A stretch of 64,000 bases of DNA from Rhizobium sp. SL42 (GTDB lineage: Bacteria > Pseudomonadota > Alphaproteobacteria > Rhizobiales > Rhizobiaceae), in the NCBI RefSeq assembly GCF_021729845.1, contig NZ_CP063397.1:1812001-1876000 (forward strand). The letters run 5' to 3'. A model generated the notes under the pieces. It ran no database searches. It worked only from the letters and a program-made list of their open reading frames with translations, and was not told the origin of the DNA. A program made the translations under genes and the position numbers. This document shows, piece after piece, positions 1-64,000 of the stretch; the first letter of the stretch is position 1, and each line of letters opens with the position of its first letter.

Positions 1-847
1 TCTCGACGAACTCGTCCACCGTGGTCACGTGGCCGGCCAGCCCCTGCTGCAGGAAGCGCTGCCGGCGGCCGATCAGCGCCTTCCGCTCGGCAGCCTTCGG
101 AAAAAATTGTACAAGCGCGTCGGCAACCGGCGTCTGCGCATTGCCCTCGGCATGGATCCGGTCGATGGCAAATGCCGCCTCTGCACCCACCAGTCGCGAC
201 TGGAAGAGAAGCAGGAAGCTTGGGATGAAGCTTTGCTCCGGCTCGGCAATGCCGGAGGTGACGGCCTCCGCCTCCAGAGTTTCCCAGTCTCGCTGCGTCA
301 GGAACTGTGCTGCCGTCACCTGCGAGAGTGGGTTGTAGCGCTGAAACGGCCCATATCCGGCTTCCGGATTGGCGGCCACGAAGCTTGCCCATTCCTCCTC
401 GGTAATCTGGAATGGCCCGATGGCCGACGTTCCAGGCAGCCGGTTGCCGAACTTCGTCAGGTCGCTTTCGATCCAGGCCAGCGCGATTAGATAGTCCGCA
501 AGGATCGCCGGCGCCCCGTCCGTTTCGCTGGCATGTGCCTGGATTTCTATCCGTGCGCAGTGCTTGACGAATACGTCCTCGTCCACCGGCGGCACATCGA
601 ATGTCTTCAACGGACCGATATGACCGATTTGGATCCAGCCGCTGTCGCCCACGGCGCCTGAGGTCGGTCTGTAGGTGACATGGCGCCATTCTTCGAGTGC
701 CGATACGTTCTGATCTGACGAAAGGTCGAGGTAAATCGTGTCGTCGATGGAAAGGATGTTGACCAGAGCGGAGTCCGTCGATGGCTCTTGATAGAGCCGT
801 GCCCGACGTTTCTGGCCAGACGCCACTACGACATAGACTTGCTCCAT
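1..847 (-). CDS. SH3-like / lytic transglycosylase-like protein, partial (3' end beyond window)
   Basis: An open frame reads leftwards from an ATG at 847 and is still open at base 1, so at least 282 residues are present and the C-terminus is missing. Residues about 5-80 look like a bacterial SH3 domain (the SGWIQIGHI stretch fits its end). Residues about 115-160 have the lysozyme-like pattern ALAWIESDL followed by SAIGPFQITEEEW, with Glu127 as candidate catalytic acid of a peptidoglycan transglycosylase. There is no obvious signal peptide. It begins 9 bases after the stop of the lipoprotein gene on the same strand, so the two form an operon and probably act on the cell wall together. The domain call is from motif resemblance only. 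Confidence 0.62.
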   Translation of the reverse strand, partial: MEQVYVVVASGQKRRARLYQEPSTDSALVNILSIDDTIYLDLSSDQNVSALEEWRHVTYRPTSGAVGDSGWIQIGHIGPLKTFDVPPVDEDVFVKHCARIEIQAHASETDGAPAILADYLIALAWIESDLTKFGNRLPGTSAIGPFQITEEEWASFVAANPEAGYGPFQRYNPLSQVTAAQFLTQRDWETLEAEAVTSGIAEPEQSFIPSFLLLFQSRLVGAEAAFAIDRIHAEGNAQTPVADALVQFFPKAAERKALIGRRQRFLQQGLAGHVTTVDEFVE

Positions 848-856
848 GGCCGGCTC

Positions 857-2113
857 CTATTGTGCGGCTGCGGTTGCTAACTTCTTCACGAGTTCTGCGC
901 TCAGAGACCTATTCTGATTTGTGGTGGTGGCCTGCATCCCGTACAAGTTTCTCGCGTCTGCGATCCTGTCGCGCAGTTCCGGCGTGTTCAGCGTCACTGT
1001 CGCCTTGTCGAGGGCGGGAAGCTTCTTGATCACGGCGTTCAGGTCGTCGATCAGGTCAGAAAGCCGGTTTGGATTGTCGCGCATCACCACCGCTTCGTAG
1101 AAGTTTTTCACGCCCTTTTCGGGATCGCCCGACCTGCAGCCCGATGTGGCTAGGAATTCGAACTCAGCCCTTTGCAGCGGGCCGGTATTCCGGGATCCCT
1201 GGGTGTCGCGATAGTTCTGGATGCCCGCCAGCGTGTCCGAGCCGGGTTTTCCGTCCTCTGGGACGCAGATCGCGCGTTGCACCAGCTTGATCTCGGCCTC
1301 CGTATAGCCGCTTTCCTTCGGAAAAATCTTGTCGCATTCCTTACAGGAAACCTTGCCGCGGCTCGGCTTTTGATCTGCCTGCATGCCAGCTGTGGCAGGA
1401 CCTTTTCCCGACTTGAAGGCGCTGATCGCGTCCACTTCCTGTTGTATGCTATCGGCAAGCGATTGCGGCGCGATGCCGGAGGCGGCAGCGAGCGCATATG
1501 TATTGGCATCGAGCACGATCGTTTGTGGCGTGCAGATCCGCAGATAGCCGCGCAGTGCGAAGACCATTTCCGGACTTTTCGAAAAAGTCACCTGCATAAA
1601 CTGGCGGCGGAACTCCAGCCGTCGCTCGTAGACGATCCGCTTGATCGTGCTGCTTTCCAGCCCCATCAACAGGGAATTGTTGAAGGCGTCATACAGCGAC
1701 CCGGTGAGGCCCAGTGCCTGGGCGACATAGGCAATCGTGTCGGTACTGGCGCTGGCGATCGTCAGGACGCTTGTTGCAGCACTACCGATCGCCACCAGCG
1801 AGGAATGCACGCGGCCGGCCTCGACCCGCTTGTTGTCGATCCATGCCAGATAGTGGTCGCACCGGGCGTCGATATCGTTGAATCCGGCCTGCACGAGCAT
1901 CGAGTAGTCGCTGCAATCGGCCGCGGTGCCGCTGCGCTGCAGATTGGTCTGGTTGCAGAGTTCACCGAAGTAAGCGGCAATATTGTTGGTCGCGCGGGGT
2001 GTCTGGCTGGAATACAGATCCTGCCCGACCCCTCTGTCGCCAAGCGCCGGGGTGCAGCCGGCGATGAGCCCCAGCGTGATGAGAAAGAGTATCCGCCCCA
2101 GTATCACGATCAT
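857..2113 (-). CDS. Predicted lipoprotein of unknown function
   Basis: 418 residues. The N-terminus is a hydrophobic signal ending in a lipobox (LIAGC, Cys20), so the protein should be lipid-anchored in the periplasm. A second apolar stretch lies around residues 108-145 and may insert in a membrane. A CKEC pair at about residue 260 and other scattered cysteines suggest disulfides or metal binding. The family is not recognised. The transglycosylase-like gene follows immediately downstream, suggesting the pair is made together and works at the envelope. Upstream, 2114-2373 is AT-rich and likely carries the promoter. Confidence 0.7.
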   Translation of the reverse strand: MIVILGRILFLITLGLIAGCTPALGDRGVGQDLYSSQTPRATNNIAAYFGELCNQTNLQRSGTAADCSDYSMLVQAGFNDIDARCDHYLAWIDNKRVEAGRVHSSLVAIGSAATSVLTIASASTDTIAYVAQALGLTGSLYDAFNNSLLMGLESSTIKRIVYERRLEFRRQFMQVTFSKSPEMVFALRGYLRICTPQTIVLDANTYALAAASGIAPQSLADSIQQEVDAISAFKSGKGPATAGMQADQKPSRGKVSCKECDKIFPKESGYTEAEIKLVQRAICVPEDGKPGSDTLAGIQNYRDTQGSRNTGPLQRAEFEFLATSGCRSGDPEKGVKNFYEAVVMRDNPNRLSDLIDDLNAVIKKLPALDKATVTLNTPELRDRIADARNLYGMQATTTNQNRSLSAELVKKLATAAAQ

Positions 2114-2373
2114 GCCCCTTCACGTAAGACATGTCGGAAAATCTGCGCTCGCGTTTGACGAGCGTCAAATAATTTTTATTAGAAGTTGATTGATGTTGCT
2201 GACTTGTCCACAAGTTGAGTAAATGCTGTTGTAATATATCTCGGCGGATGCAAGTGAAATCATAGTATTTTATAATTTGTTATCGGCAGTCTGGCCTGTT
2301 TTGACCGGCTGTATTTCCCGTATCCGGTGCAGGCGGTTGTGCCTGAAGGGGGGCAGGTACGCGCCGTTCGTTT

Positions 2374-2619
2374 TCATCCCTTGATCTTGATCCCGGCCTC
2401 GATCGCCGCCGCGATGAACGCCTTGCGGGCATCCTCGTCGGTTTTCTTGCCGGCATCGACCGCCGCGCAGACCAGCAAGGCCTTGTCCAGCGCGGCGCCG
2501 TCTTCCGTCGGCCAGTCCTCGATCAGCGCCCAGCAGGCGGCCATGGTGCTGTCGATCGTGACGTCTGCGCCATCGTCTCCGATGGCAAGCGTTACGGGTT
2601 GGGTCCAGGTCTTGTGCAT
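2374..2619 (-). CDS. DUF982 family protein
   Basis: 81 residues from the ATG at 2619 (MHKTWTQPV); a longer frame starts at 2673 but adds an atypical N-terminus. The pattern matches DUF982, a small family common and often multi-copy in rhizobia: an N-terminal W..PV strand, a conserved WP (EDWPTEDG), a Cys in an alpha-helix (LLVCAAVDAG), and a C-terminal ARKAFIAAAIEAG helix. The molecular function is unknown. It is a lone gene on this strand, divergent from the HxlR-type regulator. Confidence 0.75.
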   Translation of the reverse strand: MHKTWTQPVTLAIGDDGADVTIDSTMAACWALIEDWPTEDGAALDKALLVCAAVDAGKKTDEDARKAFIAAAIEAGIKIKG

Positions 2620-2837
2620 CGGGCTTCGGCTTTCGAAAAGGCGGGTGGAACTGTGGGCGGGAACCGCAGGCAAGGAATTGCGGGCAGGGAACTACGTATA
2701 GGGGCCGGCAGGCGACCCCGATTTGTCCTCTATAGTGCCAAGTGCGCCCCGCCGCCACTACACTATCTGTACTGGACGGCCGGTGGCCGCAGGATCATAG
2801 TCGGGTCCGGCGGAGGATCTTGCGCGGAGGATCTGTA

Positions 2838-3548
2838 ATGTCCAGGGACGGCTATCACCAGTTTTGCCCCGTGGCCAAGGCTTGCGAATTGCTGGAGCCG
2901 CGCTGGACCATGCTGTTATTATGCGAGATGTGGGCCGGATCGACCCGTTTCAACGAGATCCAGCGCGGCGTGCCGGGCATTTCGCCGACGCTCCTGTCCA
3001 AGCGCCTGCGCGAGATGGAGGAGCGTGGCCTGGTCGACCGCCGGGAAGGCCAGAGCGGCGGCGAGATCCACTACCGCACGACAGCGGTTGCCGATGAACT
3101 GGAGCCGATCGTGCATGCGCTCGGCGAGTGGGCGCATCGCAATGTCGATACCGAGGTGACGCTGGAGCATCTCGATGCCAGGCTCCTGATGTGGAACATC
3201 CGCCGCAAGGTCGATCCCGGCTTCCTGCCGCCCGCCCGCCGCTCGGTGATCCAGTTCACCTTTCCGGAATTGCCGCGCGAGGATCAGAGCTATTGGCTGG
3301 TTGCAAAGCCCGGAGACGTTGTCGATCTCTGCTCGATCGACCCGCGATATAATGTCGATCTCTTCGTCCGCGCCGATCTCTACGCCATGACTGCCGCCTG
3401 GATGGGCCACTCGACCTTTCCCGCCGAAATCGCCCGCGAACGCATCGCCCTGATCGGCGATCGCACGCTTGCCGCAACCATCGACCGCTGGCTGGTCCGC
3501 AGTTCCTATGCGGCGGTCTGCCCCAGCAATTCCAGGAAAAGTGCGTAA
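2838..3548 (+). CDS. HxlR-family winged-helix regulator with C-terminal SCP2-like region
   Basis: 236 residues from the ATG at 2838, preceded by GGAGG. Residues about 8-105 form an HxlR winged helix: CPVAKACELLEPRWTMLLL, then a GVPGISPTLLSKRL recognition region and a wing ending at the YRTTAVADEL segment. Cys10 is the conserved HxlR cysteine that acts as a redox or electrophile sensor in some members. Residues about 115-225 resemble an SCP2-type lipid-binding fold, seen in longer members of this family. The last codons lie inside the first copy of a 55-base tandem repeat, so the C-terminal tail (CPSNSRKSA) may be repeat-derived. It is probably autoregulated, as is usual for HxlR proteins; its target is not evident. 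Confidence 0.82.
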   Translation: MSRDGYHQFCPVAKACELLEPRWTMLLLCEMWAGSTRFNEIQRGVPGISPTLLSKRLREMEERGLVDRREGQSGGEIHYRTTAVADELEPIVHALGEWAHRNVDTEVTLEHLDARLLMWNIRRKVDPGFLPPARRSVIQFTFPELPREDQSYWLVAKPGDVVDLCSIDPRYNVDLFVRADLYAMTAAWMGHSTFPAEIARERIALIGDRTLAATIDRWLVRSSYAAVCPSNSRKSA

Positions 3549-3685
3549 GCAGTTTTCCGTCAGGAATTGCGTCTTGGAGGCAAATTCCAGGAAAAGTGCG
3601 TAAGCGGTTTTCCGTCAGGAATTGCGTGCTGGGAGCCAATTCGAGGAAAAGTGCGTAAGCGGTTTTCCGTTCGCAAAAACGCAAA
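3528..3685. repeat. 55-base tandem repeat, three copies (last one partial), palindromic core
   Basis: Units begin at 3528, 3583 and 3638, exactly 55 bases apart. Each has a GGAAAAGTGCGTAAGC core followed by GGTTTTCC (AGTTTTCC in copy 1), so GGAAAA and TTTTCC can pair as a short hairpin. Copies 1 and 2 also share the TTCCGTCAGGAATTGCG segment. The first copy overlaps the end of the HxlR-type gene. A related element occurs at 43741-43800. This resembles interspersed palindromic elements of rhizobial genomes. Confidence 0.8.
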
Positions 3686-4028
3686 ACCAGTTCCCGGCAA
3701 ATCCGACACACAAGACGATCGTCATGCTCGGCCTTGTGCCGAGCATCTGCCAAAGCCGGCCAAAGCCCGTAATTAGCAGATAAAAACAATGCAAAAAGCA
3801 GGACGCAGCAGACCCGCGGGACAAGCCCGAGGGTGACGTTCGAGAGCGCTGACGCACCGTTCGAAAAGAGGCGCCTCGCCGATACCACCCGCCTTTGCTA
3901 CACTTCCTGTATCGCCCGCTACACTTCCTGCACTGGCCGCGCCTGGGGCGCGGGCGCATCCTTGGTCTCAGCAGGTCAGGCCTTCGCGCCGGCCTGTCAT
4001 CACCTCAATCCGCCCAAGGAGACATGCC
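3549..4028. other. Gene-free stretch with repeats
   Basis: Besides the end of the 55-base repeats, it holds a perfect hairpin at 3724-3746 (ATGCTCGGC, 5-base loop, GCCGAGCAT). The sequence at 3820-3838 (GGACAAGCCCGAGGGTGACG) belongs to a palindrome family common in alphaproteobacterial intergenic DNA. Two near-identical CTACACTTCCTG segments lie at 3898-3930. No convincing coding frame was found. Confidence 0.6.
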
Positions 4029-4904
4029 ATGACTTCCCCTCACTCCTCCGTGCATCCCTCGCCATCGGCAGCCCCGATGCCGCCCGGCTCGCCCGCGGCC
4101 ACGGCTGATCTCGCCGCCGTCAAGGCGCGCCAGCAGGGCGCCTGGTCGTCCGGCGATTATGCTGTGATCGGCACCACGCTGCAGATCGTCGGTGAAAACC
4201 TGTGCGAGGCGCTTGACCTGCATGCCGGCAGCCGCGTGCTCGATGTCGCCGCCGGCAATGGCAATGCGACGCTCGCCGCCGCCCGCCGCTGGTGCGACGT
4301 CACCGCGACGGATTATGTGCCGGCGCTCCTGGAAAAGGCCAAGGCAAGGGCAAGAGCCGAAGGTCTCGACGTGACCTTCCAGACGGCCGATGCCGAGGCT
4401 TTGCCTTTTGCCGACGAGAGCTTCGATGTGGTTCTGTCGACATTCGGCGTGATGTTCACGCCGGATCAGGGCAAGGCGGCCGCCGAAATGCTGCGTGTGG
4501 TCAAGCCGGGTGGCCGCATCGGTCTTGCCAACTGGACGCCGGAAAGCATCATCGGCCAGCTGTTCGCCACACTCGGCCGGCATCTGCCACCGCCGGCCGG
4601 CGTCAAGTCTCCGGCGCTCTGGGGCACCCGGGCAAGGCTGTCGGAATTGTTCGAGGATGCGGAACGCATCGAAACCACCCAGCGCAGCTACACTTTCCGC
4701 TATCGCTCGCCGGCCCATTGGCTGGATATTTTCCGCACCTGGTACGGCCCGGTCCACAAGGCCTTTGCCAGCCTGCCGGATGATACGGCGCGTGCCGCCC
4801 TCGAACGCGACATCCTGGCCGTGATCAACGGCCACAACCGGGCCGAGGACGGCACGCTGGTGATGTCGAGCGACTATCTCGAGGTCATCGTCACCGCCCG
4901 CTGA
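4029..4904 (+). CDS. Class I SAM-dependent methyltransferase (UbiE/Methyltransf_11 type)
   Basis: 291 residues, RBS AAGGAGA just upstream. After a Pro/Ala-rich N-terminus of about 30 residues comes a Rossmann methyltransferase: motif I VLDVAAGNGNATL (about residues 71-83), the acidic TATDYVPAL strand, TADAEALPFADESFD (motif II region), and the LRVVKPGGRIGLANW post-motif. The YAVIGTTLQIVGENL start is typical of a subfamily of small-molecule methyltransferases in rhizobia. The substrate is unknown. It appears to be a single-gene unit. Confidence 0.85.
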   Translation: MTSPHSSVHPSPSAAPMPPGSPAATADLAAVKARQQGAWSSGDYAVIGTTLQIVGENLCEALDLHAGSRVLDVAAGNGNATLAAARRWCDVTATDYVPALLEKAKARARAEGLDVTFQTADAEALPFADESFDVVLSTFGVMFTPDQGKAAAEMLRVVKPGGRIGLANWTPESIIGQLFATLGRHLPPPAGVKSPALWGTRARLSELFEDAERIETTQRSYTFRYRSPAHWLDIFRTWYGPVHKAFASLPDDTARAALERDILAVINGHNRAEDGTLVMSSDYLEVIVTAR

Positions 4905-5125
4905 GGCGCCCGGCTTGCCGCAAATCGATCGAGACAGGATAGAGCCGTCGGAGCCTTCCGGCGGCTTCTGCGCGCCGCCCGCAGCCGCTGTGGCCCTGGC
5001 GGCCTTGGCCGCCTTGGCCGGCGCGTGAAGACCGCAAATACCCATCTTGACTTGCCGTCCGTCAGGGTCCATGTGCCCCTGATGGGTGCGCCGCAACACG
5101 TGCCACCCGAACCGAGGACAGGAAG

Positions 5126-5182
5126 ATGAACCCCGACAGTCGAAGTTCGACGTCTGACAGCCCGCGAACAACGGTCATCTAG
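5126..5182 (+). CDS. Candidate 18-residue leader peptide upstream of corA
   Basis: A short frame MNPDSRSSTSDSPRTTVI runs from an ATG at 5126 to a TAG at 5182, preceded by AGGACAGGAAG, a usable RBS. It ends 47 bases before corA. Acid and proline residues near the start (MNPD, then SDSP) recall leader peptides of Mg2+ transporter genes such as mgtL, but there is no clear homology. Its last codons can pair with sequence that otherwise forms a hairpin next to the corA RBS. Proposed from sequence logic only. Confidence 0.4.
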   Translation: MNPDSRSSTSDSPRTTVI

Positions 5183-5223
5183 CCCTCGTCGAGGCGCCCG
5201 GTGACCGCGAGGTCGCCAAGGAG
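5172..5223 (+). promoter_or_regulatory. Two mutually exclusive hairpins before the corA RBS
   Basis: Hairpin B: GGTGACC (5200-5206), GCGA tetraloop, GGTCGCC (5211-5217), a 7-bp stem with one G-U, ending directly before AAGGAG (5218-5223), the corA RBS. Hairpin A: CGGTCATC (5172-5179), inside the end of the leader ORF, can pair with GGTGACCG (5200-5207) over 8 bp. A and B share 5200-5206, so only one can form. Ribosome position on the leader could choose between them and change access to the RBS or the transcript's fate. Confidence 0.45.
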
Positions 5224-5229
5224 TGCCCC

Positions 5230-6210
5230 ATGCTGCGCAATTTTTCGCGTCAAGCCGATCATATCGTGTCTGCAGATCCTGCTGCCGTCGAGCCCATGCC
5301 CGTCATCTGGTTCGACCTGCTCAACCCGGCTGCTGACCAGAGCCGCGCGGTCGAAGCGGCCCTCGACATCGCCATCCCGACCCGTGACGAGATGGAGGAG
5401 ATCGAACTCTCCGCCCGTCTCTATCAGGAGGACGGCGCCGAGTTCATGACGATGACGGCGCTCGCCGGCCTTGACGGCGACGATCCGGTCAAGACGCCGG
5501 TCACGTTCATCCTCAAGGGTGAAAGCCTGGTCACCGTGCGCTACGCCGATCCCAAGCCCTTCGAGACCTTCATCATCCGTGCCAAGCGGGCGAACGGGCT
5601 GGTCTGCACCAATGGCGAAACGGTGATGCTCGGCCTGCTCGAATCGATCATCGATCGTCTCGCCGATGTGCTGGAGCGGGTCGGCAACGAGATCGACGGC
5701 GTCTCGCGCGAGGTGTTCCGCTCCAAGGCGGCCAAGGTCAACAAGAAGACGCGCGACCTGCAGTCGCTGATCGAGCAGATCGGCCGCAAGGGCGACCTCC
5801 TGACCGCCGCCCGCGAAAGCCTGGTGTCGATCTCGCGCCTCGTTGCCTATCATGCCGCGCTGGAAACGCCCGCCCGCAAGGTGGCCAAGGAAACCCGCCA
5901 GCGCATCAAGCTTTTGCAGCGCGATGCGGTCTCGCTTGGCGATCACGCCCAGTTCCTGCAGGGCAAGATCAATTTCCTGCTCGATGCGACGCTCGGCCTG
6001 ATCAATCTCGAGCAGAACCAGATTATCAAGATCTTCTCGGTCGCCTCCGTCGCCTTCCTGCCGCCGACGCTGGTTGCCTCGATCTACGGCATGAATTTCG
6101 AGACCATGCCGGAATTGCAATGGCAGATCGGCTATCCGATGGCGATCGGCCTGATGGTTCTCTCGGCGGCACTGCCCTACCTCTATTTCCGCCGTCGCGG
6201 CTGGCTCTAG
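5230..6210 (+). CDS. corA: CorA-family Mg2+ transporter
   Basis: 326 residues, RBS AAGGAG 6 bases before the ATG. CorA proteins are pentameric inner-membrane channels for Mg2+ and sometimes Co2+ or Ni2+. The N-terminal two-thirds is the cytoplasmic domain with long helices (residues about 130-265). Two C-terminal membrane helices follow, with the signature YGMNF at the pore mouth between them (about residue 288-292) and a basic tail (FRRRGWL). Length and topology fit the family. The 5' leader of over 300 bases carries a candidate leader peptide and switchable hairpins, pointing to post-transcriptional control. Confidence 0.93.
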   Translation: MLRNFSRQADHIVSADPAAVEPMPVIWFDLLNPAADQSRAVEAALDIAIPTRDEMEEIELSARLYQEDGAEFMTMTALAGLDGDDPVKTPVTFILKGESLVTVRYADPKPFETFIIRAKRANGLVCTNGETVMLGLLESIIDRLADVLERVGNEIDGVSREVFRSKAAKVNKKTRDLQSLIEQIGRKGDLLTAARESLVSISRLVAYHAALETPARKVAKETRQRIKLLQRDAVSLGDHAQFLQGKINFLLDATLGLINLEQNQIIKIFSVASVAFLPPTLVASIYGMNFETMPELQWQIGYPMAIGLMVLSAALPYLYFRRRGWL

Positions 6211-6292
6211 CATGGCATGAGGCGAGGGGGGCGTTGCCGGCGCAACGGTCCCCTTCTTGACGGTCCTGTTCGTGTTGCTCCCCGTCTTCCCG

Positions 6293-7063
6293 TCAGGCGC
6301 GCACGGCGACGACGAACAGCCGCGGAAAACGCAGCAATCGCCGCCCGTCGGCAAGCGGCGGATAGGCGTGGTCGATCCTGGCCGTATAGTCGGCGAGGAA
6401 TGCGGCTTCGTGCTCGGTGCCGGCAGCCGCCAGATAAGGCCGAAGGCCGGTGCCGCGCACCCATTCGACGATCGCCTGCGCATCGACCATCGGGTGATTG
6501 TAGATCGTATGCCAGATGTCGATGCGGGCTGAGAGCGGCGACAGCGCATCGATGTAGCGGGCAGGCAGCGGCAGCGACGTCCGGCGCAGCCGCCCGCCGG
6601 CAAAACGATCGGCCCACGGCCCGGCAGCGCCGGTCTCCTCCATCATCCGATGCGTCGGCTCGTCGAGATTGTCGGGCATCTGCACGGCGAGAACCGAGCC
6701 GGGTCGAAGCGCTATCAGCCATTGCTGCATCAGCGCTAGATGGTCCGGGATCCATTGCAGCACCGCATTGGCATAGAGCAGATCGGCGTCGGCCGGTGGC
6801 GCCCATTGGCTGAGATCGGCTTCGGCAAAGCGGATATGCGGCAGCCGCGCCCGCGCCTTATCGAGCATGTCCCGGTCGCTGTCGATGCCGCTGACGGCGT
6901 CCTGTCCGAAGCGCTCGACCAGCAGTTCGGTCGAATTGCCCGGCCCGCAGCCGAGATCGATCACGCGCGAAGCAGAGGCCAGCGGCACCTGCGCCAGCAG
7001 ATCCCGCGCCGGGCGGGTGCGTTCATCCTCGAATTTCAGATATTGCTCCGCCGACCAGGCCAT
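6293..7063 (-). CDS. tam: Trans-aconitate 2-methyltransferase
   Basis: 256 residues from the ATG at 7063 ([19 protein letters not shown]), chosen over an in-frame start at 7087 because GGGAG lies at the right distance. Tam methylates trans-aconitate, a toxic side product of the citrate cycle, using SAM. The N-terminal W...[16 protein letters not shown] block, motif [25 protein letters not shown], and the [13 protein letters not shown] block are characteristic of Tam. The C-terminal [25 protein letters not shown] region is also conserved. It is a cytoplasmic single-gene unit convergent with corA. Confidence 0.9.
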
Positions 7064-7122
7064 GGCGATACTCCCTTTTGCCGGCACTATAGGTCGACGA
7101 TGACCGCTTCTGGCTCAACTGG

Positions 7123-7485
7123 TCAATGTGTCGGCTTCTGCAGCTGCTTTTCCCTAATCTTGATCGTAATCTGCGGGTCTTCTATTCGCACGATCTCCTT
7201 GGTAGCTTCGGAGCACATGTCCAACTGGTTCGCGTGACAAAGTGCCGCCAAAGTTACGGCAACTCCTCCAACTTCTTGGCCTGGGTCGCCGCTGGGACGG
7301 TCGAACACATAGGCTACTAAGCTCGATGCTTGCTCTTTGGTGCATCCCAATGACTGCACGAGCTCCAAAGCCTCTTCTAAGAATCGCCTGTTGCGCTCGT
7401 CTCTGTCTTGCGTGAGTTTGTTGCCGAAGCAGCGTAACATCCACGAATGGACCCGGGCCTGAAATTCGCCTTCGTTCGACGCCAT
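7123..7485 (-). CDS. MazG-like NTP pyrophosphohydrolase family protein
   Basis: 120 residues. The helix RFLEEALELVQSLG supplies the EExxE-like acidic pattern of all-alpha NTP pyrophosphohydrolases, and GDPGQEVGGVAVTLAALC supplies the second helix. RVHSWMLRCFG at the N-terminus is typical of short phage- and island-associated members. Such enzymes hydrolyse (d)NTPs to monophosphates; the substrate here is unknown. GC content is below that of the neighbours, which hints at transfer. A flanking mobile element was not seen. Confidence 0.65.
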   Translation of the reverse strand: MASNEGEFQARVHSWMLRCFGNKLTQDRDERNRRFLEEALELVQSLGCTKEQASSLVAYVFDRPSGDPGQEVGGVAVTLAALCHANQLDMCSEATKEIVRIEDPQITIKIREKQLQKPTH

Positions 7486-7780
7486 ATCATTTTCTCGTCA
7501 TTTCTGGCTGCGACAGAAACCTGTCACAGGGAACTGGAGCAACAAATTCCGGCTCGGCGCTAAGTTGTCAATCAGTCAAATTGGTTATCGACACGGCAGC
7601 TTTCCACCTCATCTCAGACATCTGTGAACCGGTGCTGGAATGGCAGGTTCGGGCAGACTGCGGACGATAATCCCGCATCGTCCCGTCCGGGAAAAAGCAC
7701 GAAAGACGCTCGACCTCACACCGCAGAATAGAGAAGATTCGTGGCGTGACAGGCGCGAGAACCGCTCGCACACCGCGATG

Positions 7781-9046
7781 CTACCCGCCGAGATCCTGGT
7801 CGATCTCGGTCAGCGCCCTGTCGACATGGCCCTCGAAGACCAGCGTCTCTTCCTCGGTGATGATCAGCAGTTCCGGCGCGCCGTGCACCCGGACATGCTG
7901 CGATTGGCCAAGCCCTTCGGTCAGCCCGCGCATCAGCAGGTCCATGAAGCGCGTGCCGGGGCCGGTGATCGCGATCGGCATGGTTTCCTCGGCAAGGCTG
8001 AGCATGCGTGACAGGCTCTGGCCGAGCGCAAGGCCTGCCTGGCGGAAGGCATATTCCGAAACCCGGTGTCCCTGGCGGGCCCGGCTGGCGATCTTTTCCA
8101 TTTCGGTCAGCGGCACGAATTTCGCCGGGATCGTATCCGGCGGCACTTCGAAGGCGGCGCGCAGGATACCGTAGAAACCGGCCGACGCCTCGACGCACCC
8201 ATAGGCGCCGCACCGGCAGAGCTTGCCATCCGCCGCATGCAGCATATGGCCGAAATTCGGGGCGACGACACGCACCAGCCCGTTGCGGTCGCGCAGCGCC
8301 ACCCCGAGCCCGATCGAGTGGCCGAGCGATAGCGTCGCCAGCGCGGGCAGGGGTGCTTCACGGGTCTTTTCCAGCCGAAGCAGCAGCGCATGGGTGACAA
8401 GCAGGCTCTCGTTGAACAGCCGGATGCTGCCCCTTTCCGAAAAACCGGAGTTTAACAGACCGGACAGCGCGCTCTCGAAATCGAGCGATTCGTAGCCGAA
8501 GATCGGCGACCACAGCAGCTTTGCGCCATCGCGGTCGGCGATGCCCTTGCTGCTGATCGAGATCGTCGTCACAGCGTCCTCCGGCAGGCGCGAACGCCGG
8601 ATCAGCCGTTCGATCGCTGCGCGAAATCCGGCGAGAAAGGCCTGGCTTGTGGTCGCGCCATGGTCGCGCGGCTCTTCGATCCGGTCGATCAGCGTGCCGC
8701 GATAATCGGCCAGCGAATACTGTACGGCATGCGATGAAATGCGCACGGCGATCACATGGGCCGCATCCCGACGCCGGCTGAACAGCACGCGCGGCCGGCC
8801 GCGATGGCCGACATTGGCAACCTCCCGCCGCTCGATCAGGCCGGTTTTCTCAAGTTCTGCGGTAATTGCCGAAACGGTTGCCGACGACAGCCCGGTCGAT
8901 GCCGACAGGTCCGTATGGGCCAGCGGCCCGTCGTGTCGCAGCGCCTGCAGCACCAGTCCGCTGTTCTGCTGGCGCACGCTTTCGTTGCTGGTCTTCTGGC
9001 TGGACTTGTTCAGCATGGGCCTTGTGGCCGGTTTTTGTGTATCCAC
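7781..9046 (-). CDS. xylR: ROK-family transcriptional repressor of xylose genes (XylR-like)
   Basis: 421 residues. The GTG at 9046 is the best start because GGGAGG lies 8 bases upstream; the ATG at 9067 lies before this RBS. Residues about 20-80 are a winged helix-turn-helix (LSASTGLSSATVSAITAEL) as in MarR-like ROK repressors. The remainder is the ROK sugar-sensor domain with GHMLHAADGKLCRCGAYGC, giving the His and CxCx4C zinc site of ROK proteins. It is divergent from xylFHG and faces a perfect palindrome, so it most likely represses that operon and itself until xylose binds. The inducer identity is inferred from context. Confidence 0.85.
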   Translation of the reverse strand: MDTQKPATRPMLNKSSQKTSNESVRQQNSGLVLQALRHDGPLAHTDLSASTGLSSATVSAITAELEKTGLIERREVANVGHRGRPRVLFSRRRDAAHVIAVRISSHAVQYSLADYRGTLIDRIEEPRDHGATTSQAFLAGFRAAIERLIRRSRLPEDAVTTISISSKGIADRDGAKLLWSPIFGYESLDFESALSGLLNSGFSERGSIRLFNESLLVTHALLLRLEKTREAPLPALATLSLGHSIGLGVALRDRNGLVRVVAPNFGHMLHAADGKLCRCGAYGCVEASAGFYGILRAAFEVPPDTIPAKFVPLTEMEKIASRARQGHRVSEYAFRQAGLALGQSLSRMLSLAEETMPIAITGPGTRFMDLLMRGLTEGLGQSQHVRVHGAPELLIITEEETLVFEGHVDRALTEIDQDLGG

Positions 9047-9132
9047 CGCATGCTCCTCCCAAAGCATTTGGTCGGCTGCATTGCAAGCCAGGACAGGCCT
9101 GTGTTGACAGCACCGGAATCTTCTGCCAGTTA

Positions 9133-9153
9133 TTTTCTCGACTGTCGAGAAAA
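9133..9153. promoter_or_regulatory. Candidate XylR operator
   Basis: Perfect 9-bp inverted repeat TTTTCTCGA-CTG-TCGAGAAAA in the gap between xylR and xylF, about 100 bases before the xylF start. Its size and position fit a dimeric ROK repressor site controlling both divergent genes. Confidence 0.7.
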
Positions 9154-9251
9154 ACCATTGGACGGGGGTCCATGGGGTAAGGGCAGTTTTGCAGCGGGTC
9201 GTTTGGTTGGGAGGTCTTCCAACGGTCCGCTATCACCTTGGGAGGTTTAAA

Positions 9252-10292
9252 ATGAAATCCGTATTGAAGCTGATGGCGTGCACCGCCGTCATCGTGAGCC
9301 TGCATTCCGTCGCAAGCGCCAAGGACATGATCGTCGGCGTTTCCTGGTCCAACTTCCAGGAAGAGCGTTGGAAGACCGACGAGGCCGCGATCAAGGCTGC
9401 ACTGGAAGCCAGTGGCGACAAGTACATTTCGGCTGACGCCCAGACGTCTGCCGCCAAGCAGCTGACCGACATCGAAAGCCTGATCGCCCAGGGCGCAAAC
9501 GCCCTGATCGTTCTCGCCCAGGATTCGGAAGCCATCGGCCCGGCCATCGAGAAGGCTGTTGCCGAAGGCATCCCGGTCGTCGGTTATGACCGCCTGATCG
9601 AGAACCAGAACGCCTTCTACATCACCTTCGACAACAAGGAAGTCGGCCGCATGCAGGCCCGCGAAGTCATGAAGGTCAAGCCGGAAGGCAACTACGTCTT
9701 CATCAAGGGCGCCTCCACCGACCCGAACTCCGACTTCCTCTATTCCGGCCAGATCGAAGTGCTGAAGGAAGCCATCGACGGCGGCAAGATCAAGAATGTC
9801 GGCGAAGCCTATACCGACGGCTGGAAGCCGGAAGCTGCCCAGAAGAACATGGAGCAGTTCCTGACCGCCAACAACAACGCGGTTGACGCTGTTGTATCGT
9901 CCAACGACGGCATGGCCGGCGGTGTTGTTGCTGCTCTCGAAGCCCAGGGCATGGCCGGTTCGGTTCCTGTCTCGGGTCAGGACGGCGACAAGGCAGCTCT
10001 GAACCGTGTGGCACTCGGCACCCAGACCGTGTCTGTCTGGAAGGACAGCCGCGAACTCGGCAAGAAGGCCGGCGAAATCGCCTCGGCCCTCGCAGCCGGC
10101 ACCGCGATGGATGCCGTTGAAGGCGCCGTGAAGTTCGCTGGTGGCCCGAAGGGTCTCGAGATGAACTCCTACTTCATCGCCCCGCAGCCGATCACCAAGG
10201 AAAACCTCAACGTCGTCATCGACGCTGGCTGGATCTCCAAGGAAGAAGCTTGCCAGAGCGTTGCTGCCGGTTCTGTCGCAGCCTGCAACTGA
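9252..10292 (+). CDS. xylF: D-xylose ABC transporter, periplasmic substrate-binding protein
   Basis: 346 residues from the ATG at 9252 with GGGAGG upstream. The signal peptide is cleaved after about residue 23 (SVASA-KD). The mature protein is a type I periplasmic binding fold: IVGVSWSNFQEERWKTDE, a Q-rich early segment (SLIAQGANALIVLAQDSEAIG), and SSNDGMAGGVVAALEAQG, all close to E. coli XylF. It delivers xylose to XylH/XylG. It is first in the operon, and the hairpin behind it may make it the most abundant product, as usual for binding proteins. Confidence 0.93.
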   Translation: MKSVLKLMACTAVIVSLHSVASAKDMIVGVSWSNFQEERWKTDEAAIKAALEASGDKYISADAQTSAAKQLTDIESLIAQGANALIVLAQDSEAIGPAIEKAVAEGIPVVGYDRLIENQNAFYITFDNKEVGRMQAREVMKVKPEGNYVFIKGASTDPNSDFLYSGQIEVLKEAIDGGKIKNVGEAYTDGWKPEAAQKNMEQFLTANNNAVDAVVSSNDGMAGGVVAALEAQGMAGSVPVSGQDGDKAALNRVALGTQTVSVWKDSRELGKKAGEIASALAAGTAMDAVEGAVKFAGGPKGLEMNSYFIAPQPITKENLNVVIDAGWISKEEACQSVAAGSVAACN

Positions 10293-10328
10293 ATGCTTTG
10301 GTTTAACTGACCACCGAGCTTGAGCCGC

Positions 10329-10358
10329 AAACGCCGCAGCCCAGTTGCTGCGGCGTTT
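10329..10358 (+). terminator. Intercistronic hairpin between xylF and xylH
   Basis: Perfect 12-bp stem AAACGCCGCAGC / GCTGCGGCGTTT with a 6-base loop. There is no long U-tract, so it is likely a partial terminator or an mRNA-stabilising structure that raises XylF relative to the membrane and ATPase subunits. Confidence 0.65.
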
Positions 10359-10565
10359 CGGCTGATCGGGAACTTCAAGCGGCAAGACCTTTGACGCGAC
10401 AATCGGCACCATGAGGCTGTCCGTCACCCGGGCGCCCTTCCGGCCGGTACGGGTCCTTGTCCGTTGCAGGAAGCACTCGATCCGCATTGCCGGCCAAAAG
10501 GCCGGCGCCGCACGCAACGATGCGGCAAAGGTCGCAAGCCGTAAAACGACTGGGGAGATATCTGT

Positions 10566-11879
10566 ATGGCGGATCATAGCCTTGCCACGCCTGCGCCCGC
10601 AGCCCGGGCATCCAATATGTCAGCGGTAAAACGCTTCTTTCAAGCCACCGAAATTGATACGCGCCTGCTCGGCATGGTGATCGCGCTCGCGATCATCTGG
10701 ATCGGCTTCGACGTCCTGTCGAACGGCCTGTTCCTGACCTCGCGAAATCTCTGGAACCTCTCGGTTCAGGCGGCCTCCGTCTCGGTCATGGCAACCGGCA
10801 TGGTGCTGGTCATCGTCACCCGCAACATCGACCTCTCGGTCGGCTCCATTCTCGGCTTCGTCGGCATGATCATGGCCGTCCTTCAGGCCCGCATCCTGCC
10901 GCCGATCATCGGCTTCGAACATCCGCTGATGTGGGTGATCGCGCTTGCCGCCGGCATCGCGGTCGGCACGGCGATCGGCGCCTTCCATGGCGCGATCATC
11001 GCCTTCCTCGGCGTTCCCGCCTTCATCGTCACGCTCGGCGGCCTGCTTGTCTGGCGCGGAGCGGCCTGGATGGTCACCTCAGGCGCGACCGTTGCCCCCA
11101 TGGACAGCACCTATCGCCTGATGGGCGGTGGCGCGGATGGCTCGATCGGGGTCACCGCCAGCTGGATCGTCGGCGCGGTCGCCTGCGTTCTGATCGTGCT
11201 GTCGATCTTGAACACCCGCAAGCAGCGCCGCCGCTTCGGCTTCCCGCTGCGCCCGCTCTGGGCCGAATACTTCCTCGTCGCCTCCGGCTGCGCCGCCATC
11301 CTTGGTGCCGTCTGGGTCGCCAACAGCTATTACATGCCGGTCAACTTGGCGAAGAAATATGCCGAAGCCCACGGCATCGCCTGGCCGGACGGCGGCCTGC
11401 AGATCGGTCTCGGCATCGCCATTCCGGTCCTGATCGCCATCGGCATCGCCATGTTCATGGCCTTCATCACCAACCGCACCCGCTTTGGCCGCTACGTCTT
11501 CGCCATCGGCGGCAACCCGGAAGCCGCCGAACTCGCCGGCATCAAGGTCAAGTGGGTCACCGTCAAGATGTTTGCGCTGATGGGGGCACTCTGCGCTGTC
11601 GCCGCCGCGATCTCGACCGCCCGCCTGAACGCCGCGACCAATGCGCAGGGCACGCTCGACGAGCTCTATACCATCGCTGCGGCCGTGATCGGCGGCACGT
11701 CGCTCGCCGGCGGTGTCGGCACCATTGCCGGTGCCATGCTCGGCGCCGTCGTCATGCAATCCTTGAATTCGGGCATGGTCCTGCTCGGTCTCGACACACC
11801 GCTCCAGAGCATTGTCATCGGCATTGTGCTCGTCGTCGCGGTCTGGCTCGACACCGTCTACCGCGCCCGCGCCAAGTAA
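10566..11879 (+). CDS. xylH: D-xylose ABC transporter, permease
   Basis: 437 residues, with GGGGAG about 10 bases before the ATG. It is a polytopic inner-membrane protein of the BPD_transp_2 family: many apolar helices, the [11 protein letters not shown] motif, and the conserved [10 protein letters not shown] cytoplasmic loop that contacts the ATPase. The middle loop ([20 protein letters not shown]) is typical of XylH rather than RbsC, being longer. It forms the channel of the xylose importer with XylG. It is followed after 14 bases by xylG. Confidence 0.92.
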
Positions 11880-11893
11880 GGGGAGTTGAACCA

Positions 11894-12679
11894 ATGACAG
11901 AAGACCGCACCCCACTGGTGGAAATGCGCAATGTTTCCATCTCCTTCGGCGGCATCCATGCTGTCGACGACGCCTCCGTCGATCTCTTCCCCGGTGAAGT
12001 CGTAGCCCTGCTCGGCCACAACGGCGCTGGCAAGTCGACCCTGATCAAGATCCTGTCGGGCGCCTACAAGCGCGACAACGGCGATATCCTGATCAATGGC
12101 GAATTTGTCGACATCGGCAATCCGCGCGATGCGAAGAAATACGGCATCGAGACGATCTACCAGACGCTCGCCGTCGCCGACAATGTCGATGCCGCCGCCA
12201 ACCTCTATCTCGGCCGCGAGCTGCGCACCCCCTGGGGTACGCTCGACGACGTCGCGATGGAAGCCAAGGCCCGCGAAGTCATGGGACGCCTCAACCCCAA
12301 CTTCCAGCGCTTCAAGGAGCCGGTCAAGGCGCTCTCCGGCGGCCAGCGCCAGTCGGTGGCGATCGCCCGTGCCATCCTGTTTGACGCCCGCATCCTGATC
12401 ATGGACGAGCCGACGGCAGCGCTCGGACCGCAGGAAACCGCCCAGGTCGGCGAACTGATCGTTCAGCTGAAGAAGGAAGGCATCGGCATCTTCCTGATCA
12501 GCCACGACATCCACGACGTCTTCGACCTCGCCGACCGCGTCTTCGTCATGAAGAACGGCCGCGTCGTCGGCCACGCGCGAACCCAGGATGTCACCAAGGA
12601 CGAAGTGCTCGGCATGATCATCCTCGGCAAGTGCCCCCCCGGCGCAATCCCCGGCCCGGGCGCCATGCAGACGGCGTGA
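11894..12679 (+). CDS. xylG: D-xylose ABC transporter, ATPase (single-domain form)
   Basis: 261 residues from the ATG at 11894; GGGAG overlaps the end of xylH. Walker A GHNGAGKS (41-48), Q-loop Gln90, signature LSGGQRQ (147-153), Walker B ILIMDEP (167-173) and H-loop His204 are all intact. Enterobacterial XylG is about twice as long with two fused ABC domains, whereas this has one, as in many alphaproteobacterial sugar importers, and should act as a homodimer. The tail is Pro/Gly-rich. It is the last gene of the operon before a strong terminator. Confidence 0.9.
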
Positions 12680-12703
12680 AGATCGGCAGTGATGTGATAG
12701 ATG

Positions 12704-12734
12704 CGAGGGGGCGAAAGCTCCCTCGTTTTCGTTT
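12704..12734 (+). terminator. Rho-independent terminator of xylFHG
   Basis: 9-bp stem CGAGGGGGC with a GAAA loop and GCTCCCTCG (one G-U pair), followed by TTTTCGTTT. It lies 24 bases after the xylG stop. Confidence 0.85.
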
Positions 12735-12851
12735 AGGGTGCGCGCCCGGCTCGCGCCAACGCGATCGAAATTGTCTTCCTTGAGACGGCGGCGATTGCGA
12801 CTAGAAGTCGCTTTGCGGAAGGGGCTGCCCCAAGGTGTGTTCGGCCGAGCC

Positions 12852-13370
12852 TTACCCGGATTGCCGCGCCGCCTCCGCAAGCGCAGCAGCTATATGCGAG
12901 ATCGGTCGCAGCAGCCGGAACGGATCGTCCTTTGAAGGCATAAATCCGCGCCGTGTCCAGAACAGCCGCGCCTCCTCGTCGATCGCATTGACGATCAGCG
13001 CCCGCCCGCCGACCAGCGCGGCTCCCTGCACGCAGCGCGACAGGGCGTGCTTGAGCAGACCCGTCCCGATCCCGTATCCGCCATAGTTCCGGTCGACGGC
13101 GAGCTGCCCGAGCAGCAGGCAGGGCACCGGATTGGGAGGCTGGCCGGTGCGGATGGCGCGCGGCAGGCCGGCCGGAAGGACCGCCGTCGGCGAGAGTCCG
13201 TAATAGCCGGCGACCCGTCCCTCGTCATGCACCACGATGACAACGGTGAAGCCGTTCTCCTGATTGCCGCGGGCCCGTGTCTTCAGCCAGCTGTCGAGGG
13301 CGGGCTTGCCGCAGGAAAAGCGTCTCAGGTCATGGCCGTCATGCAGCGGCTCGGGAGCGGAAAGCGCCAT
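12852..13370 (-). CDS. GNAT-family acetyltransferase toxin (TacT/AtaT type)
   Basis: 172 residues, starting 2 bases after the antitoxin stop, so the two are translationally coupled. Toxins of this family acetylate aminoacyl-tRNA and stop translation. The FSCGKPALDSWL N-terminal block, the GYYGLSPTAV strand, LLGQLAVDRNYGGYGIG (acetyl-CoA loop, residues 87-102) and DEEARLFWTRRGF (131-143) fit TacT-like toxins. Oddities: the usual Tyr of the FY pair before the RxGF is Trp138, and the acetyl-CoA loop reads GGYG rather than the common QGxG. Because that Tyr is catalytic in TacT and AtaT, activity may be reduced or changed. Confidence 0.85.
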   Translation of the reverse strand: MALSAPEPLHDGHDLRRFSCGKPALDSWLKTRARGNQENGFTVVIVVHDEGRVAGYYGLSPTAVLPAGLPRAIRTGQPPNPVPCLLLGQLAVDRNYGGYGIGTGLLKHALSRCVQGAALVGGRALIVNAIDEEARLFWTRRGFMPSKDDPFRLLRPISHIAAALAEAARQSG

Positions 13371-13372
13371 GC

Positions 13373-13672
13373 TCAGCCCTTCGGTCGATAACCCGCTTCC
13401 CAGGGTGCAGGCCGGCGCAACACCTCGACCATCCCGGCAGGAGCCTCCGCCGGGGCCGAGAGGAGCGTGATGAAATCGGCAAATCCGTCTTGCGTCATGC
13501 GAACCAGCTGCTGCTCCATCACTGCTTCCTCTGCGGCTCGAACGGCGGCCTCGCGGACGAAATCGGTACGCGAACGTCCCTTCAGCGCTGCGGCACGGTC
13601 AATCATCGCCACATCCGCGTCCGGCAGACGCATGGAAATCGGATGGTCTTTACGATCGGTCGCGCGAGACAT
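13373..13672 (-). CDS. DUF1778 antitoxin (TacA type)
   Basis: 99 residues from the ATG at 13672, chosen because GAGGAG lies 8 bases upstream; a start at 13687 would precede that RBS. The N-terminal KDHPISMRLPDADVAMIDRA segment is the ribbon-helix-helix DNA-binding fold of DUF1778, and the C-terminal tail (residues 60-99) should wrap and neutralise the acetyltransferase. The gene order antitoxin then toxin and the tight spacing are typical. It should repress its own operon at the palindrome just upstream. Confidence 0.88.
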   Translation of the reverse strand: MSRATDRKDHPISMRLPDADVAMIDRAAALKGRSRTDFVREAAVRAAEEAVMEQQLVRMTQDGFADFITLLSAPAEAPAGMVEVLRRPAPWEAGYRPKG

Positions 13673-13706
13673 GACATCACTCCTCATAAGCGGTCAGTAT
13701 TGCAGT

Positions 13707-13724
13707 TTGTATTGTGAAATACAA
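13707..13724. promoter_or_regulatory. Candidate autoregulatory operator of the tacAT-like pair
   Basis: Inverted repeat TTGTATT-GTGA-AATACAA with perfect 7-base arms, about 35 bases before the antitoxin start. A further GTATTG lies at 13698 and AATAC continues to 13727, giving several half-sites for ribbon-helix-helix dimers. Confidence 0.6.
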
Positions 13725-13727
13725 TAC

Positions 13728-14075
13728 GGTTCATACGCCGTTCGTTTCCCCGCTAACCCCTGCGCGGGCCCAGTGCCACGATCCTGCCGGCCGCCTTCGT
13801 CTTCCAGGAGCGTGGCGAAGATGGACAAAAGCTGCGGGAAATCCTTGCGAAACGCAGCAGGTGAGGTCAGGGATTGCCGGGCCTGTTGTAGTGCGCCACC
13901 GCTGCTGCAACACACGTATCATTCGGCGGGGAAGGGACCATGCGTCTTGTGATCCTTCGAAACGAAATTCCCCCTCGACGCTTCGCCGTCGCTCGGGCAT
14001 AGGATCGGTAGAGTGAAATCCCGGCCCGACCAACGACGTCGAAGAGCCGCCGCAACATGGCCATCTGCGCCAGCC
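13728..14075. other. Gene-free stretch, no clear features
   Basis: Between the operator of the toxin-antitoxin pair and the small plus-strand gene at 14076. Open frames on both strands are short, overlap each other and show no recognisable protein. The promoter of the toxin-antitoxin pair should start here. Confidence 0.4.
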
Positions 14076-14300
14076 ATGGAGACGAAAATTATCAAGATCA
14101 TGGTATTGCTGCACAGCGCCGAGGGCACCGGCTGGCAGACCCCACCGAAGGGCACCAGCCTGAAGACGCTGAGCGAAGCCGAAGAACAGGGCTTCATCCT
14201 GATCCGCGGCGAGTTTCAAAAGCGCCAGTTCTGCCTGACCAAGCTCGGCCTGGACCACGTCACGCGCGACAAGCGCCGCCTTGAGGCACGCAAGCTTTGA
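14076..14300 (+). CDS. Small conserved-looking protein, winged-helix-like
   Basis: 74 residues from the ATG at 14076 (METKIIKIMVLLHSAEG). The layout helix, PPKGTSLKTLSEAEEQGF helix, strand FILIRGEF and strand-turn QFCLTKLGLDHV resembles a small winged helix in which the T..GL..V end is the wing. No specific family is recognised. No strong RBS is visible. It stands alone, so no function is proposed. Confidence 0.5.
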   Translation: METKIIKIMVLLHSAEGTGWQTPPKGTSLKTLSEAEEQGFILIRGEFQKRQFCLTKLGLDHVTRDKRRLEARKL

Positions 14301-14448
14301 GGCGGTTGGCCGGCGGTCTGAGGCACATACATCGCGCCACGCATTGGGCTGCTACTCTGGCCGACCGGTGACGTGACGGAGGGGCCACGCCAACGGCGGT
14401 TGATGGACCATGTCCAGATCGCGCCAACAGCGGACATCCTGCTTTTCT

Positions 14449-15045
14449 CTAAAGTTGTGTGATCCATTCATGCCCAGGATACATCGCATCAAGCCAACAG
14501 CGCAGGTCAGCCTTTTCCTGATCGTCAAGCTTAGGCAAGGCAGCATGCAAGTCGTCCAAATCCTTGGCTCGAACGTGTTTTGCTTTAAACAACAGGGCAA
14601 GAGCAGGAGCGAGATAAGGAATTCCGCTCGGTGTTTCTCGAACCACAGTCGACCTGGGCAAACGGAAAGATGGATCGCGTTTGTAAATCCAGTTTTCTGG
14701 GGTTCCATGTTCGATCATCATGTCTACACGCCAGCAAAGGTTCGCCATATCGGCTCCCCACAATTGGGTAGTTTCTGGCCGAGGCCTAGTTTCTGGTGCA
14801 AGGTAGGTAAACGTGCCATTCTGGACTTCGAAGAAGTCCAACTCACGTAACTCTGAGCGAAAGAGATCGACATCTTCTGAGAGTATACAGAACTCGAGGT
14901 CTTCATGATCGCGGGTCTGGTGGCCGTGCCACAGGTCCAGTGCCCAGCCACCGACAACGTAGCAGGGTGAACTCTGATAGCAGAGGCGCTCGAAAAGCAG
15001 TCCCGGTGCCCAAGCATCCCAGGCATCATCTGGAATATGCTGCAT
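14449..15045 (-). CDS. AadB-like nucleotidyltransferase domain protein
   Basis: 198 residues from the ATG at 15045; an in-frame TTG at 15102 is possible but weaker. The segment YVVGGWALDLWHGHQTRDHEDLEF has the GGxAxDxxxG...RxHxDxE pattern of the Pol-beta-like nucleotidyltransferase group that includes aminoglycoside 2''-adenylyltransferases. The C-terminal half (RPKH-like helix KAKHVRAKDLDDLHAALPKL) is also seen in those proteins. Whether it modifies an antibiotic, a protein or tRNA is not known. Base composition is lower in GC than neighbours, suggesting acquisition. Confidence 0.7.
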   Translation of the reverse strand: MQHIPDDAWDAWAPGLLFERLCYQSSPCYVVGGWALDLWHGHQTRDHEDLEFCILSEDVDLFRSELRELDFFEVQNGTFTYLAPETRPRPETTQLWGADMANLCWRVDMMIEHGTPENWIYKRDPSFRLPRSTVVRETPSGIPYLAPALALLFKAKHVRAKDLDDLHAALPKLDDQEKADLRCWLDAMYPGHEWITQL

Positions 15046-15251
15046 CTCCGTTACCTGCCTCCGAATGGATGGGAACCGTAGCGTTTCCTCATGTTTGGCC
15101 AAGACCCTTGCTGGCTCGCAGACGACTACACCGTTCCATGAATCTAGCTTTCCGAATAGCTCCGAATGTCAATGTCCGCAAAGCGCCGACGGCCGCCATG
15201 CCATGGAAGCGCTAAAAGGCGACATCAGAATTGATGCCTGCACGTTCTGAG

Positions 15252-15443
15252 CTACACGCTAGCCGCGGCTGTCCGACCAATCGCATTTCGCCCCCGTGTT
15301 TCCTGATCCGCAATGTGCTCCCCCGCGGAGCTGTCATCGCACTCAGCAATCGCACGATTGATATCTGTCGCGAACCAGGACGCAGCAGCCATAAGAACCA
15401 GCACAACGCCGCTCACGATCAAACCACGCAGCCCCCCAATCAC
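15252..15443 (-). CDS. Small single-pass membrane protein, uncertain
   Basis: 63 residues from a GTG at 15443 that overlaps the MAPEG gene stop (GTGA), so translation may be coupled. Residues 5-25 (LRGLIVSGVVLVLMAAASWF) form one membrane helix, and the rest is polar with no known domain. The overlap and the clear helix support it; the lack of homology recalled and the rare start keep confidence low. Confidence 0.35.
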   Translation of the reverse strand: MIGGLRGLIVSGVVLVLMAAASWFATDINRAIAECDDSSAGEHIADQETRGRNAIGRTAAASV

Positions 15444-15823
15444 CCCATCTTCACCAGCGCCCCGATCGTGCCCCCGACCAGCAGCACCAGCCCGATCAGC
15501 GTCGTCAGCGCCGCCCCCGGTCCGCGCTTATTCGCATCGGTGTAATATTCTGCCGCATAAAGCGCCCGCGCCGCCGTCCAGCCGAGACCGAGAAGGCCGG
15601 CGAGCTGGTCCGAGACATAGGTGCCGAAGATCCACAAAGCCGGCAGGAACAAGACCAGCTGCTCGACCGTGTTCTGCTGCACCCGGAAGATGCGTTCGAA
15701 ATTCTGGTTGCCGGAGGTCTTCGGCGCTTCGACGCCGAACTGCTTGCGCGCCCGCGCCACCTTGATCATGAACCAGCAATAGGTCATCAGCGCCGAGAAT
15801 GTCGCCAGAATGGTGAACCGCAT
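15440..15823 (-). CDS. MAPEG family membrane protein
   Basis: 127 residues from the ATG at 15823, with GGAGCAGG upstream; longer starts at 15844 and 15862 are less likely. Four membrane helices are evident. The segment RIFRVQQNTVEQLVLFLPALW is the MAPEG signature (glutathione-binding Arg/Gln/Asn/Glu), followed by AARALYAAEYYTDANKRGPG. MAPEG proteins are trimeric glutathione transferases or peroxidases in eukaryotes; in bacteria the substrate is usually unknown. The signature residues look complete. Confidence 0.85.
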   Translation of the reverse strand: MRFTILATFSALMTYCWFMIKVARARKQFGVEAPKTSGNQNFERIFRVQQNTVEQLVLFLPALWIFGTYVSDQLAGLLGLGWTAARALYAAEYYTDANKRGPGAALTTLIGLVLLVGGTIGALVKMG

Positions 15824-16018
15824 CGAAACCTGCTCCAAAATCATTCTGAAAACGACCATCAAACCGTCATTGAGTAACCATCAACTGGTAGGAGAAAGGC
15901 CAGGGCCGCGCAAGCGCCATGCTGCGGCGCACCGCATCAAAGCTTGCGCCAAACGACGAATTCCGCCATCATTCCACAAGCTGCATTGCAGCCTGTGCGC
16001 GCAGGAAAGGCCGCCTTG

Positions 16019-16816
16019 ATGACTGCCGAAACGACCCCCGATCTGGCCCTCGATCTGGGCCGCGACCTGGCCCCCAAGCTGGCCGCCAAACTGGCCAGCA
16101 AAGCGAACGGTGAAACAACCGCCGGACCGACCCATGCACGGAGCATGGACGCGAGCGCCGGGGAGAACGAGGAAAGCTTCAAGTTCGGCCGTGCCTATGA
16201 CCTGCACGAGCTGGTCGCCGACGGCATCATCCATGGCATCGGCGTCGTCTTTGCGCTGGTCGGCGCCACTGCGCTGATCTTTTATGCGACGGTCTATTCC
16301 GGCTATGCCGATATCGCCGCCTCCTGGATCTACGGCCTCGGCCTTGTCATCGCGCTCGGCGTCTCCTTCACCTACAACATGTGGCCGCATTCGCGTATCA
16401 AGTGGATACTCCGCCGCTTCGACCATTCGGCGATCTTCATCCTGATTGCCTCGACCTATACGCCCTTTCTCGTCCAGGGCGCCGACCAGCCGATGATCCT
16501 GGCGCTGCTGATCGGCATCTGGCTGACGGCCGCCCTCGGCATCTGGCTGAAATTCCGCTATCCCGGCCGTTACGACCGGCTCGCCATCCTGCTCTATCTT
16601 GGCATGGGCTGGAGCGGCGCGCTGGCCATGGGCCCGATTTCCGAGATCATCCCCGGCATCACGCTGACCCTGATCATCATCGGCGGCTGCATCTATTCCG
16701 CCGGCGTGATCTTCCACGTCTGGGAACGCCTGCGCTTCCAGAACGCCATCTGGCACGGCTTCGTCGTCACCGCCGCCGTGGTCCATTATTCGGCGGTGTT
16801 TACCGCGATCGCCTGA
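16019..16816 (+). CDS. Hemolysin III / PAQR family membrane protein
   Basis: 265 residues from the ATG at 16019, with AGGAAAGG upstream. A hydrophilic Ala-rich N-terminus of about 60 residues precedes seven membrane helices. The order DLHELVADGIIHGIGVVFALVG, then YNMWPHSRIKWILRRFDHSAIF, STYTPFL and the C-terminal HVWERLRFQNAIWHGFV fits the HlyIII/PAQR family, whose conserved Asp and His residues bind zinc. Bacterial members are proposed membrane hydrolases or homeostasis factors; the hemolysin name is historical. The N-terminal extension is longer than usual. Confidence 0.87.
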   Translation: MTAETTPDLALDLGRDLAPKLAAKLASKANGETTAGPTHARSMDASAGENEESFKFGRAYDLHELVADGIIHGIGVVFALVGATALIFYATVYSGYADIAASWIYGLGLVIALGVSFTYNMWPHSRIKWILRRFDHSAIFILIASTYTPFLVQGADQPMILALLIGIWLTAALGIWLKFRYPGRYDRLAILLYLGMGWSGALAMGPISEIIPGITLTLIIIGGCIYSAGVIFHVWERLRFQNAIWHGFVVTAAVVHYSAVFTAIA

Positions 16817-16879
16817 GGCGAGGGGCGGGAAACGGCAGTTGGATCGTCACCCGCCGGACAGAAAAACCACCCCTCAAAA

Positions 16880-17398
16880 TTACAGTTTCTTGAGTAATTT
16901 CTCAAACGTCAAAGACACGAAAGGGAGCAGCGCGACAGTAGATATAAGATAAACAAAAAAGCTTCCCGTAAAGTATTCATTCGCGCCGAACAGGAAGTAC
17001 AGGGCGCCGCAGCGAGAAGAATCACATCGACTATCCGGGTAAATGTGGTTATATCCGAGGAAAAAAGCAATAAACAATCCAATCAATACCGCCAATGCTA
17101 CAGTTATAAAACTCGCAGATGGAGAAATAAGTCGCGAACCGAGATTAGATTCACTACTGCATCGCAAATATAACATAAATATTACTACAGATAATGAAGA
17201 TGAAAGCTGAAGCAGGTATACGATATTACGATTCGTCGGTTCATATAGAGCCGAAAATATGGCTGCAAAAGTAGAAGAAATAACGGACAGCGAACCTATC
17301 GTGACTCCGTCAAAATCCGATTTAGATCTTGTTTTGTTTCTTACATGCAGCAATGACGCCAAAAAAAGGAAGATAGTTACCGGTCCGACTGAAAGCAT
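16880..17398 (-). CDS. AT-rich multi-pass membrane protein, unrecognised
   Basis: 172 residues with about five membrane helices (residues 4-18, 32-50, 60-80, 92-115, 140-160) and a short loop with three cysteines (RCDSSRCG) that probably faces the periplasm. Codon use is strikingly AT-rich compared with all surrounding genes, the clearest compositional anomaly in the window, so recent transfer is likely. No homologous family is recognised. It stands alone with no associated integrase or transposase. Confidence 0.6.
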   Translation of the reverse strand: MLSVGPVTIFLFLASLLHVRNKTRSKSDFDGVTIGSLSVISSTFAAIFSALYEPTNRNIVYLLQLSSSLSVVIFMLYLRCSSESNLGSRLISPSASFITVALAVLIGLFIAFFLGYNHIYPDSRCDSSRCGALYFLFGANEYFTGSFFVYLISTVALLPFVSLTFEKLLKKL

Positions 17399-18035
17399 TT
17401 CATATTCTTCTACAATTAAAACAACCTAGCGACAGACTGATATTGATTCAACCTTGGGTCAATAAGTGCAAAGGCAGAATGTCAGATTTTGCAACTTATG
17501 TTCTGATCCCAAAATCTGGAGGTCAATTGGGTCTCAGGTCATAGCCTACCCGAAGTCGCTGTAATGAGGGTATAGGCTGCAACAGAAGAGTGTCTGCCCG
17601 AGGCGGCCCGGTGACCTGAGATCCAAAACGCAAAGACCACCACCATCATATGGGAGCGGAGAGACTATTATGTGTCGTTGGCTGCGGGGATTGCCTTCAA
17701 ATCTCTACAGCAAGCAAATGCAGGTCTCGGTGAAAACCTGCCCGAGCATGACGACAGACAGGGGCTGGATCATACCCCGTCCGTCATCCTCGCCACACCG
17801 GCCGTCCTCTTCGGGCTCATCACGCCGTCATCCTCGACCTCCACATCCACCGTCATCCTCGCGCTTGACCCGAGGACCTACCGAGTCCTGCGACAGGCGA
17901 AACATATCCGCATCCATCCGATCGGCGAACGCTGGAGCCCAGCTCTCCGGGAAAAGCGTGTGACCGACACAATCACCGCCTTCCGCAATCAGGCAAGCCA
18001 CCCTATAGCTCTGTACAGGACCAACGCCCACAGCC
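17399..18035. other. Gene-free stretch with repeated CGTCATCCTCG segments
   Basis: Three copies of CGTCATCCTCG occur at about 17780, 17827 and 17851, the last continuing into CTTGACCCGAGGA, a member of the palindrome family also seen at 3820. The first 150 bases are AT-rich, continuing the composition of the gene before. No credible gene was found. Confidence 0.5.
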
Positions 18036-18545
18036 ATGAGCATGCCCATGACCGACCTCATCATCCGCGACGCCACCGAAGCCGATCTGCCGGCGATCCG
18101 CGACATCTACAACCACGCCGTCGAACACACCACGGCGATCTGGAACGAGGTGCTGATCGACGTCGACAACCGCCGCGCCTGGCTGGAGCTGCGCCGCGCC
18201 AAGGGTTTTCCGGTGCTGGTCGCCGAGCGTGACGGCAAGGTGGCAGGTTATGCCTCCTACGGTGACTGGCGCGCCTTCGACGGCTATCGCCACACGGTCG
18301 AGCATTCGGTTTATGTCGACAAGGACTGCCGCGGCGGCGGCATCGGCAGGCAGCTGATGGCAGCACTTGTCGAACGGGCAAAAACCGGCAATGTCCATGT
18401 GATGATTGCCGCCATCGAGGCCGAGAATGCTGCCTCGATCGCACTGCACCAGCGCATGGGCTTCACCCTCGTCGGCATCCACCGCGAAGTCGGCACCAAA
18501 TTCGGCCGCTGGCTCGATCTGGCGATGATGGAGTTGAGGGTCTGA
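18036..18545 (+). CDS. GNAT N-acetyltransferase, phosphinothricin/methionine sulfoximine acetyltransferase type
   Basis: 169 residues from 18036; in-frame ATGs at 18042 and 18048 are equally possible since no RBS is clear. The sequence follows the Pat/MnaT family: RDATEADLPAIRDIYNHAVEHTTAIW, GYASYGDWRAFDGYRHTVEHSVYV, the acetyl-CoA loop CRGGGIGRQLM, and IAAIEAENAASIALHQRMGF. These enzymes N-acetylate glutamate analogues such as phosphinothricin or methionine sulfoximine, or amino acids. Physiological substrate unknown. Cytoplasmic. Confidence 0.87.
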   Translation: MSMPMTDLIIRDATEADLPAIRDIYNHAVEHTTAIWNEVLIDVDNRRAWLELRRAKGFPVLVAERDGKVAGYASYGDWRAFDGYRHTVEHSVYVDKDCRGGGIGRQLMAALVERAKTGNVHVMIAAIEAENAASIALHQRMGFTLVGIHREVGTKFGRWLDLAMMELRV

Positions 18546-18619
18546 GCGCTTCGCGCAGAGACAAAGCGATGAAGGATTGAGAGGTCACAAGCTAAGACGG
18601 TTTTGTCTTGATCTGCCGT

Positions 18620-18816
18620 TACCCCCCCTCTGGCCTGCCGGCCATCCCCCGACACGGGGGGAGATCAGATAGACGACATCACTTGCACTCCGTCGACTTC
18701 ACCTTGTGTTATCAAGGTTCAACGGTTGGACGACGAGACAAGCTTCTCAGCCGATCTCCCTCCTTGTGGGGAGATGCCCGGCAGGGCAGAGGGGGTAGGC
18801 TCGGCACCGCAATTCA
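18620..18816. repeat. RIME-type palindromic intergenic element
   Basis: The left arm at about 18624-18662 (CCCCCTCTGGCCTGCCGGCC then GACACGGGGGGAG) and the right arm at about 18757-18812 (CTCCTTGTGGGGAGATGCCC then GGCAGAGGGGG) are imperfect reverse complements. This form and base content match the Rhizobium intergenic mosaic elements. It lies between the acetyltransferase and P450 genes, which converge. Confidence 0.7.
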
Positions 18817-18831
18817 GCCAGACGTCCCATC

Positions 18832-20262
18832 TCAGCCCGCTGCCATCTCCTGCCAGCGCACGCCGGAGATCACCACGCCGTCCTTCGGCCGGCATGGCAT
18901 GTCCGACAACGATACGGACATATCCTGCTCTGCCGGCATGTCGTAGTCGATCGCGGTGGTCAGTAGCCGCACGCCTTCCTTGATGATCGAAAGCGTCGCC
19001 TCTTCGCCGGGACAGCGATGGCCGTCCTTCACCGATCCGGCCCCTTGCGCAACGAAGCTGTAGTCGTTCGGCCCGTGCCGCAGTTCGCGCAGCGGCCGGA
19101 ACTCGCCGGCATTGTGAAAGTGAGCCTCGTCGTGGCAGGTGCCGTAGAGGTCAAAAAGCAGCCATTGACCGCGCCGGATCTGGTGGCCGTTCCAGTGGAA
19201 GCCGGTGCGCGCCACGGCACCGACAAATGGATAAAACGGCACGCAGCGCCGCACTTCCTCGGCAAAATCGGTGAGCAGCCGGTCGTCCGGCACGCGCAGG
19301 ATCTCCCGCCATTCGCCGTGCCGCTCCAGCTCGACCGCGGCAAACAGGATGTAGCGCCCGAGCGAAGCGATTGGTCCGAGCAGGTTGATCAGCTCGCCGG
19401 CCGCAACGGCCGGTGCCAGCGGCTGGCCCTTCTGATCGCGGTAGCCGGCAATCATCGCCATCGGCGTGCCCGGCAGCGGCGCTTGGCGGCCGCGGCGGAT
19501 CTGCCGAAAGGCGGCCGTCAGCCGCCGCTCGAGGGCTGACCGCCGACCCAGCAGACCCGGCAGCAGGGGCAGGGGCAGGCGGCGCGGCCCGAAATGCCCG
19601 GCCTGCTCGGCGAGTTCCGTCAAAAGCGCGTCGTCCCTGTCGATCTCCTCCGGATCGATCGGCGCATGCGTCCAGGCAAGCGCCGTGCGGATCAGGATCA
19701 GGTCCAGCTCCGCCCCGAGCGGCACCGCCCCCCAGCGGATCCAGTCCGGCACCCGCTCGATGAAATTGCGCCGGAAGATCGCCACCAGCCGGTCGATACC
19801 GGTGCGGTCCTCGACCAGCATGCGCACGAACATCGCCTTGCGGTGCCGGTGCTCGGCGCCGTCGAGCTGCTGCACGCTGCCTTTGCCCGCAAGCAGCCGC
19901 AGTACCATCTGCGGCATGGCGCCAACCCGGGTCAGCCGGTCGTCGTCATAGATCAACCGGGCAGCATCTGGCCCCGTGAGGCAGAGCACGTCGCGCAGCA
20001 TCAGCCGGGTGCGAAAGATCGGGCTGTTCATCGACCGGAAGCGCTGCGACAGGAAATCATAGCCTTCGCGCGCAAGCTTCACGGTTTCATCAAAGCCGGG
20101 GCTGCGCGGGATCGCCGGCTGACCGGCCGCACCCGCCGGCTCGGTTGATCCGTCCGCACCGTCCGGCAGGACGCCAGGCGGAGGCGAAGGCGGCCGGGAA
20201 GGTGCAAGCGAAGGTGGGCGGGAGAATGCATCCGGCTGGCGGTGAAACTCGCTCTGGTTCAT
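18832..20262 (-). CDS. Cytochrome P450, CYP152 (fatty-acid peroxygenase) type
   Basis: 476 residues from the ATG at 20262, with GGGAGGGG upstream. CYP152 enzymes use H2O2 to hydroxylate or decarboxylate fatty acids and need no redox partner. The heme-binding segment FVAQGAGSVKDGHRCPGE (Cys417) and GYDFLSQRF near residue 68 are typical. Two oddities stand out. A Pro/Ala-rich extension of about 50 residues precedes the core. And the catalytic Arg-Pro pair on the I helix (Arg242-Pro243 in the Bacillus enzyme, 121 residues before its heme Cys) is Gly296-Pro297 here, also 121 before Cys417. The substrate may therefore not be a free fatty acid. Confidence 0.85.
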   Translation of the reverse strand: MNQSEFHRQPDAFSRPPSLAPSRPPSPPPGVLPDGADGSTEPAGAAGQPAIPRSPGFDETVKLAREGYDFLSQRFRSMNSPIFRTRLMLRDVLCLTGPDAARLIYDDDRLTRVGAMPQMVLRLLAGKGSVQQLDGAEHRHRKAMFVRMLVEDRTGIDRLVAIFRRNFIERVPDWIRWGAVPLGAELDLILIRTALAWTHAPIDPEEIDRDDALLTELAEQAGHFGPRRLPLPLLPGLLGRRSALERRLTAAFRQIRRGRQAPLPGTPMAMIAGYRDQKGQPLAPAVAAGELINLLGPIASLGRYILFAAVELERHGEWREILRVPDDRLLTDFAEEVRRCVPFYPFVGAVARTGFHWNGHQIRRGQWLLFDLYGTCHDEAHFHNAGEFRPLRELRHGPNDYSFVAQGAGSVKDGHRCPGEEATLSIIKEGVRLLTTAIDYDMPAEQDMSVSLSDMPCRPKDGVVISGVRWQEMAAG

Positions 20263-20383
20263 GCCGTCCCCTCCCTGGCGTACCCGGTCTGCCTCGACAA
20301 TACTCCGAAATCCGGACGCGCTCCATGTGCTTTGTTCCCTCTTCTGTCCCTCCCTTGCGTCCGGTGATGCCGCACGTTTGCGC

Positions 20384-21121
20384 CTATTCGATCCTGACCC
20401 GCGCCATCTCGCCGCGAATGGTGATCGACGGCCTGGCGCCCGGCGTGTTCGGCAGCGCGCTGTCGACATAGGAAGCGACGGTTTCGACTAGGTAGCTGAT
20501 CGGCGTCGGCTGCAGGAAGCGCACGGTCGCATCGAGCATGGTGCCGGAGATCATGATCGCTTCGGTCTGCATGACCCGCTCGAAGGTCAGTCGTGCCCGA
20601 AGTGCTGCCCCCGAAACCGCGATCGATGCGGCGTGGCCGGTAAAGGCGATATCGCCGGCATCGCTGCGGATGTCGAGCGCCGAGAATTCTCCGTCGAGCC
20701 GCGTGCGCGCCGCCTGCTGGTCTATGGAGACGGAGGCGCCGGGTTGGAGATTGGCGGTCAGCGTCATGGTGCAATAGCTCCAGTCGAAGAAACGGCCACC
20801 GCGCCCGACATCGACCGTCAGCATGTCGCCATCTATCCGCATCGAGCCCTTGGCCGGGCAGGAACCGGAAAACCAGCTGGAACGCCAGAGCGCGCCCCAG
20901 CCATGCCGTTCGCCGGTCAGTTCGGCAACCTGCGGCGCGTCCGCCTTGGCGGCGATCATGATGTCGCTCGCCGTGCCGGTCACATGGAGCTTCTTTATCC
21001 CCGCAAGGTCGAGCGGCCCGGACAGGCTGTCGCGGGCGCTGATCAGCGACACGGCGCCATCGATGGCAAGCATGGCGACGATCACGCCGGCGACGGAGAA
21101 GAGAATGGTTCTGGTTTTCAT
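20384..21121 (-). CDS. Exported or membrane-anchored protein, DUF2807/DUF4097-like
   Basis: 245 residues from the ATG at 21121. One N-terminal hydrophobic segment (RTILFSVAGVIVAMLAIDGAV) is a signal or anchor. The rest is a run of short beta-strands (KKLHVTGTASDIMIAA, SALDIRSDAGDIAFTG, ASIAVSGAALRARLTF) like the repetitive beta-solenoid of DUF2807/DUF4097 proteins. Cysteines in GSCPAKG and YCTMTL may pair. Function unknown. It is divergent from the membrane AraC-type regulator, which may control it. Confidence 0.65.
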   Translation of the reverse strand: MKTRTILFSVAGVIVAMLAIDGAVSLISARDSLSGPLDLAGIKKLHVTGTASDIMIAAKADAPQVAELTGERHGWGALWRSSWFSGSCPAKGSMRIDGDMLTVDVGRGGRFFDWSYCTMTLTANLQPGASVSIDQQAARTRLDGEFSALDIRSDAGDIAFTGHAASIAVSGAALRARLTFERVMQTEAIMISGTMLDATVRFLQPTPISYLVETVASYVDSALPNTPGARPSITIRGEMARVRIE

Positions 21122-21334
21122 CGGGCTGGGCTCCAGGTTTGGCCGCGTCGGGCCGTGGTTTGAGCCCCGACCGTGCCGTCTGCCTGTGCGCATCGCGACC
21201 TTGATCGCGTTTCAGGTCGAAGCGGATCGCGTTTGAGGTCATGATGTGCCATGCATCGGGCATTGCCCCGCATCGGGTGGTACTCCTCAGGAGTGACGCC
21301 CGCCCATTCCACATCCTTTCGTTTCAAGACGCCG

Positions 21335-22468
21335 ATGATATTTGTCCCGCTGTCCTTTCTTGTCTCGCTCTATCTGGCGGTCTTTCTGGTCCGGCTGCTG
21401 CTGCGCGGCCGCGAAAGTTTTGCAGCCAACGGCCTCTTTCTGCTGCTTATTGCCGTCTATATCGTCCAGACCGTGCTGATCGGCCTGCGCTGGGGTTATG
21501 GCGTCATGGCAGTGCTGCCACTGCAAATGACGCTGGCCACTCTGATGCCGCCCTTGTCCTATCTCGCCTTCCGCGATCTCGCCCGTGAACGGCACGGCCT
21601 GTCATGGCGGGACTGGCCGCATCTCGTGCCGACAGCCGCGCTGATGCTCATGATGCTGGTCTGGCGCGATCTGCTCGACCTGTTGATCATTGCGGAATTT
21701 CTCGCCTATGGCCTGGCGCTGCTCTGGCTCGCCCGTCTCGGCCCCGATGGCCTTGTCGCAGCCAGGCTTGACGGCACGCTGCGCTCCTATCGCTCGCTGC
21801 AGCTGACCGGGCTTGCGCTGATCGGCTCGGCCTTGACCGATATCGCCATCAGCCTCGACATGCTGTGGAGTGGCGGCCAGTATTCCGCTCTGGTCGTTTC
21901 GGCGTCAACGACCGCCATTCTTTTGCTGCTCGGCATTGCCGCCGTCGCTGCCGGCTCGGAAGAAGGCGAGGGCGATGGGCAGGACGAGATGGAAGGATTG
22001 GATCCGGCACCAAAGGAGGGGCGCGCGCTTGGGCTTACCCACGGAACCGAACAACCGTCCGCCGCCACCGTCGTTTCACCCGAAGACCGGCAGGTGGCCG
22101 CCGATCTCGATCGCCTGATGGTCGAGCGCCGCCTCTATGCCGATACCGGCTTGAACCTGGCGCGGATTGCCCGCCGCATGGGGCTTCCCGCCCGCAGCGT
22201 CTCCCAGGCGGTCAATCGCGTCCACGGCATCAGCGTTTCGCACTATGTCAACAACCACCGGATCGGCGAGGCCTGCCGGCTGCTGGCCGAGACCGACCTG
22301 CCGGTCACCCGCATCGTCTTCGACTCCGGTTTCATGACCAAGTCCAATTTCAACCGCGAATTCCTCCGGGTCACCGGCATGAGCCCGAGCGACTGGCGCC
22401 GGCAGTCGCCACGATCCGCTGAGGACGAAGCGACCGTTGTCGCAACAGGCCGCAGATCGATCCGCTGA
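21335..22468 (+). CDS. AraC-family regulator with N-terminal membrane domain
   Basis: 377 residues from the ATG at 21335, where the first membrane helix begins; an in-frame start at 21251 is also possible. About seven membrane helices cover residues 1-205. An acidic linker follows, then a C-terminal AraC domain (about 265-365): LNLARIARRMGLPARSVSQA as the first HTH and TRIVFDSGFMTKSNFNREFL plus MSPSDWRR as the second. This design suits a sensor of an extracellular or membrane signal that binds DNA from the membrane. The divergent exported protein is a likely target. The signal is unknown. Confidence 0.82.
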   Translation: MIFVPLSFLVSLYLAVFLVRLLLRGRESFAANGLFLLLIAVYIVQTVLIGLRWGYGVMAVLPLQMTLATLMPPLSYLAFRDLARERHGLSWRDWPHLVPTAALMLMMLVWRDLLDLLIIAEFLAYGLALLWLARLGPDGLVAARLDGTLRSYRSLQLTGLALIGSALTDIAISLDMLWSGGQYSALVVSASTTAILLLLGIAAVAAGSEEGEGDGQDEMEGLDPAPKEGRALGLTHGTEQPSAATVVSPEDRQVAADLDRLMVERRLYADTGLNLARIARRMGLPARSVSQAVNRVHGISVSHYVNNHRIGEACRLLAETDLPVTRIVFDSGFMTKSNFNREFLRVTGMSPSDWRRQSPRSAEDEATVVATGRRSIR

Positions 22469-22722
22469 ACCGGTATCTGCCTGCCGGCGAGCCCGTCCGT
22501 CCCGATGCCGGGAACCGCTGTATGTTAATGCCGGCAACCAGACTGCGCTCCGGTCGAGCATCCTCCGACGACTTCGGCGGCGATGCTGCATGGCCCAGAG
22601 CCGCCCCGCAACCCGCCGCCTCACAAAGTGTGCAAAGCAGCATTCTCAAGCCCGAACTGCCTTGCCTTTCGCCTGATCGCGCTGTTCCTTTGGCGCATGA
22701 TTTGATCACCCAGGAATTTAAG

Positions 22723-23289
22723 ATGCCTCTCAAGCTTTATCTCGCCGGCCCCGAAGTCTTCCTGCCCGATGCCAGAGCCGTGCTCGACGCAAAGGCCGCC
22801 ATGACCCGCGCCTATGGTTTCGAGCCGATCTGCCCCGGTGACATCGCGATCGAACCGGCCCCGACCCGCCATGAATTCGGCCTGAAGATCAGCGCCGTCG
22901 ACGAGGGTTTCATGAACGCCGCCGATGGCGTCATCGCCAACCTCACCCCGTTCCGCGGCATTGCCGCCGATCCGGGCACGGTCTTCGAGCTGGGCTACAT
23001 GTGCGCCTCCGGCAAGCTGGTCGCCGCCTATACGAATGTCACAGACAGCCATTTCGCCCGCACCAGGGCCTGGTATGGCGGCGAACTCACCGTCGACGAG
23101 AACGGCCGCCAGCGCGGCCCGGACGGCCATGCGCTGGAGGATTTCGAGATGATCGAGAACCTCATGCTGCACGGCGGCGTCACCCGCCGTGGCGGCCATA
23201 TCGCCATCCACGCCGCCACCCCCGACCGCCTCTACCACGACCTGACCGCCTTCGAAGAGTGCCTGAAGGTGCTGGCCGCGCGCGGCTAG
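22723..23289 (+). CDS. Nucleoside 2-deoxyribosyltransferase
   Basis: 188 residues from the ATG at 22723, with AGGAATT upstream. These enzymes move deoxyribose between bases in nucleotide salvage. The N-terminal KLYLAGPEVFLPDA and the central FRGIADPGTVFELG-type segment (TPFRGIAADPGTVFELGYM) hold the conserved residues, including the candidate nucleophile Glu in FELG. The C-terminal part (NLMLHGGV..) is typical of the alphaproteobacterial members. Cytoplasmic, single gene. Confidence 0.88.
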   Translation: MPLKLYLAGPEVFLPDARAVLDAKAAMTRAYGFEPICPGDIAIEPAPTRHEFGLKISAVDEGFMNAADGVIANLTPFRGIAADPGTVFELGYMCASGKLVAAYTNVTDSHFARTRAWYGGELTVDENGRQRGPDGHALEDFEMIENLMLHGGVTRRGGHIAIHAATPDRLYHDLTAFEECLKVLAARG

Positions 23290-23451
23290 AGTATCGCGAT
23301 ATTCGGGATCTGCCTCCTAGCCCTGAACCTCTCGCGCAGGCGGGGCAACCGACAACCCGTCCACCGATCGTCCCCAGCCGTTTCCCGTGCTTTTTCACGG
23401 CTTGCCAAGCCGCATCGCCAATGCTCCGTTGCGGTCGCACAAGGAATCGTC

Positions 23452-24741
23452 ATGAACCAGCATGTCACGCCACAACCGAAGCTCGGTGCCAGTTTTTATC
23501 GCCTCTGGCTGTCGAGCGGCCTTGCCAATCTCGCCGATGGCGTCGGCATCGTCGCCTGGCCCTGGCTCGCCTCGCTGATCACCCGCGATCCGCTGGCAAT
23601 CTCGATGGTGGCCGCCGCGCAAAAGCTGCCCTGGTTCCTCTTTGCCCTGCCATCCGGCGTGATCACCGATCGCCTCGACCGCCGCATGTTGGTGGTCGCC
23701 ATGGATTTCGTGCGTTTCGTCACGCTGATGGCGCTGGCCGTAGCGCTTCTGGTTCCCGGCCTCCTGCCGGAAAATCCCGTTGCCGATTTCCCCACGGCCA
23801 CGCTCTACTGGCTTCTCCTGCTGGCCGCCCTGCTGGTCGGTTTTGCCGAGGTGCTGCGTGACAATTCTGCCGTCACCCTGATGCCGGCAATCGTGCCCCT
23901 GGAGCGGCTGGAAACGGCAAACGGCCGCATGGGCAGCCTCGAAGTGCTGATGAACATGATGATCGGCCCGCCGCTCGCCGGCCTGCTGATCGGGCTCGCT
24001 TTGCCGCTCGCCTTCGGCCTCTATGGGCTGGCTTTCGCCTTTGCCGGCATGCTGATCCTGTCCATTCCCGGTCGCTTCCGTGCCGAACGGGCCGCCCCGC
24101 GCCATTGGGTCGCGGAAATGCGCGAAGGAGCGGCCTATCTCTTCCGTCACCCGCTGCTGCGCGATCTGGCGATCGGTCTGGGCGCCTTCAATGCGGTGGA
24201 AAACATGCTGCTGATCGGGTTGGTGCTCTATGCCCAGGAGGTCATGGGCCTCAATTCGGCGCACTATGGCCTGCTGCTCACCGGTGCCGCTGCCGGCGGC
24301 CTGCTCGGCGGCCTGTCTGGCGAACACATCATCCGCCGCCTCGGCCCATCAGCCTGCCTGAGGCTTGCCATCGCCGCGTGTCTCTTGCTCGCTGTCGTGC
24401 CGCTTGTACTGCCGTCCGCCGTCGCCGTCTGGCTCGCTTTGCTGCTCGCCAGCCTGACCGGCATGATCTGGAACATCATCACCGTGTCGCTGCGCCAGCG
24501 CATGATCCCGCCGCATCTGCTCGGCCGGGTCAACAGCGTCTACCGCTTCTTCGGTCTCGGCACCATGCCGCTCGGCTTGATCGTCTCCGGCCTGAGCGTC
24601 ACCATCGCCGAAGGCTTCATGCCGCGCAGCCAGGCGCTGGCCGCCCCGTTTGCCCTGGGTGCCGTGCTGTCGCTGCTATTGCTGATCGGCATATGGAAAC
24701 GGGTATCGCCAAAGGCACTCAGGGATTTCAGCGGTCGGTGA
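23452..24741 (+). CDS. Major facilitator superfamily exporter (MFS_3 / EntS-like)
   Basis: 429 residues with 12 predicted membrane helices. It opens with FYRLWLSSGLANLADGV, carries the A-loop SGVITDRLDRRMLVVAMD between helices 2 and 3, and has TVSLRQRMIPPHLLGRVNSVYRF in the second half, all typical of the enterobactin-exporter and macrolide-efflux branch of the MFS. The exported substrate is unknown. Start chosen at the ATG after an AAGGAATC RBS. Single gene. Confidence 0.85.
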   Translation: MNQHVTPQPKLGASFYRLWLSSGLANLADGVGIVAWPWLASLITRDPLAISMVAAAQKLPWFLFALPSGVITDRLDRRMLVVAMDFVRFVTLMALAVALLVPGLLPENPVADFPTATLYWLLLLAALLVGFAEVLRDNSAVTLMPAIVPLERLETANGRMGSLEVLMNMMIGPPLAGLLIGLALPLAFGLYGLAFAFAGMLILSIPGRFRAERAAPRHWVAEMREGAAYLFRHPLLRDLAIGLGAFNAVENMLLIGLVLYAQEVMGLNSAHYGLLLTGAAAGGLLGGLSGEHIIRRLGPSACLRLAIAACLLLAVVPLVLPSAVAVWLALLLASLTGMIWNIITVSLRQRMIPPHLLGRVNSVYRFFGLGTMPLGLIVSGLSVTIAEGFMPRSQALAAPFALGAVLSLLLLIGIWKRVSPKALRDFSGR

Positions 24742-24833
24742 CGACATGGGGGCAAGATCAGCAATTCAAAACGGTTTCTCTCCCCGGAAGGACGGGGAGA
24801 GTGCCGCCGCCGTGCGATGACCCGGCGTCTCGC

Positions 24834-25250
<417 letters not shown>

Positions 25251-25594
25251 GTCGTCTCCGGCTGGAATTTCGGGCCAAAATCTCGAATTGGTGGCCGGCG
25301 ATCCGGCCCCCCTTTGTCCTATGGTTTGTCCTATAGATAGGACGCCGGGGCGGTTGCGGCAAATCCTCTTGCACGCAGTCTTCTCCGCGGCGCCCCGGTC
25401 GGGACGCAGGACAAGCTCCTGTGCCGTCAACGCACGGCGCGAAAGGCGGTTTGGCGAGAGGAAACCGGGGGTTGACGCCTCCGTGATGGGATTTTGGTCC
25501 GTTTTTGCTTGAGGCCACGCCCCCCATGTCCTAACACGGAACCTCCTTGCATCGCAGCCAAGTTCACCATCGAACGACCGCCCGGGGAGGTGGA
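25251..25594. other. Divergent intergenic region msrB / mrpA with a palindrome
   Basis: Contains the inverted repeat GTCCTAT-AG-ATAGGAC (25328-25343) and a second TTTGTCCTAT copy 12 bases to its left. It lies where promoters for msrB and the mrp operon are expected. No gene was found here. Confidence 0.5.
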
Positions 25595-28000
25595 ATGCCT
25601 GTTTTGACCGGCGATCTGACCTGGATCGCAATGTTGCTACCCTTTGCCGGTGCGCTTGTCGCGCCATGGTTGACGGCAAGGCTTGGCGCGTCGGCAGCCT
25701 GGCTGCTCGCCCTGGTCCCGGCGCTTGCCTTCCTGCATTTCATCGGCTTCATGCCCGAAATCGCCGCCGGCGAGGTGGTGACCGGCGGTTATGCCTGGGT
25801 GCCGAGCCTCAATCTGTCCTTTTCCTGGTTCCTTGACGGCCTGTCGCTGACCTTCGCGCTGCTGATCACCGGCATCGGCGCGCTGATCGTGCTCTATGCC
25901 GGCGGCTACATGAAGGGCCATGCGCAGCAGGGCCGCTTCTTCGCCTTCATCCTGCTGTTCATGGGCGCCATGCTCGGCGTCGTCGTTTCCGACAGCCTGC
26001 TGATGCTCTTCGTCTTCTGGGAGCTGACCTCGATCACCTCCTTCCTGCTGATCGGTTTCGACCATGGCCGCGAGGCCTCGCGCCGCGCCGCCCTGCAGGC
26101 ACTGGTCGTCACCGGCGGCGGCGGTCTTCTTCTGCTTGCCGGCCTGATCCTGGTCTGGAACATCACCGGCGTCAGCCAGTTGTCCCTGCTCCTGCACATG
26201 GGCGACAACCTGCGCGCCAGCCCGTTTTATCTGGCCGCCCTGTTCCTCGTGCTCGGCGGCGCCTTCACCAAATCGGCGCAGTTCCCGTTCCATTTCTGGC
26301 TGCCCAATGCCATGGAAGCGCCGACGCCGGTCTCGGCCTATCTGCATTCCGCCACCATGGTCAAAGCCGGCGTCTATCTGCTGATGCGCCTCAATCCGGC
26401 CATGGGCGGCACGCCAGCCTGGGAAATCCTCTTGCCCTTCTTTGGCGGCGTCACGCTGATCGTCGGCGCGGTGCTTGCCATCCGCCAGACGGACCTGAAG
26501 CTGATGCTCGCCTATACCACGGTCGCCTCGCTCGGCCTTCTGGTCATGCTGACCGGCTTCGACACGCCCTATGCGACCGAGGCGGCGGTACTCTATCTGG
26601 TGGCCCATTCGCTGTTCAAGGGCGCGCTGTTCATGGTCGCCGGCGTCATCGACCATGAAACCGGCACCCGCGACGTCAGAAAGCTGAGTGGCCTGCGAAA
26701 GGCCATGCCGGTCACCTTTGCCGCCGGTCTGATTGCCGCCCTGTCGATGGCCGGCCTGCCGCCGCTCTTCGGCTTTCTCGCCAAGGAAGAGATCTACACG
26801 GCCCTTGTCGGGACAAATCCGCGTGCCGTCGTCTTCACCACCGTAGCCCTGTTCGGCAATGTGCTGATGTTCGCCATCGCCTTTGCCGTCGGCCTCAAGC
26901 CATTTGTCGGCCCGCTGGCAAAAACCCCGAAACATGCCCATGAAGGCCCGGTCCTGCTCTGGCTCGGGCCGCTGAAACTGGCTGTTCTGGGTCTGCTGCT
27001 GGCGGTTTTCTCCCCGCTCGCCCATTGGCTGATCTCGTCGCCTATGGCCAGTGCCATCGATGGCGAGAGGCAGGTCGTGTCGATCAGCCTGATCCCGCAT
27101 CCCGGCATGCCGCTGGTCCTGTCGCTGCTGACGATCGCGCTCGGCATTCTGGTCTACCGCAGTCTCGACCGCGCCCGTGCCCTGGTTGCCGAGCTGCTCG
27201 AGGCGATCGGCGCCGGTCCCGACCGCGGCTTCGATCATGCGATCGGCGGCCTGGTCAAATTATCCTATCACCTCACGCGCAGGCTCCAGGGCGGACGGCT
27301 GGAAGTCTATATCACCAGCACCTTTGTGTTTCTCGCCGTGGTCCTGCTCGTACCGCCGCTGGTCTATGACGAGTTTCCGGGTCTGCCCGCATGGCCGGCG
27401 AACCTGCGTTTCCACGAACTGGCTATCTTCGCCATCGCCGTCATCGGCGTGCTCGCGGTGCTCACCGCCAAGGACCGTCTGACCGCGATCGTCTGCCTCG
27501 GCATCCAGGGTTTTGCCATCGCGGTCATCTTCCTGCTTTTCGGCGCGCCGGATCTGTCTTTCACCCAGTTCATGGTCGAGACCCTGTCTGTCGTCATCCT
27601 GGCGCTGGTCATGTCGCGCCTTAGGCTGTCGCTCTCTGATCACCGCCCGCTCTGGGCCACATTCGGTGATGGCGCCGTGGCGGTTGCCTGCGGCACGGGC
27701 TTTGCGCTGCTGCTGATGGCGGCAACCGAAATGCCCTTCGACACGACGCTGACTGAATTCTTCAACACCTATTCCAAGGTGATTGCCCACGGCGCCAATG
27801 TCGTCAATGTCATCATCGTCGACTTCCGTGGCGTCGACACGCTGGGCGAGATCTCGGTGGTGATGATCACCGGCCTGTCGATCCTCGCCCTGATCCGGGT
27901 GCGCAGCCGTCCGGCTGCCCTAACGGTTCCGGCGACCGCCGCCAGCGCCGCGGAGCCGGCAGCGCCGGCCGCGAAGAAAAAGAAGGGCGCGAAGAAATGA
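25595..28000 (+). CDS. mrpA: Na+/H+ antiporter subunit A (Mrp/Mnh/Pha complex)
   Basis: 801 residues from the ATG at 25595, with GGGGAGG upstream. It is the largest membrane subunit, related to NuoL of complex I. The proton-channel block has [19 protein letters not shown] (about residues 141-159) and [20 protein letters not shown] (about 226-245), with the conserved Glu, Lys and His residues. The C-terminal third is the MrpA-specific DUF4040/MBD region ([20 protein letters not shown]). It ends in an Ala/Lys tail. Length equals Bacillus MrpA, so it is not fused to subunit B. It overlaps mrpB by 4 bases. Confidence 0.95.
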
Positions 28001-28416
28001 ACACCCTGATCTTCCGCACGGTTGCGCCCTTCCTCACCGCGCTGATGCTGCTGTTTTCGATCTTTGTCCTGCTGCGCGGCCACAACGAGCCCGGCGGTGG
28101 CTTTATCGGTGGCCTGATCGCGGCCTCCGCCTTTGCCATCTATGGCATCGCGTTTGGCGTACAGGCCGTGCGCCGTGCCCTTTATTTCCATCCGATGTCG
28201 ATCGCCGGCTGTGGCCTGCTGGTCTCGACCCTGTCCGGCTTCGTCTCGGCGCCGCTCGGCCTGCCGTTCATGACCGGCGTGTGGATCTATCCGAGCCTGT
28301 TCGGCGTCGAGGTGCCGCTTGCCACCGTCATGTCCTTCGATGTCGGCGTCTATCTCGTCGTGCTCGGCGCCTTCACCTCGATCGCGCTGGCGCTCGAAGA
28401 AAGGGACGACGGCTGA
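27997..28416 (+). CDS. mrpB: Na+/H+ antiporter subunit B
   Basis: 139 residues, start ATG overlapping the mrpA stop (ATGA). Four membrane helices and the MnhB signature [20 protein letters not shown] near residues 25-44. It belongs to the Mrp complex that exchanges Na+ (or K+) for H+ and supports pH and salt tolerance. Its stop codon shares one base with the mrpC start (TGATG). Confidence 0.95.
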
Positions 28417-28793
28417 TGGAAGCACTGTTTGCAGTCCTGGTCGGCATCTTCTTCGCCGCCGCCCTCTATCTGATGATGTCCAAGCATATCATCCGTGTCC
28501 TGCTCGGCGTCGTCCTGCTCGGCAATGCCGTCAACCTGCTGCTGTTCACCACGGGCCGGCTGACCGCGGAAGTGCCGCCGATCATCCCGGTCGGCAGCGA
28601 CACGCTGGCCATGAGTGCCGCCAATCCGCTGCCGCAGGCGCTGATCCTGACGGCGATCGTCATCTCGTTCTCCTTCTTCTGCTTCCTGCTGGTGCTGACC
28701 TACCGCGCTTATCAGGACCTCGGCACCGACGACACCGACGACATGCGTGTCGCCGAGCCGAAGGATGAACCCATGCCTCCGACGGGATATTGA
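28416..28793 (+). CDS. mrpC: Na+/H+ antiporter subunit C
   Basis: 125 residues, NuoK-like, with three membrane helices. KHIIRVLLGVVLLGNAVNLLL and NPLPQALILTAIVISFSFFCF are characteristic of MrpC. The C-terminus is a charged cytoplasmic tail (TDDTDDMRVAEPKDEP). It is translationally coupled to both neighbours by one-base overlaps. Confidence 0.95.
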   Translation: MEALFAVLVGIFFAAALYLMMSKHIIRVLLGVVLLGNAVNLLLFTTGRLTAEVPPIIPVGSDTLAMSAANPLPQALILTAIVISFSFFCFLLVLTYRAYQDLGTDDTDDMRVAEPKDEPMPPTGY

Positions 28794-30406
28794 TGATGGC
28801 CGTGTCTCCATCCACCCCGATTGACCTGTCCGCAGCCATGGTCCTCGATCCGGCAACCGCCGCCCATTGGCTGGCCATCCTGCCGATGGGCCTGTGCCTC
28901 GGCACCGGCGCGCTTCTGATGATGATCCGCCATCGCATCGCCTGGCATCCGCCGGTGGCCCTGGCTGGCCTGGCGCTGCTGGTGCTGGTCGATATCCTGC
29001 TGCTGTCCAGGGTTCTCGCCGATGGGCCGCTGACCATGATGATGGGCCGCTGGCGTCCGCCCTTCGGCATCGCCATCACGGTGGATCTCACCGGTGCGCT
29101 CCTGGCGCTGGCTGCCGCCATCGTCGCCTTCGCCGCCGCGCTTTATGCCGAGCTCGATATCGACAATAGCGGCCGCCGCTACGGTTTCTATCCGCTGCTG
29201 ATGGTGCTGATGGCCGGCGTCTCCGGCGCCTTCCTGACCGGCGACATCTTCAACCTCTATGTCTGGTTCGAGGTGCTGCTGATCTCGTCCTTCGGCCTGC
29301 TGATCCTCGGCTCCGAGCGCGAGCAGATCGACGGCGCGCTGAAATACGCGGTGCTCAACCTGATCGCCACGACGCTGTTCCTGATCGCGGTCGGCTACCT
29401 CTATGCGATCTTCGGCACGCTCAACATGGCCGATATCGCCCTGAAGGCGCCGGAACTCTCGGGTTCGGCGCCGCTGATGACGCTGTCGGCGCTCTTCGTC
29501 CTTGCCTTCTCGATGAAGGCGGCCGCCTTTCCGGTCAATTTCTGGCTACCGGCCTCCTATCACACGCCGCGCGTCGTCGTGTCGGCGCTGTTTGCCGGCC
29601 TGCTGACCAAGGTCGGCGTCTATGCGCTGCTGCGCGTCATGGTCATGCTGCTGCCGATCGAACGCGAGGCGCTGAGCCTCGTTATCGCCATCGTCGCAGC
29701 CCTCACCATGATCCTCGGCGCCATGGGCGCGCTGGCCCAGACTGACATCCGCCGTTTCATGGGCTATATCGTCATTGCCGGCATCGGCAACATGATGGCC
29801 GGCATCGCCATTGGCGGCGAGGCGGCGGTCGGTGCGGCGATCTTCTATGCGCTGCATTCCATCCTGCTGATGACGGCACTCTACCTCGTCGTCGGCGAGG
29901 CGGCCCGCCTCGGCGGCGGTTTCAGCCTGACGAAGCTGGCCGGCCTGTGGACATCGGCCCCCGCCTTTGCCGGCCTGTCGCTCGCTTTGTTCTTTGCCGC
30001 AAGCGGCCTGCCGCCGTTCTCCGGTTTCTGGCCCAAGGCGCTGCTGGTCAAGGCCTCGCTCGATATCGGCGCCTGGTGGCTTGCCGGGTCCGTTCTGCTG
30101 TCCGGTTTCCTGTGCACCATCGGTTTCGGCCGTCTGTTCCTGCTCGCCTATTGGCGTCCCGCCGTGGTGAGCGGCCCCCCGTCTGCGACGGAGACGACAC
30201 CTGCACCGGCCGCCTTCGCGCCGCCGCCAGCGGCCCCCCGCACAAGCCTGTGGCGCAGCGCGCCGATCCTGCTTCTCTCAATCTTCGTCGTCTGGTTCGG
30301 CCTGTTTCCCGATCCGCTCATCGTCGTCAGCCAGCAGGCGGCCGCTGGTCTCTCCGATCCGACGGCCTACATCCTGTCAGTCTTTCCCGAGAAAGGTGCG
30401 CCATGA
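28793..30406 (+). CDS. mrpD: Na+/H+ antiporter subunit D
   Basis: 537 residues; start at the first of two adjacent ATGs (28793), overlapping the mrpC stop. NuoN/NuoM-like with about 14 membrane helices. NLYVWFEVLLISSFGLLILG (Glu of the proton path) and FSMKAAAFPVNFWLPASYHT (conserved Lys) are intact. A Pro/Ala-rich segment (about residues 465-485) precedes the last helix. It overlaps mrpE by 4 bases. Confidence 0.95.
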   Translation: MMAVSPSTPIDLSAAMVLDPATAAHWLAILPMGLCLGTGALLMMIRHRIAWHPPVALAGLALLVLVDILLLSRVLADGPLTMMMGRWRPPFGIAITVDLTGALLALAAAIVAFAAALYAELDIDNSGRRYGFYPLLMVLMAGVSGAFLTGDIFNLYVWFEVLLISSFGLLILGSEREQIDGALKYAVLNLIATTLFLIAVGYLYAIFGTLNMADIALKAPELSGSAPLMTLSALFVLAFSMKAAAFPVNFWLPASYHTPRVVVSALFAGLLTKVGVYALLRVMVMLLPIEREALSLVIAIVAALTMILGAMGALAQTDIRRFMGYIVIAGIGNMMAGIAIGGEAAVGAAIFYALHSILLMTALYLVVGEAARLGGGFSLTKLAGLWTSAPAFAGLSLALFFAASGLPPFSGFWPKALLVKASLDIGAWWLAGSVLLSGFLCTIGFGRLFLLAYWRPAVVSGPPSATETTPAPAAFAPPPAAPRTSLWRSAPILLLSIFVVWFGLFPDPLIVVSQQAAAGLSDPTAYILSVFPEKGAP

Positions 30407-30876
30407 GCCTGTTTGCCATCAGCGTCATCATGACCGCGATCTGGGCGGCCGTCAGCGAAAGTGCTGCCCTGCACAATCTCCTGCTCGGCTTCGTGCTGTC
30501 GCTGGTCATCCTCAGCCTGCTGCGCGAACAATTGCTCGACGGCGCACCGCCCAATCGCACCCTGCGCATCCTGTCGCTGGTCTGGCTCTTCCTGGTCGAG
30601 CTCGCCAAATCCGCCTGGAAGGTCGCCGTCATGGTCACCCGGCCGAAGCTCGACGTGAAGCCCGGCATCTTTGCCTATCCGCTGACGGTCACCAGCGATC
30701 TCGAGATCACCCTTCTGGCCAATCTGATCACGCTCACCCCCGGCACCCTGTCGGTCGATGTCTCGGATGATCGCAAGACACTCTATGTCCATGCGATTGA
30801 CTGTGCCGACCCGGACGCCGCCCGGCTGGACATTGCCAACGGGTTCGAGCGCAAGATCCGCGAGGCCTTTGCATGA
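30403..30876 (+). CDS. mrpE: Na+/H+ antiporter subunit E
   Basis: 157 residues from the ATG at 30403. N-terminal membrane helices, then the MnhE cytoplasmic part with [37 protein letters not shown] and [12 protein letters not shown], all typical. MrpE is a conserved, non-complex-I-like subunit needed for full activity or assembly. It overlaps mrpF by 4 bases. Confidence 0.95.
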
Positions 30877-31292
30877 CCACCCCTGGCCTGATCGTCGAAT
30901 ATGCCTGTGTCTTTGCCCTGCTGGCGCTCGGCATCGCCTTTCTGCTGACCGTCTATCGCGCCGTCGTCGGCCCGACCCTGCCGGATCGGATCATTGCCCT
31001 CGACATGCTGGTCGGCATCGTCATCGGCTTCATCGCGGTGATCGCGCTGCGCTCCGGCTATATGCTCTACATCGACATCGCGATCTCGCTCGGCCTTGTC
31101 GGCTTCCTGGCAACGGTCGCCTTTGCCCGGTTCATCCTCGCCCGCGGTATGGTTGGCGAGGGAGAGGCGGATGATTTCCGTGGATTTGGCACCGATCCAA
31201 AACCACAACCTGTATTAGAAAAGCCACCCCGGCCGGCCAAGGCATCGAAGCCGGCAAAATCCCGCACCAGCCCCCGCAAGGAGGCCAAATGA
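30873..31292 (+). CDS. mrpF: Na+/H+ antiporter subunit F
   Basis: 139 residues. Three membrane helices with the MnhF segment [21 protein letters not shown] (in the first loop) and [20 protein letters not shown]. The C-terminus is extended by about 45 polar, Lys/Pro-rich residues beyond a typical MrpF of about 95 residues and may face the cytoplasm. Overlaps mrpG by 4 bases. Confidence 0.94.
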
Positions 31293-31627
31293 TCGATATT
31301 CTCGTCGCGCTCGTGATTGCCGCCATCATCGTTGCCGGCGCGCTGTTTTCCCTGGTGGCCGCGATCGGCCTGAACCGGCTGCCGGATCTCTATACGCGCA
31401 TGCATGCGGCATCGAAGGCGGGCACCGTCGGCTCGGGTCTGCTGCTACTCGCGGTCGGCCTCCACTCCGGCGAATTTGCAATTTTTATCCGTGCCTTGGC
31501 CGGATTCGTGTTTTTCATCCTGACCGCCCCGGTATCGGCCCATCTGCTCGCCCGCGCCGCACACAAGGTTGGCTACAAGCTATCGGCTGTATCACTGCAA
31601 GATGACATGAACAAAAAACTGTCATAG
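31289..31627 (+). CDS. mrpG: Na+/H+ antiporter subunit G
   Basis: 112 residues with three membrane helices. The motif [23 protein letters not shown] (split around residues 28-50) is the MnhG signature. It is the last gene of the seven-gene operon. No strong terminator is visible in the following 100 bases. Confidence 0.94.
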
Positions 31628-32033
31628 TGGTCTCTCAGGTTATTTTAGCAGATCCTCTGCAATCTGTGGGCGGTAAAGGCCGGGTTGCTCAAAGCAAAAT
31701 CAGAGTAAATCCGGTTTATACCCGTGACATCTAGTAGAAATATCCGGTGGACATTTGCGCAGGGAGTGCTAATCCACTGATACGCTGCTTATTCGCTGTA
31801 TTCGTTGATTGAGAGTGGGCCGGAGCCAATGATTACCACTTGGTAATATTCGCGGTGACGGTCATATCAACTGCGGTACAGGACGGGACGGTTTGGGGCC
31901 GAACCGGAAGATAGGCGGGTTGTGGGGTGGTTACTGGTTCCGGGACTGGTCGATAGGCGACCGGTAGGAACGCACATAATTGACTAATGTTGGGTGCGGC
32001 GGCGGCCAACGACGAGATGAACAGGAGAATGAA
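31628..32033. other. AT-rich upstream region of mucR with a palindrome
   Basis: Contains the inverted repeat ATTACC-ACTT-GGTAAT at 31832-31847 and AT-rich blocks of the kind MucR/Ros proteins bind. It is probably the mucR promoter and autoregulation region, since Ros and MucR repress their own genes in relatives. No gene was found. Confidence 0.5.
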
Positions 32034-32462
32034 ATGATTGAAGTACAACAGGGCCCGGGCCAGCAGTTGCTGGTCGAGCTGACTGCCGATATTGTTGCGG
32101 CCTATGTCAGCCACCATGTGGTGCCGGTTGGCGATCTGACCAATCTGATTGCCGATATCCACCAGGCCTTGAGCAATACATCGTCGCCTGCACCGGTGGT
32201 CGCCGTGGTTGAAAAGCCGAAGCCGGCTGTCGCCGTGCGCAAGTCGGTTCAGGACGATCACATCGTGTGCCTGGAATGCGGCGGTTCGTTCAAGTCGCTG
32301 AAGCGTCACTTGATGACCCATCATTCGCTCGGCCCGGAAGAGTACCGCGAAAAGTGGGATCTGGCTGTCGACTACCCGATGGTCGCGCCGGCCTATGCCG
32401 AGGCGCGCTCGCGTCTCGCCAAGGAAATGGGTCTCGGCCAGCGCCGCAAGCGCGGCAAGTAA
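32034..32462 (+). CDS. mucR: MucR/Ros-family zinc-finger transcriptional regulator
   Basis: 142 residues from the ATG at 32034, with CAGGAG upstream. The N-terminal half (about 1-50) should mediate oligomerisation. The single prokaryotic C2H2 finger has Cys79, Cys82, His92 and His96 (spacing Cx2Cx9Hx3H) in [19 protein letters not shown], followed by [19 protein letters not shown] and a basic tail. In rhizobia and agrobacteria these proteins control exopolysaccharide, motility and virulence genes, acting as AT-rich DNA binders. Whether this copy is MucR, RosR or Ros cannot be settled here. Confidence 0.93.
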
Positions 32463-32498
32463 GCCGCAGCAGGATCCGGCGCCATAAGCCGAACAGGA

Positions 32499-32524
32499 AC
32501 CGGGCCCAGGGGTCCGGTTTTTTG
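32499..32524 (+). terminator. Rho-independent terminator of mucR
   Basis: 9-bp stem AACCGGGCC / GGTCCGGTT (one G-U) with a 4-base loop, followed by an uninterrupted T run. It lies 37 bases after the stop codon. Confidence 0.88.
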
Positions 32525-32783
32525 TTGTTCGGGAATGTGAAAATAATCCCATTGTGCCCTGTTTGTTGATATCCAGGTGCGGTGACGCACAAGACGTCGA
32601 CGGTATCGAGCGGCCCGGATTCGGCGCTGAATTCCTTGTTATATCTAATTTTCGTCGCCAGCGATGAGGTCGCCATCATCGGGCCAGCCGGATGACTCAG
32701 TCCCACCCCTCGAAATCTAAGGGTATCTTTCCGGTCAGACTCTGCTATCAATGTAGGAAGATAATCCTATTTTGGAGTTGCCG
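32525..32783. other. Intergenic region before the DnaA-like gene
   Basis: Moderately AT-rich, with a short inverted repeat TAGGA-N6-TCCTA at 32754-32769 just upstream of the next start. Probably a promoter. No gene was seen. Confidence 0.4.
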
Positions 32784-33182
32784 ATGTCTAGTGTCTCCGA
32801 GCCCGAACCTCACCCGCTTCCCGATGACGCACCTGATTGCCTGGCGCAGGCGAGGCCGCTCACTCCGGAGCGTCGCTTGTTGTGCATGGTGGTCCGCCAG
32901 CTTGCCATCGAGCTTCTGACCGCCGTCGGCTTCGACGCCGAGCGCGACGGTCGACGCCGCGCCAACAATCACGTCCGCCAGATCGCCATGTATGTCTGCC
33001 ATGTCGCCTATTCCATGCCGATGGTCGAGGTCGCCGAAGCCTTCGGCCGCGACCGCACCACTGTCCGCCATGCCTGCCGCATGGTCGAGGATCGCCGGGA
33101 CGACCCGGCCTATGACGGTTTTGTCGCCATCGTCGAGCGCATGGCCTGCGCCGTCGTCCTTGTCGCCGGCCCGAGGCCATGA
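32784..33182 (+). CDS. DnaA domain IV-like helix-turn-helix protein
   Basis: 132 residues from the ATG at 32784. Residues about 30-115 resemble the C-terminal DNA-binding domain of DnaA: RQIAMYVCHVAYSMPMVEVA (helix), then EAFGRDRTTVRHACRMVED (the FGRDxTTVxHA signature). The AAA+ ATPase and other DnaA domains are absent. Conserved in Rhizobiales; the role is unknown, perhaps binding DnaA-box-like sites as a regulator or replication modulator. It lies 162 bases before a DUF6456 gene on the same strand, a pairing worth noting. Confidence 0.82.
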   Translation: MSSVSEPEPHPLPDDAPDCLAQARPLTPERRLLCMVVRQLAIELLTAVGFDAERDGRRRANNHVRQIAMYVCHVAYSMPMVEVAEAFGRDRTTVRHACRMVEDRRDDPAYDGFVAIVERMACAVVLVAGPRP

Positions 33183-33344
33183 GCGGCAAGGCGTGATGCT
33201 GCCCGTTCCACCCGTTCCCATGGCCCTGAAAGCGCGGCCCCGCATGCCTCTCCACAAGACCACTCGTCAAGGCGGAAAAGCCCCGGCCGAAAGGCATGCG
33301 CGCCGCCCGATACGCCAGACCGATATTGACAGCGAGGAGATCCG

Positions 33345-34328
33345 ATGACGAAGCCCCGGCCAACCGCCATTCCCCATGCACCCCGAGACCGCAATGCCTC
33401 CAGCGGTGCCGCCGCTGCCCGAAGCTCAGGTGCCGACCGCTCAGCCAAAGGAAGCGCTGCCGCCACACCCCCGAGCGCCGGCATCGACAAGGCCGCCATC
33501 ACCGGCACGGCGCTCAATCCCGCCGACCGCAAGCAGGTCCGCCGCCTGCTGCGCCTGGCGATCGATGGCCCGCTGCGCCTGTCAGGGGAGGGGGAAGCCC
33601 GCAGGGACGTCGTAGCCGGCGGCCGGACGGTCACCGGCGTCGATCCGGGCCTGCTGCGCCGGCTCGTTGCCGATGGCCTGCTGGTCCGCGTGCCCGAGGG
33701 CTACGCCGCCACGCGGGAGACCGCAACCTGGCTGCGCCGTTCGCTCAGTGATGCGGCGTCGGAACCCTTTCTCGACCAGCACCGCGTGCTGGAGACGGTA
33801 ACGTTGCAGGAGCCCGAGGGCCGCCGCAGCGTGCGCCGCAATCTGGCCGAACAGCCGCTGTTTCCGCTGCTGCGCCTGAAGGACAGGCAGGGTCTGCCGT
33901 TTTTGCCGGAGGATGCGGTGCGGGCCGGGGAACGGCTGGCGCAGGATTTCGAGCGTGGCGGCCTGCAGCCCCGCATCACCGCATCCTGGGAGCCGCGCCT
34001 GTCCAGTCGGGCGAGGGGGCAGGCGCCGGCGGCAGACGATCTCTCCGACATGGCGCAATCCGCCCGCCGCCGTCTCGCGGCCGCCGTCGCCGCCATGGGG
34101 CCGGAACTGTCCGGCGTGGCGCTCGATGTTTGCTGCTTCGGAAAGGGGCTGGAAACGGTCGAGCGTGAACGCCAGTGGCCCGCCCGCTCGGCCAAGCTCC
34201 TGCTGCGCGCAGCCCTGCTTGCGCTCGCCCGCCACTACGCCCCGCCGCCAGGCAGGCAAGGCCAGCGCCGCCCGCGCCACTGGGGCGAAGAAGGCTACCG
34301 GCCTGAACTTCCGGGTTCGACCAGATGA
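33345..34328 (+). CDS. DUF6456 domain protein
   Basis: 327 residues. A low-complexity Ala/Ser/Pro N-terminus (1-55) is followed by a region that could be a winged helix (KQVRRLLRLAIDGPLRLSG.. to GLLVRVPEGYAATRET, about 62-125) and then the DUF6456 block (about 160-305): LFPLLRLKDRQGLPFLPEDAVRAG, GLQPRITASWEP, and CCFGKGLETVERERQWPARSAK. DUF6456 proteins are Rhizobiales/Rhodobacterales proteins of unknown role. The WP.RSAK..L..AL..L end is like phage-type DNA-binding proteins, but this is only resemblance. Confidence 0.75.
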   Translation: MTKPRPTAIPHAPRDRNASSGAAAARSSGADRSAKGSAAATPPSAGIDKAAITGTALNPADRKQVRRLLRLAIDGPLRLSGEGEARRDVVAGGRTVTGVDPGLLRRLVADGLLVRVPEGYAATRETATWLRRSLSDAASEPFLDQHRVLETVTLQEPEGRRSVRRNLAEQPLFPLLRLKDRQGLPFLPEDAVRAGERLAQDFERGGLQPRITASWEPRLSSRARGQAPAADDLSDMAQSARRRLAAAVAAMGPELSGVALDVCCFGKGLETVERERQWPARSAKLLLRAALLALARHYAPPPGRQGQRRPRHWGEEGYRPELPGSTR

Positions 34329-34343
34329 GGGGCGTCAGCGATT

Positions 34344-34613
34344 TTAGCCTCTCCGCTCCGCTTTGGGATCGATTGTATCCAGCGCATCGGCTGGATCGGG
34401 ATCGACATTCGCCACTCTGTCCAGGATGGCCAGAGCCGCATTCGCGTCACCGCGAGCGGCACGCGCCTTGAGAGTCATGATCGCCCTGCGGTGGCCGATG
34501 CCGTCGGCAACCAGCGCTGTCAGCAACTGGTTCAGCGAGACATTGTCCTCTGAAGCTGCCTGCCGGACCTCGTCCATCACATGCTCGGGCAGTCTTAACG
34601 GATAGGTGCTCAT
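34344..34613 (-). CDS. Antitoxin-like protein paired with PIN toxin
   Basis: 89 residues from the ATG at 34613, which overlaps the PIN gene stop (ATGA). The N-terminus TYPLRLPEHVMDEVRQAA followed by NVSLNQLLTALVADGIGHRR has the strand-helix-helix layout of a ribbon-helix-helix DNA-binding antitoxin, with the NVSLNQ turn typical of HicB/Arc-like proteins. The C-terminal part (50-89) is Ala/Asp-rich and probably binds the toxin. It lies downstream of its toxin, the reverse of the usual order. Confidence 0.75.
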   Translation of the reverse strand: MSTYPLRLPEHVMDEVRQAASEDNVSLNQLLTALVADGIGHRRAIMTLKARAARGDANAALAILDRVANVDPDPADALDTIDPKAERRG

Positions 34614-35047
34614 CGATCGGTACTCCTCGTCGCCAGTTCTCTCGCGATATCGCTCGCTCTGCATGTATTCAGGCCGAAAGCCGCCATGGCGGGATGGTTG
34701 AAGTGCTTGTCATTGCTGACAATTGTCTTGGCACCCGCGCTCAAGGCACATTCGACATAGAGATCGTCTTTCGGGTCATCGAGAAATGGTCGAAACCGGA
34801 AATGCGGCGAGACGAGTCGGGCTCTGCTGATCATCGCATCCAGCACCACATCTATGTCGCTCGTGCTGATCGTGGAGTGACGGCCAAGAATGCCGGGGCG
34901 CTTGAGCACATCTTCGTATTCCACGACCACGGCAGGCGAAACCGCAAATCTCAGTTGGCCAGCGATCAGGGCGCGCAAGACAACATGCGATGCACCGTTT
35001 GAAGAGCGCATGGCTGACAGCAAGACATTCGCATCGACAACGATCAT
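34610..35047 (-). CDS. PIN-domain ribonuclease toxin (COG1569 type)
   Basis: 145 residues from the ATG at 35047 (MIVVDANVLLSAM); longer in-frame starts would cover the operator palindromes. PIN acids: Asp5 in VVDANVLLSA, Glu45 or Asp46 in VVEYEDVL, and Asp89-Asp90/Asp93 in DDPKDDLYVECAL, with the final IVSNDKHF. These proteins cleave RNA and stop growth unless bound by antitoxin. The order is toxin first, with a 4-base overlap into the antitoxin gene. Confidence 0.82.
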   Translation of the reverse strand: MIVVDANVLLSAMRSSNGASHVVLRALIAGQLRFAVSPAVVVEYEDVLKRPGILGRHSTISTSDIDVVLDAMISRARLVSPHFRFRPFLDDPKDDLYVECALSAGAKTIVSNDKHFNHPAMAAFGLNTCRASDIARELATRSTDR

Positions 35048-35055
35048 GTGCCTAT

Positions 35056-35077
35056 ATGATATCATCGGTGATATCAT
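35056..35077. promoter_or_regulatory. Candidate operator of the PIN toxin-antitoxin pair
   Basis: Two copies of the palindrome TGATATCA (35057-35064 and 35069-35076), 12 bases apart, lie directly before the toxin start. The spacing of about one helical turn suits two ribbon-helix-helix dimers and autoregulation. Confidence 0.6.
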
Positions 35078-35099
35078 GTCAAAGGAGGTCCGTTGACTT

Positions 35100-35516
35100 T
35101 TACACCAGCCGGCGGGCCGCTTCCTCGCGGATCCGCTGGATCATCGAGCGCAGGCCGTTGGCCCGTTGGGCCGACAGATGCTCAAGAAGGCCGAGCTGCT
35201 TGAACAGGTCGATCGCGTCGAAATCGACGACGGCGGACGCGGTCTTGCCGGAATAGGCGGAAAGCACGATGGCGACGAGGCCGCGCACGATGAAGGCGTC
35301 GCTGTCGCCGCGATAGGTCATCACCGGATCCGCGCCATCGCCCGACGAGGTCGCAAGCCAGACTTGGCTGGCGCAGCCCTGCACCTTGTTTTCGGTGCTC
35401 TTGTCGTCGTCGGCAAGGTCCGGCAACGCCTTGCCGAGCTCGATGACGAACCGCATCCGGTCCTCCCAGTCGTCGAGATAGGCAAAATCGTCGATCATCT
35501 GCTCAAGCGTGGTCAT
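35100..35516 (-). CDS. sufE: Cysteine desulfuration protein SufE
   Basis: 138 residues from the ATG at 35516. SufE takes persulfide sulfur from the cysteine desulfurase SufS and passes it to the SufBCD scaffold for Fe-S cluster assembly. The acceptor Cys48 sits in ENKVQGCASQVWL; DFAYLDDWEDRMRFVIELG and the C-terminal ANGLRSMIQRIREEA are typical. Length is normal. No other suf gene is nearby, which is usual for rhizobia where this sufE is separate. Confidence 0.95.
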   Translation of the reverse strand: MTTLEQMIDDFAYLDDWEDRMRFVIELGKALPDLADDDKSTENKVQGCASQVWLATSSGDGADPVMTYRGDSDAFIVRGLVAIVLSAYSGKTASAVVDFDAIDLFKQLGLLEHLSAQRANGLRSMIQRIREEAARRLV

Positions 35517-35590
35517 GGCGCACCGGGTCTGTTCCTGTTGCAAGCCATATAGGCGAAGCGACGGCCGTTTTGAACCATCTCCGTCACGCG

Positions 35591-35626
35591 AAAAAAAGAA
35601 AGCCGCGAGGCGATTAACCTCGCGGC
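35591..35626 (-). terminator. Rho-independent terminator of the DUF5330 gene
   Basis: Read on the minus strand: GCCGCGAGG, 7-base loop, CCTCGCGGC, then TTTCTTTTTTT. The perfect 9-bp stem and T run lie between the DUF5330 gene and sufE, so sufE has its own promoter downstream of it. Confidence 0.85.
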
Positions 35627-35807
35627 CCGGCAAAATGCCAAAGGGACAGTTTAGGACAGGCAGACAGGCATCCGCACAACCGTCACGGGGACGGTCGCTC
35701 TGATGCAAGAGGGGTGGGGCGCGGGCCCCGGATTGCATGGCGTTCGAGACGATCTGCTGCAGGCTATGCTTGCGCTGTCGCTCCGGACGGTGGAAGGTTC
35801 GGCCGCC

Positions 35808-36299
35808 TCAAGGCTTCGGCGGCGTATAGGGTTTCGGCAGGTTCTTGTTGTCCGGCCGCGGTGTCGGCACGACGGTGCCGGTCACGATCGCTGCCGTGTC
35901 GAGGCTTTCGGACAGGTCGACCGGCATCGGATCGAGCGCCTGGCCGGCTGCGGTTTCGACGGCCGGCTTGACGATCTCGACGCGGCCCTTGGCCGGTGAT
36001 GCAACGTCGCTGGCGCCGTCATCGGTAAACTGTTGGTCGAGCAGCTGGAACGCAACCAATGCGCCTTCGCGGGCCCGCTGGCCGAGTGCCTGGAAGGTTT
36101 CCTTGCCCTTTTCGCAGACCTCCGGCTTCTCGACGCAGATCGCCGAGACATATTGGTAGGCATCCGTTGCCGCCGCGATCGCATCGCCCATGACGAGGCG
36201 CGGTCCGCCGGCGGTTTCCTCCTGCGGCGGATTGCCGAAGAACGACAGCACCACCAGCGCCATGGAGCAATAGAAAGTTCCCTTGATCAGAAACCACAT
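35808..36299 (-). CDS. DUF5330 family protein
   Basis: 163 residues from the ATG at 36299 (MWFLIKGTFYCSMALVVLSF), which is a membrane anchor or signal. The body has SAICVEKPEVCEKGKETFQALG with two cysteines likely to pair in the periplasm, typical of DUF5330, and a Pro/Lys-rich C-terminus (PRPDNKNLPKPYTPPKP). Function unknown. The neighbourhood sufE - DUF5330 - kinase - peptidoglycan-binding protein seems conserved in Rhizobiaceae. Confidence 0.82.
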   Translation of the reverse strand: MWFLIKGTFYCSMALVVLSFFGNPPQEETAGGPRLVMGDAIAAATDAYQYVSAICVEKPEVCEKGKETFQALGQRAREGALVAFQLLDQQFTDDGASDVASPAKGRVEIVKPAVETAAGQALDPMPVDLSESLDTAAIVTGTVVPTPRPDNKNLPKPYTPPKP

Positions 36300-36755
36300 T
36301 GTCGTCACCAAATCCCTGTTGCCGGTCGTTGCCGGACCTCTCGGGTTGCGTCCCGAATTCGTGATTTGAACCTATCGCTGAGTCGCAAAGATCGCTTTTC
36401 AGAAGCTGTTCGGCTTTGAGACAAGATTGATTAAAATGCCACCTAAATCGCGTGTTTCGCGCCTTTGTTTCAAATTGTAACGGTTGCCGTTAAGCATAAT
36501 TGTGGCGCCCGCCCGACAATCCCGCAGCTTTTGCCGGCAGTGGTCGACACAAGTGTTAACGCGACTGTGAAAACTCTTGGAAATCCGTTGCTTACGCCCG
36601 ATTAACCATAAAATCGAAAGCCCGGCCCGGCTGTTCTGTTTCGGGTCAGATGAGCCAATTCCGGGCCTTCCGAAGGCCTCGCCTTATCGTTTCCTTAAGC
36701 GCGTGAAGCCTATGGTCGGGCTCGAAAAGACGAAAATGAGTCTCGGATTTCCCGC
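36300..36755. other. Divergent intergenic region, DUF5330 / histidine kinase
   Basis: AT-richer than the flanks, with TTAAC-type blocks around 36490-36610. It should hold two divergent promoters. No gene, repeat or clear operator was recognised. Confidence 0.4.
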
Positions 36756-38318
36756 GTGTTTGTATTGCGTAAAAATGTGGATGGACTGACGGCGATCATC
36801 GATCGCCTGGCTGCACGGTGCCTGCCGCGCCAGTCCCATGGACGCATGGCCGATGCCGCCGAAATCCGGCTGATGCGCAAGCTGACCCTGGCTTTCCTGC
36901 CGGCCCTGCCGGTCGTGCCTGCCGCGGTCTCGCTGACCCTCGGTGCCGCCATCGGCCTGCCGCTCGGCTTCGGTCTCGTTGTCGCCCTCTATATGATGGC
37001 CGCCGTGGCGCTGATCGCCGGCCGCCGTGTCGGCGCCGAAAGCGTTGCCAATCTTGCGGCTGCCGCCGCTGCTGCCCAGTCGGCCGACGCCGGCTCGCCC
37101 TACGATCTCTGCCCCGGCCTGTTCCTCGGCCTCGATGCGGCCGGCCTGGTGCGCACCGCCGGTGGCCGCGATCGCCAGATGTTCGTCTCCTTCCTGCGCG
37201 AACCGTTGTCGCGCCCCTTCGTCGATCAGGTGCATGTCTCCGACCGCCTGTCCTTCGTCCAGGCGCTCGATGCCCTGCGCCAGGGTGCCGATGCCGTGGT
37301 CATCGACCTTCGCCTCGATCGCCCGGTTCTCGGCCTCGACCAGACCCAGTTCCTCAATGTCCGCATGGACATGACCGCCGTTCGCTGTGCCGATGGCGCG
37401 CTGACCGGCGTCCAGGCGCAGATCCTCGACATCGAGGGCGAAATGCAGATCCGCGACACCGTCAGCGTCAAGGAAAACGAGGCGGTTGCCGCCCATGAGG
37501 CGAAAAGCCGGTTCCTCGCCGCCGTCAGCCACGAATTGCGCACCCCGCTCAATGCCATCCTCGGCTTCTCCGACATTCTCGCCGGCGAATATTTCGGCAA
37601 GCTCGCCAACGACCGCCAGCGCGAATATGTCCATCTGATCCGCCAGTCGGGCGCTCATCTCCTGTCGGTGGTCAACACCATGCTCGACATGTCGAAGATC
37701 GAAGCCGGTCGCTACGAACTGCTGCTCGAGCCGTTCGCCATTGCCGAAACCGTCACCGAATGCGAGCGCATGCTGTCGCTGCAGGCGGCCTCCAAGGGCG
37801 TCAAGCTGACCAGCCGGCTGCCGCGCGGTCTCGGCGAAGCGGTCGCCGACAGCCGCGCGCTGCGCCAGGTGATCATCAATCTCGTCGGCAACGCCATCAA
37901 GTTCACCGACAATGGCGGCGCCGTGATCATCGATGCCAGCCGCACCGCCACCGACCTGGTGATCAGCGTCAGCGATACTGGCATCGGCATGGCGCCGGAG
38001 AAGCTGAGCATGCTCGGCCGGCCGTTCACCCAGGTGCACGACGAACTCAACCGCAATTATGAAGGCACCGGCCTTGGCCTGTCGCTGGTCAAGGGATTGA
38101 TCGCCCTGCATGGCGGCACATTCGCGATTTCCAGCCGTCCGGGCGAAGGGACTGTGGTTACCGTCACGCTGCCGGTTGACGGCTCGGGCGCTGTCGCGCA
38201 GGCTGGCAATGAAGATAATATGGTCGAGTTTCCGCCGCGCCTGACCGCGCAGCCGGCGGCTCGCAGAAGGGAAGGCAAAGAGACCGGGTATGACCAAGCG
38301 AACGCGAAAATCGCCTGA
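36756..38318 (+). CDS. Membrane sensor histidine kinase
   Basis: 520 residues from a GTG at 36756. Two membrane helices (about 42-65 and 68-92) are joined by a very short loop, so little lies in the periplasm. A PAS-like region follows (about 115-232), then HisKA with AAVSHELRTPLNAILGFSDIL (His259) and HATPase_c with INLVGNAIKF (N box), DTGIGM (G1) and GTGLGLSLVKGL (G2). No cognate response regulator is adjacent. The kinase resembles the PdhS/DivJ-like cell-cycle kinases of Rhizobiales in layout, but this is not proven. It overlaps the next gene by 29 bases. Confidence 0.87.
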   Translation: MFVLRKNVDGLTAIIDRLAARCLPRQSHGRMADAAEIRLMRKLTLAFLPALPVVPAAVSLTLGAAIGLPLGFGLVVALYMMAAVALIAGRRVGAESVANLAAAAAAAQSADAGSPYDLCPGLFLGLDAAGLVRTAGGRDRQMFVSFLREPLSRPFVDQVHVSDRLSFVQALDALRQGADAVVIDLRLDRPVLGLDQTQFLNVRMDMTAVRCADGALTGVQAQILDIEGEMQIRDTVSVKENEAVAAHEAKSRFLAAVSHELRTPLNAILGFSDILAGEYFGKLANDRQREYVHLIRQSGAHLLSVVNTMLDMSKIEAGRYELLLEPFAIAETVTECERMLSLQAASKGVKLTSRLPRGLGEAVADSRALRQVIINLVGNAIKFTDNGGAVIIDASRTATDLVISVSDTGIGMAPEKLSMLGRPFTQVHDELNRNYEGTGLGLSLVKGLIALHGGTFAISSRPGEGTVVTVTLPVDGSGAVAQAGNEDNMVEFPPRLTAQPAARRREGKETGYDQANAKIA

Positions 38319-39363
38319 GAAGAAGAAAAAGCCGACGCAGCATGCGCTCGGCCTTCTTTCGGCCGGCGTTACAGCGCTTGCGCGGCTTGCCGGGCGCCAT
38401 CCGCGCCTGGTGGGTGGTCTTGCCACGTTCGCGGTGATCTTCGGCACCGTTGCCGCTAATGCGCTCTGGTACCAGCCGGGCCAGCACCCGTCGCCGTTCC
38501 TGCGCACCCGTGATGCCGCCAATTTCAGCGCCCTTGCCGGCGTGGGCCGCGCCCCGCATCTGGCCGAACCGCCGCATGCCAATGTCACCACATTCAAGAT
38601 CGCCCGCGAGGGAGAGCAGGACCCGGCAGCCGAGGCGGCCGCACCCGTAGAGGATAGCCTTGATGTGGCAGCGGTAACGCCCGCCGCGGCGATCGCCGAG
38701 ACAGCGGCTCCGACCGCTGCGCCGGCGACATCCACCGATTGGCCTGTCGCAACCGGCGAGACGGCCGTGCTCATCCGCGATGTCCAGGCCGAGCTTTCCC
38801 GCCGCGGCCTCTACGACGGCGATGCCGATGGCGTGATTGGTCCACGCACCGAAACCGCGATTGCCGTCTTCCAGAAATCCGTCGGCATGGAGCCGAATGG
38901 CCTGGTCAGCGCCGAACTGGTCGCAGCACTGAGGGTTGATCGCAGCGTCACGGCCGCCGTGCCTGCCCAGCGCCCGGCGCCGGATCTGGTTCGCGACAGC
39001 GCAGGCGTCGACCCGGTCGCCGCAGCGATCCGCCGTGCCGAGACCCAGGTCGTCACCGCGCCGCGTCGCGAGGTGGCCAAGCCATCCACGCCGACACCGG
39101 TTCCCCCCGGCGAGATCCGCGCCACCGCAGCCCGTCCGGATGCGCCGCTGCCGGTGCAGCAGGCGAGCTTCGATCCGGGACTGGTGATGGAAATCCAGCG
39201 CGGCCTGTCCAACATGGCCTATAGCGACGTCACCATCGACGGCGTGCCCGGCGAGCAGACCCGCAACGCCATCCGCCGCTTCGAGCGCCACTACAAGATG
39301 GCCGAGACCGGCGAGCCGAGCGCCGTCGTGCTGAAGAAGCTGAAGTCGATCGGCGCTCTGTAG
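38290..39363 (+). CDS. Membrane-anchored peptidoglycan-binding protein with two PG_binding_1 domains
   Basis: 357 residues. A Lys-rich cytoplasmic start ([17 protein letters not shown]), one membrane helix (about 38-58), then a periplasmic region with PG_binding_1 domains at about 155-215 ([21 protein letters not shown]) and 295-357 ([20 protein letters not shown]), joined by a Pro/Ala-rich linker. It should bind cell wall glycan or peptide. The 29-base overlap with the kinase gene suggests coupled expression, perhaps linking signalling and cell wall. Confidence 0.88.
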
Positions 39364-39481
39364 ATTCAGTCGTCACGGCCCGTGGTCAGTGGCTCCTCAT
39401 CCGACGAAAGTCGAAAACGCCCGTAAGCATCTCGTTAACCATACCATGGCCAATATTCCTCACCGGAGGAGAGACCAGGCC

Positions 39482-40930
39482 ATGAACGCTGTGAACGGCA
39501 TGCCTCGCCATGAGGATGACCTGGCAACCGCGCCGACAGGTGCGGATGCCGAAACCCTGAAGCACATCATTGGCCGCCTGGCCGACGAGGCGTCGAGCCT
39601 GGGCATCGACATCGTCGACATCGCCGGCGCCATTCAGGATGTCGCGGCAACCTCACGGCGCCATTCCGGCACATTCGATCAGGTCACCCGCACCGCGCTG
39701 TCGATTGCCGAAACCAATCGCGAGGTCGCGACCGCCTTGCGCGAGACCGACGACACGGCAGGAGAAGCGCGCCGCATGCTCGGCGAATCCGCCACCCGCC
39801 TGACCGGCGCCGTCGGCAAGATCGATCACATGGTCGCCACCTCCGAGGAGATCGGCAACGAGATCGGCACATTCGCGCACTCGCTTGCCGAGGTCGACAA
39901 GGTTGCCGAGGAGATCGGCGCAATCGCCCGCCAGACGAATCTTCTCGCCCTCAATGCCGCCATCGAGGCGGCGCGGGCCGGGGAGGCGGGCAAGGGATTT
40001 GCCGTCGTCGCGAGCGAAGTGCGCACGCTGGCATTGCAGACCTCGCAGGCCACCGGCGCCATCCAGCAGACGCTGGGCGTGATCCGCACCAGGATCAACC
40101 GCCTGACCGAGGCCGGCCGGGGCGCAAGCACCAGCGCCCGCGACGTGCGCCAGACATCGCAGGCGCTGAACGGCTCCTTCGGCGCCATGGAGCAGGTGAT
40201 CACCCGCATTCTCGACGGCTCTTCCGCCATGGCGCAGACGACCGACATGGTCGACCGCCAGTGTGCCGAATTCGTCGCCACGCTCAGCACCATGGCGGGC
40301 GAGGTCAAAGGTTCGGACGCGGCGCTGCAGAATGCCGCCGGCCGGGTCGACAAGGTGGTAGCACTGTCGGAAACGCTGATCCAGCTGACGGCGAGCGCCG
40401 GCATCCGCACCGCCGACAGTGAATGGATCGACACGGCAACCGCCGTCGCCGCCGATGTGTCCGCCGTCTTCCAGCGGGCGATCGACAGCGGCCGCATCAC
40501 CATGCAGGCGCTGTTCGACCGCACCTATCGGCCGATCCCCGGCACCGATCCGGTGCAGATGATGACGGCCTTCACCGATTTCACCGACCAGGTCCTGCCG
40601 GCGATCCTCGAACCAGCCGCCGCCATTAGCGAGCGTATCGGATTCTGCGCCCCGGTCGACGAGAACGGCTACCTGCCGACGCATAACCGGAAATTCTCCG
40701 CCCCGCAGCGTCCCGGCGACACCGTGTGGAACACCGCCAATTGCCGCAATCGCCGCATCTTCAACGACCGCGTCGGTCTGGCCGCCGGCCGCTCGACGGC
40801 GCCGTTCCTCGTCCAGACCTACCGCCGCGACATGGGCGGCGGCAACTTCGTGCTGATGAAGGACATTTCCGCCCCGATCACCATTTCCGGCCGCCACTGG
40901 GGCGGGTTGCGACTGGCCGTCAAGGTCTAG
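39482..40930 (+). CDS. Soluble methyl-accepting chemotaxis-type protein
   Basis: 482 residues from the ATG at 39482, RBS GGAGGAGAG. No membrane helix. Long coiled-coil helices with the signalling tip [20 protein letters not shown] and [15 protein letters not shown]. The C-terminal 140 residues form a separate domain with [31 protein letters not shown] and [15 protein letters not shown], a conserved module at the end of many cytosolic chemoreceptor-like proteins and probably the sensor. It lacks the usual CheR-binding pentapeptide. It may control motility or another CheA-linked output. Confidence 0.87.
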
Positions 40931-41048
40931 CCCGCCATCCTGCGGTCCGGAGATCGCCGTCATGCCGGTTGGCGCTGTCGGTACACCGGAACGCTACGCT
41001 TCGGTCCCCCTGCTTCCCATCCGTCCCGACATCGCCTACACCCGTGCC

Positions 41049-41396
41049 ATGCGCATCCGCTCCGACATCTTCGTCTCTGCTCTCACCCGCCGCGTCTTTT
41101 CCGCCGGCGGCTTTGCCGCGGTTGTGGCCAAGGGATCGGACGCCTCCGGCGCGATCTTCATCCGCCAGCGATTTCGCGACGGGCTGGAGACGCTTTATGG
41201 TCCGGCCCCGCAGTCGATGGTGATGGTCGAGGATCGCGATGATCGCCAGTTCGAGATCCGCCTGGCGCGTGCCGAGCCGGAGGCGTTGAGCGCCCTGATC
41301 GCCCGCGAACAGCGCTTTGACAGCGATCTCTGGCTGGTGGAAATCGAGGTCGACGAGATCGGCGACTTTGTCCCGCTTGCCGGTGGGCAGGGCTGA
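41049..41396 (+). CDS. DUF1491 family protein
   Basis: 115 residues from the ATG at 41049 (MRIRSDIFVSALTRRVFSAGG). The conserved layout of DUF1491 is present: GGFAAVVAKGSDASGAIFIRQR, GPAPQSMV, and the ending DSDLWLVEIEV. Small cytoplasmic protein of unknown role, restricted mostly to alphaproteobacteria. Confidence 0.85.
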   Translation: MRIRSDIFVSALTRRVFSAGGFAAVVAKGSDASGAIFIRQRFRDGLETLYGPAPQSMVMVEDRDDRQFEIRLARAEPEALSALIAREQRFDSDLWLVEIEVDEIGDFVPLAGGQG

Positions 41397-41478
41397 AACG
41401 CATCGCTGCGGTTATCCGCCCTATGAAATCCGGCGAATTCAGGCGAGGATGATCCGCTCTAGTTTCGGGGGAACGCTG

Positions 41479-41949
41479 ATGGAAGACCACGAGCCATATC
41501 TGCGCGAGGCGATTGCGCTGTCGAGATCTGCGATGGAGCACGGCAACGAGCCGTTTGGCGCGCTGCTGGCCAGGGATGGAGAGGTCATCCTGCGCGCCGA
41601 AAATAGCGTTTTCACCGGCCATGATATGACCAACCATGCCGAGATGAACCTGATCAAGCTGGCCGCAAGGCACTACGACGCAGCTTTCCTCGCCGATTGC
41701 ACCGTCTATACCAGCACCGAGCCCTGCGCGATGTGTGCCGGCGCCATCTACTGGTCGGGCGTCGGGCGGATGATATTTGCCTGCTCGGAAGTGCGGCTTG
41801 GCGAGATCGCCGGGATCGGCCTGAACGTGCCGAGCCGGGCGATATTGCAGACCGGCGCACGCGTCGTCACGGTGCTTGGCCCAAGTCTTGAAGAGGAAGC
41901 AGCCGACGTGCATCGGGAGTTCTGGCCGAAGCATCTCGGCAAGGCCTAG
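41479..41949 (+). CDS. Nucleoside/cytosine-type deaminase (CDA fold)
   Basis: 156 residues from the ATG at 41479. The zinc-dependent deaminase motifs are intact: NHAEMNLI with His53 and catalytic Glu55, and TEPCAMCAGAIYWSG with Cys83 and Cys86. The sequence is closer to guanine deaminase or cytosine deaminase-like proteins than to tRNA adenosine deaminase TadA (which has a longer basic tail). Substrate is not certain. Cytoplasmic. Confidence 0.87.
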   Translation: MEDHEPYLREAIALSRSAMEHGNEPFGALLARDGEVILRAENSVFTGHDMTNHAEMNLIKLAARHYDAAFLADCTVYTSTEPCAMCAGAIYWSGVGRMIFACSEVRLGEIAGIGLNVPSRAILQTGARVVTVLGPSLEEEAADVHREFWPKHLGKA

Positions 41950-41954
41950 AGCCG

Positions 41955-42050
41955 CAAGCCGAAGACGCGGGCTCCGGAGCTGGGCGCCTGGAGTCTGGCG
42001 CCTGGAGCCTGGCACCTTGAGCCGGTTGCTTGGAACCTGGCGCCTAGCGC
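41955..42050. repeat. Short imperfect direct repeats (GCCTGGAGYCTGGC)
   Basis: The 3' end of the DUF2336 gene faces a run of GCGCCTGGAGTCTGGC / GCGCCTGGAGCCTGGC / TTGGAACCTGGCGCCT units, about 15-16 bases each. Low-complexity slippage product with no coding role seen. Confidence 0.55.
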
Positions 42051-43201
42051 TTGCGCGCCCTGAGCAGTTGCCGGCCGAGTTCGTCGCCGACCGGCTTGCG
42101 CGCCGAGGCCGGCGGGCTGGGCGCAACGGCCGCCCTCGGACCGTTGCTGGCCGCCGTCACGCGCGTTTCTTCGCCATCCGTGCCGCCATCTGTACCAAAT
42201 GTATAGCTGTCGGCCCGCTGCCAGCTGTCGATGCGCGCTTCGCAATCATGCGGATCGAGGCTGGAGACCAGCCGGTCGGCCCGGCTGACGCCGCCTTCGG
42301 CCCGCGCCAGATGCGGATAGATATGTTCGAGCACGAATACGGTTTCGGCCAGCGGCATCGCGACGCCAACCAGCGTCGTGGCCAGTTGCCGGCCGGAAAT
42401 GTCGAGCAGGATGCGCTCGGCAAGCCAGCGGCTCGACGACAGCAGATCCGCAAGCGTCGTGACGAAATGGCCGCCCTCGTGGCTGCGGGCGAAACGGATG
42501 AGCAGTGCAGCCTGCATCTGGCTGACGGTCCGCCGGCCAAGCCGGTCGCTGTCGGGCGGATTGAGGTGATGGGCGAGCCGCTTGATCTGCTGGCGCAGCT
42601 CTTCCTCGCGCGCCAGACGTTCATCGTCGGTCGGCGGCGGTGGAATGTCCATTTCGGTCCGGCGCACATTCGGAATGGTGCTCAGCCCCGGCATCATGGC
42701 GCCGGTCTCGCCGACCGCCGTTCCCGAGCCCATCCCCGTTGCCTGTACAGTCTCTCGCGCCAGTTTACGCTCGATGTCGCGGGCGGTCTCGCTGTGGCGC
42801 AGGCCGACCAGCGCATCGATCACGGTTGGCGACAGCTTTTCGCGCTTGACGATGGCGCGGGCATGGTCCGCCCCTTGCGTGCGGGCGATCATCACCAGCA
42901 TCTCGTCGGTCAGGGCCGGCGAGGCGGCGAGGAACGGTGCGGCGATGGCGATCGGCTGGGTGGCGATGAACACGGTGATCGCCATCGGCAGGTTCGGGCT
43001 CTGCGACAGCGCCGCGACTGCCTCGCGGCGGGCCTCCACGGTCGAATTGGCAAACAGCGGCTGGAACAGCTCGGCAAACAGTCGAAGCTCCGACTTGCCG
43101 GGGAAGGAGAGCGCCTGAAAACTCGTGACCGTGGCCATCAGAACAACGTCCTTTTTACGCACGCTGATGGGCTTTTCCAGCTCCCGAAACTGATCGCTCA
43201 C
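42044..43201 (-). CDS. DUF2336 family protein
   Basis: 385 residues from a GTG at 43201 (an ATG at 43138 is the alternative). All-helical, repeat-like: SQSPNLPMAITVFIATQPIAIAAPFLA, LVMIARTQGADHARAIVKRE, VIDALVGLRHSETAR fit DUF2336, which resembles HEAT-like repeats. The central part carries a Pro-rich linker (IPPPPTDDERLAREEEL) and the end a low-complexity basic tail. DUF2336 proteins occur in alphaproteobacteria; some were linked to cell-envelope or cell-cycle phenotypes, but there is no firm role. Confidence 0.82.
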   Translation of the reverse strand: MSDQFRELEKPISVRKKDVVLMATVTSFQALSFPGKSELRLFAELFQPLFANSTVEARREAVAALSQSPNLPMAITVFIATQPIAIAAPFLAASPALTDEMLVMIARTQGADHARAIVKREKLSPTVIDALVGLRHSETARDIERKLARETVQATGMGSGTAVGETGAMMPGLSTIPNVRRTEMDIPPPPTDDERLAREEELRQQIKRLAHHLNPPDSDRLGRRTVSQMQAALLIRFARSHEGGHFVTTLADLLSSSRWLAERILLDISGRQLATTLVGVAMPLAETVFVLEHIYPHLARAEGGVSRADRLVSSLDPHDCEARIDSWQRADSYTFGTDGGTDGEETRVTAASNGPRAAVAPSPPASARKPVGDELGRQLLRARKR

Positions 43202-43222
43202 GACAAACCCACCCCAACGCAA

Positions 43223-43525
43223 TACAACTGTGGCTCAGTTTAGAACGAATTTGTTAGCAAGCTGTTAACTAACCTATGGCTTGATCAACAAACGCGGATG
43301 GCACTGGACGGCGATTCGCGTAGTGTTTCAGATATTAGGAATATGCGTGCCCCGAGTAGAGTGGGCCAGATCCACGACAGAAGGGGCGCGTCAGAGAAAG
43401 GCGCAGATGACCCCGGATTGTGCGAAATCTTCCGCGACACGACCCGGATTGTGCCAGCCCTCCTAACCGGGGGCAGGGTGAAATCGATCTTTTCATCCGT
43501 CTCGACTGCTCAATGGAGACGAGGC
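43223..43525. other. Intergenic region, no clear gene
   Basis: Contains AT-rich promoter-like sequence near 43230-43290 (TTTGTTAGC, GTTAACTAACC). Nothing else was recognised. Confidence 0.35.
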
Positions 43526-43741
43526 ATGGCGGAAATCATCAGGATGAAGGACAGGCTCGATCTGTCGCGAACCCGTGAACAGACCGAGGGCCGCAAGGCG
43601 GAAATCCTGCTCTTCACCGGCATTCGCTACGAGCGCCGCGAAACGGCGCAGATCCCCACAACACGCAAGAACAAGCCGCGCGTGCCGGCTTTGCCCAAGC
43701 CGCTCGACCAGAGCGTCAGCCCGGACGTGATGCCGTTCTAG
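43526..43741 (+). CDS. Small basic protein of unknown function
   Basis: 71 residues from the ATG at 43526, with GGAGACGAGG upstream. Sequence begins MAEIIRMKDRLDLSRTREQ and carries a Lys/Arg/Pro-rich middle (TTRKNKPRVPALPKPLDQ). No domain is recognised, but similar short proteins occur in rhizobia. The longer frame upstream (from 43298) has an unlikely composition, so this inner start is preferred. Confidence 0.65.
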   Translation: MAEIIRMKDRLDLSRTREQTEGRKAEILLFTGIRYERRETAQIPTTRKNKPRVPALPKPLDQSVSPDVMPF

Positions 43742-43870
43742 AGAAATTCCAGCATAAGTGGGAACCGGTTTTGCGTGCGCAATTGCGAATGCAAAGACAC
43801 CGGCTGAAAGACCGCAGCTAAAAAATCACTGGCCTCGGGCCGGTCGTGGCCGGCTTCGCAAAAAAAATCA
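43738..43870. repeat. Palindromic intergenic element related to the repeat at 3528
   Basis: AGAAATTCCAGCATAAGTGG then GAACCGGTTTTGCG echo the AATTCCAGGAAAAGTG and GGTTTTCCG parts of the repeat at 3528-3685, and GCGCAATTGCG is a perfect palindrome (43777-43787). It overlaps the stop of the small gene by a few bases, as the element at 3528 does with its gene. Confidence 0.6.
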
Positions 43871-44416
43871 CCGCCCGGTAAACGGCAGGCATTCGGCCTC
43901 GGCCAGGAATTCGCGCGCCTCCGCCTCGAAGCTCGGCTGCGCCACCATGCTGCGCAACACCGCATAACCCGTCGTGCCGCGATGTTCGACCAGGATCGTC
44001 TGGGCCAGCGCCGGGATCGGCGTCTTGCGCAATTGCGCGATCTGCACCGGCGTCGCCAGAAGCACATCGACATCGCCGGCAACCGAGGTCCGGTCGTTCA
44101 TCGAGAACACCTCGTTGGAATCCTTGTCATACAGCGAGATCGACCAGAAGCTGCCGCTGCCCAGCGCCACCAGCGACAGCGGCTGCCGGCTGATGTCGAA
44201 ATGGCAGACCGCGACCCGCATATAGGGATCGAGGCTCGACAGCCCGGTTGCGTCCGGCTTGACCTCGAGCCGGTGGAAGACGAAAGGCGCGCCCTCCGCT
44301 ACCACCCGCGTATAGGCATCCTTGCCGGTAAAATGCGGAATGCCGAGAATGATGATGATATGCAGGAGCACCGCGCCGAAGACCCCGGTGATGACGGCGT
44401 AAAGCAGTCTACTCAT
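43868..44416 (-). CDS. DUF1254 family membrane protein
   Basis: 182 residues. One N-terminal membrane helix (LLYAVITGVFGAVLLHIIIIL) then a periplasmic domain with HFTGKDAYTRVVAEG, FVFHRLEVKP, FDISRQPLSLVALGSGSFWS and SISLYDKDSNEVFSMNDRT, the DUF1254 pattern. It overlaps the upstream DUF1214 gene by 8 bases; the two domains are often fused in other bacteria, so the products probably form one complex. Function unknown. Confidence 0.82.
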   Translation of the reverse strand: MSRLLYAVITGVFGAVLLHIIIILGIPHFTGKDAYTRVVAEGAPFVFHRLEVKPDATGLSSLDPYMRVAVCHFDISRQPLSLVALGSGSFWSISLYDKDSNEVFSMNDRTSVAGDVDVLLATPVQIAQLRKTPIPALAQTILVEHRGTTGYAVLRSMVAQPSFEAEAREFLAEAECLPFTGR

Positions 44417-44996
44417 GGCCGCACCCGAGCGTCTCGATCCCCGGCATGTCGAGGCCGATCAGCCCCGTCGAGCCGGCCGCCGGCGTGTCGAGCAGCGTCA
44501 GCACCAGCGAAAATGCGCCCGTATCCGGCAAAGCCAGCCAGTTGCCGGCCTTGGCCGTCGGCGAAATCGTCACCGAGAACGTGCCGTCGCGCTGGCGCAG
44601 AACGGTCTGCGAATTCAGCGACGTCGGCAGGTCGGCGCTTGAAACCAGCGGCAGGCCGTCGCCGTCTGCGGCATAGAGCGTCCACAGCCGTGCCGTCGGC
44701 GTGCGCCCGGACAGCTTGTAGGTGCAGGTGCCGGTCAGGCGCTGGCCGGCGTCGTCGGCGGACGCGGTAAAGGTCAGCCCCTCGGCCGAACCGTAGAGCA
44801 GCCGCCCGGCCTTGGCCCGATGCGCCTTGGCATAGGGATCGGCCTCGGCCGTCTGGGCGGCGGGAAAGGCCGACCACACCCCGATCCGGATCGCCCCGAA
44901 GCCGACAGAGGCATTCAGCGCCGACAGCGACGACAGGATGCCGCCGCCAAACGCGATGATCAGGGTAAGCGCAATGAGCAGGGGGACACGAAACAC
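44409..44996 (-). CDS. DUF1214 family protein
   Basis: 195 residues with an N-terminal signal or anchor (FRVPLLIALTLIIAFGGGIL). Residues 45-195 fit DUF1214: IGVWSAFPAAQTAEADPYAKA (conserved DPY), TCTYKLSGRTPTARLWTLYAAD, GTFSVTISPTAKAGNWLALP, and a final Gly/Cys segment. Same operon as the DUF1254 gene. A shared envelope role is likely. Confidence 0.85.
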   Translation of the reverse strand: MFRVPLLIALTLIIAFGGGILSSLSALNASVGFGAIRIGVWSAFPAAQTAEADPYAKAHRAKAGRLLYGSAEGLTFTASADDAGQRLTGTCTYKLSGRTPTARLWTLYAADGDGLPLVSSADLPTSLNSQTVLRQRDGTFSVTISPTAKAGNWLALPDTGAFSLVLTLLDTPAAGSTGLIGLDMPGIETLGCGHE

Positions 44997-45350
44997 GTCT
45001 CGTCAGATACCTTGTTCGACCTTGCCGGCGACCGCCGGACTTGGCGGCTAGCGGTATCACTGATTCGGCATCGGGAAAAGGCAAGCCGCAGATCCCGCCG
45101 CCGGCCATCTCGCCCCCCCGGGCCCGCCCCAAGCGCGCCCCAGGCCCGCCAGAGGCCCACCCCGAGAAGCCTATCCAGCACCTGGCCATCAAAAGCCCCG
45201 CCATCCCGCCACCGGCCGCCGCCATGCCGAGCAGCCCTGCGTGGCCCCCATGGCCCCCATGGCCCCCTCCATGGAACCGATGCCGGCGCGAACCGTTGTC
45301 CAGCCAGAGCAGCAAACACCGATACGACGAGAACCATGAGGAGAACGAAC
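44997..45350. other. Intergenic region with Pro/Trp-like low-complexity DNA
   Basis: Holds a 9-base tandem repeat TGGCCCCCA (three copies near 45241-45270) inside C-rich DNA. Open frames here on both strands are repetitive (Pro-rich or Gly/His-rich) and were not accepted. The divergent promoters for DUF1214 and DUF1236 genes should lie here. Confidence 0.5.
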
Positions 45351-45689
45351 ATGCGCAACAGGCTCATTCTGGCAACCGCCCTGGCCACCACCGCAACATT
45401 TCTGACGCTGTCCGGAACGGCCGGCGCCCAGGAAACCGTCATCATCCAGCAGGCGCCCGCGCCGGCGCCGCAGACCGTCGTCATCCCCGGCGAGGTCCGC
45501 ACCTATGTCATGGAGCAGCAGGTCCAGTCGGTGCCTTATGAAGGCGACGTGCTGATCGGCCGCGTCATCGACGATCCGGTCGAGCTCTACCCGATCGATG
45601 GTTATGACGGCTATTCCTACACCGTCGTCAACGAACGCCGCGTCATCGTCGACCCGCAGACCCGCGCCGTCGTCCAGATCCTCGACTGA
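45351..45689 (+). CDS. DUF1236 family exported protein
   Basis: 112 residues from the ATG at 45351, with GAGGAGAACG upstream. Signal peptide cleaved after GTAGA-Q (about residue 26), then a Gln/Pro-rich linker (VIIQQAPAPAPQTVVIP) and a single DUF1236 domain (EVRTYVMEQQVQSVPYEGDV to DPQTRAVVQILD). DUF1236 domains are small periplasmic modules, often repeated, in Rhizobiales. Function unknown. Confidence 0.85.
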   Translation: MRNRLILATALATTATFLTLSGTAGAQETVIIQQAPAPAPQTVVIPGEVRTYVMEQQVQSVPYEGDVLIGRVIDDPVELYPIDGYDGYSYTVVNERRVIVDPQTRAVVQILD

Positions 45690-45721
45690 CGCTCATCATC
45701 CCGAGGACGATCTGCCAGAAG

Positions 45722-45745
45722 CCCGGCGCCGCGCGCCGGGTTTTT
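45722..45745 (+). terminator. Rho-independent terminator of the DUF1236 gene
   Basis: 7-bp stem CCCGGCG / CGCCGGG with a 5-base loop followed by TTTTT, 33 bases after the stop. Confidence 0.85.
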
Positions 45746-45814
45746 GCGGTTAGCGGCCGCTGGTTATCCTTGAGACGAATGGCGTTTGAAGAACAGGACC
45801 CGCGCCGACCGGCG

Positions 45815-45878
45815 CTCACCAGCTGCCGGGCTCACCAGCTGCGAGGCTCTCCAGCTTACGGGCTCACCAGCTGCCGGA
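45815..45878. repeat. 16-base tandem repeat, four copies
   Basis: Units at 45815, 45831, 45847 and 45863 follow CTCACCAGCTGCCGGG, with 0, 3, 4 and 1 differences from that form. The unit at 45863 overlaps the end of the DUF2026 gene and supplies its stop codon (TCA on this strand). Confidence 0.85.
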
Positions 45879-46484
45879 AAGCGCATTGCCCGAGAGCGGG
45901 ATCTCCCGCAGCTTGCCGCGCGGATCTTTCCGCGGATCTTTCGACGAGATTGCGCTTGCCATATGTTTCGGCGAGCGGCGAAACCATTGCGCGGCCACGG
46001 TTGCGAGATCGCCGATCATCGCCTGGCCGCGCCATGCGGCAAACCGCCGGGCGCTGGCTTCAGGCTCGGACTGGTAGAAGAAATCGCCCGACTGGCCGAG
46101 CGCATTGATGTCATCCGCCATCGCTGAAAGCGGCTTCTGGAACATCTTCGACGGCAGCGCCAATTCCCGCGCGCTTTCCGAAAACGCCGGTGCCATGAAG
46201 TCGATCGCCCAGCCGTCCGCCTCAACCCAGCAATGGAAATTCTCCCCCGCCCCGGTCACATGCCCGTCGTCGCGGTGATCGGCAAACAGGATCAGCGTGC
46301 CCCCGAGATTATAGGCCGCAAGCCCGCTCTTCGGCACGGCATTGACCTTGAAATGCTGCTTGAGAATGAAGGCGCCGAAGGTGGCAAAATACATCGCCCC
46401 CACCGCCGGATCGGCATTTTCATTGACCAGCAGGCTGTTGATGACGCGGTAGATCCGCTGGTAGTCGCTCTGCTTGATCAACAT
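45864..46484 (-). CDS. DUF2026 family protein
   Basis: 206 residues from the ATG at 46484 (MLIKQSDYQRIYRVINSLL), with AGGTG upstream. DUF2026 pattern: ADPAVGAMYFATFGAFILKQHF, NLGGTLILFADHRDD, and ENFHCWVEADGWAIDFMAPAF. The Cys/His/Asp set in GAFILKQH.. and FHCW..GWAIDF resembles a papain or transglutaminase-like fold, but the activity is unknown. The last codons (LSGNALSGSW) come from the first unit of a tandem repeat, so C-terminal length may vary between strains. Confidence 0.8.
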   Translation of the reverse strand: MLIKQSDYQRIYRVINSLLVNENADPAVGAMYFATFGAFILKQHFKVNAVPKSGLAAYNLGGTLILFADHRDDGHVTGAGENFHCWVEADGWAIDFMAPAFSESARELALPSKMFQKPLSAMADDINALGQSGDFFYQSEPEASARRFAAWRGQAMIGDLATVAAQWFRRSPKHMASAISSKDPRKDPRGKLREIPLSGNALSGSW

Positions 46485-46701
46485 GGATGGCACCTGCACA
46501 TATGGGGGAGTTGGGAGTGCGCTGTCTGTAGGCGAGGGAGGCGCGGATGTAAACGGAGGAGGGGGAGGGAGTGGCGGCGTGTTGGCGAGGGCAGTCCACT
46601 TACGCTACGTTATTCGTGGGACTGGTTGCTGAAGCGCTAGCTGGTAGTTAAGTATTGGCGGTCGGCCCTTGCAGAAGCCGACCTGTAGGAGGCCCAACTC
46701 A

Positions 46702-47460
46702 GTGTCTGACGCATATCTCCGCCAAGTGCTGGCGAGGCTCCGAGTAGACACGGGCCCCAATTCGGCGGCTCGTGGGGTTCAGGTGAATTTGCGGCCCTCA
46801 CTGCAGCGTTGGGCTGGCCAGTATTTGGTCAGCATGGAACCGAGCGGCTCATTTGCCAAGGGTACGGCAATCCGTGGCGGCACCGACATTGACATCTTCG
46901 TCTCACTCTCTAGCCAAGTGACTGACAGCCTCGCGGTGATCTACAATACGCTGTTCAATCAACTGCTGAATGAGGGGTTCAGTCCGCGGCCACAGAATGT
47001 TTCAATCGGCATCAAGATCGGAACTTATTCAGTCGACGTTGTCCCTGCGCGCCGACAGGGGCCAACGGGTCAGTTTCACAGCCTCTATCGCCGCAAAGCT
47101 GAGAGCTGGACCCAGACCAATGTCATTAGCCACATCAACACGGTTCGGACCTCAGGCCGCGCCGAGGAGATCATGATCGTGAAAGCTTGGCGAGAGCAGA
47201 AGAGACTCACGTTCCCATCGTTCTACCTAGAGCTTGTCACGATCGAGGCATGCCGAGGCCGGAAGGTTGGTGACCTTTCGGAAAATGTCTGGGCGACGCT
47301 TGCATATATCCGCGACAACATTGCAGCGGCCGTTTTCATCGATCCTGCAAACACTAATAATAGGATCTCCGATGATCTGACCGCAGCCGAGAAGCAGACT
47401 CTTGCCAACGCGGCTGCTACCGCACGGCACGCCACCAACTGGAGCCAAATTGTAGTATGA
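46702..47460 (+). CDS. CD-NTase-like (2'-5' OAS/CCA class) nucleotidyltransferase
   Basis: 252 residues. The GTG at 46702 is the start because a strong AGGAGG lies 9 bases upstream. The nucleotidyltransferase core is complete: GS at 49-50 in EPSGSFAKGTAIRGGTDIDI, metal-binding Asp62 and Asp64, and the third acid Asp112 in YSVDVVPA. The helical half (about 150-250) resembles OAS1-C/CD-NTase proteins. Such enzymes make cyclic or linear oligonucleotide signals in CBASS and related defence, or transfer nucleotides to tRNA or toxin targets. It overlaps the following nuclease-fold gene by 4 bases. GC is lower than the flanks, so it is probably acquired. Confidence 0.8.
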   Translation: MSDAYLRQVLARLRVDTGPNSAARGVQVNLRPSLQRWAGQYLVSMEPSGSFAKGTAIRGGTDIDIFVSLSSQVTDSLAVIYNTLFNQLLNEGFSPRPQNVSIGIKIGTYSVDVVPARRQGPTGQFHSLYRRKAESWTQTNVISHINTVRTSGRAEEIMIVKAWREQKRLTFPSFYLELVTIEACRGRKVGDLSENVWATLAYIRDNIAAAVFIDPANTNNRISDDLTAAEKQTLANAAATARHATNWSQIVV

Positions 47461-48173
47461 GTTGGTCCCTTCCGATCCTTCTCGATGAGCTGAATGCGTC
47501 AGTGACTGCAGACCTGCAGCGTGCGCGTAAAACCCTCGGGCATCCAACTGATCTGGGGGATGCGACTGAAGAGATCTGGATTGAGCTTTTCAACAAGTAT
47601 CTTCCTCGCCGTTATCACGCTATCAAGGCAACGGTCGTGGATAGCAAAGGAACTTTCAGCGATCAAATTGACGTGGTCATTCACGATCGACAGTATACAC
47701 CACTTGTTTTCACCTTCAAAGACAAGCATGTCATTCCTGCCGAGAGCGTTTATGCTGTGTTCGAATCCAAGCAAGAGATGAACGCACACCACATTGCTTA
47801 CGCTCAGCAGAAGATTTCCTCCGTGCGCAGGCTTCACCGGACATCGCTCCCGATCCCCACTATCGACGGCACAAAGAGGGCAAAGGAGTTGACTCCGGTC
47901 TTGGGTGGAGTTTTGACCCTCAGTTGCAAATGGCGTCCGGTCTTCGGTGACACCATGCTTGGCTATCTTGAGAGTGGGCAGGGCGATAAGCGTCTCGACC
48001 TTGGCTGTGTCGCCGACTGCGGCAACCTCTGGGTCAATGAAAATGGTGGCTATTCCCTTGCTGAGGAAACGAAGCCAGTCACGCGTTTCCTTCTAGAGTT
48101 GATATCGAGACTGCAGGCGGTCGCGACAGTGCCTATGATCGACATGCGTGCCTACGCGGAAAAGCTGGAGTGA
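47457..48173 (+). CDS. DUF6602 protein with PD-(D/E)xK nuclease-like motif
   Basis: 238 residues, start overlapping the preceding stop (ATGA). DUF6602 layout: EEIWIELFNKYLPRRYHAI, then FSDQIDVVIHDRQYTPLVF with Asp72, and IPAESVYAVFESKQEMN with Glu96 and Glu103-x-Lys105. This spacing of D...E-x-K matches a PD-(D/E)xK nuclease active site, as in Holliday junction resolvase-like and restriction enzymes. Coupled to the nucleotidyltransferase, it is a candidate effector. There is no sensor domain such as SAVED in this chain, so the signal-sensing mode is unclear. Confidence 0.72.
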   Translation: MSWSLPILLDELNASVTADLQRARKTLGHPTDLGDATEEIWIELFNKYLPRRYHAIKATVVDSKGTFSDQIDVVIHDRQYTPLVFTFKDKHVIPAESVYAVFESKQEMNAHHIAYAQQKISSVRRLHRTSLPIPTIDGTKRAKELTPVLGGVLTLSCKWRPVFGDTMLGYLESGQGDKRLDLGCVADCGNLWVNENGGYSLAEETKPVTRFLLELISRLQAVATVPMIDMRAYAEKLE

Positions 48174-48371
48174 ATCGTAGGCTTATCTTTCTAGAACAAC
48201 AAATATGATAATTCAGGAAGGAGAATCGAACATGTCTCCTATCTTATTGATGCCCTTGGAGAGAGTCTGGATGCCATGCCCGATGGGCAGGGATTCGGCC
48301 CACCCCATCTTCACCCTTCCTTCGCCAATCCCTGATACACCGGGCCTTCCCACACTCCAGAAGGATTTCCG

Positions 48372-48890
48372 ATGAAGAGAATGCTCGTCCTCGCCATGGC
48401 GCTCGCCATCGCGCCCCTGTTCGCCCCGATGCTCGGCCCGATCCGCGCCGAAGCCGCCACGCTTGAGTTTCCGAGCGATGCGCCGATTGCCTCGGTGAGC
48501 ATTCCGGACGCCTGGGAGCCGAAGGAAACCATTTCGGGCATCGAGGCGACCTCGCCGGATGCGGCGATCTATTTCTCCATCGATGTCGCCTCCGATGCGA
48601 CGATGGACCAGGTGATCAACGATGCGATCAAGTTCTTGACCGACAACGGCGTGACGATCGACGAGACGACCAAGAGCGATTCCGGCGATGTCGAAATCAA
48701 CGGCATGACCTTCGGCAGCATCGAATTCGACGGCGAGGATGCCGATGGCCCGGTCGAGGTGTCGCTCGGCTTTGCCTCACCATCCGCAGGCAAGATGCTG
48801 GTCGTCACCTATTGGGGCACCAAGGAAACGCAAGGGGCTCACAGCAAGGACCTCGTCGCCATCCTGAAGTCGCTGAAGCCGGCCAACTGA
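48372..48890 (+). CDS. Exported protein of unknown function
   Basis: 172 residues from the ATG at 48372. Signal peptide MKRMLVLAMALAIAPLFAP with cleavage near RAEAA (about residue 28). The mature protein is an acidic single domain: FPSDAPIASVSIPDAWEP, IEATSPDAAIYFSIDVAS, VEINGMTFGSIEFDGED and KMLVVTYWGTKETQGAH. Its shape recalls PsbP/DUF1795-like stress proteins but no family is assigned. Periplasmic. Confidence 0.72.
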   Translation: MKRMLVLAMALAIAPLFAPMLGPIRAEAATLEFPSDAPIASVSIPDAWEPKETISGIEATSPDAAIYFSIDVASDATMDQVINDAIKFLTDNGVTIDETTKSDSGDVEINGMTFGSIEFDGEDADGPVEVSLGFASPSAGKMLVVTYWGTKETQGAHSKDLVAILKSLKPAN

Positions 48891-49098
48891 GCGGGCGCAA
48901 ACGACGCGCTCCATCGCGCTTGCCGGCGCTGCATCCGGGGAACGGCCCCTTGCCGTTCCCGCACCGGCTCCCCCTGCCTCTACATGGCCTCGCGGGCTCC
49001 GCCAAAATCCCCCTCGCCACCGCCTATCCCCCGCGCTATGTCTTGCCCGGGCCGGAAGACACGGCACAAGACATCATGCATCGGGAGGAGCAGGCATC

Positions 49099-50016
49099 AT
49101 GGGCAAGCGGATCATCTTTACCGGCGGCAGCGGCAAGGCCGGGCGCCATGTCGTGCCCTATCTGACCGGCCGCGGCCATGCGGTCCTCAATCTCGATCTC
49201 ACCCCGCTCGATTGCCCCGGCGTCAACACGCTGCTGACCGACCTCACCGACAGCGGCCAGGTGTTCAACGCGTTCTCCCAGCATTTCGGCTTTGACGGCT
49301 TCGACACCGGTGACGGCCCGGCCAAGGTCGATGCGGTGGTGCATTTCGCCGCCGTGCCGCGCATCCTGATGAAGCCGGACAACACCACCTTCGCCACCAA
49401 TACCGTCTCGACCTACAATGTCATCGAGGCGGCGGTGAAGCTCGGCATCCGCAAGGTGATCATCGCCTCCAGCGAAACCACCTACGGCGTCTGTTTTGCC
49501 GAAGGCGACAAGGACTATCACCAGTTCCCGCTGACCGAGGACTATGATGTCGATCCGATGGACAGCTACGGCCTGTCCAAGGTGGTCAACGAAAAGACGG
49601 CCCGCGCCTTTGCCATGCGCACCGGCGCCGACATCTATGCGCTCAGGATCGGCAATGTCATTTCGCCCGAGGATTATGCCAATTTCCCCGGCTTCCTCGC
49701 CGATCCGCCCAGCCGCAAGCGCAATGCCTGGAGCTATATCGACGCCCGCGACCTCGGCCAGATCGTCGATCTCTGCGTGATGAAGGATGGCCTCGGCTTC
49801 CAGGTGTTCAACGCCGTCAACGACACGATCACGGCAAACGAACCGACCCGCGATTTCCTCGGCAAATGGGCGCCCAATACCCCGATCACCAGCGATCTCG
49901 CCAACGATCTGGATGGTTATGCAGCGCCGCTGTCGAACGCCAAGATCCGCACCGTGCTCGGCTTTCGCGAACAGCATAACTGGCGCGACGAACTGCCGGA
50001 CGGCTCGATGGACTGA
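49099..50016 (+). CDS. NAD(P)-dependent epimerase/dehydratase (extended SDR)
   Basis: 305 residues. Extended short-chain dehydrogenase fold: IFTGGSGKAGRHVVPYL (dinucleotide-binding GGxGxxG), ASSETTYGV, and the catalytic pair Tyr-x3-Lys in DSYGLSKVVNE (about residue 157-161). SYIDARDLGQIVDLCV is typical of sugar epimerase/dehydratase members. The substrate is likely a sugar or sugar acid, but not determined. Cytoplasmic, single gene. Confidence 0.87.
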   Translation: MGKRIIFTGGSGKAGRHVVPYLTGRGHAVLNLDLTPLDCPGVNTLLTDLTDSGQVFNAFSQHFGFDGFDTGDGPAKVDAVVHFAAVPRILMKPDNTTFATNTVSTYNVIEAAVKLGIRKVIIASSETTYGVCFAEGDKDYHQFPLTEDYDVDPMDSYGLSKVVNEKTARAFAMRTGADIYALRIGNVISPEDYANFPGFLADPPSRKRNAWSYIDARDLGQIVDLCVMKDGLGFQVFNAVNDTITANEPTRDFLGKWAPNTPITSDLANDLDGYAAPLSNAKIRTVLGFREQHNWRDELPDGSMD

Positions 50017-50113
50017 GGGAGCGGCCGGCTTCGGCAAACGACAAATCAGGGCTGCGCCTTTCGGCCCAGTCCTGATCGCTCGTTTGCCTGATGTCAGGCC
50101 TCATTTTCTGGCC

Positions 50114-50545
50114 TCACTGGCAAGGTGTCAGTCCGCCCGGATTGACGACCGCTGCGATGCCGACATGGCTGATCGTCGGGTCGTTGCGTGCCTGGAAGCA
50201 ATAGACGTCCTGCGCGTCGGGTGCGGCAACGATGCACGAATTGAAGCCGGCCGGCACGACATAGTTGTTCAGGCCGTTGATCGAGAACACGGTTGCGTCC
50301 CCGGCCGGATGCGGCACCGGATGTTTGGACAGCAGGATGGCGTTCTGCGGCGGGTTGACGTCGAGCGGCGTGAAGATGGCGCAGTTCGGCGAAAAGGCCA
50401 TCTGTGCAGTCGCGGGGGTCGAGCATGCCGCAAGGGCGGCGACGACGATGGCCATGGCCGCCTTTGCCCGCGATGCGGGCGCCGGCTGCGGCCCGTTCCG
50501 GCCCTGCTGCGGCGCTGCGTGTGTGCTTTGGTTCTGAATGTTCAT
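50114..50545 (-). CDS. Small exported protein, third gene of paralogue operon
   Basis: 143 residues from the ATG at 50545, with GAGGAAC upstream. A long polar N-terminus is followed by a hydrophobic stretch (AAMAIVVAALAACSTPATAQ) that could be a lipoprotein signal (Cys41) or a type I signal ending at TAQ. The mature part is beta-rich (FSINGLNNYVVPAGFNSC, YCFQARNDPTISHVG) with four cysteines. No family known. It lies 83 bases downstream of two related genes and should share their transcript. Confidence 0.6.
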   Translation of the reverse strand: MNIQNQSTHAAPQQGRNGPQPAPASRAKAAMAIVVAALAACSTPATAQMAFSPNCAIFTPLDVNPPQNAILLSKHPVPHPAGDATVFSINGLNNYVVPAGFNSCIVAAPDAQDVYCFQARNDPTISHVGIAAVVNPGGLTPCQ

Positions 50546-50628
50546 GGTGATGTTCCTCAAGTTGGTTTGACATCGGGGTGAATGATCAAGGTACTGAAAG
50601 TTCTGGAATTTCCGCATGCTGGCTGGTT

Positions 50629-51348
50629 CTACGGCCCTCCTTTCGTCGAGAATGTGCCATTGGCGTTGTAGGTCGCGGTGATGCTGGCAAAGCCGGTGGT
50701 GAAGTCGCAGCGCGCAGACAGGCTCTCGTCATAGGCAATGACGTTTCCCGTCGGCTCGAAGCCGATCTTGACGAAATAGACCGGCTGCGGCGCGCAAGCC
50801 GTCGTCATGTTGGGCGTCGGCGCGACGAAGCTCGACAGCACGATGTTCTGCCCGCCGGTCAGCGCTGCCACGCCGCAGAAAAGCTCCGGCATCGGCGCCG
50901 GCGTAAAGGGTGGCACGGCGATGCCGAAACTGCCGGCCGCAAGTCCTGCCTGATAGGCCGGCGCCGAAAGCCCGAGGGGGCTGAGCGCAAGCATGGTGCA
51001 ATTGGCGGGGCTTGCTCCTTGCACGCCGGTCGACAGCGCGATCGGCTGGGCAGCCGCCGTACTCGTCACCAGATATTGCGTCGCAGCGGGCTGGATCAGC
51101 GCGTTGAACTGCGGTGGCGGCAAGGGCGCCATGGTGCTGACCGCGCCGGCATAGACCTGGGTGTCGAAGGAAAAGCTGATCTGCGCACCCGACATGCCAT
51201 AGTTGCCAAGGCTTTGGCAGCCGAGGCTGCTGGCGAGGATCTGGCTGGCGGCGGCCGCCGGCTGGAACCGAGCCTGCTTCTGGAAGACGAAGAAATACTG
51301 CGTGTTCTGCGACAGGTTCCGCACGATGATCTGGTAGGAACTGGCCAT
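50629..51348 (-). CDS. Unrecognised all-beta protein, paralogue 1
   Basis: 239 residues, RBS AGGAG. No signal peptide. It shares with the upstream neighbour an N-terminal YQIIVRNLSQNTQYFFVFQK (NVKNFEPQTQNFYFFQQP in paralogue 2), a QSLGNYGMSGAQISFSFDTQVYAG core, a middle LGLSAPAYQAG.. and a C-terminal RCDFTTGFASITATYNANGT. The two are clear paralogues. Strand-rich composition suggests a beta-sandwich. Function unknown; a role in extracellular recognition or stress would be guesswork. Confidence 0.6.
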   Translation of the reverse strand: MASSYQIIVRNLSQNTQYFFVFQKQARFQPAAAASQILASSLGCQSLGNYGMSGAQISFSFDTQVYAGAVSTMAPLPPPQFNALIQPAATQYLVTSTAAAQPIALSTGVQGASPANCTMLALSPLGLSAPAYQAGLAAGSFGIAVPPFTPAPMPELFCGVAALTGGQNIVLSSFVAPTPNMTTACAPQPVYFVKIGFEPTGNVIAYDESLSARCDFTTGFASITATYNANGTFSTKGGP

Positions 51349-51402
51349 GTCTGCAGCACTCCTTTCCGTGTCCGGCGCAAGCCTCCGTCCGTGTCGGATC
51401 TC

Positions 51403-51411
51403 GGGGGGGGG
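51403..51411. repeat. Nine-G homopolymer between the paralogues
   Basis: An uninterrupted G run (C run on the coding strand) lies in the 117-base gap between the two paralogous genes, 55 bases before the start of paralogue 1. Long homopolymers can slip; this one is non-coding, so it could only tune expression. Confidence 0.6.
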
Positions 51412-51465
51412 AGAGAGGCGCGGGGGCGTGCCTCGCCCTCACCCCCGGGATCCGCCAGGCAGGCG

Positions 51466-52149
51466 CTACTGCAGCTGGACGTCCCAGTTGCCGTTGGCTT
51501 TCAGGTTGACATTCGCGACCCCGTAGCCGCCGGTGAAGTCGCACAGCGCCGCATTGGCGCTCGACTGGGTGAAGTTCATCACGTTGCCCGGCGTATAGGA
51601 GCCGGTCTGCACGTAATATTTCAGGATCGGCTGGCAATCGGTATTGCTGGCCGGATTGGCCTGGACGAAATTCGACAGCACGATCCCGCCCATCACCGAG
51701 ACCGCCGAACCGACATTGTAGTAGGGCGGCGAGGTGAAGCTCGGGGTGATGATCCGGAAGGAGCCTTCCTGGATGCCGGCGACAAACACCGGTGCCGACA
51801 GGCCGAGGCTGGTATTGGGCCCGCTGACGGTTGCCGTCGTCGTGTCGTTCGGCTTGGTGGTAATGCCTTGCGCCGGCGCCAGCTCGATGGCGCGGCTGGC
51901 CGAGGAGAAGCCGGAGGACGAGCCGACCTGTGGCGGTTGGTTGGCCTGCTGGATGCCGGCATAGAACTGCAGGTTGACCTGGAAGGTCAGGATCGCCCCG
52001 GTCGCGTCGTAATTGCCGAGCGATTGGGAAAACAGGCTGTTGGAATAAACCTGCCCGCCGCCGGTATAGAGCGCCGGTTGCTGGAAGAAGTAGAAATTCT
52101 GCGTCTGCGGCTCGAAATTCTTCACATTGATCGTCAGCATGGTCGACAT
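51466..52149 (-). CDS. Unrecognised all-beta protein, paralogue 2
   Basis: 227 residues from the ATG at 52149 (MSTMLTINVKNFEPQTQNFY). It has no signal peptide. Shares with paralogue 1 the TQNFYFFQ start, SQSLGNYDATGAILTFQVNL, LGLSAPVFVAG and the CDFTGGYGVANVNLKANGN end, at modest identity. First gene of a three-gene operon and the only one directly behind the repeated leader sequence. No known domain; cytoplasmic unless exported by a non-classical route. Confidence 0.6.
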   Translation of the reverse strand: MSTMLTINVKNFEPQTQNFYFFQQPALYTGGGQVYSNSLFSQSLGNYDATGAILTFQVNLQFYAGIQQANQPPQVGSSSGFSSASRAIELAPAQGITTKPNDTTTATVSGPNTSLGLSAPVFVAGIQEGSFRIITPSFTSPPYYNVGSAVSVMGGIVLSNFVQANPASNTDCQPILKYYVQTGSYTPGNVMNFTQSSANAALCDFTGGYGVANVNLKANGNWDVQLQ

Positions 52150-52161
52150 GGTCTCACCTTT

Positions 52162-52202
52162 GTGTTGCGTTGCCGTGTTGCGTTGAAACTCGTGTTGCGT
52201 TG
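52162..52202. repeat. Three direct repeats of GTGTTGCGTTG in operon leader
   Basis: Copies at 52162, 52175 and 52192, each identical over 11 bases. They lie in the leader of the paralogue operon, between it and the XRE regulator, where a regulator binding array or a slippage product are both possible. Confidence 0.7.
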
Positions 52203-52374
52203 AAGACAAAAGGGCCCCAGCACCCGTCCAGCCCGTGTGGCGCGGATGTCGATGTCGTGTGTGGCTGTCGTGCTGAAACCTGCACATATTTTGGTTGAGT
52301 TATGAATTTAAGCAACCAATAGCTGTTGAGCGCCGGTTGAAATGTCATCGGGATTTGCGTTCAGCGCAAACGGC

Positions 52375-52725
52375 TCAGCGCGCGGGGCCGGCCGGCGGGA
52401 TCGCCTCGAGCAGCTCGACTAGCAGCCGGCGGATCCTGTCCGGCCGCGCCCGCAGCCCGACGATCCAGCCGATCTCCGCCGCTGAGACCGAATTGTCGCG
52501 GTGCCAGTCGATCGTGCCGCGCCCGAGCAGCAGCCAGTCGAGCGATATGTCGAGCAGTTCGGCGAGCGCGCAGGCGCTTTCCAGCGACAGGTGGCCGCCG
52601 TTCTGCCAGCGCGACACCGCCGCCGCCGAGACGTCGAGCTCGGCCGCCAGCGCCAGTGTCTTGTGAATCTGCCGCTTCAAGATCGCATCGCGCACGCGCT
52701 TGCCGCGCGCCGGGTCATGGGACAT
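52375..52725 (-). CDS. XRE-family helix-turn-helix regulator
   Basis: 116 residues. The HTH is KTLALAAELDVSAAAVSRWQNGGHLSLESACALAELL (residues about 23-60), of the Cro/CI type. The C-terminal helix region (IGWIVGLRARPDRIRRLLVELLEAI) may serve dimerisation. It lies just upstream of the three-gene paralogue operon on the same strand and probably controls it. Confidence 0.82.
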   Translation of the reverse strand: MSHDPARGKRVRDAILKRQIHKTLALAAELDVSAAAVSRWQNGGHLSLESACALAELLDISLDWLLLGRGTIDWHRDNSVSAAEIGWIVGLRARPDRIRRLLVELLEAIPPAGPAR

Positions 52726-53186
52726 TGCGGTTTCTCCCGAGGATTGCTCCCCTGAATGATAAGCAACTAATGGATGTTATCAATTCCAAGAATGTCAGCT
52801 TAAAGTTGTATTCGGTGGCAGGCAAATGCCGGCCTGCGCATAGGCTCCGCTCGGCGGACCGCGCAGGCCACCCTGTGCCCTGACAGGCGAGGCCTCTCCG
52901 CGCTCGGACGCCAATCCCGAATTTCTCGATCCTGGATCCTCGACCTGAATGCCGGTCTATGCACCGCCTGACCTGTGGTCACCCGTTCTCACATCTTGAG
53001 AATCATCCCCGCCGCTGCCAGTGTTGCGCTCGGCAATGCCGTCTGTCGGGCCGAGCCGGGAGGCCGCGGCGGCTAAGTGAAGGCGACCGGCGGCCCACCT
53101 GATGTCGGCAGGCGAGCCGCCGGAAACGCCAGACTGCCAGCCTGCCGAACCGACAGTGACTGCCCAGAACGAAAGGCCCGACCGCC
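52726..53186. other. Divergent intergenic region
   Basis: AT-rich near 52750-52820 (promoter-like for the XRE gene), then GC-rich DNA leading to the methyltransferase. No gene or repeat was accepted. Confidence 0.35.
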
Positions 53187-53963
53187 ATGAACTTCCTTCG
53201 CGCAACGCCAATCCTGGGCGCCCTGCTTGCCCAGGCGCTGGCAGCGCTCGTGGTCGCCGGCCTTCTTCAGGCATTGCTGCCATCGCTGAGTGCCCGGTTC
53301 GGCATCGATCCGATCCTCTGGGCTGCGCTGGCGCTGCAGGCGCTGCTGTCGGCCTGCCTGACCCGGGCGCTCGGCCTTGCGGTCTGGTGGCAATGGATCG
53401 CGCTCGCCTTTCCCTTCGCCATGGCCGCGGCCCTTGCCGCCGGCAGCCTGCCGGCCTGGCCCTTCGGCCTCGCTTTCCTGCTGCTTTACCTGTTCTTTTC
53501 CAACACCGCCCGCGAGCGCGTGCCGCTTTATCTGACCAACCGCCCGACGATCGAGGCGCTGCGTAAGTTGATGCGCGAGCACGGCGGCACGAGGTTCATC
53601 GATCTCGGTTCTGGCCTGGGCGGTGTCGTCCGCGGACTCTCCGGCGACGGCCGCAAGGCCGAAGGTTATGAGACCGCGCCGATGGCCTTTCTCATCTCGG
53701 CCGTCTTGTCGAAGCTGACCGGCCGCGGCGCGATCCACCGTCGCGACATCTGGTCGGCCGACATTACCGACGCCGATCTCGTCTATGTCTTTCTCTCGCC
53801 CGAACCGATGCCGGCGATCCATGCCAAGGCAAGCCGCGAGATGAAGCCCGGCAGCCTGCTGGTCTCCAATAGCTTCGCCATTCCCGGCCTCGATGCCGAC
53901 GAGATCTGGGACCTGTCCGACCGCCGCAAGACACGGCTGTATCTCTATAGGATGAAGGGATGA
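53187..53963 (+). CDS. Membrane-tethered class I SAM methyltransferase
   Basis: 258 residues. Residues 1-110 contain about four membrane helices (LGALLAQALAALVVAGLL, ALALQALLSACLTRALG, WIALAFPFAMAAALAAG, FGLAFLLLYLFFSNT). The C-terminal half is a methyltransferase: TRFIDLGSGLGGVVRGLSG (motif I), AEGYETAPMAFLIS, ADLVYVFLSPEPMPAI and MKPGSLLVSNSF. This form (short Rossmann, YE pair, LS/LSP post motif) resembles FAM173/ATPSCKMT-type protein lysine methyltransferases. The catalytic face should be cytoplasmic; target unknown. Confidence 0.8.
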   Translation: MNFLRATPILGALLAQALAALVVAGLLQALLPSLSARFGIDPILWAALALQALLSACLTRALGLAVWWQWIALAFPFAMAAALAAGSLPAWPFGLAFLLLYLFFSNTARERVPLYLTNRPTIEALRKLMREHGGTRFIDLGSGLGGVVRGLSGDGRKAEGYETAPMAFLISAVLSKLTGRGAIHRRDIWSADITDADLVYVFLSPEPMPAIHAKASREMKPGSLLVSNSFAIPGLDADEIWDLSDRRKTRLYLYRMKG

Positions 53964-54067
53964 GCGGGGAAGCGGCAAGAGAAGGGCGAGGGGCAAGAGA
54001 AGGGGCGGTGGCAAGAGAAGGGCCGACATGGTCGTGCCTGGAAAGTGCAACGTTTACCTAGGTCCGC

Positions 54068-54349
54068 TCAGTAACTCGCCTTGCGCCAACCGGCGACCCG
54101 CGCCTCGTTCTCGGTGCAGAACCAGCGTTCGCCACGGTGCGGTAATACCCGGGATTCGGCGTACCAGTACTGGCCCGGCACATGATAGATGCGTTCGCCG
54201 CTGGCAGCGCTGATATTGCCCTTGATCTTGCAGGCCGGGTTGAGCGCGTTCGGCAGCGAGCCGACGCTCGGTGACGGCAGATATGCCTGGCCACCGGCAC
54301 TGAGGAATGCAATTGCGGCGCTGATAATGACAAGCGTTGGAAACTTCAT
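54068..54349 (-). CDS. Small exported sunset-domain protein
   Basis: 93 residues from the ATG at 54349. Signal peptide MKFPTLVIISAAIAFLSAGG, then CKIKGNISAASGERIYHVPG, QYWYAESRVLPHRGERWFC and ENEARVAGWRKA, which match the sunset domain (two conserved cysteines, IYHVPGQxxY, EARxAGWR). The domain is also found at the end of exported nucleases; alone it may act in the envelope or on nucleic acids. Lone gene. Confidence 0.8.
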   Translation of the reverse strand: MKFPTLVIISAAIAFLSAGGQAYLPSPSVGSLPNALNPACKIKGNISAASGERIYHVPGQYWYAESRVLPHRGERWFCTENEARVAGWRKASY

Positions 54350-54544
54350 GTTCCACCCCCGAACCACAGGCCAGGAGTTGTAACATTGAAGGTCTGTCTT
54401 TCTAGTAAAAGGAATCGCTAAAATACGATGGGTTCGACGGCGGCGCTGCGGCCAGGCCGCTCTGTCCCCCGGCCGCGTAGGCTGTCAGGATGCCCCGCGC
54501 CGCCCATTGCACGCCCCGCTTGAAGCCCGGCGTCGCACCCATCC

Positions 54545-55735
54545 TCACGCCACGTCCTGCGCCACCGGCCGCCGCTCGTTCACCCGCCAGCCGTTGCGAC
54601 CGTCGGCTTTTGCCGCATAGACGGCCTGGTCGGCGCAATCGAGGAGGGACTGGAAGTCGTCGTCGTTGAGGATCGTGCCGGTCGCGGCGCCGACGCTGAC
54701 GGTCACATGCCGGTTTCGGTCGCGGGTAAACTCGTGCGCAATGCCGAGCTGGCGCACCGAGCGGCGCAAGGCTTCGGCGATGATCGCCGCGTTTTCGGCA
54801 TTGGTGGCCGGCAGGATGGCAAGAAACTCCTCGCCGCCCTGGCGGGCCAGGTGGGCGTCGAGCGGCAGGGCCCGGCGCATGGCGCGCGCCACCCGTTTCA
54901 GACAGTCGTCGCCGGCGCCGTGGCCGTAGCCGTCGTTGAAGGCCTTGAAATGATCGACGTCGATGATCAGCACGACCGCGTTTTCCATCGCCTGCGGCAT
55001 TTCCAGCCGAAGCCGCGAAAGCTCGCTTTCGGTGCCGCGCCGGTTCGACAGACGGGTCAGCGGATCGGTCACGGATAGCCGCGCCAGGTCCTTGTTCTGC
55101 CGTGACAATTCCCGCTTCAACACTTCGTTTTCCTGCATCTGCAGGAAGTTGGCGATCGCCTCGCTTTCCAGCTGGTAGGTGACCAGCAGTGTCATGCCCA
55201 CGGTCGGCAGATAGACCGCCATATGCTGCAGCACATAGGCCGGGCTGCTGTCTTCGAGGAACCAGATGACGGTATAGTTGAGCACGAAGATCAGCAGGCT
55301 GGCGATCAGGCTGGGGCGAAACGGCGAGGCGGCGGCAATGGTCACGACCATCTGGAACGAGGCGGCGGCATAGAAATAGCCGAGCACCGCCGGATTGCGG
55401 CTCGCCAGCAGTATGATGCACCAGCAGACATTGCCGAGGATGGCGACACCAAGGGCTGCATGCTCCTTGTGCGCGATCGGATGGTCGCCGCTGACATAGG
55501 TCATCAGCACCAGGGCCGCCGGCAGAACCACGCCGAAGCGCAGGCTGATTGCCAGCAGCGTCACATCGCCGAGCAGCAGGATGTCGAACAGGATGCAGCA
55601 GAGGTAGAAGCCGCAAACGCCGATCACCGAGCTTTGCAGCAGCCGGGTCCGGGCCGGCGTGCGCAGGACAAGAAATGCGTTCTGCTGGTCCGCCGTCATG
55701 CGAAGTCGCGGGAACAAGGTCGACCATCTCGTCAT
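54545..55735 (-). CDS. Membrane-bound diguanylate cyclase (GGDEF)
   Basis: 396 residues from the ATG at 55735. Six membrane helices cover about 30-200 (a MASE-like sensor), then a coiled linker and a GGDEF domain. The active-site signature is GGEEF (300-304), and DVDHFKAFNDGYGHGAGDDCL is intact, so it should make c-di-GMP. The inhibitory RxxD site is absent at the expected place (LPLD there), so product inhibition may be weak. Signal unknown. Confidence 0.88.
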   Translation of the reverse strand: MTRWSTLFPRLRMTADQQNAFLVLRTPARTRLLQSSVIGVCGFYLCCILFDILLLGDVTLLAISLRFGVVLPAALVLMTYVSGDHPIAHKEHAALGVAILGNVCWCIILLASRNPAVLGYFYAAASFQMVVTIAAASPFRPSLIASLLIFVLNYTVIWFLEDSSPAYVLQHMAVYLPTVGMTLLVTYQLESEAIANFLQMQENEVLKRELSRQNKDLARLSVTDPLTRLSNRRGTESELSRLRLEMPQAMENAVVLIIDVDHFKAFNDGYGHGAGDDCLKRVARAMRRALPLDAHLARQGGEEFLAILPATNAENAAIIAEALRRSVRQLGIAHEFTRDRNRHVTVSVGAATGTILNDDDFQSLLDCADQAVYAAKADGRNGWRVNERRPVAQDVA

Positions 55736-56303
55736 GGATGTACAATCACCGAAAGAAAATGCGTTGATCAAATCTGGCCGGATTCTTAGCCCAGCCAATT
55801 TAAGCATGGGTGAAGGATGTGTCCCGATGCGGGAAACCCGGGACGATCGCTTGGACTATGATTAATGGCACCCTAAAAATGGGGTGTCGTCGCCCTGCCG
55901 GTCGGGGCGCATCTGTGTCAATTCAGGATGGATGCGCTCTGCCGGGGCCGGGGCAGCGCCGCCAGCCGCAGTTTCGCCGCAATATCGCGAATCAAATTCG
56001 TGGCACGCCCTATCGATCGCTTTTCACACGCATCTGGAAGACAAGGATGAAAAGGTTGATTGTTGTGAGCGCGAAGACTGCGCTTGCGTAAAAGCCCACG
56101 AAATTGACCTGGCCGGGCAGCCCGAAAACATAGCCCTCGCAGGCAATTGGCGATCACGGCCTTGACGTGGAACCAGATGCAAACGGGCGTGACGAGACAG
56201 AAGAGGCCGCCTCGCTGGTCCAACCCGCCCAGGAACGAGAAAACCGCGTCGATGAACTCATGGTTCTCCGAAATCCGCATTTGGAGACGGAGAAACAGGT
56301 GTC
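55736..56303. pseudogene. Decayed region with a copy of the PBP1A 3' end
   Basis: A 36-base block at 55957-55992 is 34/36 identical to 56385-56420, which encodes the LIRDIAAKLRLAA end of the PBP1A next door. Reading the minus strand, about 56010-56130 encodes a membrane-like peptide (GYVFGLPGQVNFVGFYASAV then FALTTINLFILVFQMRV) that ends at a stop, while the sequence just upstream continues in another frame. This looks like a frameshifted remnant of a small membrane protein and of a duplicated gene end. No intact gene was accepted. Confidence 0.55.
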
Positions 56304-58502
56304 TCAGTTCGTCGTCGCGCCTGCCGTCGCGGTCTGCTGCGGGTCGACGCTGCCGCGCAGCGCATTCGCCGATGGCCCGAGCGGCGCTGCCAGCCGCAGT
56401 TTCGCGGCAATATCGCGAATAAGCCGGGTCGATTGCGACGACAGCGAGCGGGGCCGCACCATCGGCGGCAGGGCGGCCGGGTCGTCGGCCGGCTTGGCGT
56501 CTGCCACGGCCTTTGCCGCATCCGGGCCTGGCAGGGGATTTTCGATGCCGGGGATCGGCTTCAGGTCGATGCCCTGGTGGGCATAATCCATCAGCTTCTT
56601 GAAGGTCATCGCCGGCAGCGAACCGCCGGTCATGTTGTTGGTCGAGGTATAGTCGTCGTTGCCGAACCAGACGGCGCCCGTGTAGTTGCCGGTATAGCCG
56701 ACGAACCAGGCATCGCGGTAAGCCTGGGTCGTGCCGGTCTTGCCGGCCGTGACGATGCCGTGATCGAGCGCTGCGCGCCTAGCCGTGCCGATATAGGGGA
56801 TCTTGGTCATCATCTGGTTCATGTAGGCGGCGGCCTGCGCCGTCAGGATGCGGTCGGCCGGTTTTTCGTCACGGTCGAAATCATAGAGCACGTCGCCCTG
56901 GTAGTTCATGATCTGCGCGATCCCGTGCCGGCGCGACTGGTAGCCGCCGGCCGGCAGCACGGCATAGGCCGTTGCCTGGTCCATCACGGTGACTTCCGTC
57001 GTGCCGAGCGGAATGGTCACGTCCTTGCGCAGAGGCGTTTCCACGCCCATCGCCTTTGCCGTCTGCATGATCGCGTCGATGCCGAGCTTTTCCTTGGCCA
57101 GCCGCACGGGGATGGTGTTGATCGATTTCGCCAGCGCCGTCTCGATGGTGATGCGGCCGGCATAGCTGTTACCGTAATTGTGCGGGCTCCAGTTGCCCCA
57201 GGAGATCGGCCCGTCGGTGACCATGGTCGAGGGCGTATAGCCGTTCTCCATCGCCAGCGCATAGGTGTAGATCTTGAACGACGAACCCGGCTGGCGCAGC
57301 GCCCGCGTCGCCCTGTTGAACTGGCTTTCGCCGTAGTCGCGCCCGCCGACCATGGCGCGCACGGCACCGCCGCTTTCCAGCATCACCAGCGCGCCCTGGC
57401 GGACATTGTAGCTCTCGCCATATTCGCGCAGCGACGAGGCGACGGCCTCGTCGGCCGCCTGCTGCAGGCCGGTATCGATCGTGGTGCGCACGACCAGCGT
57501 ATGATCCTTGAAGCGCGCCGCGATCCGCTGCACCTCGTCGAAGGCCCAGTCGAGGAAATAGTCGGGCGCTTCCGCTTCGTTGCGATCGACCACGGTTGCC
57601 GGATTGCGCCGGGCCGAGACCACCTGGCCCTCGCTCATCAGCCCGCCCTGCACCATGTTGGTCAGAACGTCATTGGCGCGGGCGCGCGCCGCCGGCAGGT
57701 TGACATGCGGGGCATATTTCGCCGGCGCCTTGAACAGGCCGGCGAGCATGGCCGCTTCCGCCAGCGTCACCTCGGTGATGCTCTTGCCGAAATAGAATTG
57801 CGAGGCAGCCGCCGCCCCGAAGGTGCCGCCGCCCATATAGGCGCGGTCGAGATAGAGCGACAGGATTTCCTTCTTCGACAGGTTGGCTTCCAGCCACACC
57901 GCCAGGAAGGCTTCCTTGATCTTGCGCTCGATCGACCGTTCATTGGTCAAAAACAGGTTCTTCGCCAGCTGCTGGGTCAGCGTCGAGCCGCCCTGCACGA
58001 CCGTGCCGGCCTTGGCGTTTTCGGTCATGGCGCGGGCAAGGCCGAGGAAGTCGATGCCGAAATGCTCGAAGAAGCGCCGGTCCTCGGTCGCCAGCACCGC
58101 CTTGATCAAGTGATCGGGCAGGTCGTCGATCGGCACGAGATTTTCATGGATGATGCCGCGATGGCCGATCGTATTGCCGTAGCGGTCGAGAAAGGTGACG
58201 GCGAAATTGTCGTGGTTGCGCCAGTCCTTCTTGGTTTCCTCGAGTGCCGGCTGGGCCAGCGTCAAAAGCACGACCATGCCGGCCGTGCCGAGCGTCATCG
58301 CCTCGCCGGCGATCTCGAAGCCAAGCTTCTTCAGGCCGCGCACCCGGAACCTGCGAAAGAAGATGGTGATCTCTTCCCAGATCTCGACCAGGTCATAGCC
58401 GGCATTCCACAGCGTGCTGTCGAGCCAGCTGTCGATCCGCAGGAAGAAATGCCGCTTCAGGCGGGGCTTCTTCTCCGGTGCTGGGGTGTTGTCCTCGGTC
58501 AC
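56304..58502 (-). CDS. mrcA: Penicillin-binding protein 1A, bifunctional transglycosylase/transpeptidase
   Basis: 732 residues. A cytoplasmic start, one membrane helix (about 66-88), a GT51 glycosyltransferase with catalytic Glu140 in ATEDRRFFEHFGID and GGSTLTQQLAKNLFL, then a transpeptidase with Ser407-x-x-Lys410 (RQPGSSFK), Ser460-x-Asn462 (KSIN) and Lys588-Thr-Gly590 (AGKTG). It polymerises and cross-links peptidoglycan. The C-terminal 60 residues are Pro/Ala-rich, and their 3' coding end is partly copied in the following gap. A second mrcA elsewhere in the genome is likely. Confidence 0.92.
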   Translation of the reverse strand: MTEDNTPAPEKKPRLKRHFFLRIDSWLDSTLWNAGYDLVEIWEEITIFFRRFRVRGLKKLGFEIAGEAMTLGTAGMVVLLTLAQPALEETKKDWRNHDNFAVTFLDRYGNTIGHRGIIHENLVPIDDLPDHLIKAVLATEDRRFFEHFGIDFLGLARAMTENAKAGTVVQGGSTLTQQLAKNLFLTNERSIERKIKEAFLAVWLEANLSKKEILSLYLDRAYMGGGTFGAAAASQFYFGKSITEVTLAEAAMLAGLFKAPAKYAPHVNLPAARARANDVLTNMVQGGLMSEGQVVSARRNPATVVDRNEAEAPDYFLDWAFDEVQRIAARFKDHTLVVRTTIDTGLQQAADEAVASSLREYGESYNVRQGALVMLESGGAVRAMVGGRDYGESQFNRATRALRQPGSSFKIYTYALAMENGYTPSTMVTDGPISWGNWSPHNYGNSYAGRITIETALAKSINTIPVRLAKEKLGIDAIMQTAKAMGVETPLRKDVTIPLGTTEVTVMDQATAYAVLPAGGYQSRRHGIAQIMNYQGDVLYDFDRDEKPADRILTAQAAAYMNQMMTKIPYIGTARRAALDHGIVTAGKTGTTQAYRDAWFVGYTGNYTGAVWFGNDDYTSTNNMTGGSLPAMTFKKLMDYAHQGIDLKPIPGIENPLPGPDAAKAVADAKPADDPAALPPMVRPRSLSSQSTRLIRDIAAKLRLAAPLGPSANALRGSVDPQQTATAGATTN

Positions 58503-58839
58503 CTTGGTCTTGCCTTTTTTCTCAGCCTTACATCAGGCAGATCGCATTGTCGCGGCCATCACCGTTCGGCCCCCCGTCGGCCTTGCAAGTCGGCCTTGCA
58601 AGTCCGCCCGCAAGTCGGATTCGGGCACGCTGCCGGGCCGACCTGGTCCAAATCCCTTGACGCGAAGGTCTGAACGGGTCAGGACCGGGGCGGGTGAGGG
58701 GCAAATCGGCCTTTGCTGATTGATGGTCGATTTGGCCACAAAGAACAAGAAGAATTGCATGCAGGGCGCTCAGGCCGGCATCGGAACCAGCAAGCGAACC
58801 AGCATGACGGCAGGCACGAGAAAGAGCATGGCAGGCGGC
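58503..58839. other. Intergenic region with a 13-base tandem repeat
   Basis: GTCGGCCTTGCAA occurs twice in tandem at 58576-58601. An in-frame extension of YcgN towards 58720 was not accepted because its composition is low-complexity. Promoters for the two divergent genes must be here. Confidence 0.5.
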
Positions 58840-59304
58840 ATGACACAGACCCCTTACTGGAAGACCAAGAGCCTTGTCGAAATGAGCCTTTCCGAATGGG
58901 AAGCCTTGTGCGACGGCTGCGGTCTCTGTTGTCTCAACAAGCTGGAGGACTGGGACACCGGCGAGGTCGTCTTCACCTCGGTCGCCTGCACTTTGCTCGA
59001 CGGCAACAGCTGCCAGTGCAAGGACTATCCGAACCGCCAGAAGATCGTGCCCGACTGCATCCAGCTCACCCCTGACCAGGTCGACACCATCGCCTGGCTG
59101 CCGCCGACCTGTGGCTACCGCCTCGTGCATGAGGGCCGCGACCTCTACTGGTGGCACCCGCTGGTCTCCGGCGATCCCGATACAGTGCACCAGGCCGGCA
59201 TTTCCGCCCGCGGCCGCACGATCTCGGAGGACGAGGTCGATGTCGAGGATTTCGAGGATTTCGTCGTCGACTGGCCGCTGACCGTCGGGGAGAGGGCGGA
59301 GTAA
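58840..59304 (+). CDS. YcgN family cysteine cluster protein
   Basis: 154 residues from the ATG at 58840; an in-frame ATG at 58828 is the alternative. The cysteine cluster [46 protein letters not shown] and [12 protein letters not shown] match UPF0260/YcgN. Eight or more conserved cysteines point to metal or Fe-S binding. Function unknown but widely conserved. Cytoplasmic. Confidence 0.87.
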
Positions 59305-59346
59305 GGCACGAGGCACCGCCTGGCCGTGCCTTGTGTCGCCCGGCAG

Positions 59347-59745
59347 TCAGTCTTTCGCCGGAATGCGCGCGACGACCTTGATCTCGAAGTCAAAGCCGGC
59401 AAGCCAGGTAACGCCGACGGCGGTCCAGTTCGGATAGGGCGCCTCGGGAAAGACGCGGTTTTTCACCGCCATGATTGTCTCGAACTGTGTCTGCGGATCG
59501 GTGTGGAACGTCTGCACATCGATGATGTCGTCGAAGCCGCAGCCGGCGGCCTTCAGCACGGCCTCGAGATTGGCAAAGGCCTGCTCGACCTGTTTGCGGA
59601 AATCCGGTTCTGCGGTGCCATCCTCAAGACTGCCGACCTGGCCGGAGACGAACAGGAAGTCGCCCGAGCGAATGGCGGCCGAATAGCCGTGGGCTTCATA
59701 GAGTGCGTGCCGGTTCGCCGGGAAAACTGGGTCGCGTTTGCTCAT
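59347..59745 (-). CDS. RidA/YjgF family protein without the catalytic arginine
   Basis: 132 residues. Rid fold: YSAAIRSGDFLFVSGQVG, AFANLEAVLKAAGCGFDDII, and the C-terminal EIKVVARI. Canonical RidA, which deaminates reactive enamines and imines, needs an Arg in the YPxR segment; here that site reads YPNWTAVGV with Trp. Other Rid subfamilies lack this Arg, so this is not an imine deaminase of the RidA kind. Divergent from a TetR gene whose operators face it. Confidence 0.85.
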   Translation of the reverse strand: MSKRDPVFPANRHALYEAHGYSAAIRSGDFLFVSGQVGSLEDGTAEPDFRKQVEQAFANLEAVLKAAGCGFDDIIDVQTFHTDPQTQFETIMAVKNRVFPEAPYPNWTAVGVTWLAGFDFEIKVVARIPAKD

Positions 59746-59832
59746 TGTCGGTTCCTTTGCTGATTGCAGGTGTCGATGCGCCGCAGGGCGACGATCGAAT
59801 GCGGATGCTTCCCGTCATCGGCGGGAGGTGAT

Positions 59833-59899
59833 ATACGGTTCGTATGTGAAATTGATATTCGCATACGGATCGTATGTCAAATTCAAATACGCAACGTAT
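59833..59899. promoter_or_regulatory. Three ATACG-N3-CGTAT operators
   Basis: Perfect palindromes ATACG-N3-CGTAT at 59833-59845, 59863-59875 and 59887-59899 (spacers GTT, GAT, CAA), 30 and 24 bases apart. They fill the gap between the divergent ridA-like and tetR genes, and should bind the TetR protein encoded next door. Confidence 0.8.
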
Positions 59900-59916
59900 G
59901 TGAGAGAGGAAGCGCC

Positions 59917-60507
59917 ATGGCTGCCAAGCGTCATGAAAAGATGGAGGAAAATCGTGCCCGGCTGATCGCGGCCGCGCGCCGGGCCTTTGCGGCCAAGGGT
60001 TATGCAGCGGCGTCCATGGATGAATTGACCGCCGAGGTCGGCCTGACGCGCGGCGCGCTCTACCACAATTTCGGCGACAAGCGTGGCCTGCTGGCCGCCG
60101 TTGTCCACCAGATCGACAGCCAGATGGCGGCGCATGCGAAGGCAGTCGGCGCAGCGCATGCAGACGGCTGGCAAGCGCTTCTGGCCGAGGGGGTCGCCTA
60201 TATCGAGATGGCGCTGGACCCGGAGATACAACGCATTGTCCTGCTCGACGGCCCCGCCGTCCTCGGCGACCCTTCGCGGTGGCCGAGCCAGGACAGCTGC
60301 CTCGTTGCAACCCGGCAGGCCATCACGGACCTGCTGGCGCAAGGTGTCCTGAAGCCGGTGGATGCCGAGGCCGCGGCGCGGCTGGTCAGCGGTGCTGCCC
60401 TCAACGCCGCACTGTGGATCGCCGCCAGCGAGCGCCCGCGCGACGTCCTGCCCAAGGCCATCGAGGCGTTTCGCGCCCTGGCATCCGGCTTGTTGAAGGA
60501 GGCGTGA
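59917..60507 (+). CDS. TetR-family regulator
   Basis: 196 residues from the ATG at 59917, with GAGAGGAAG upstream. HTH at about residues 15-60: AFAAKGYAAASMDELTAEVG, then LTRGALYHNFGDKRGLLAAV. The C-terminal domain (60-196) fits the ligand-binding part of the YxaF/TetR_C_33-like group. It likely represses itself and the divergent Rid-like gene through the three palindromes. Inducer unknown. Confidence 0.88.
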   Translation: MAAKRHEKMEENRARLIAAARRAFAAKGYAAASMDELTAEVGLTRGALYHNFGDKRGLLAAVVHQIDSQMAAHAKAVGAAHADGWQALLAEGVAYIEMALDPEIQRIVLLDGPAVLGDPSRWPSQDSCLVATRQAITDLLAQGVLKPVDAEAAARLVSGAALNAALWIAASERPRDVLPKAIEAFRALASGLLKEA

Positions 60508-60688
60508 AGATTGAACGTGAACCCGATCACTTGAGTATCGGAAGTCACATTCATTGTTTCAAACTTGATTGCTTGATGTACCAGGCTCGGTTGACAAAGA
60601 TTTGTCCCGTCTCCCTGCGGACGCTTTGCTGAGGCTCCCGCCGCTCCGCACTGTGTTGATATCACCGCTGATCTCAGACAAGCCGACC
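60508..60688. other. Short intergenic region, nothing recognised
   Basis: Between two genes whose 3' ends face each other. No hairpin with a T run was clearly found. Confidence 0.3.
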
Positions 60689-61297
60689 TTAATTTTGCGG
60701 TGAAACGTCGGTTGTGCCTTTGTTGTCAGAGGTGTCGTTCTCGATCACCAATCGTATCCGTAGTTGGTCGATAGCCCGTTGAAAAACGGCAGGATCGTCC
60801 ATTGCCCGGGAAAGAACAATTGCCCCTTGAATAGCAAGAACGGCCTCTTCCGCGAGGATGCGCGATTGATCGGCTTCACGGCCCTGCCGAACAAGGGCTG
60901 ACTGCAAAGCGTCGACCCAGGCGACGAAATAGCCTCGGATGGCTTGCGCGAAGAGGTCACGTGTATTGGCCACTGCCAAGGCACCGACGAGGCATACGCG
61001 CCTGCCGGACCTGAAATACTGGTCCGTCGAGGCAAGCATGGCACGGATGGCGCCATTGACATCGCCCTCGTTGCGCAACGGGGAATATACGGCATCCTCG
61101 AACCATTGGCCGATTTCGTCGAGAACAGCCCGCACCATCTCTTCCTTTCCGTTCGGGAAGAAATGGTAGAGGCTGCCCTTGCCGAGACCGGTCGCCTTGC
61201 CGATCAAGGCAAGGCTTGCGCCTTCATAGCCATGTTCGCGGAAAACTTCAGCCAACGGGGCTATGACGTCGGCTCTTTCAGCGACCATGCGAGCCAT
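60689..61297 (-). CDS. TetR-family regulator
   Basis: 202 residues. HTH at about residues 5-55: VFREHGYEGASLALIGKATG then LGKGSLYHFFPNGKEEMVRA. The C-terminal part has AMLASTDQYFRSGRRVCLVG, typical of the LmrA/YxaF-like TetR proteins. It lies just downstream of the DUF1348 gene on the same strand (2-base gap), and the two TACC-N4-GGTA palindromes upstream of that gene are its likely operators. Confidence 0.85.
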   Translation of the reverse strand: MARMVAERADVIAPLAEVFREHGYEGASLALIGKATGLGKGSLYHFFPNGKEEMVRAVLDEIGQWFEDAVYSPLRNEGDVNGAIRAMLASTDQYFRSGRRVCLVGALAVANTRDLFAQAIRGYFVAWVDALQSALVRQGREADQSRILAEEAVLAIQGAIVLSRAMDDPAVFQRAIDQLRIRLVIENDTSDNKGTTDVSPQN

Positions 61298-61299
61298 GA

Positions 61300-61764
61300 T
61301 CAGAGGCCCAGATCGCTGAGGCTGGCGTGATCATCCGGCCGGCGGCCAAGAGGCCAGTGGAACAAACGATCGCTTTCAGCAATCGGCATTTCATTGATGC
61401 TCGCGTGCCTGTGCGCCATCAGACCGTCCTCCGCGAATTCCCAGTTCTCGTTACCATAGGCGCGATACCAGCGGCCGCCATCGTCGCGATATTCATACGC
61501 GTAACGTACCGCGATGCGGTTGCCGGTGAAAGCCCAAAGCTCCTTTATCAGGCGGTATTCGTGCTCCTTGTTCCACTTACGTGTCAGAAATGCCTGAGCT
61601 TCTTCGCGATTGCTCGCGAACTCGACGCGGTTCCGCCAGCGGGTGTCGAGCGTGTAGGCCAGGGCAACTTTCGCTGCGTCTCTCGTGTTCCAGCCGTCTT
61701 CGGCCAACCGGACCTTTTCGATGGCGCTTTCGCGGGTGAACGGGGGGAGTGGGGGACGTGACAT
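61300..61764 (-). CDS. DUF1348 (NTF2-like) protein
   Basis: 154 residues from the ATG at 61764 ([20 protein letters not shown]). DUF1348 pattern: [80 protein letters not shown]. The NTF2-like cone fold has a cavity for a small ligand, but the enzyme role is unknown. The regulator of the pair follows it in the same operon. Confidence 0.87.
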
Positions 61765-61792
61765 CTTCAGTTCCTTGTCAAGTTGAGGTTTG

Positions 61793-61823
61793 TACCAATT
61801 GGTAATCAGTTTACCGATCGGTA
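61793..61823. promoter_or_regulatory. Two TACC-N4-GGTA operators
   Basis: Perfect 12-bp palindromes TACCAATTGGTA (61793-61804) and TACCGATCGGTA (61812-61823), 19 bases apart, just upstream of the DUF1348 start. Likely sites of the downstream-encoded TetR protein. Confidence 0.75.
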
Positions 61824-61983
61824 CAATCGCGAATGAACATGTGCTTGTCAAGTGGCATTTCCGTCTGGCTGTTTGAGATCGATTTGGCGTGGTGCGCGGT
61901 AGCCTCGCTGGCGGCGGCTGCCGACCAGGTCGGAGTGTTCTCACTGGCTGCGGGCGCTAACGGGGACATATCAGGAGGCCTTT

Positions 61984-62373
61984 GGTCGATCACGCGGCGG
62001 CTTTGCGCCACAAATCCACGCCCGGGCACACGGTCAGGGACGCCCTCTCGGCTTCGTCCTGACGGACGGGGAGGCTTCAGACGACAACGCCGTTCCGGAC
62101 CTGCTGGCGATACCGGTCGGCAAGAAGAGGCTGCCCTTTGCTGGCAAAGGCTACGACGGTGATTTCCTGCGTGAACAACTCCTGATCCACAGGATCGGGC
62201 CGGTACTTCTGCCGAAGGCAAGCCGGAAGAACCCGCCCACCGAGGACTACCGGGCCCACAAGCACCGAAACCGCATTGAGCGGATGTTCAACCGCCTCAA
62301 GCAATTCCGTCGCGTGGCGACCCGATGCGACAAGACACGAAAAATCGCCTTCCACCCCTTGACCCTCCCATGA
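61984..62373 (+). pseudogene. IS5-family transposase remnant
   Basis: A continuous frame without a start codon encodes about 130 residues matching the C-terminal half of IS5-group transposases: GRSRGGFAPQIHARAHGQGR, PLGFVLTDGEASDDNAVPDL, GKGYDGDFLREQLL, and HRNRIERMFNRLKQFRRVATRC with the last catalytic Glu. The N-terminal half is missing and the expected ending (SFLSFLALA..) is replaced by a short tail ending in TGA at 62371. No terminal inverted repeats were found. Inactive relic. Confidence 0.75.
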
Positions 62374-62389
62374 TGGGAAGGTCCATGTA
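62359..62389 (+). promoter_or_regulatory. CueR/HmrR-type promoter of the copper ATPase
   Basis: -35 TTGACC (62359-62364), a 19-base spacer and -10 CATGTA (62384-62389). The spacer holds the near-perfect inverted repeat GACCCTCCCAT-G-ATGGGAAGGTC (62361-62383, one mismatch). The long spacer and palindrome are hallmarks of MerR-family copper-regulated promoters. It overlaps the end of the transposase relic. Confidence 0.8.
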
Positions 62390-62402
62390 GGGGGCAGAGG
62401 TG

Positions 62403-64000
62403 ATGATGATGAATGTGCAATCCAGAACGTTTTTCGATGTTCCGCCGCTGCAGGTCCCGGTCGAGGGCATGACCTGCGCGTCCTGCGTGCGCCGTGTCGA
62501 GAAGGCGGCGGCTGGCGTTGAGGGCGTCGCGGCGAGTGCGGTGAATTTCGCCACCGAGACGCTGAGCGTCACGCCGGGGCCGGGCTTTTCGGCGGCGGCG
62601 CTGATGCGGGCGATCGCCGATGCCGGCTATGAGGCGCGGGCGGAAAAGCTGGTGCTCGAGGTCGAGGACATGACCTGCGCCTCCTGCGTCAGCCGGGTGG
62701 AAAAGGCGCTTCTGTCGGTGCCGGCGGTGGAGACGGCCTCGGTCAATCTGGCGACCGGCGAGGCGATCGTCACCGTGCTGGGCGGCGCGCTGGCGCTTGC
62801 CGACATGCAGGCGGCCGTCGACAAGGCCGGTTACCGGCTGCGGCCGGTTGTGCCGCAGGCAACAGGCCGGCCGGCGGTAAATGCCTCGGACCCTGCCGGC
62901 GGCAGGGATGGCACGCGCCACGGGCCGATGGCAGATGCGGGCGTAGGCGGACAGCCCGACGACAGCCGCGAGGCGCGCCGCGCCCGTGAGATCGCCGCGT
63001 TGACGCGTGACATGTGGATCGCGCTTGTCCTGTCGCTGCCGCTCTTCGTCATGGAAATGGGCAGTCATCTCTATCCGCCGCTGCATCACATGCTGATGCA
63101 GGTATTCCCGGGTAACACGTTGTATTATCTGCAATTCGTGCTGGCGACGCTGGTGCTTTTCGGCCCCGGCCGGCGCTTTTTCGCCAAGGGCGTGCCGGCC
63201 CTCATCCGGCTGGCGCCCGACATGAACGCGCTGGTCGCGATCGGCACCGGTGCCGCCTATCTGTATTCGCTGGTGACGACGTTTGCGCCCGGCCTGCTGC
63301 CGGCCGAAGCCCGGCATGTCTATTATGAAGCCGCCACCGTCATCGTCACGCTGATCCTGCTTGGCCGCCTGCTCGAGGCCCGCGCCAAGGGCCGCACCGG
63401 CGCGGCGATCCGCAAGCTGGCCGGTCTGCAGGCAAAAACCGCGAGGGTCGAGCGCGACGGCCGCACCGTCGATCTCGACATTGCCGAAGTCGTGGTCGGC
63501 GATACGGTGTTGGTCCGGCCGGGCGAACGCATTCCGGTCGACGGAACGGTGATCGACGGCACGAGCGCGGTCGACGAGGCGATGATTTCGGGCGAGCCGA
63601 TCCCGGTCGAGAAGGGGCCGGGGGCCACCATGATCGGCGGCACCGTCAACGGGTCCGGCAGCCTCAGGTTCACCGCGACCGGCGTCGGCGCCGACATGAT
63701 GCTATCGCGCATCATCCGCATGGTCGCGGAGGCGCAAGGGGCCAAGCTGCCGATCCAGAAGCTGGTCGACCAGGTGACGGCCTGGTTCGTGCCGGCGGTC
63801 ATCGCCGTGGCGATCGCCACCTTCTTCGTCTGGCTGGCCGTCGGGCCGGAGCCCGCCTATACTTACGGATTGATCGCCGCCGTCGCCGTGCTGATCATCG
63901 CCTGCCCCTGCGCCATGGGTCTGGCCACCCCGACCTCGATCATGGTCGGTACCGGCAGGGCGGCCGAACTCGGCGTGCTGTTCAGGAAGGGCGAGGCGCT
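62403..64000 (+). CDS. Copper-translocating P1B-type ATPase, partial (3' end beyond window)
   Basis: Over 530 residues are present and the frame is open at 64000. The start lies among three adjacent ATGs (62403-62411) after GGGGGCAGAGG. Two HMA domains bind Cu(I) through GMTCASC and DMTCASC (about residues 23-29 and 90-96). Membrane helices start at about 200; MNALVAIGT, the actuator motif [12 protein letters not shown] (a Ser replaces the usual Thr of TGEP) and the ion-binding CPC motif (Cys501, Cys503) follow. CopA/ActP-type exporters remove cytoplasmic Cu(I). The upstream CueR/HmrR-type promoter supports this; the regulator gene is not in the window. Confidence 0.92.

Follow-up and report, generated by a model that had tools for sequence, protein, structure and literature searches.

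A compact CD-NTase gene overlapping nucC as a probable type I CBASS operon in Rhizobium sp. SL42

Two overlapping genes in Rhizobium sp. SL42 encode a nucleotidyltransferase and a protein of the DUF6602 family, and they raise the question of whether such a pair is an anti-phage system, another kind of signalling or toxin-like pair, or a housekeeping enzyme lying beside a nuclease gene by chance. The pair, referred to here as the cassette, occupies 1.47 kb (46702..48173) of the + strand in a 64,000-nucleotide stretch of DNA, the window, and both reading frames are intact (Table 1). An initial annotation of the window had listed the two frames, the nucleotidyltransferase residues, a D...E-x-K spacing in the downstream protein, a 4-base overlap, an AGGAGG motif and a low GC content, and all of these were confirmed. 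Papers are cited by PMC number.

Table 1. Positions of the cassette features in the window
Feature	Coordinates	Strand	Details
Compact CD-NTase (CBASS oligonucleotide cyclase)	46702..47460	+	252 aa, GTG start, TGA stop
NucC DNA endonuclease effector	47457..48173	+	238 aa, ATG start; PADLOC PDLC00745, PDB and Pfam matches
AGGAGG ribosome-binding site	46687..46692	+	9 nt 5' of the cyclase GTG; read from sequence
ATGA stop/start overlap of cyclase and nucC	47457..47460	+	Read from sequence
Insert extent	46569..48302		blastn of window 45501-50100 against the G046, G050 and G006 loci

The cassette and its chromosomal site

The ATGA arrangement is likely to couple translation of the cyclase gene to that of nucC. 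The cyclase frame is also open from a TTG at 46669, which would give a protein of 263 aa; the GTG start is favoured over this upstream codon because the PADLOC model and most of the listed homologues begin there. A pattern scan returned three promoter-like sites (1.1 +/- 1.2 expected), all of them intragenic and one on the opposite strand, and no terminator.

The GC content of the cassette is 54.6%, compared with 62.8% for the whole window. When segments of cassette length were slid along the window, 17 of 626 were equally low in GC; five of these overlap the cassette itself, and the remaining 12 lie at 16.0-18.6 kb. Moreover, GC at third codon positions is 60-64% in the cassette genes and 78-83% in three flanking genes. 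The lowest GC of the window (48%) is found at 17001-18000, where a minus-strand ORF at 16880-17670 encodes a 172-aa membrane-like protein.

By blastn, both flanks of the insert are conserved in G046, a genome of the same genus, but the inside is not. In G046, both flanks lie on one contig and enclose a different insert of 2.5 kb with genes for a baeRF-family protein, a histidine kinase, and a response regulator. The left flank is found mostly on a separate contig in G050 and G006, and that contig ends at this point; beside the right flank, G050 carries an AAA/OLD-TOPRIM protein (PADLOC Old 1.6e-29), and G006 carries a Beta protein (PADLOC beta 3.1e-42) and an ImmA/IrrE peptidase (PADLOC capP 9e-29). 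Three other species of the genus thus carry other genes at the site (loci L077, L078, and L081), defence-like in two of them, and the two flanks were found together in none of the other genomes among the 60 searched. On this sequence comparison, the cassette is an insert of low GC in a place where other species have other cargo. As to the defence-island setting raised in the initial annotation, defence-like neighbours occur around some relatives and at the same site in two sister species, but not in the window, where none of the seven genes around the cassette (43868-51348) matches a PADLOC model; the three nearest encode a DUF2026 protein, a 172-aa protein, and an epimerase-family protein. 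Carriage on a mobile element was also considered and rejected, with no integrase or transposase apparent by eye among the ORFs examined.

The cyclase and its effector

The upstream gene product matches the PADLOC CBASS cyclase model PDLC00803 with a score of 288.5 bits (E 1.2e-86). Its scores are too low for both NCBIfam CBASS cyclase equivalog models (62.5 and 49.6 bits, cut-off 200) and for Pfam SMODS (24.2, cut-off 26.5). The PADLOC matches of both cassette proteins are nearly full length, and both proteins match solved CBASS proteins. In a 30-sequence alignment, residues S48-G49-S50, D62, D64, and D112 (numbered from the GTG) are invariant, and the XGSX motif of the cyclase reads SGSF. Among solved structures, CdnD of Pseudomonas aeruginosa ATCC27853 (PaCdnD; PDB 6p82/6p8j/6p8u) gives the highest structural Z, 23.4, at 25% identity, and the title of 6p8j names D62N/D64N, the same residue numbers as in the window cyclase. 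CdnB, CdnG, and other CdnD entries lie within 1 Z of PaCdnD at 13-19% identity, so that by structural (VIA) Z PaCdnD, CdnB, and CdnG are tied, with CdnC lower. PaCdnD differs in being about 50 residues longer and was solved with a HORMA partner (6p8u). The predicted fold of the window cyclase is complete, aligning with PaCdnD over the range 1-252 (245 residues at 2.5 A), and Foldseek ranks 1-32 for the predicted model are all CD-NTases. Judged by profile matches, conserved residues, and predicted structure, the upstream gene encodes a complete CD-NTase.

Next to no credence can be given to the view that this protein has a housekeeping role, such as tRNA CCA addition, and that its gene lies beside a nuclease gene by chance. 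The archaeal CCA enzyme family TIGR03671 does match, but weakly, at 30.5 bits against a cut-off of 281.3 and against the far higher score of the CBASS cyclase model; likewise, the fold is shared, but archaeal CCA enzymes first appear at Foldseek rank 38, interspersed with more CD-NTases, and the pairing with NucC is conserved. A CCA-adding or housekeeping identity was rejected on this profile and Foldseek evidence. Homologues of 208-225 aa were considered as a truncated form of the cyclase; this was also rejected because most of them begin at or near MEPSGS and share the C terminus, and they are most likely start-codon calls. Elsewhere in the window, a minus-strand ORF of 217 aa (14449-15102) resembles, by eye, small-molecule nucleotidyltransferases (VGGWALDLWHGHQTRDHEDLEF).

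The downstream protein looked unknown because Pfam assigns it to DUF6602 (3.8e-30), a term that does not occur in the literature searched. The PADLOC NucC model PDLC00745, however, covers residues 2-237 (1.7e-95). There are also matches to five distinct PDB sequences, four of them named NucC; the best is 6q1h ('Bacterial protein ORF C62'; 3.3e-76), and NucC of E. coli MS115-1 (6p7o) aligns over residues 2-235 (5.1e-71). In particular, D72, E103, and K105 align with D73, E104, and K106 of E. coli NucC, which we take to be its catalytic residues, and R52, Y80, and T224 align with R53, Y81, and T226, presumably the pocket residues that contact cyclic triadenylate (cA3). By these matches, the DUF6602 protein of the window is NucC, a known CBASS effector. 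The initial annotation had offered it as either effector or substrate of the nucleotidyltransferase; the former role accords with its identity as a NucC nuclease, and no support was found for the latter.

NucC trimers are described as binding cAAA in an allosteric pocket and pairing into DNA-cutting hexamers (PMC10419184), and half-maximal activation of a CRISPR-linked NucC takes about 100 pM cA3 (PMC8682760). Because NucC binds cA3 in a pocket of its own, a SAVED domain is not needed; the earlier expectation of a sensor domain of this kind therefore falls away, and the layout is not anomalous for CBASS. NucC is, moreover, a cA3-activated effector in both CBASS and type III CRISPR, and this, together with the score of its partner as a CBASS cyclase and the CD-NTases that head the fold search, makes it extremely unlikely that the DUF6602 protein is a target modified by the cyclase within a toxin-antitoxin-like pair or a signalling pair unrelated to defence, an idea that draws on the overlap of the two genes and on the nucleotidyltransferase that one of them encodes. 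The same genome also encodes another DUF6602 protein, 315 aa long (G000:C1:1441969-1442916; minus strand at 3970-4917 of locus L085). Over its first 189 residues it shares 29% identity with the window NucC, and it retains the D and E-x-K; no CD-NTase is apparent beside its gene in that locus, and it appears to be a lone NucC-like nuclease.

Assignment to type I CBASS and proposed working

The proposal of the initial annotation that a CD-NTase and a PD-(D/E)xK effector share one operon, most likely for defence, was upheld. Its remark that the pair does not match a standard CBASS layout was not, as cyclase plus effector is the composition given for type I CBASS (PMC10419184, PMC9122588). Neither HORMA (Cap7) nor TRIP13 (Cap6), which mark type III CBASS, was found in the operon or among its seven neighbours, and the E1/E2 (Cap2) and JAB (Cap3) genes are likewise missing from these neighbours; between the cyclase gene and nucC, the 4-base overlap leaves no room for any gene. 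With a probability of roughly 0.9, the cassette is therefore a type I CBASS anti-phage operon in which a compact CD-NTase is paired with NucC as effector.

Since HORMA and TRIP13 are absent from the locus, either the cyclase itself or a factor encoded elsewhere must do the sensing. It has been suggested that type I systems, which encode only cyclase and effector, rely on innate sensing by the cyclase (PMC9122588), and in a type I-B CBASS of two genes the cyclase CdnE03 is activated by phage RNA that binds a positive surface (PMC10686824). In the proposed working, a product of phage infection, thought to be nucleic acid, would directly activate the window cyclase, which would join three ATP molecules into cA3. 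This product is proposed because cA3 is the known ligand of NucC, the motif is SGSF, and the cyclase is akin to CdnC and PaCdnD. The cA3 would then fill the pocket of NucC trimers, which would form hexamers and cleave double-stranded DNA, the host chromosome included, and cell death would precede phage maturation. The NucC steps are established for homologues about 50% identical and are carried over to the window NucC by this likeness.

The same type I system might instead make another trinucleotide or a mixed product and pair it with a NucC of shifted specificity, a variant that overlaps the main reading and that we consider unlikely. Even related CD-NTases can differ in product specificity (PMC13424991), and no characterised enzyme is close to the compact group, the window cyclase being 25-28% identical to five type III cyclases. 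However, SGSF is nearer to the SGSY, SGSL, and TGSY motifs of cA3 makers than to the QGSI of cAAG makers, and a CD-NTase with the motif SGSY makes cA3 that activates NucC (PMC13424991); activation of NucC by cA3 is also reported in PMC8682760. The match of R52, Y80, and T224 to the presumed cA3 contacts of E. coli NucC would also fit cA3 as the ligand.

Several known systems share parts of this arrangement. The type I pairs CdnG-Cap5 (PMC8568899) and CdnE03-Cap15 (PMC10686824) also consist of two genes, with sensing thought to lie in the cyclase, but their effectors are a SAVED-nuclease or membrane protein rather than a NucC with its own cA3 pocket. NucC of type III CRISPR systems (Vibrio metoecus, PMC8682760; Serratia) belongs to the same effector family, and the window NucC matches the type III CRISPR-associated family members 6uxf (6e-65) and 7zgv (7.1e-39); there, cA3 comes from Cas10 (PMC8682760), whereas in the window a CD-NTase gene is coupled to nucC by the 4-base overlap. 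No characterised two-gene cyclase-NucC CBASS was found in the literature searched, which does not prove that there is none. The DUF6602 finding thus resolves into an immune system of a known kind. Less ordinary are the unusually small cyclase and the lack of helper genes beside it, which make for a very small NucC-based layout, two genes in 1.47 kb, whose cyclase is missed by standard cyclase models.

Compact cyclases, their type III relatives, and their distribution

In a 45-row cyclase tree, all 25 compact cyclases fall on one side of a branch with support 100/99, beside the type III CdnC group; the root of this tree, at the midpoint, is just a drawing aid, and the tree has long branches that meet, with long rows for Deinococcus and Calothrix. 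Compact cyclases are mostly 250-255 aa. The window protein is shorter than the 321 aa of five type III relatives; compared with Citrobacter CdnC, to which it is identical at 62 of 252 positions, it lacks 20 residues after position 206, 14 after position 246, and smaller pieces. The five type III loci compared lie on plasmids of Citrobacter, Acetobacter, Rhizobium, Burkholderia, and Thauera, and we take the E. coli MS115-1 system, with CdnC, HORMA, Trip13, and NucC, to be of the same type. Like the cassette, type III systems place cyclase and NucC in one operon, with a NucC 50-54% identical to that of the window and a cyclase that belongs to the same superfamily as the window enzyme and shares its catalytic residues. 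Their gene order in the five loci is cyclase, Cap7 or a small hypothetical protein, Cap6 or an ATPase, and NucC, which leaves an estimated 1.5-1.6 kb between cyclase and NucC in all five, and a WYL or HTH/ImmA-IrrE regulator lies upstream in four. The window, in contrast, has no Cap7 or Cap6 between its genes and no such regulator adjoining; in 19 compact loci, the estimated distance from cyclase stop to NucC start is -4 to +35 bp, and by its annotated start L040 has 67 bp. Neighbouring cyclase and NucC genes with nothing between them are not confined to the compact group, as two cyclases from another branch (L026 and L027; ORFs of 299 and 337 aa) each have NucC directly downstream.

The compact cyclases are also basic. 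Their median pI is 9.4 in the 25 rows, compared with 6.3 in the five type III CdnC rows and 6.1 in 15 other cyclases, two of which (L017 and L021) are as basic as the compact rows; exceptions within the compact group are Caballeronia (7.0) and Deinococcus (6.8). We tentatively suggest that the compact cyclases may be a streamlined lineage beside the HORMA-controlled CdnC, one that would do without the HORMA/TRIP13 checkpoint, sense phage nucleic acid directly, and be wired to an adjacent or overlapping nucC. Direct sensing is proposed because of the basic pI, overall charge being weak evidence, and streamlining is consistent with most of the residues missing relative to CdnC falling in the two pieces after 206 and 246. 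If so, two related systems would use the same effector, one with and one without a checkpoint. The type III relatives are a natural comparison for how a suicide nuclease stays silent without HORMA and TRIP13, and this comparison also bears on the trigger sensed by type I cyclases, which to our knowledge has been identified for few enzymes.

Homologues of the two genes mostly occur side by side. NucC lies directly downstream of the cyclase in all eight named-genome loci; in L003 the NucC is interrupted by a transposase, and in L007 the cyclase is cut by a contig end. It is also adjacent in both further genomes from a 398-genome phylum search (the window's own excluded). On plasmids, NucC is directly downstream in 19 of 23 records among the matches listed, 10 by sequence and 9 by coordinates; these 23, with at least 30% identity, come from 40 listed matches of 68, and the 17 below 28% were left out. 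The independent plasmid cases number fewer than 19 because near-identical strains recur among the records (three R. leguminosarum Ta-type and three R. leguminosarum at 54.9% identity). Among these 19 plasmid records, NucC is split by IS21 in Sinorhizobium chiapasense, and the locus of Sphingomonas changnyeongensis carries a frameshift. The closer a cyclase is in identity to that of the window, the closer its NucC tends to be as well (Spearman 0.66, n = 19, shared ancestry included). The four plasmid cyclases without an adjacent NucC, among the matches listed, are those of Thioclava, where the cyclase is cut off by a neighbouring cluster, Deinococcus, and two distant Calothrix. In the Deinococcus taeanensis plasmid (L039), an apparently intact compact cyclase of 38% identity lies at 3589-4383, with no NucC or other recognised effector adjoining it.

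The system is rare: in the phylum search, 3 of 398 genomes, the window's own included, have a match at E <= 1e-20, and among 100 relatives the compact type occurs only in the window's genome and as a remnant in G046. Phage carriage was rejected, as no match was found in 50,697 phage records and no relative in a viral-contig scan.

Decayed compact copies do occur (L038, L012, and L034, plus the stop in L033), and of the four genes of a type III system the window has just two. Even so, it is very unlikely that the cassette is a non-working remnant of a type III system that lost HORMA and TRIP13: both genes are intact with every catalytic residue present, the compact cyclases form their own supported group of mostly uniform length, and the two-gene layout is common to 19 paired loci. 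Both insertion cases, the transposase in L003 and the IS21 copy, break the nuclease and not the cyclase, which in these two instances would fit a costly effector.

Some of these copies deserve separate mention. L033 (G633:C1), in one of the two further genomes, has an in-frame TAG inside the compact cyclase with a NucC gene beside it, and is either a decayed copy or from an organism that reads TAG as a residue. On the Sinorhizobium chiapasense plasmid (L046; 824-3075 and 4001-8071), the IS21-split NucC lies beside a full-length compact cyclase, and ThiF-family and Mov34/JAB genes (Cap2/Cap3-like or Bil-like) are found just upstream on the opposite strand. In the G046 remnant (L012/L082, at the end of contig G046:C321), cyclase residues 75-202 run into NucC from residue 60 onwards, the two parts being in different frames, as after an internal deletion.
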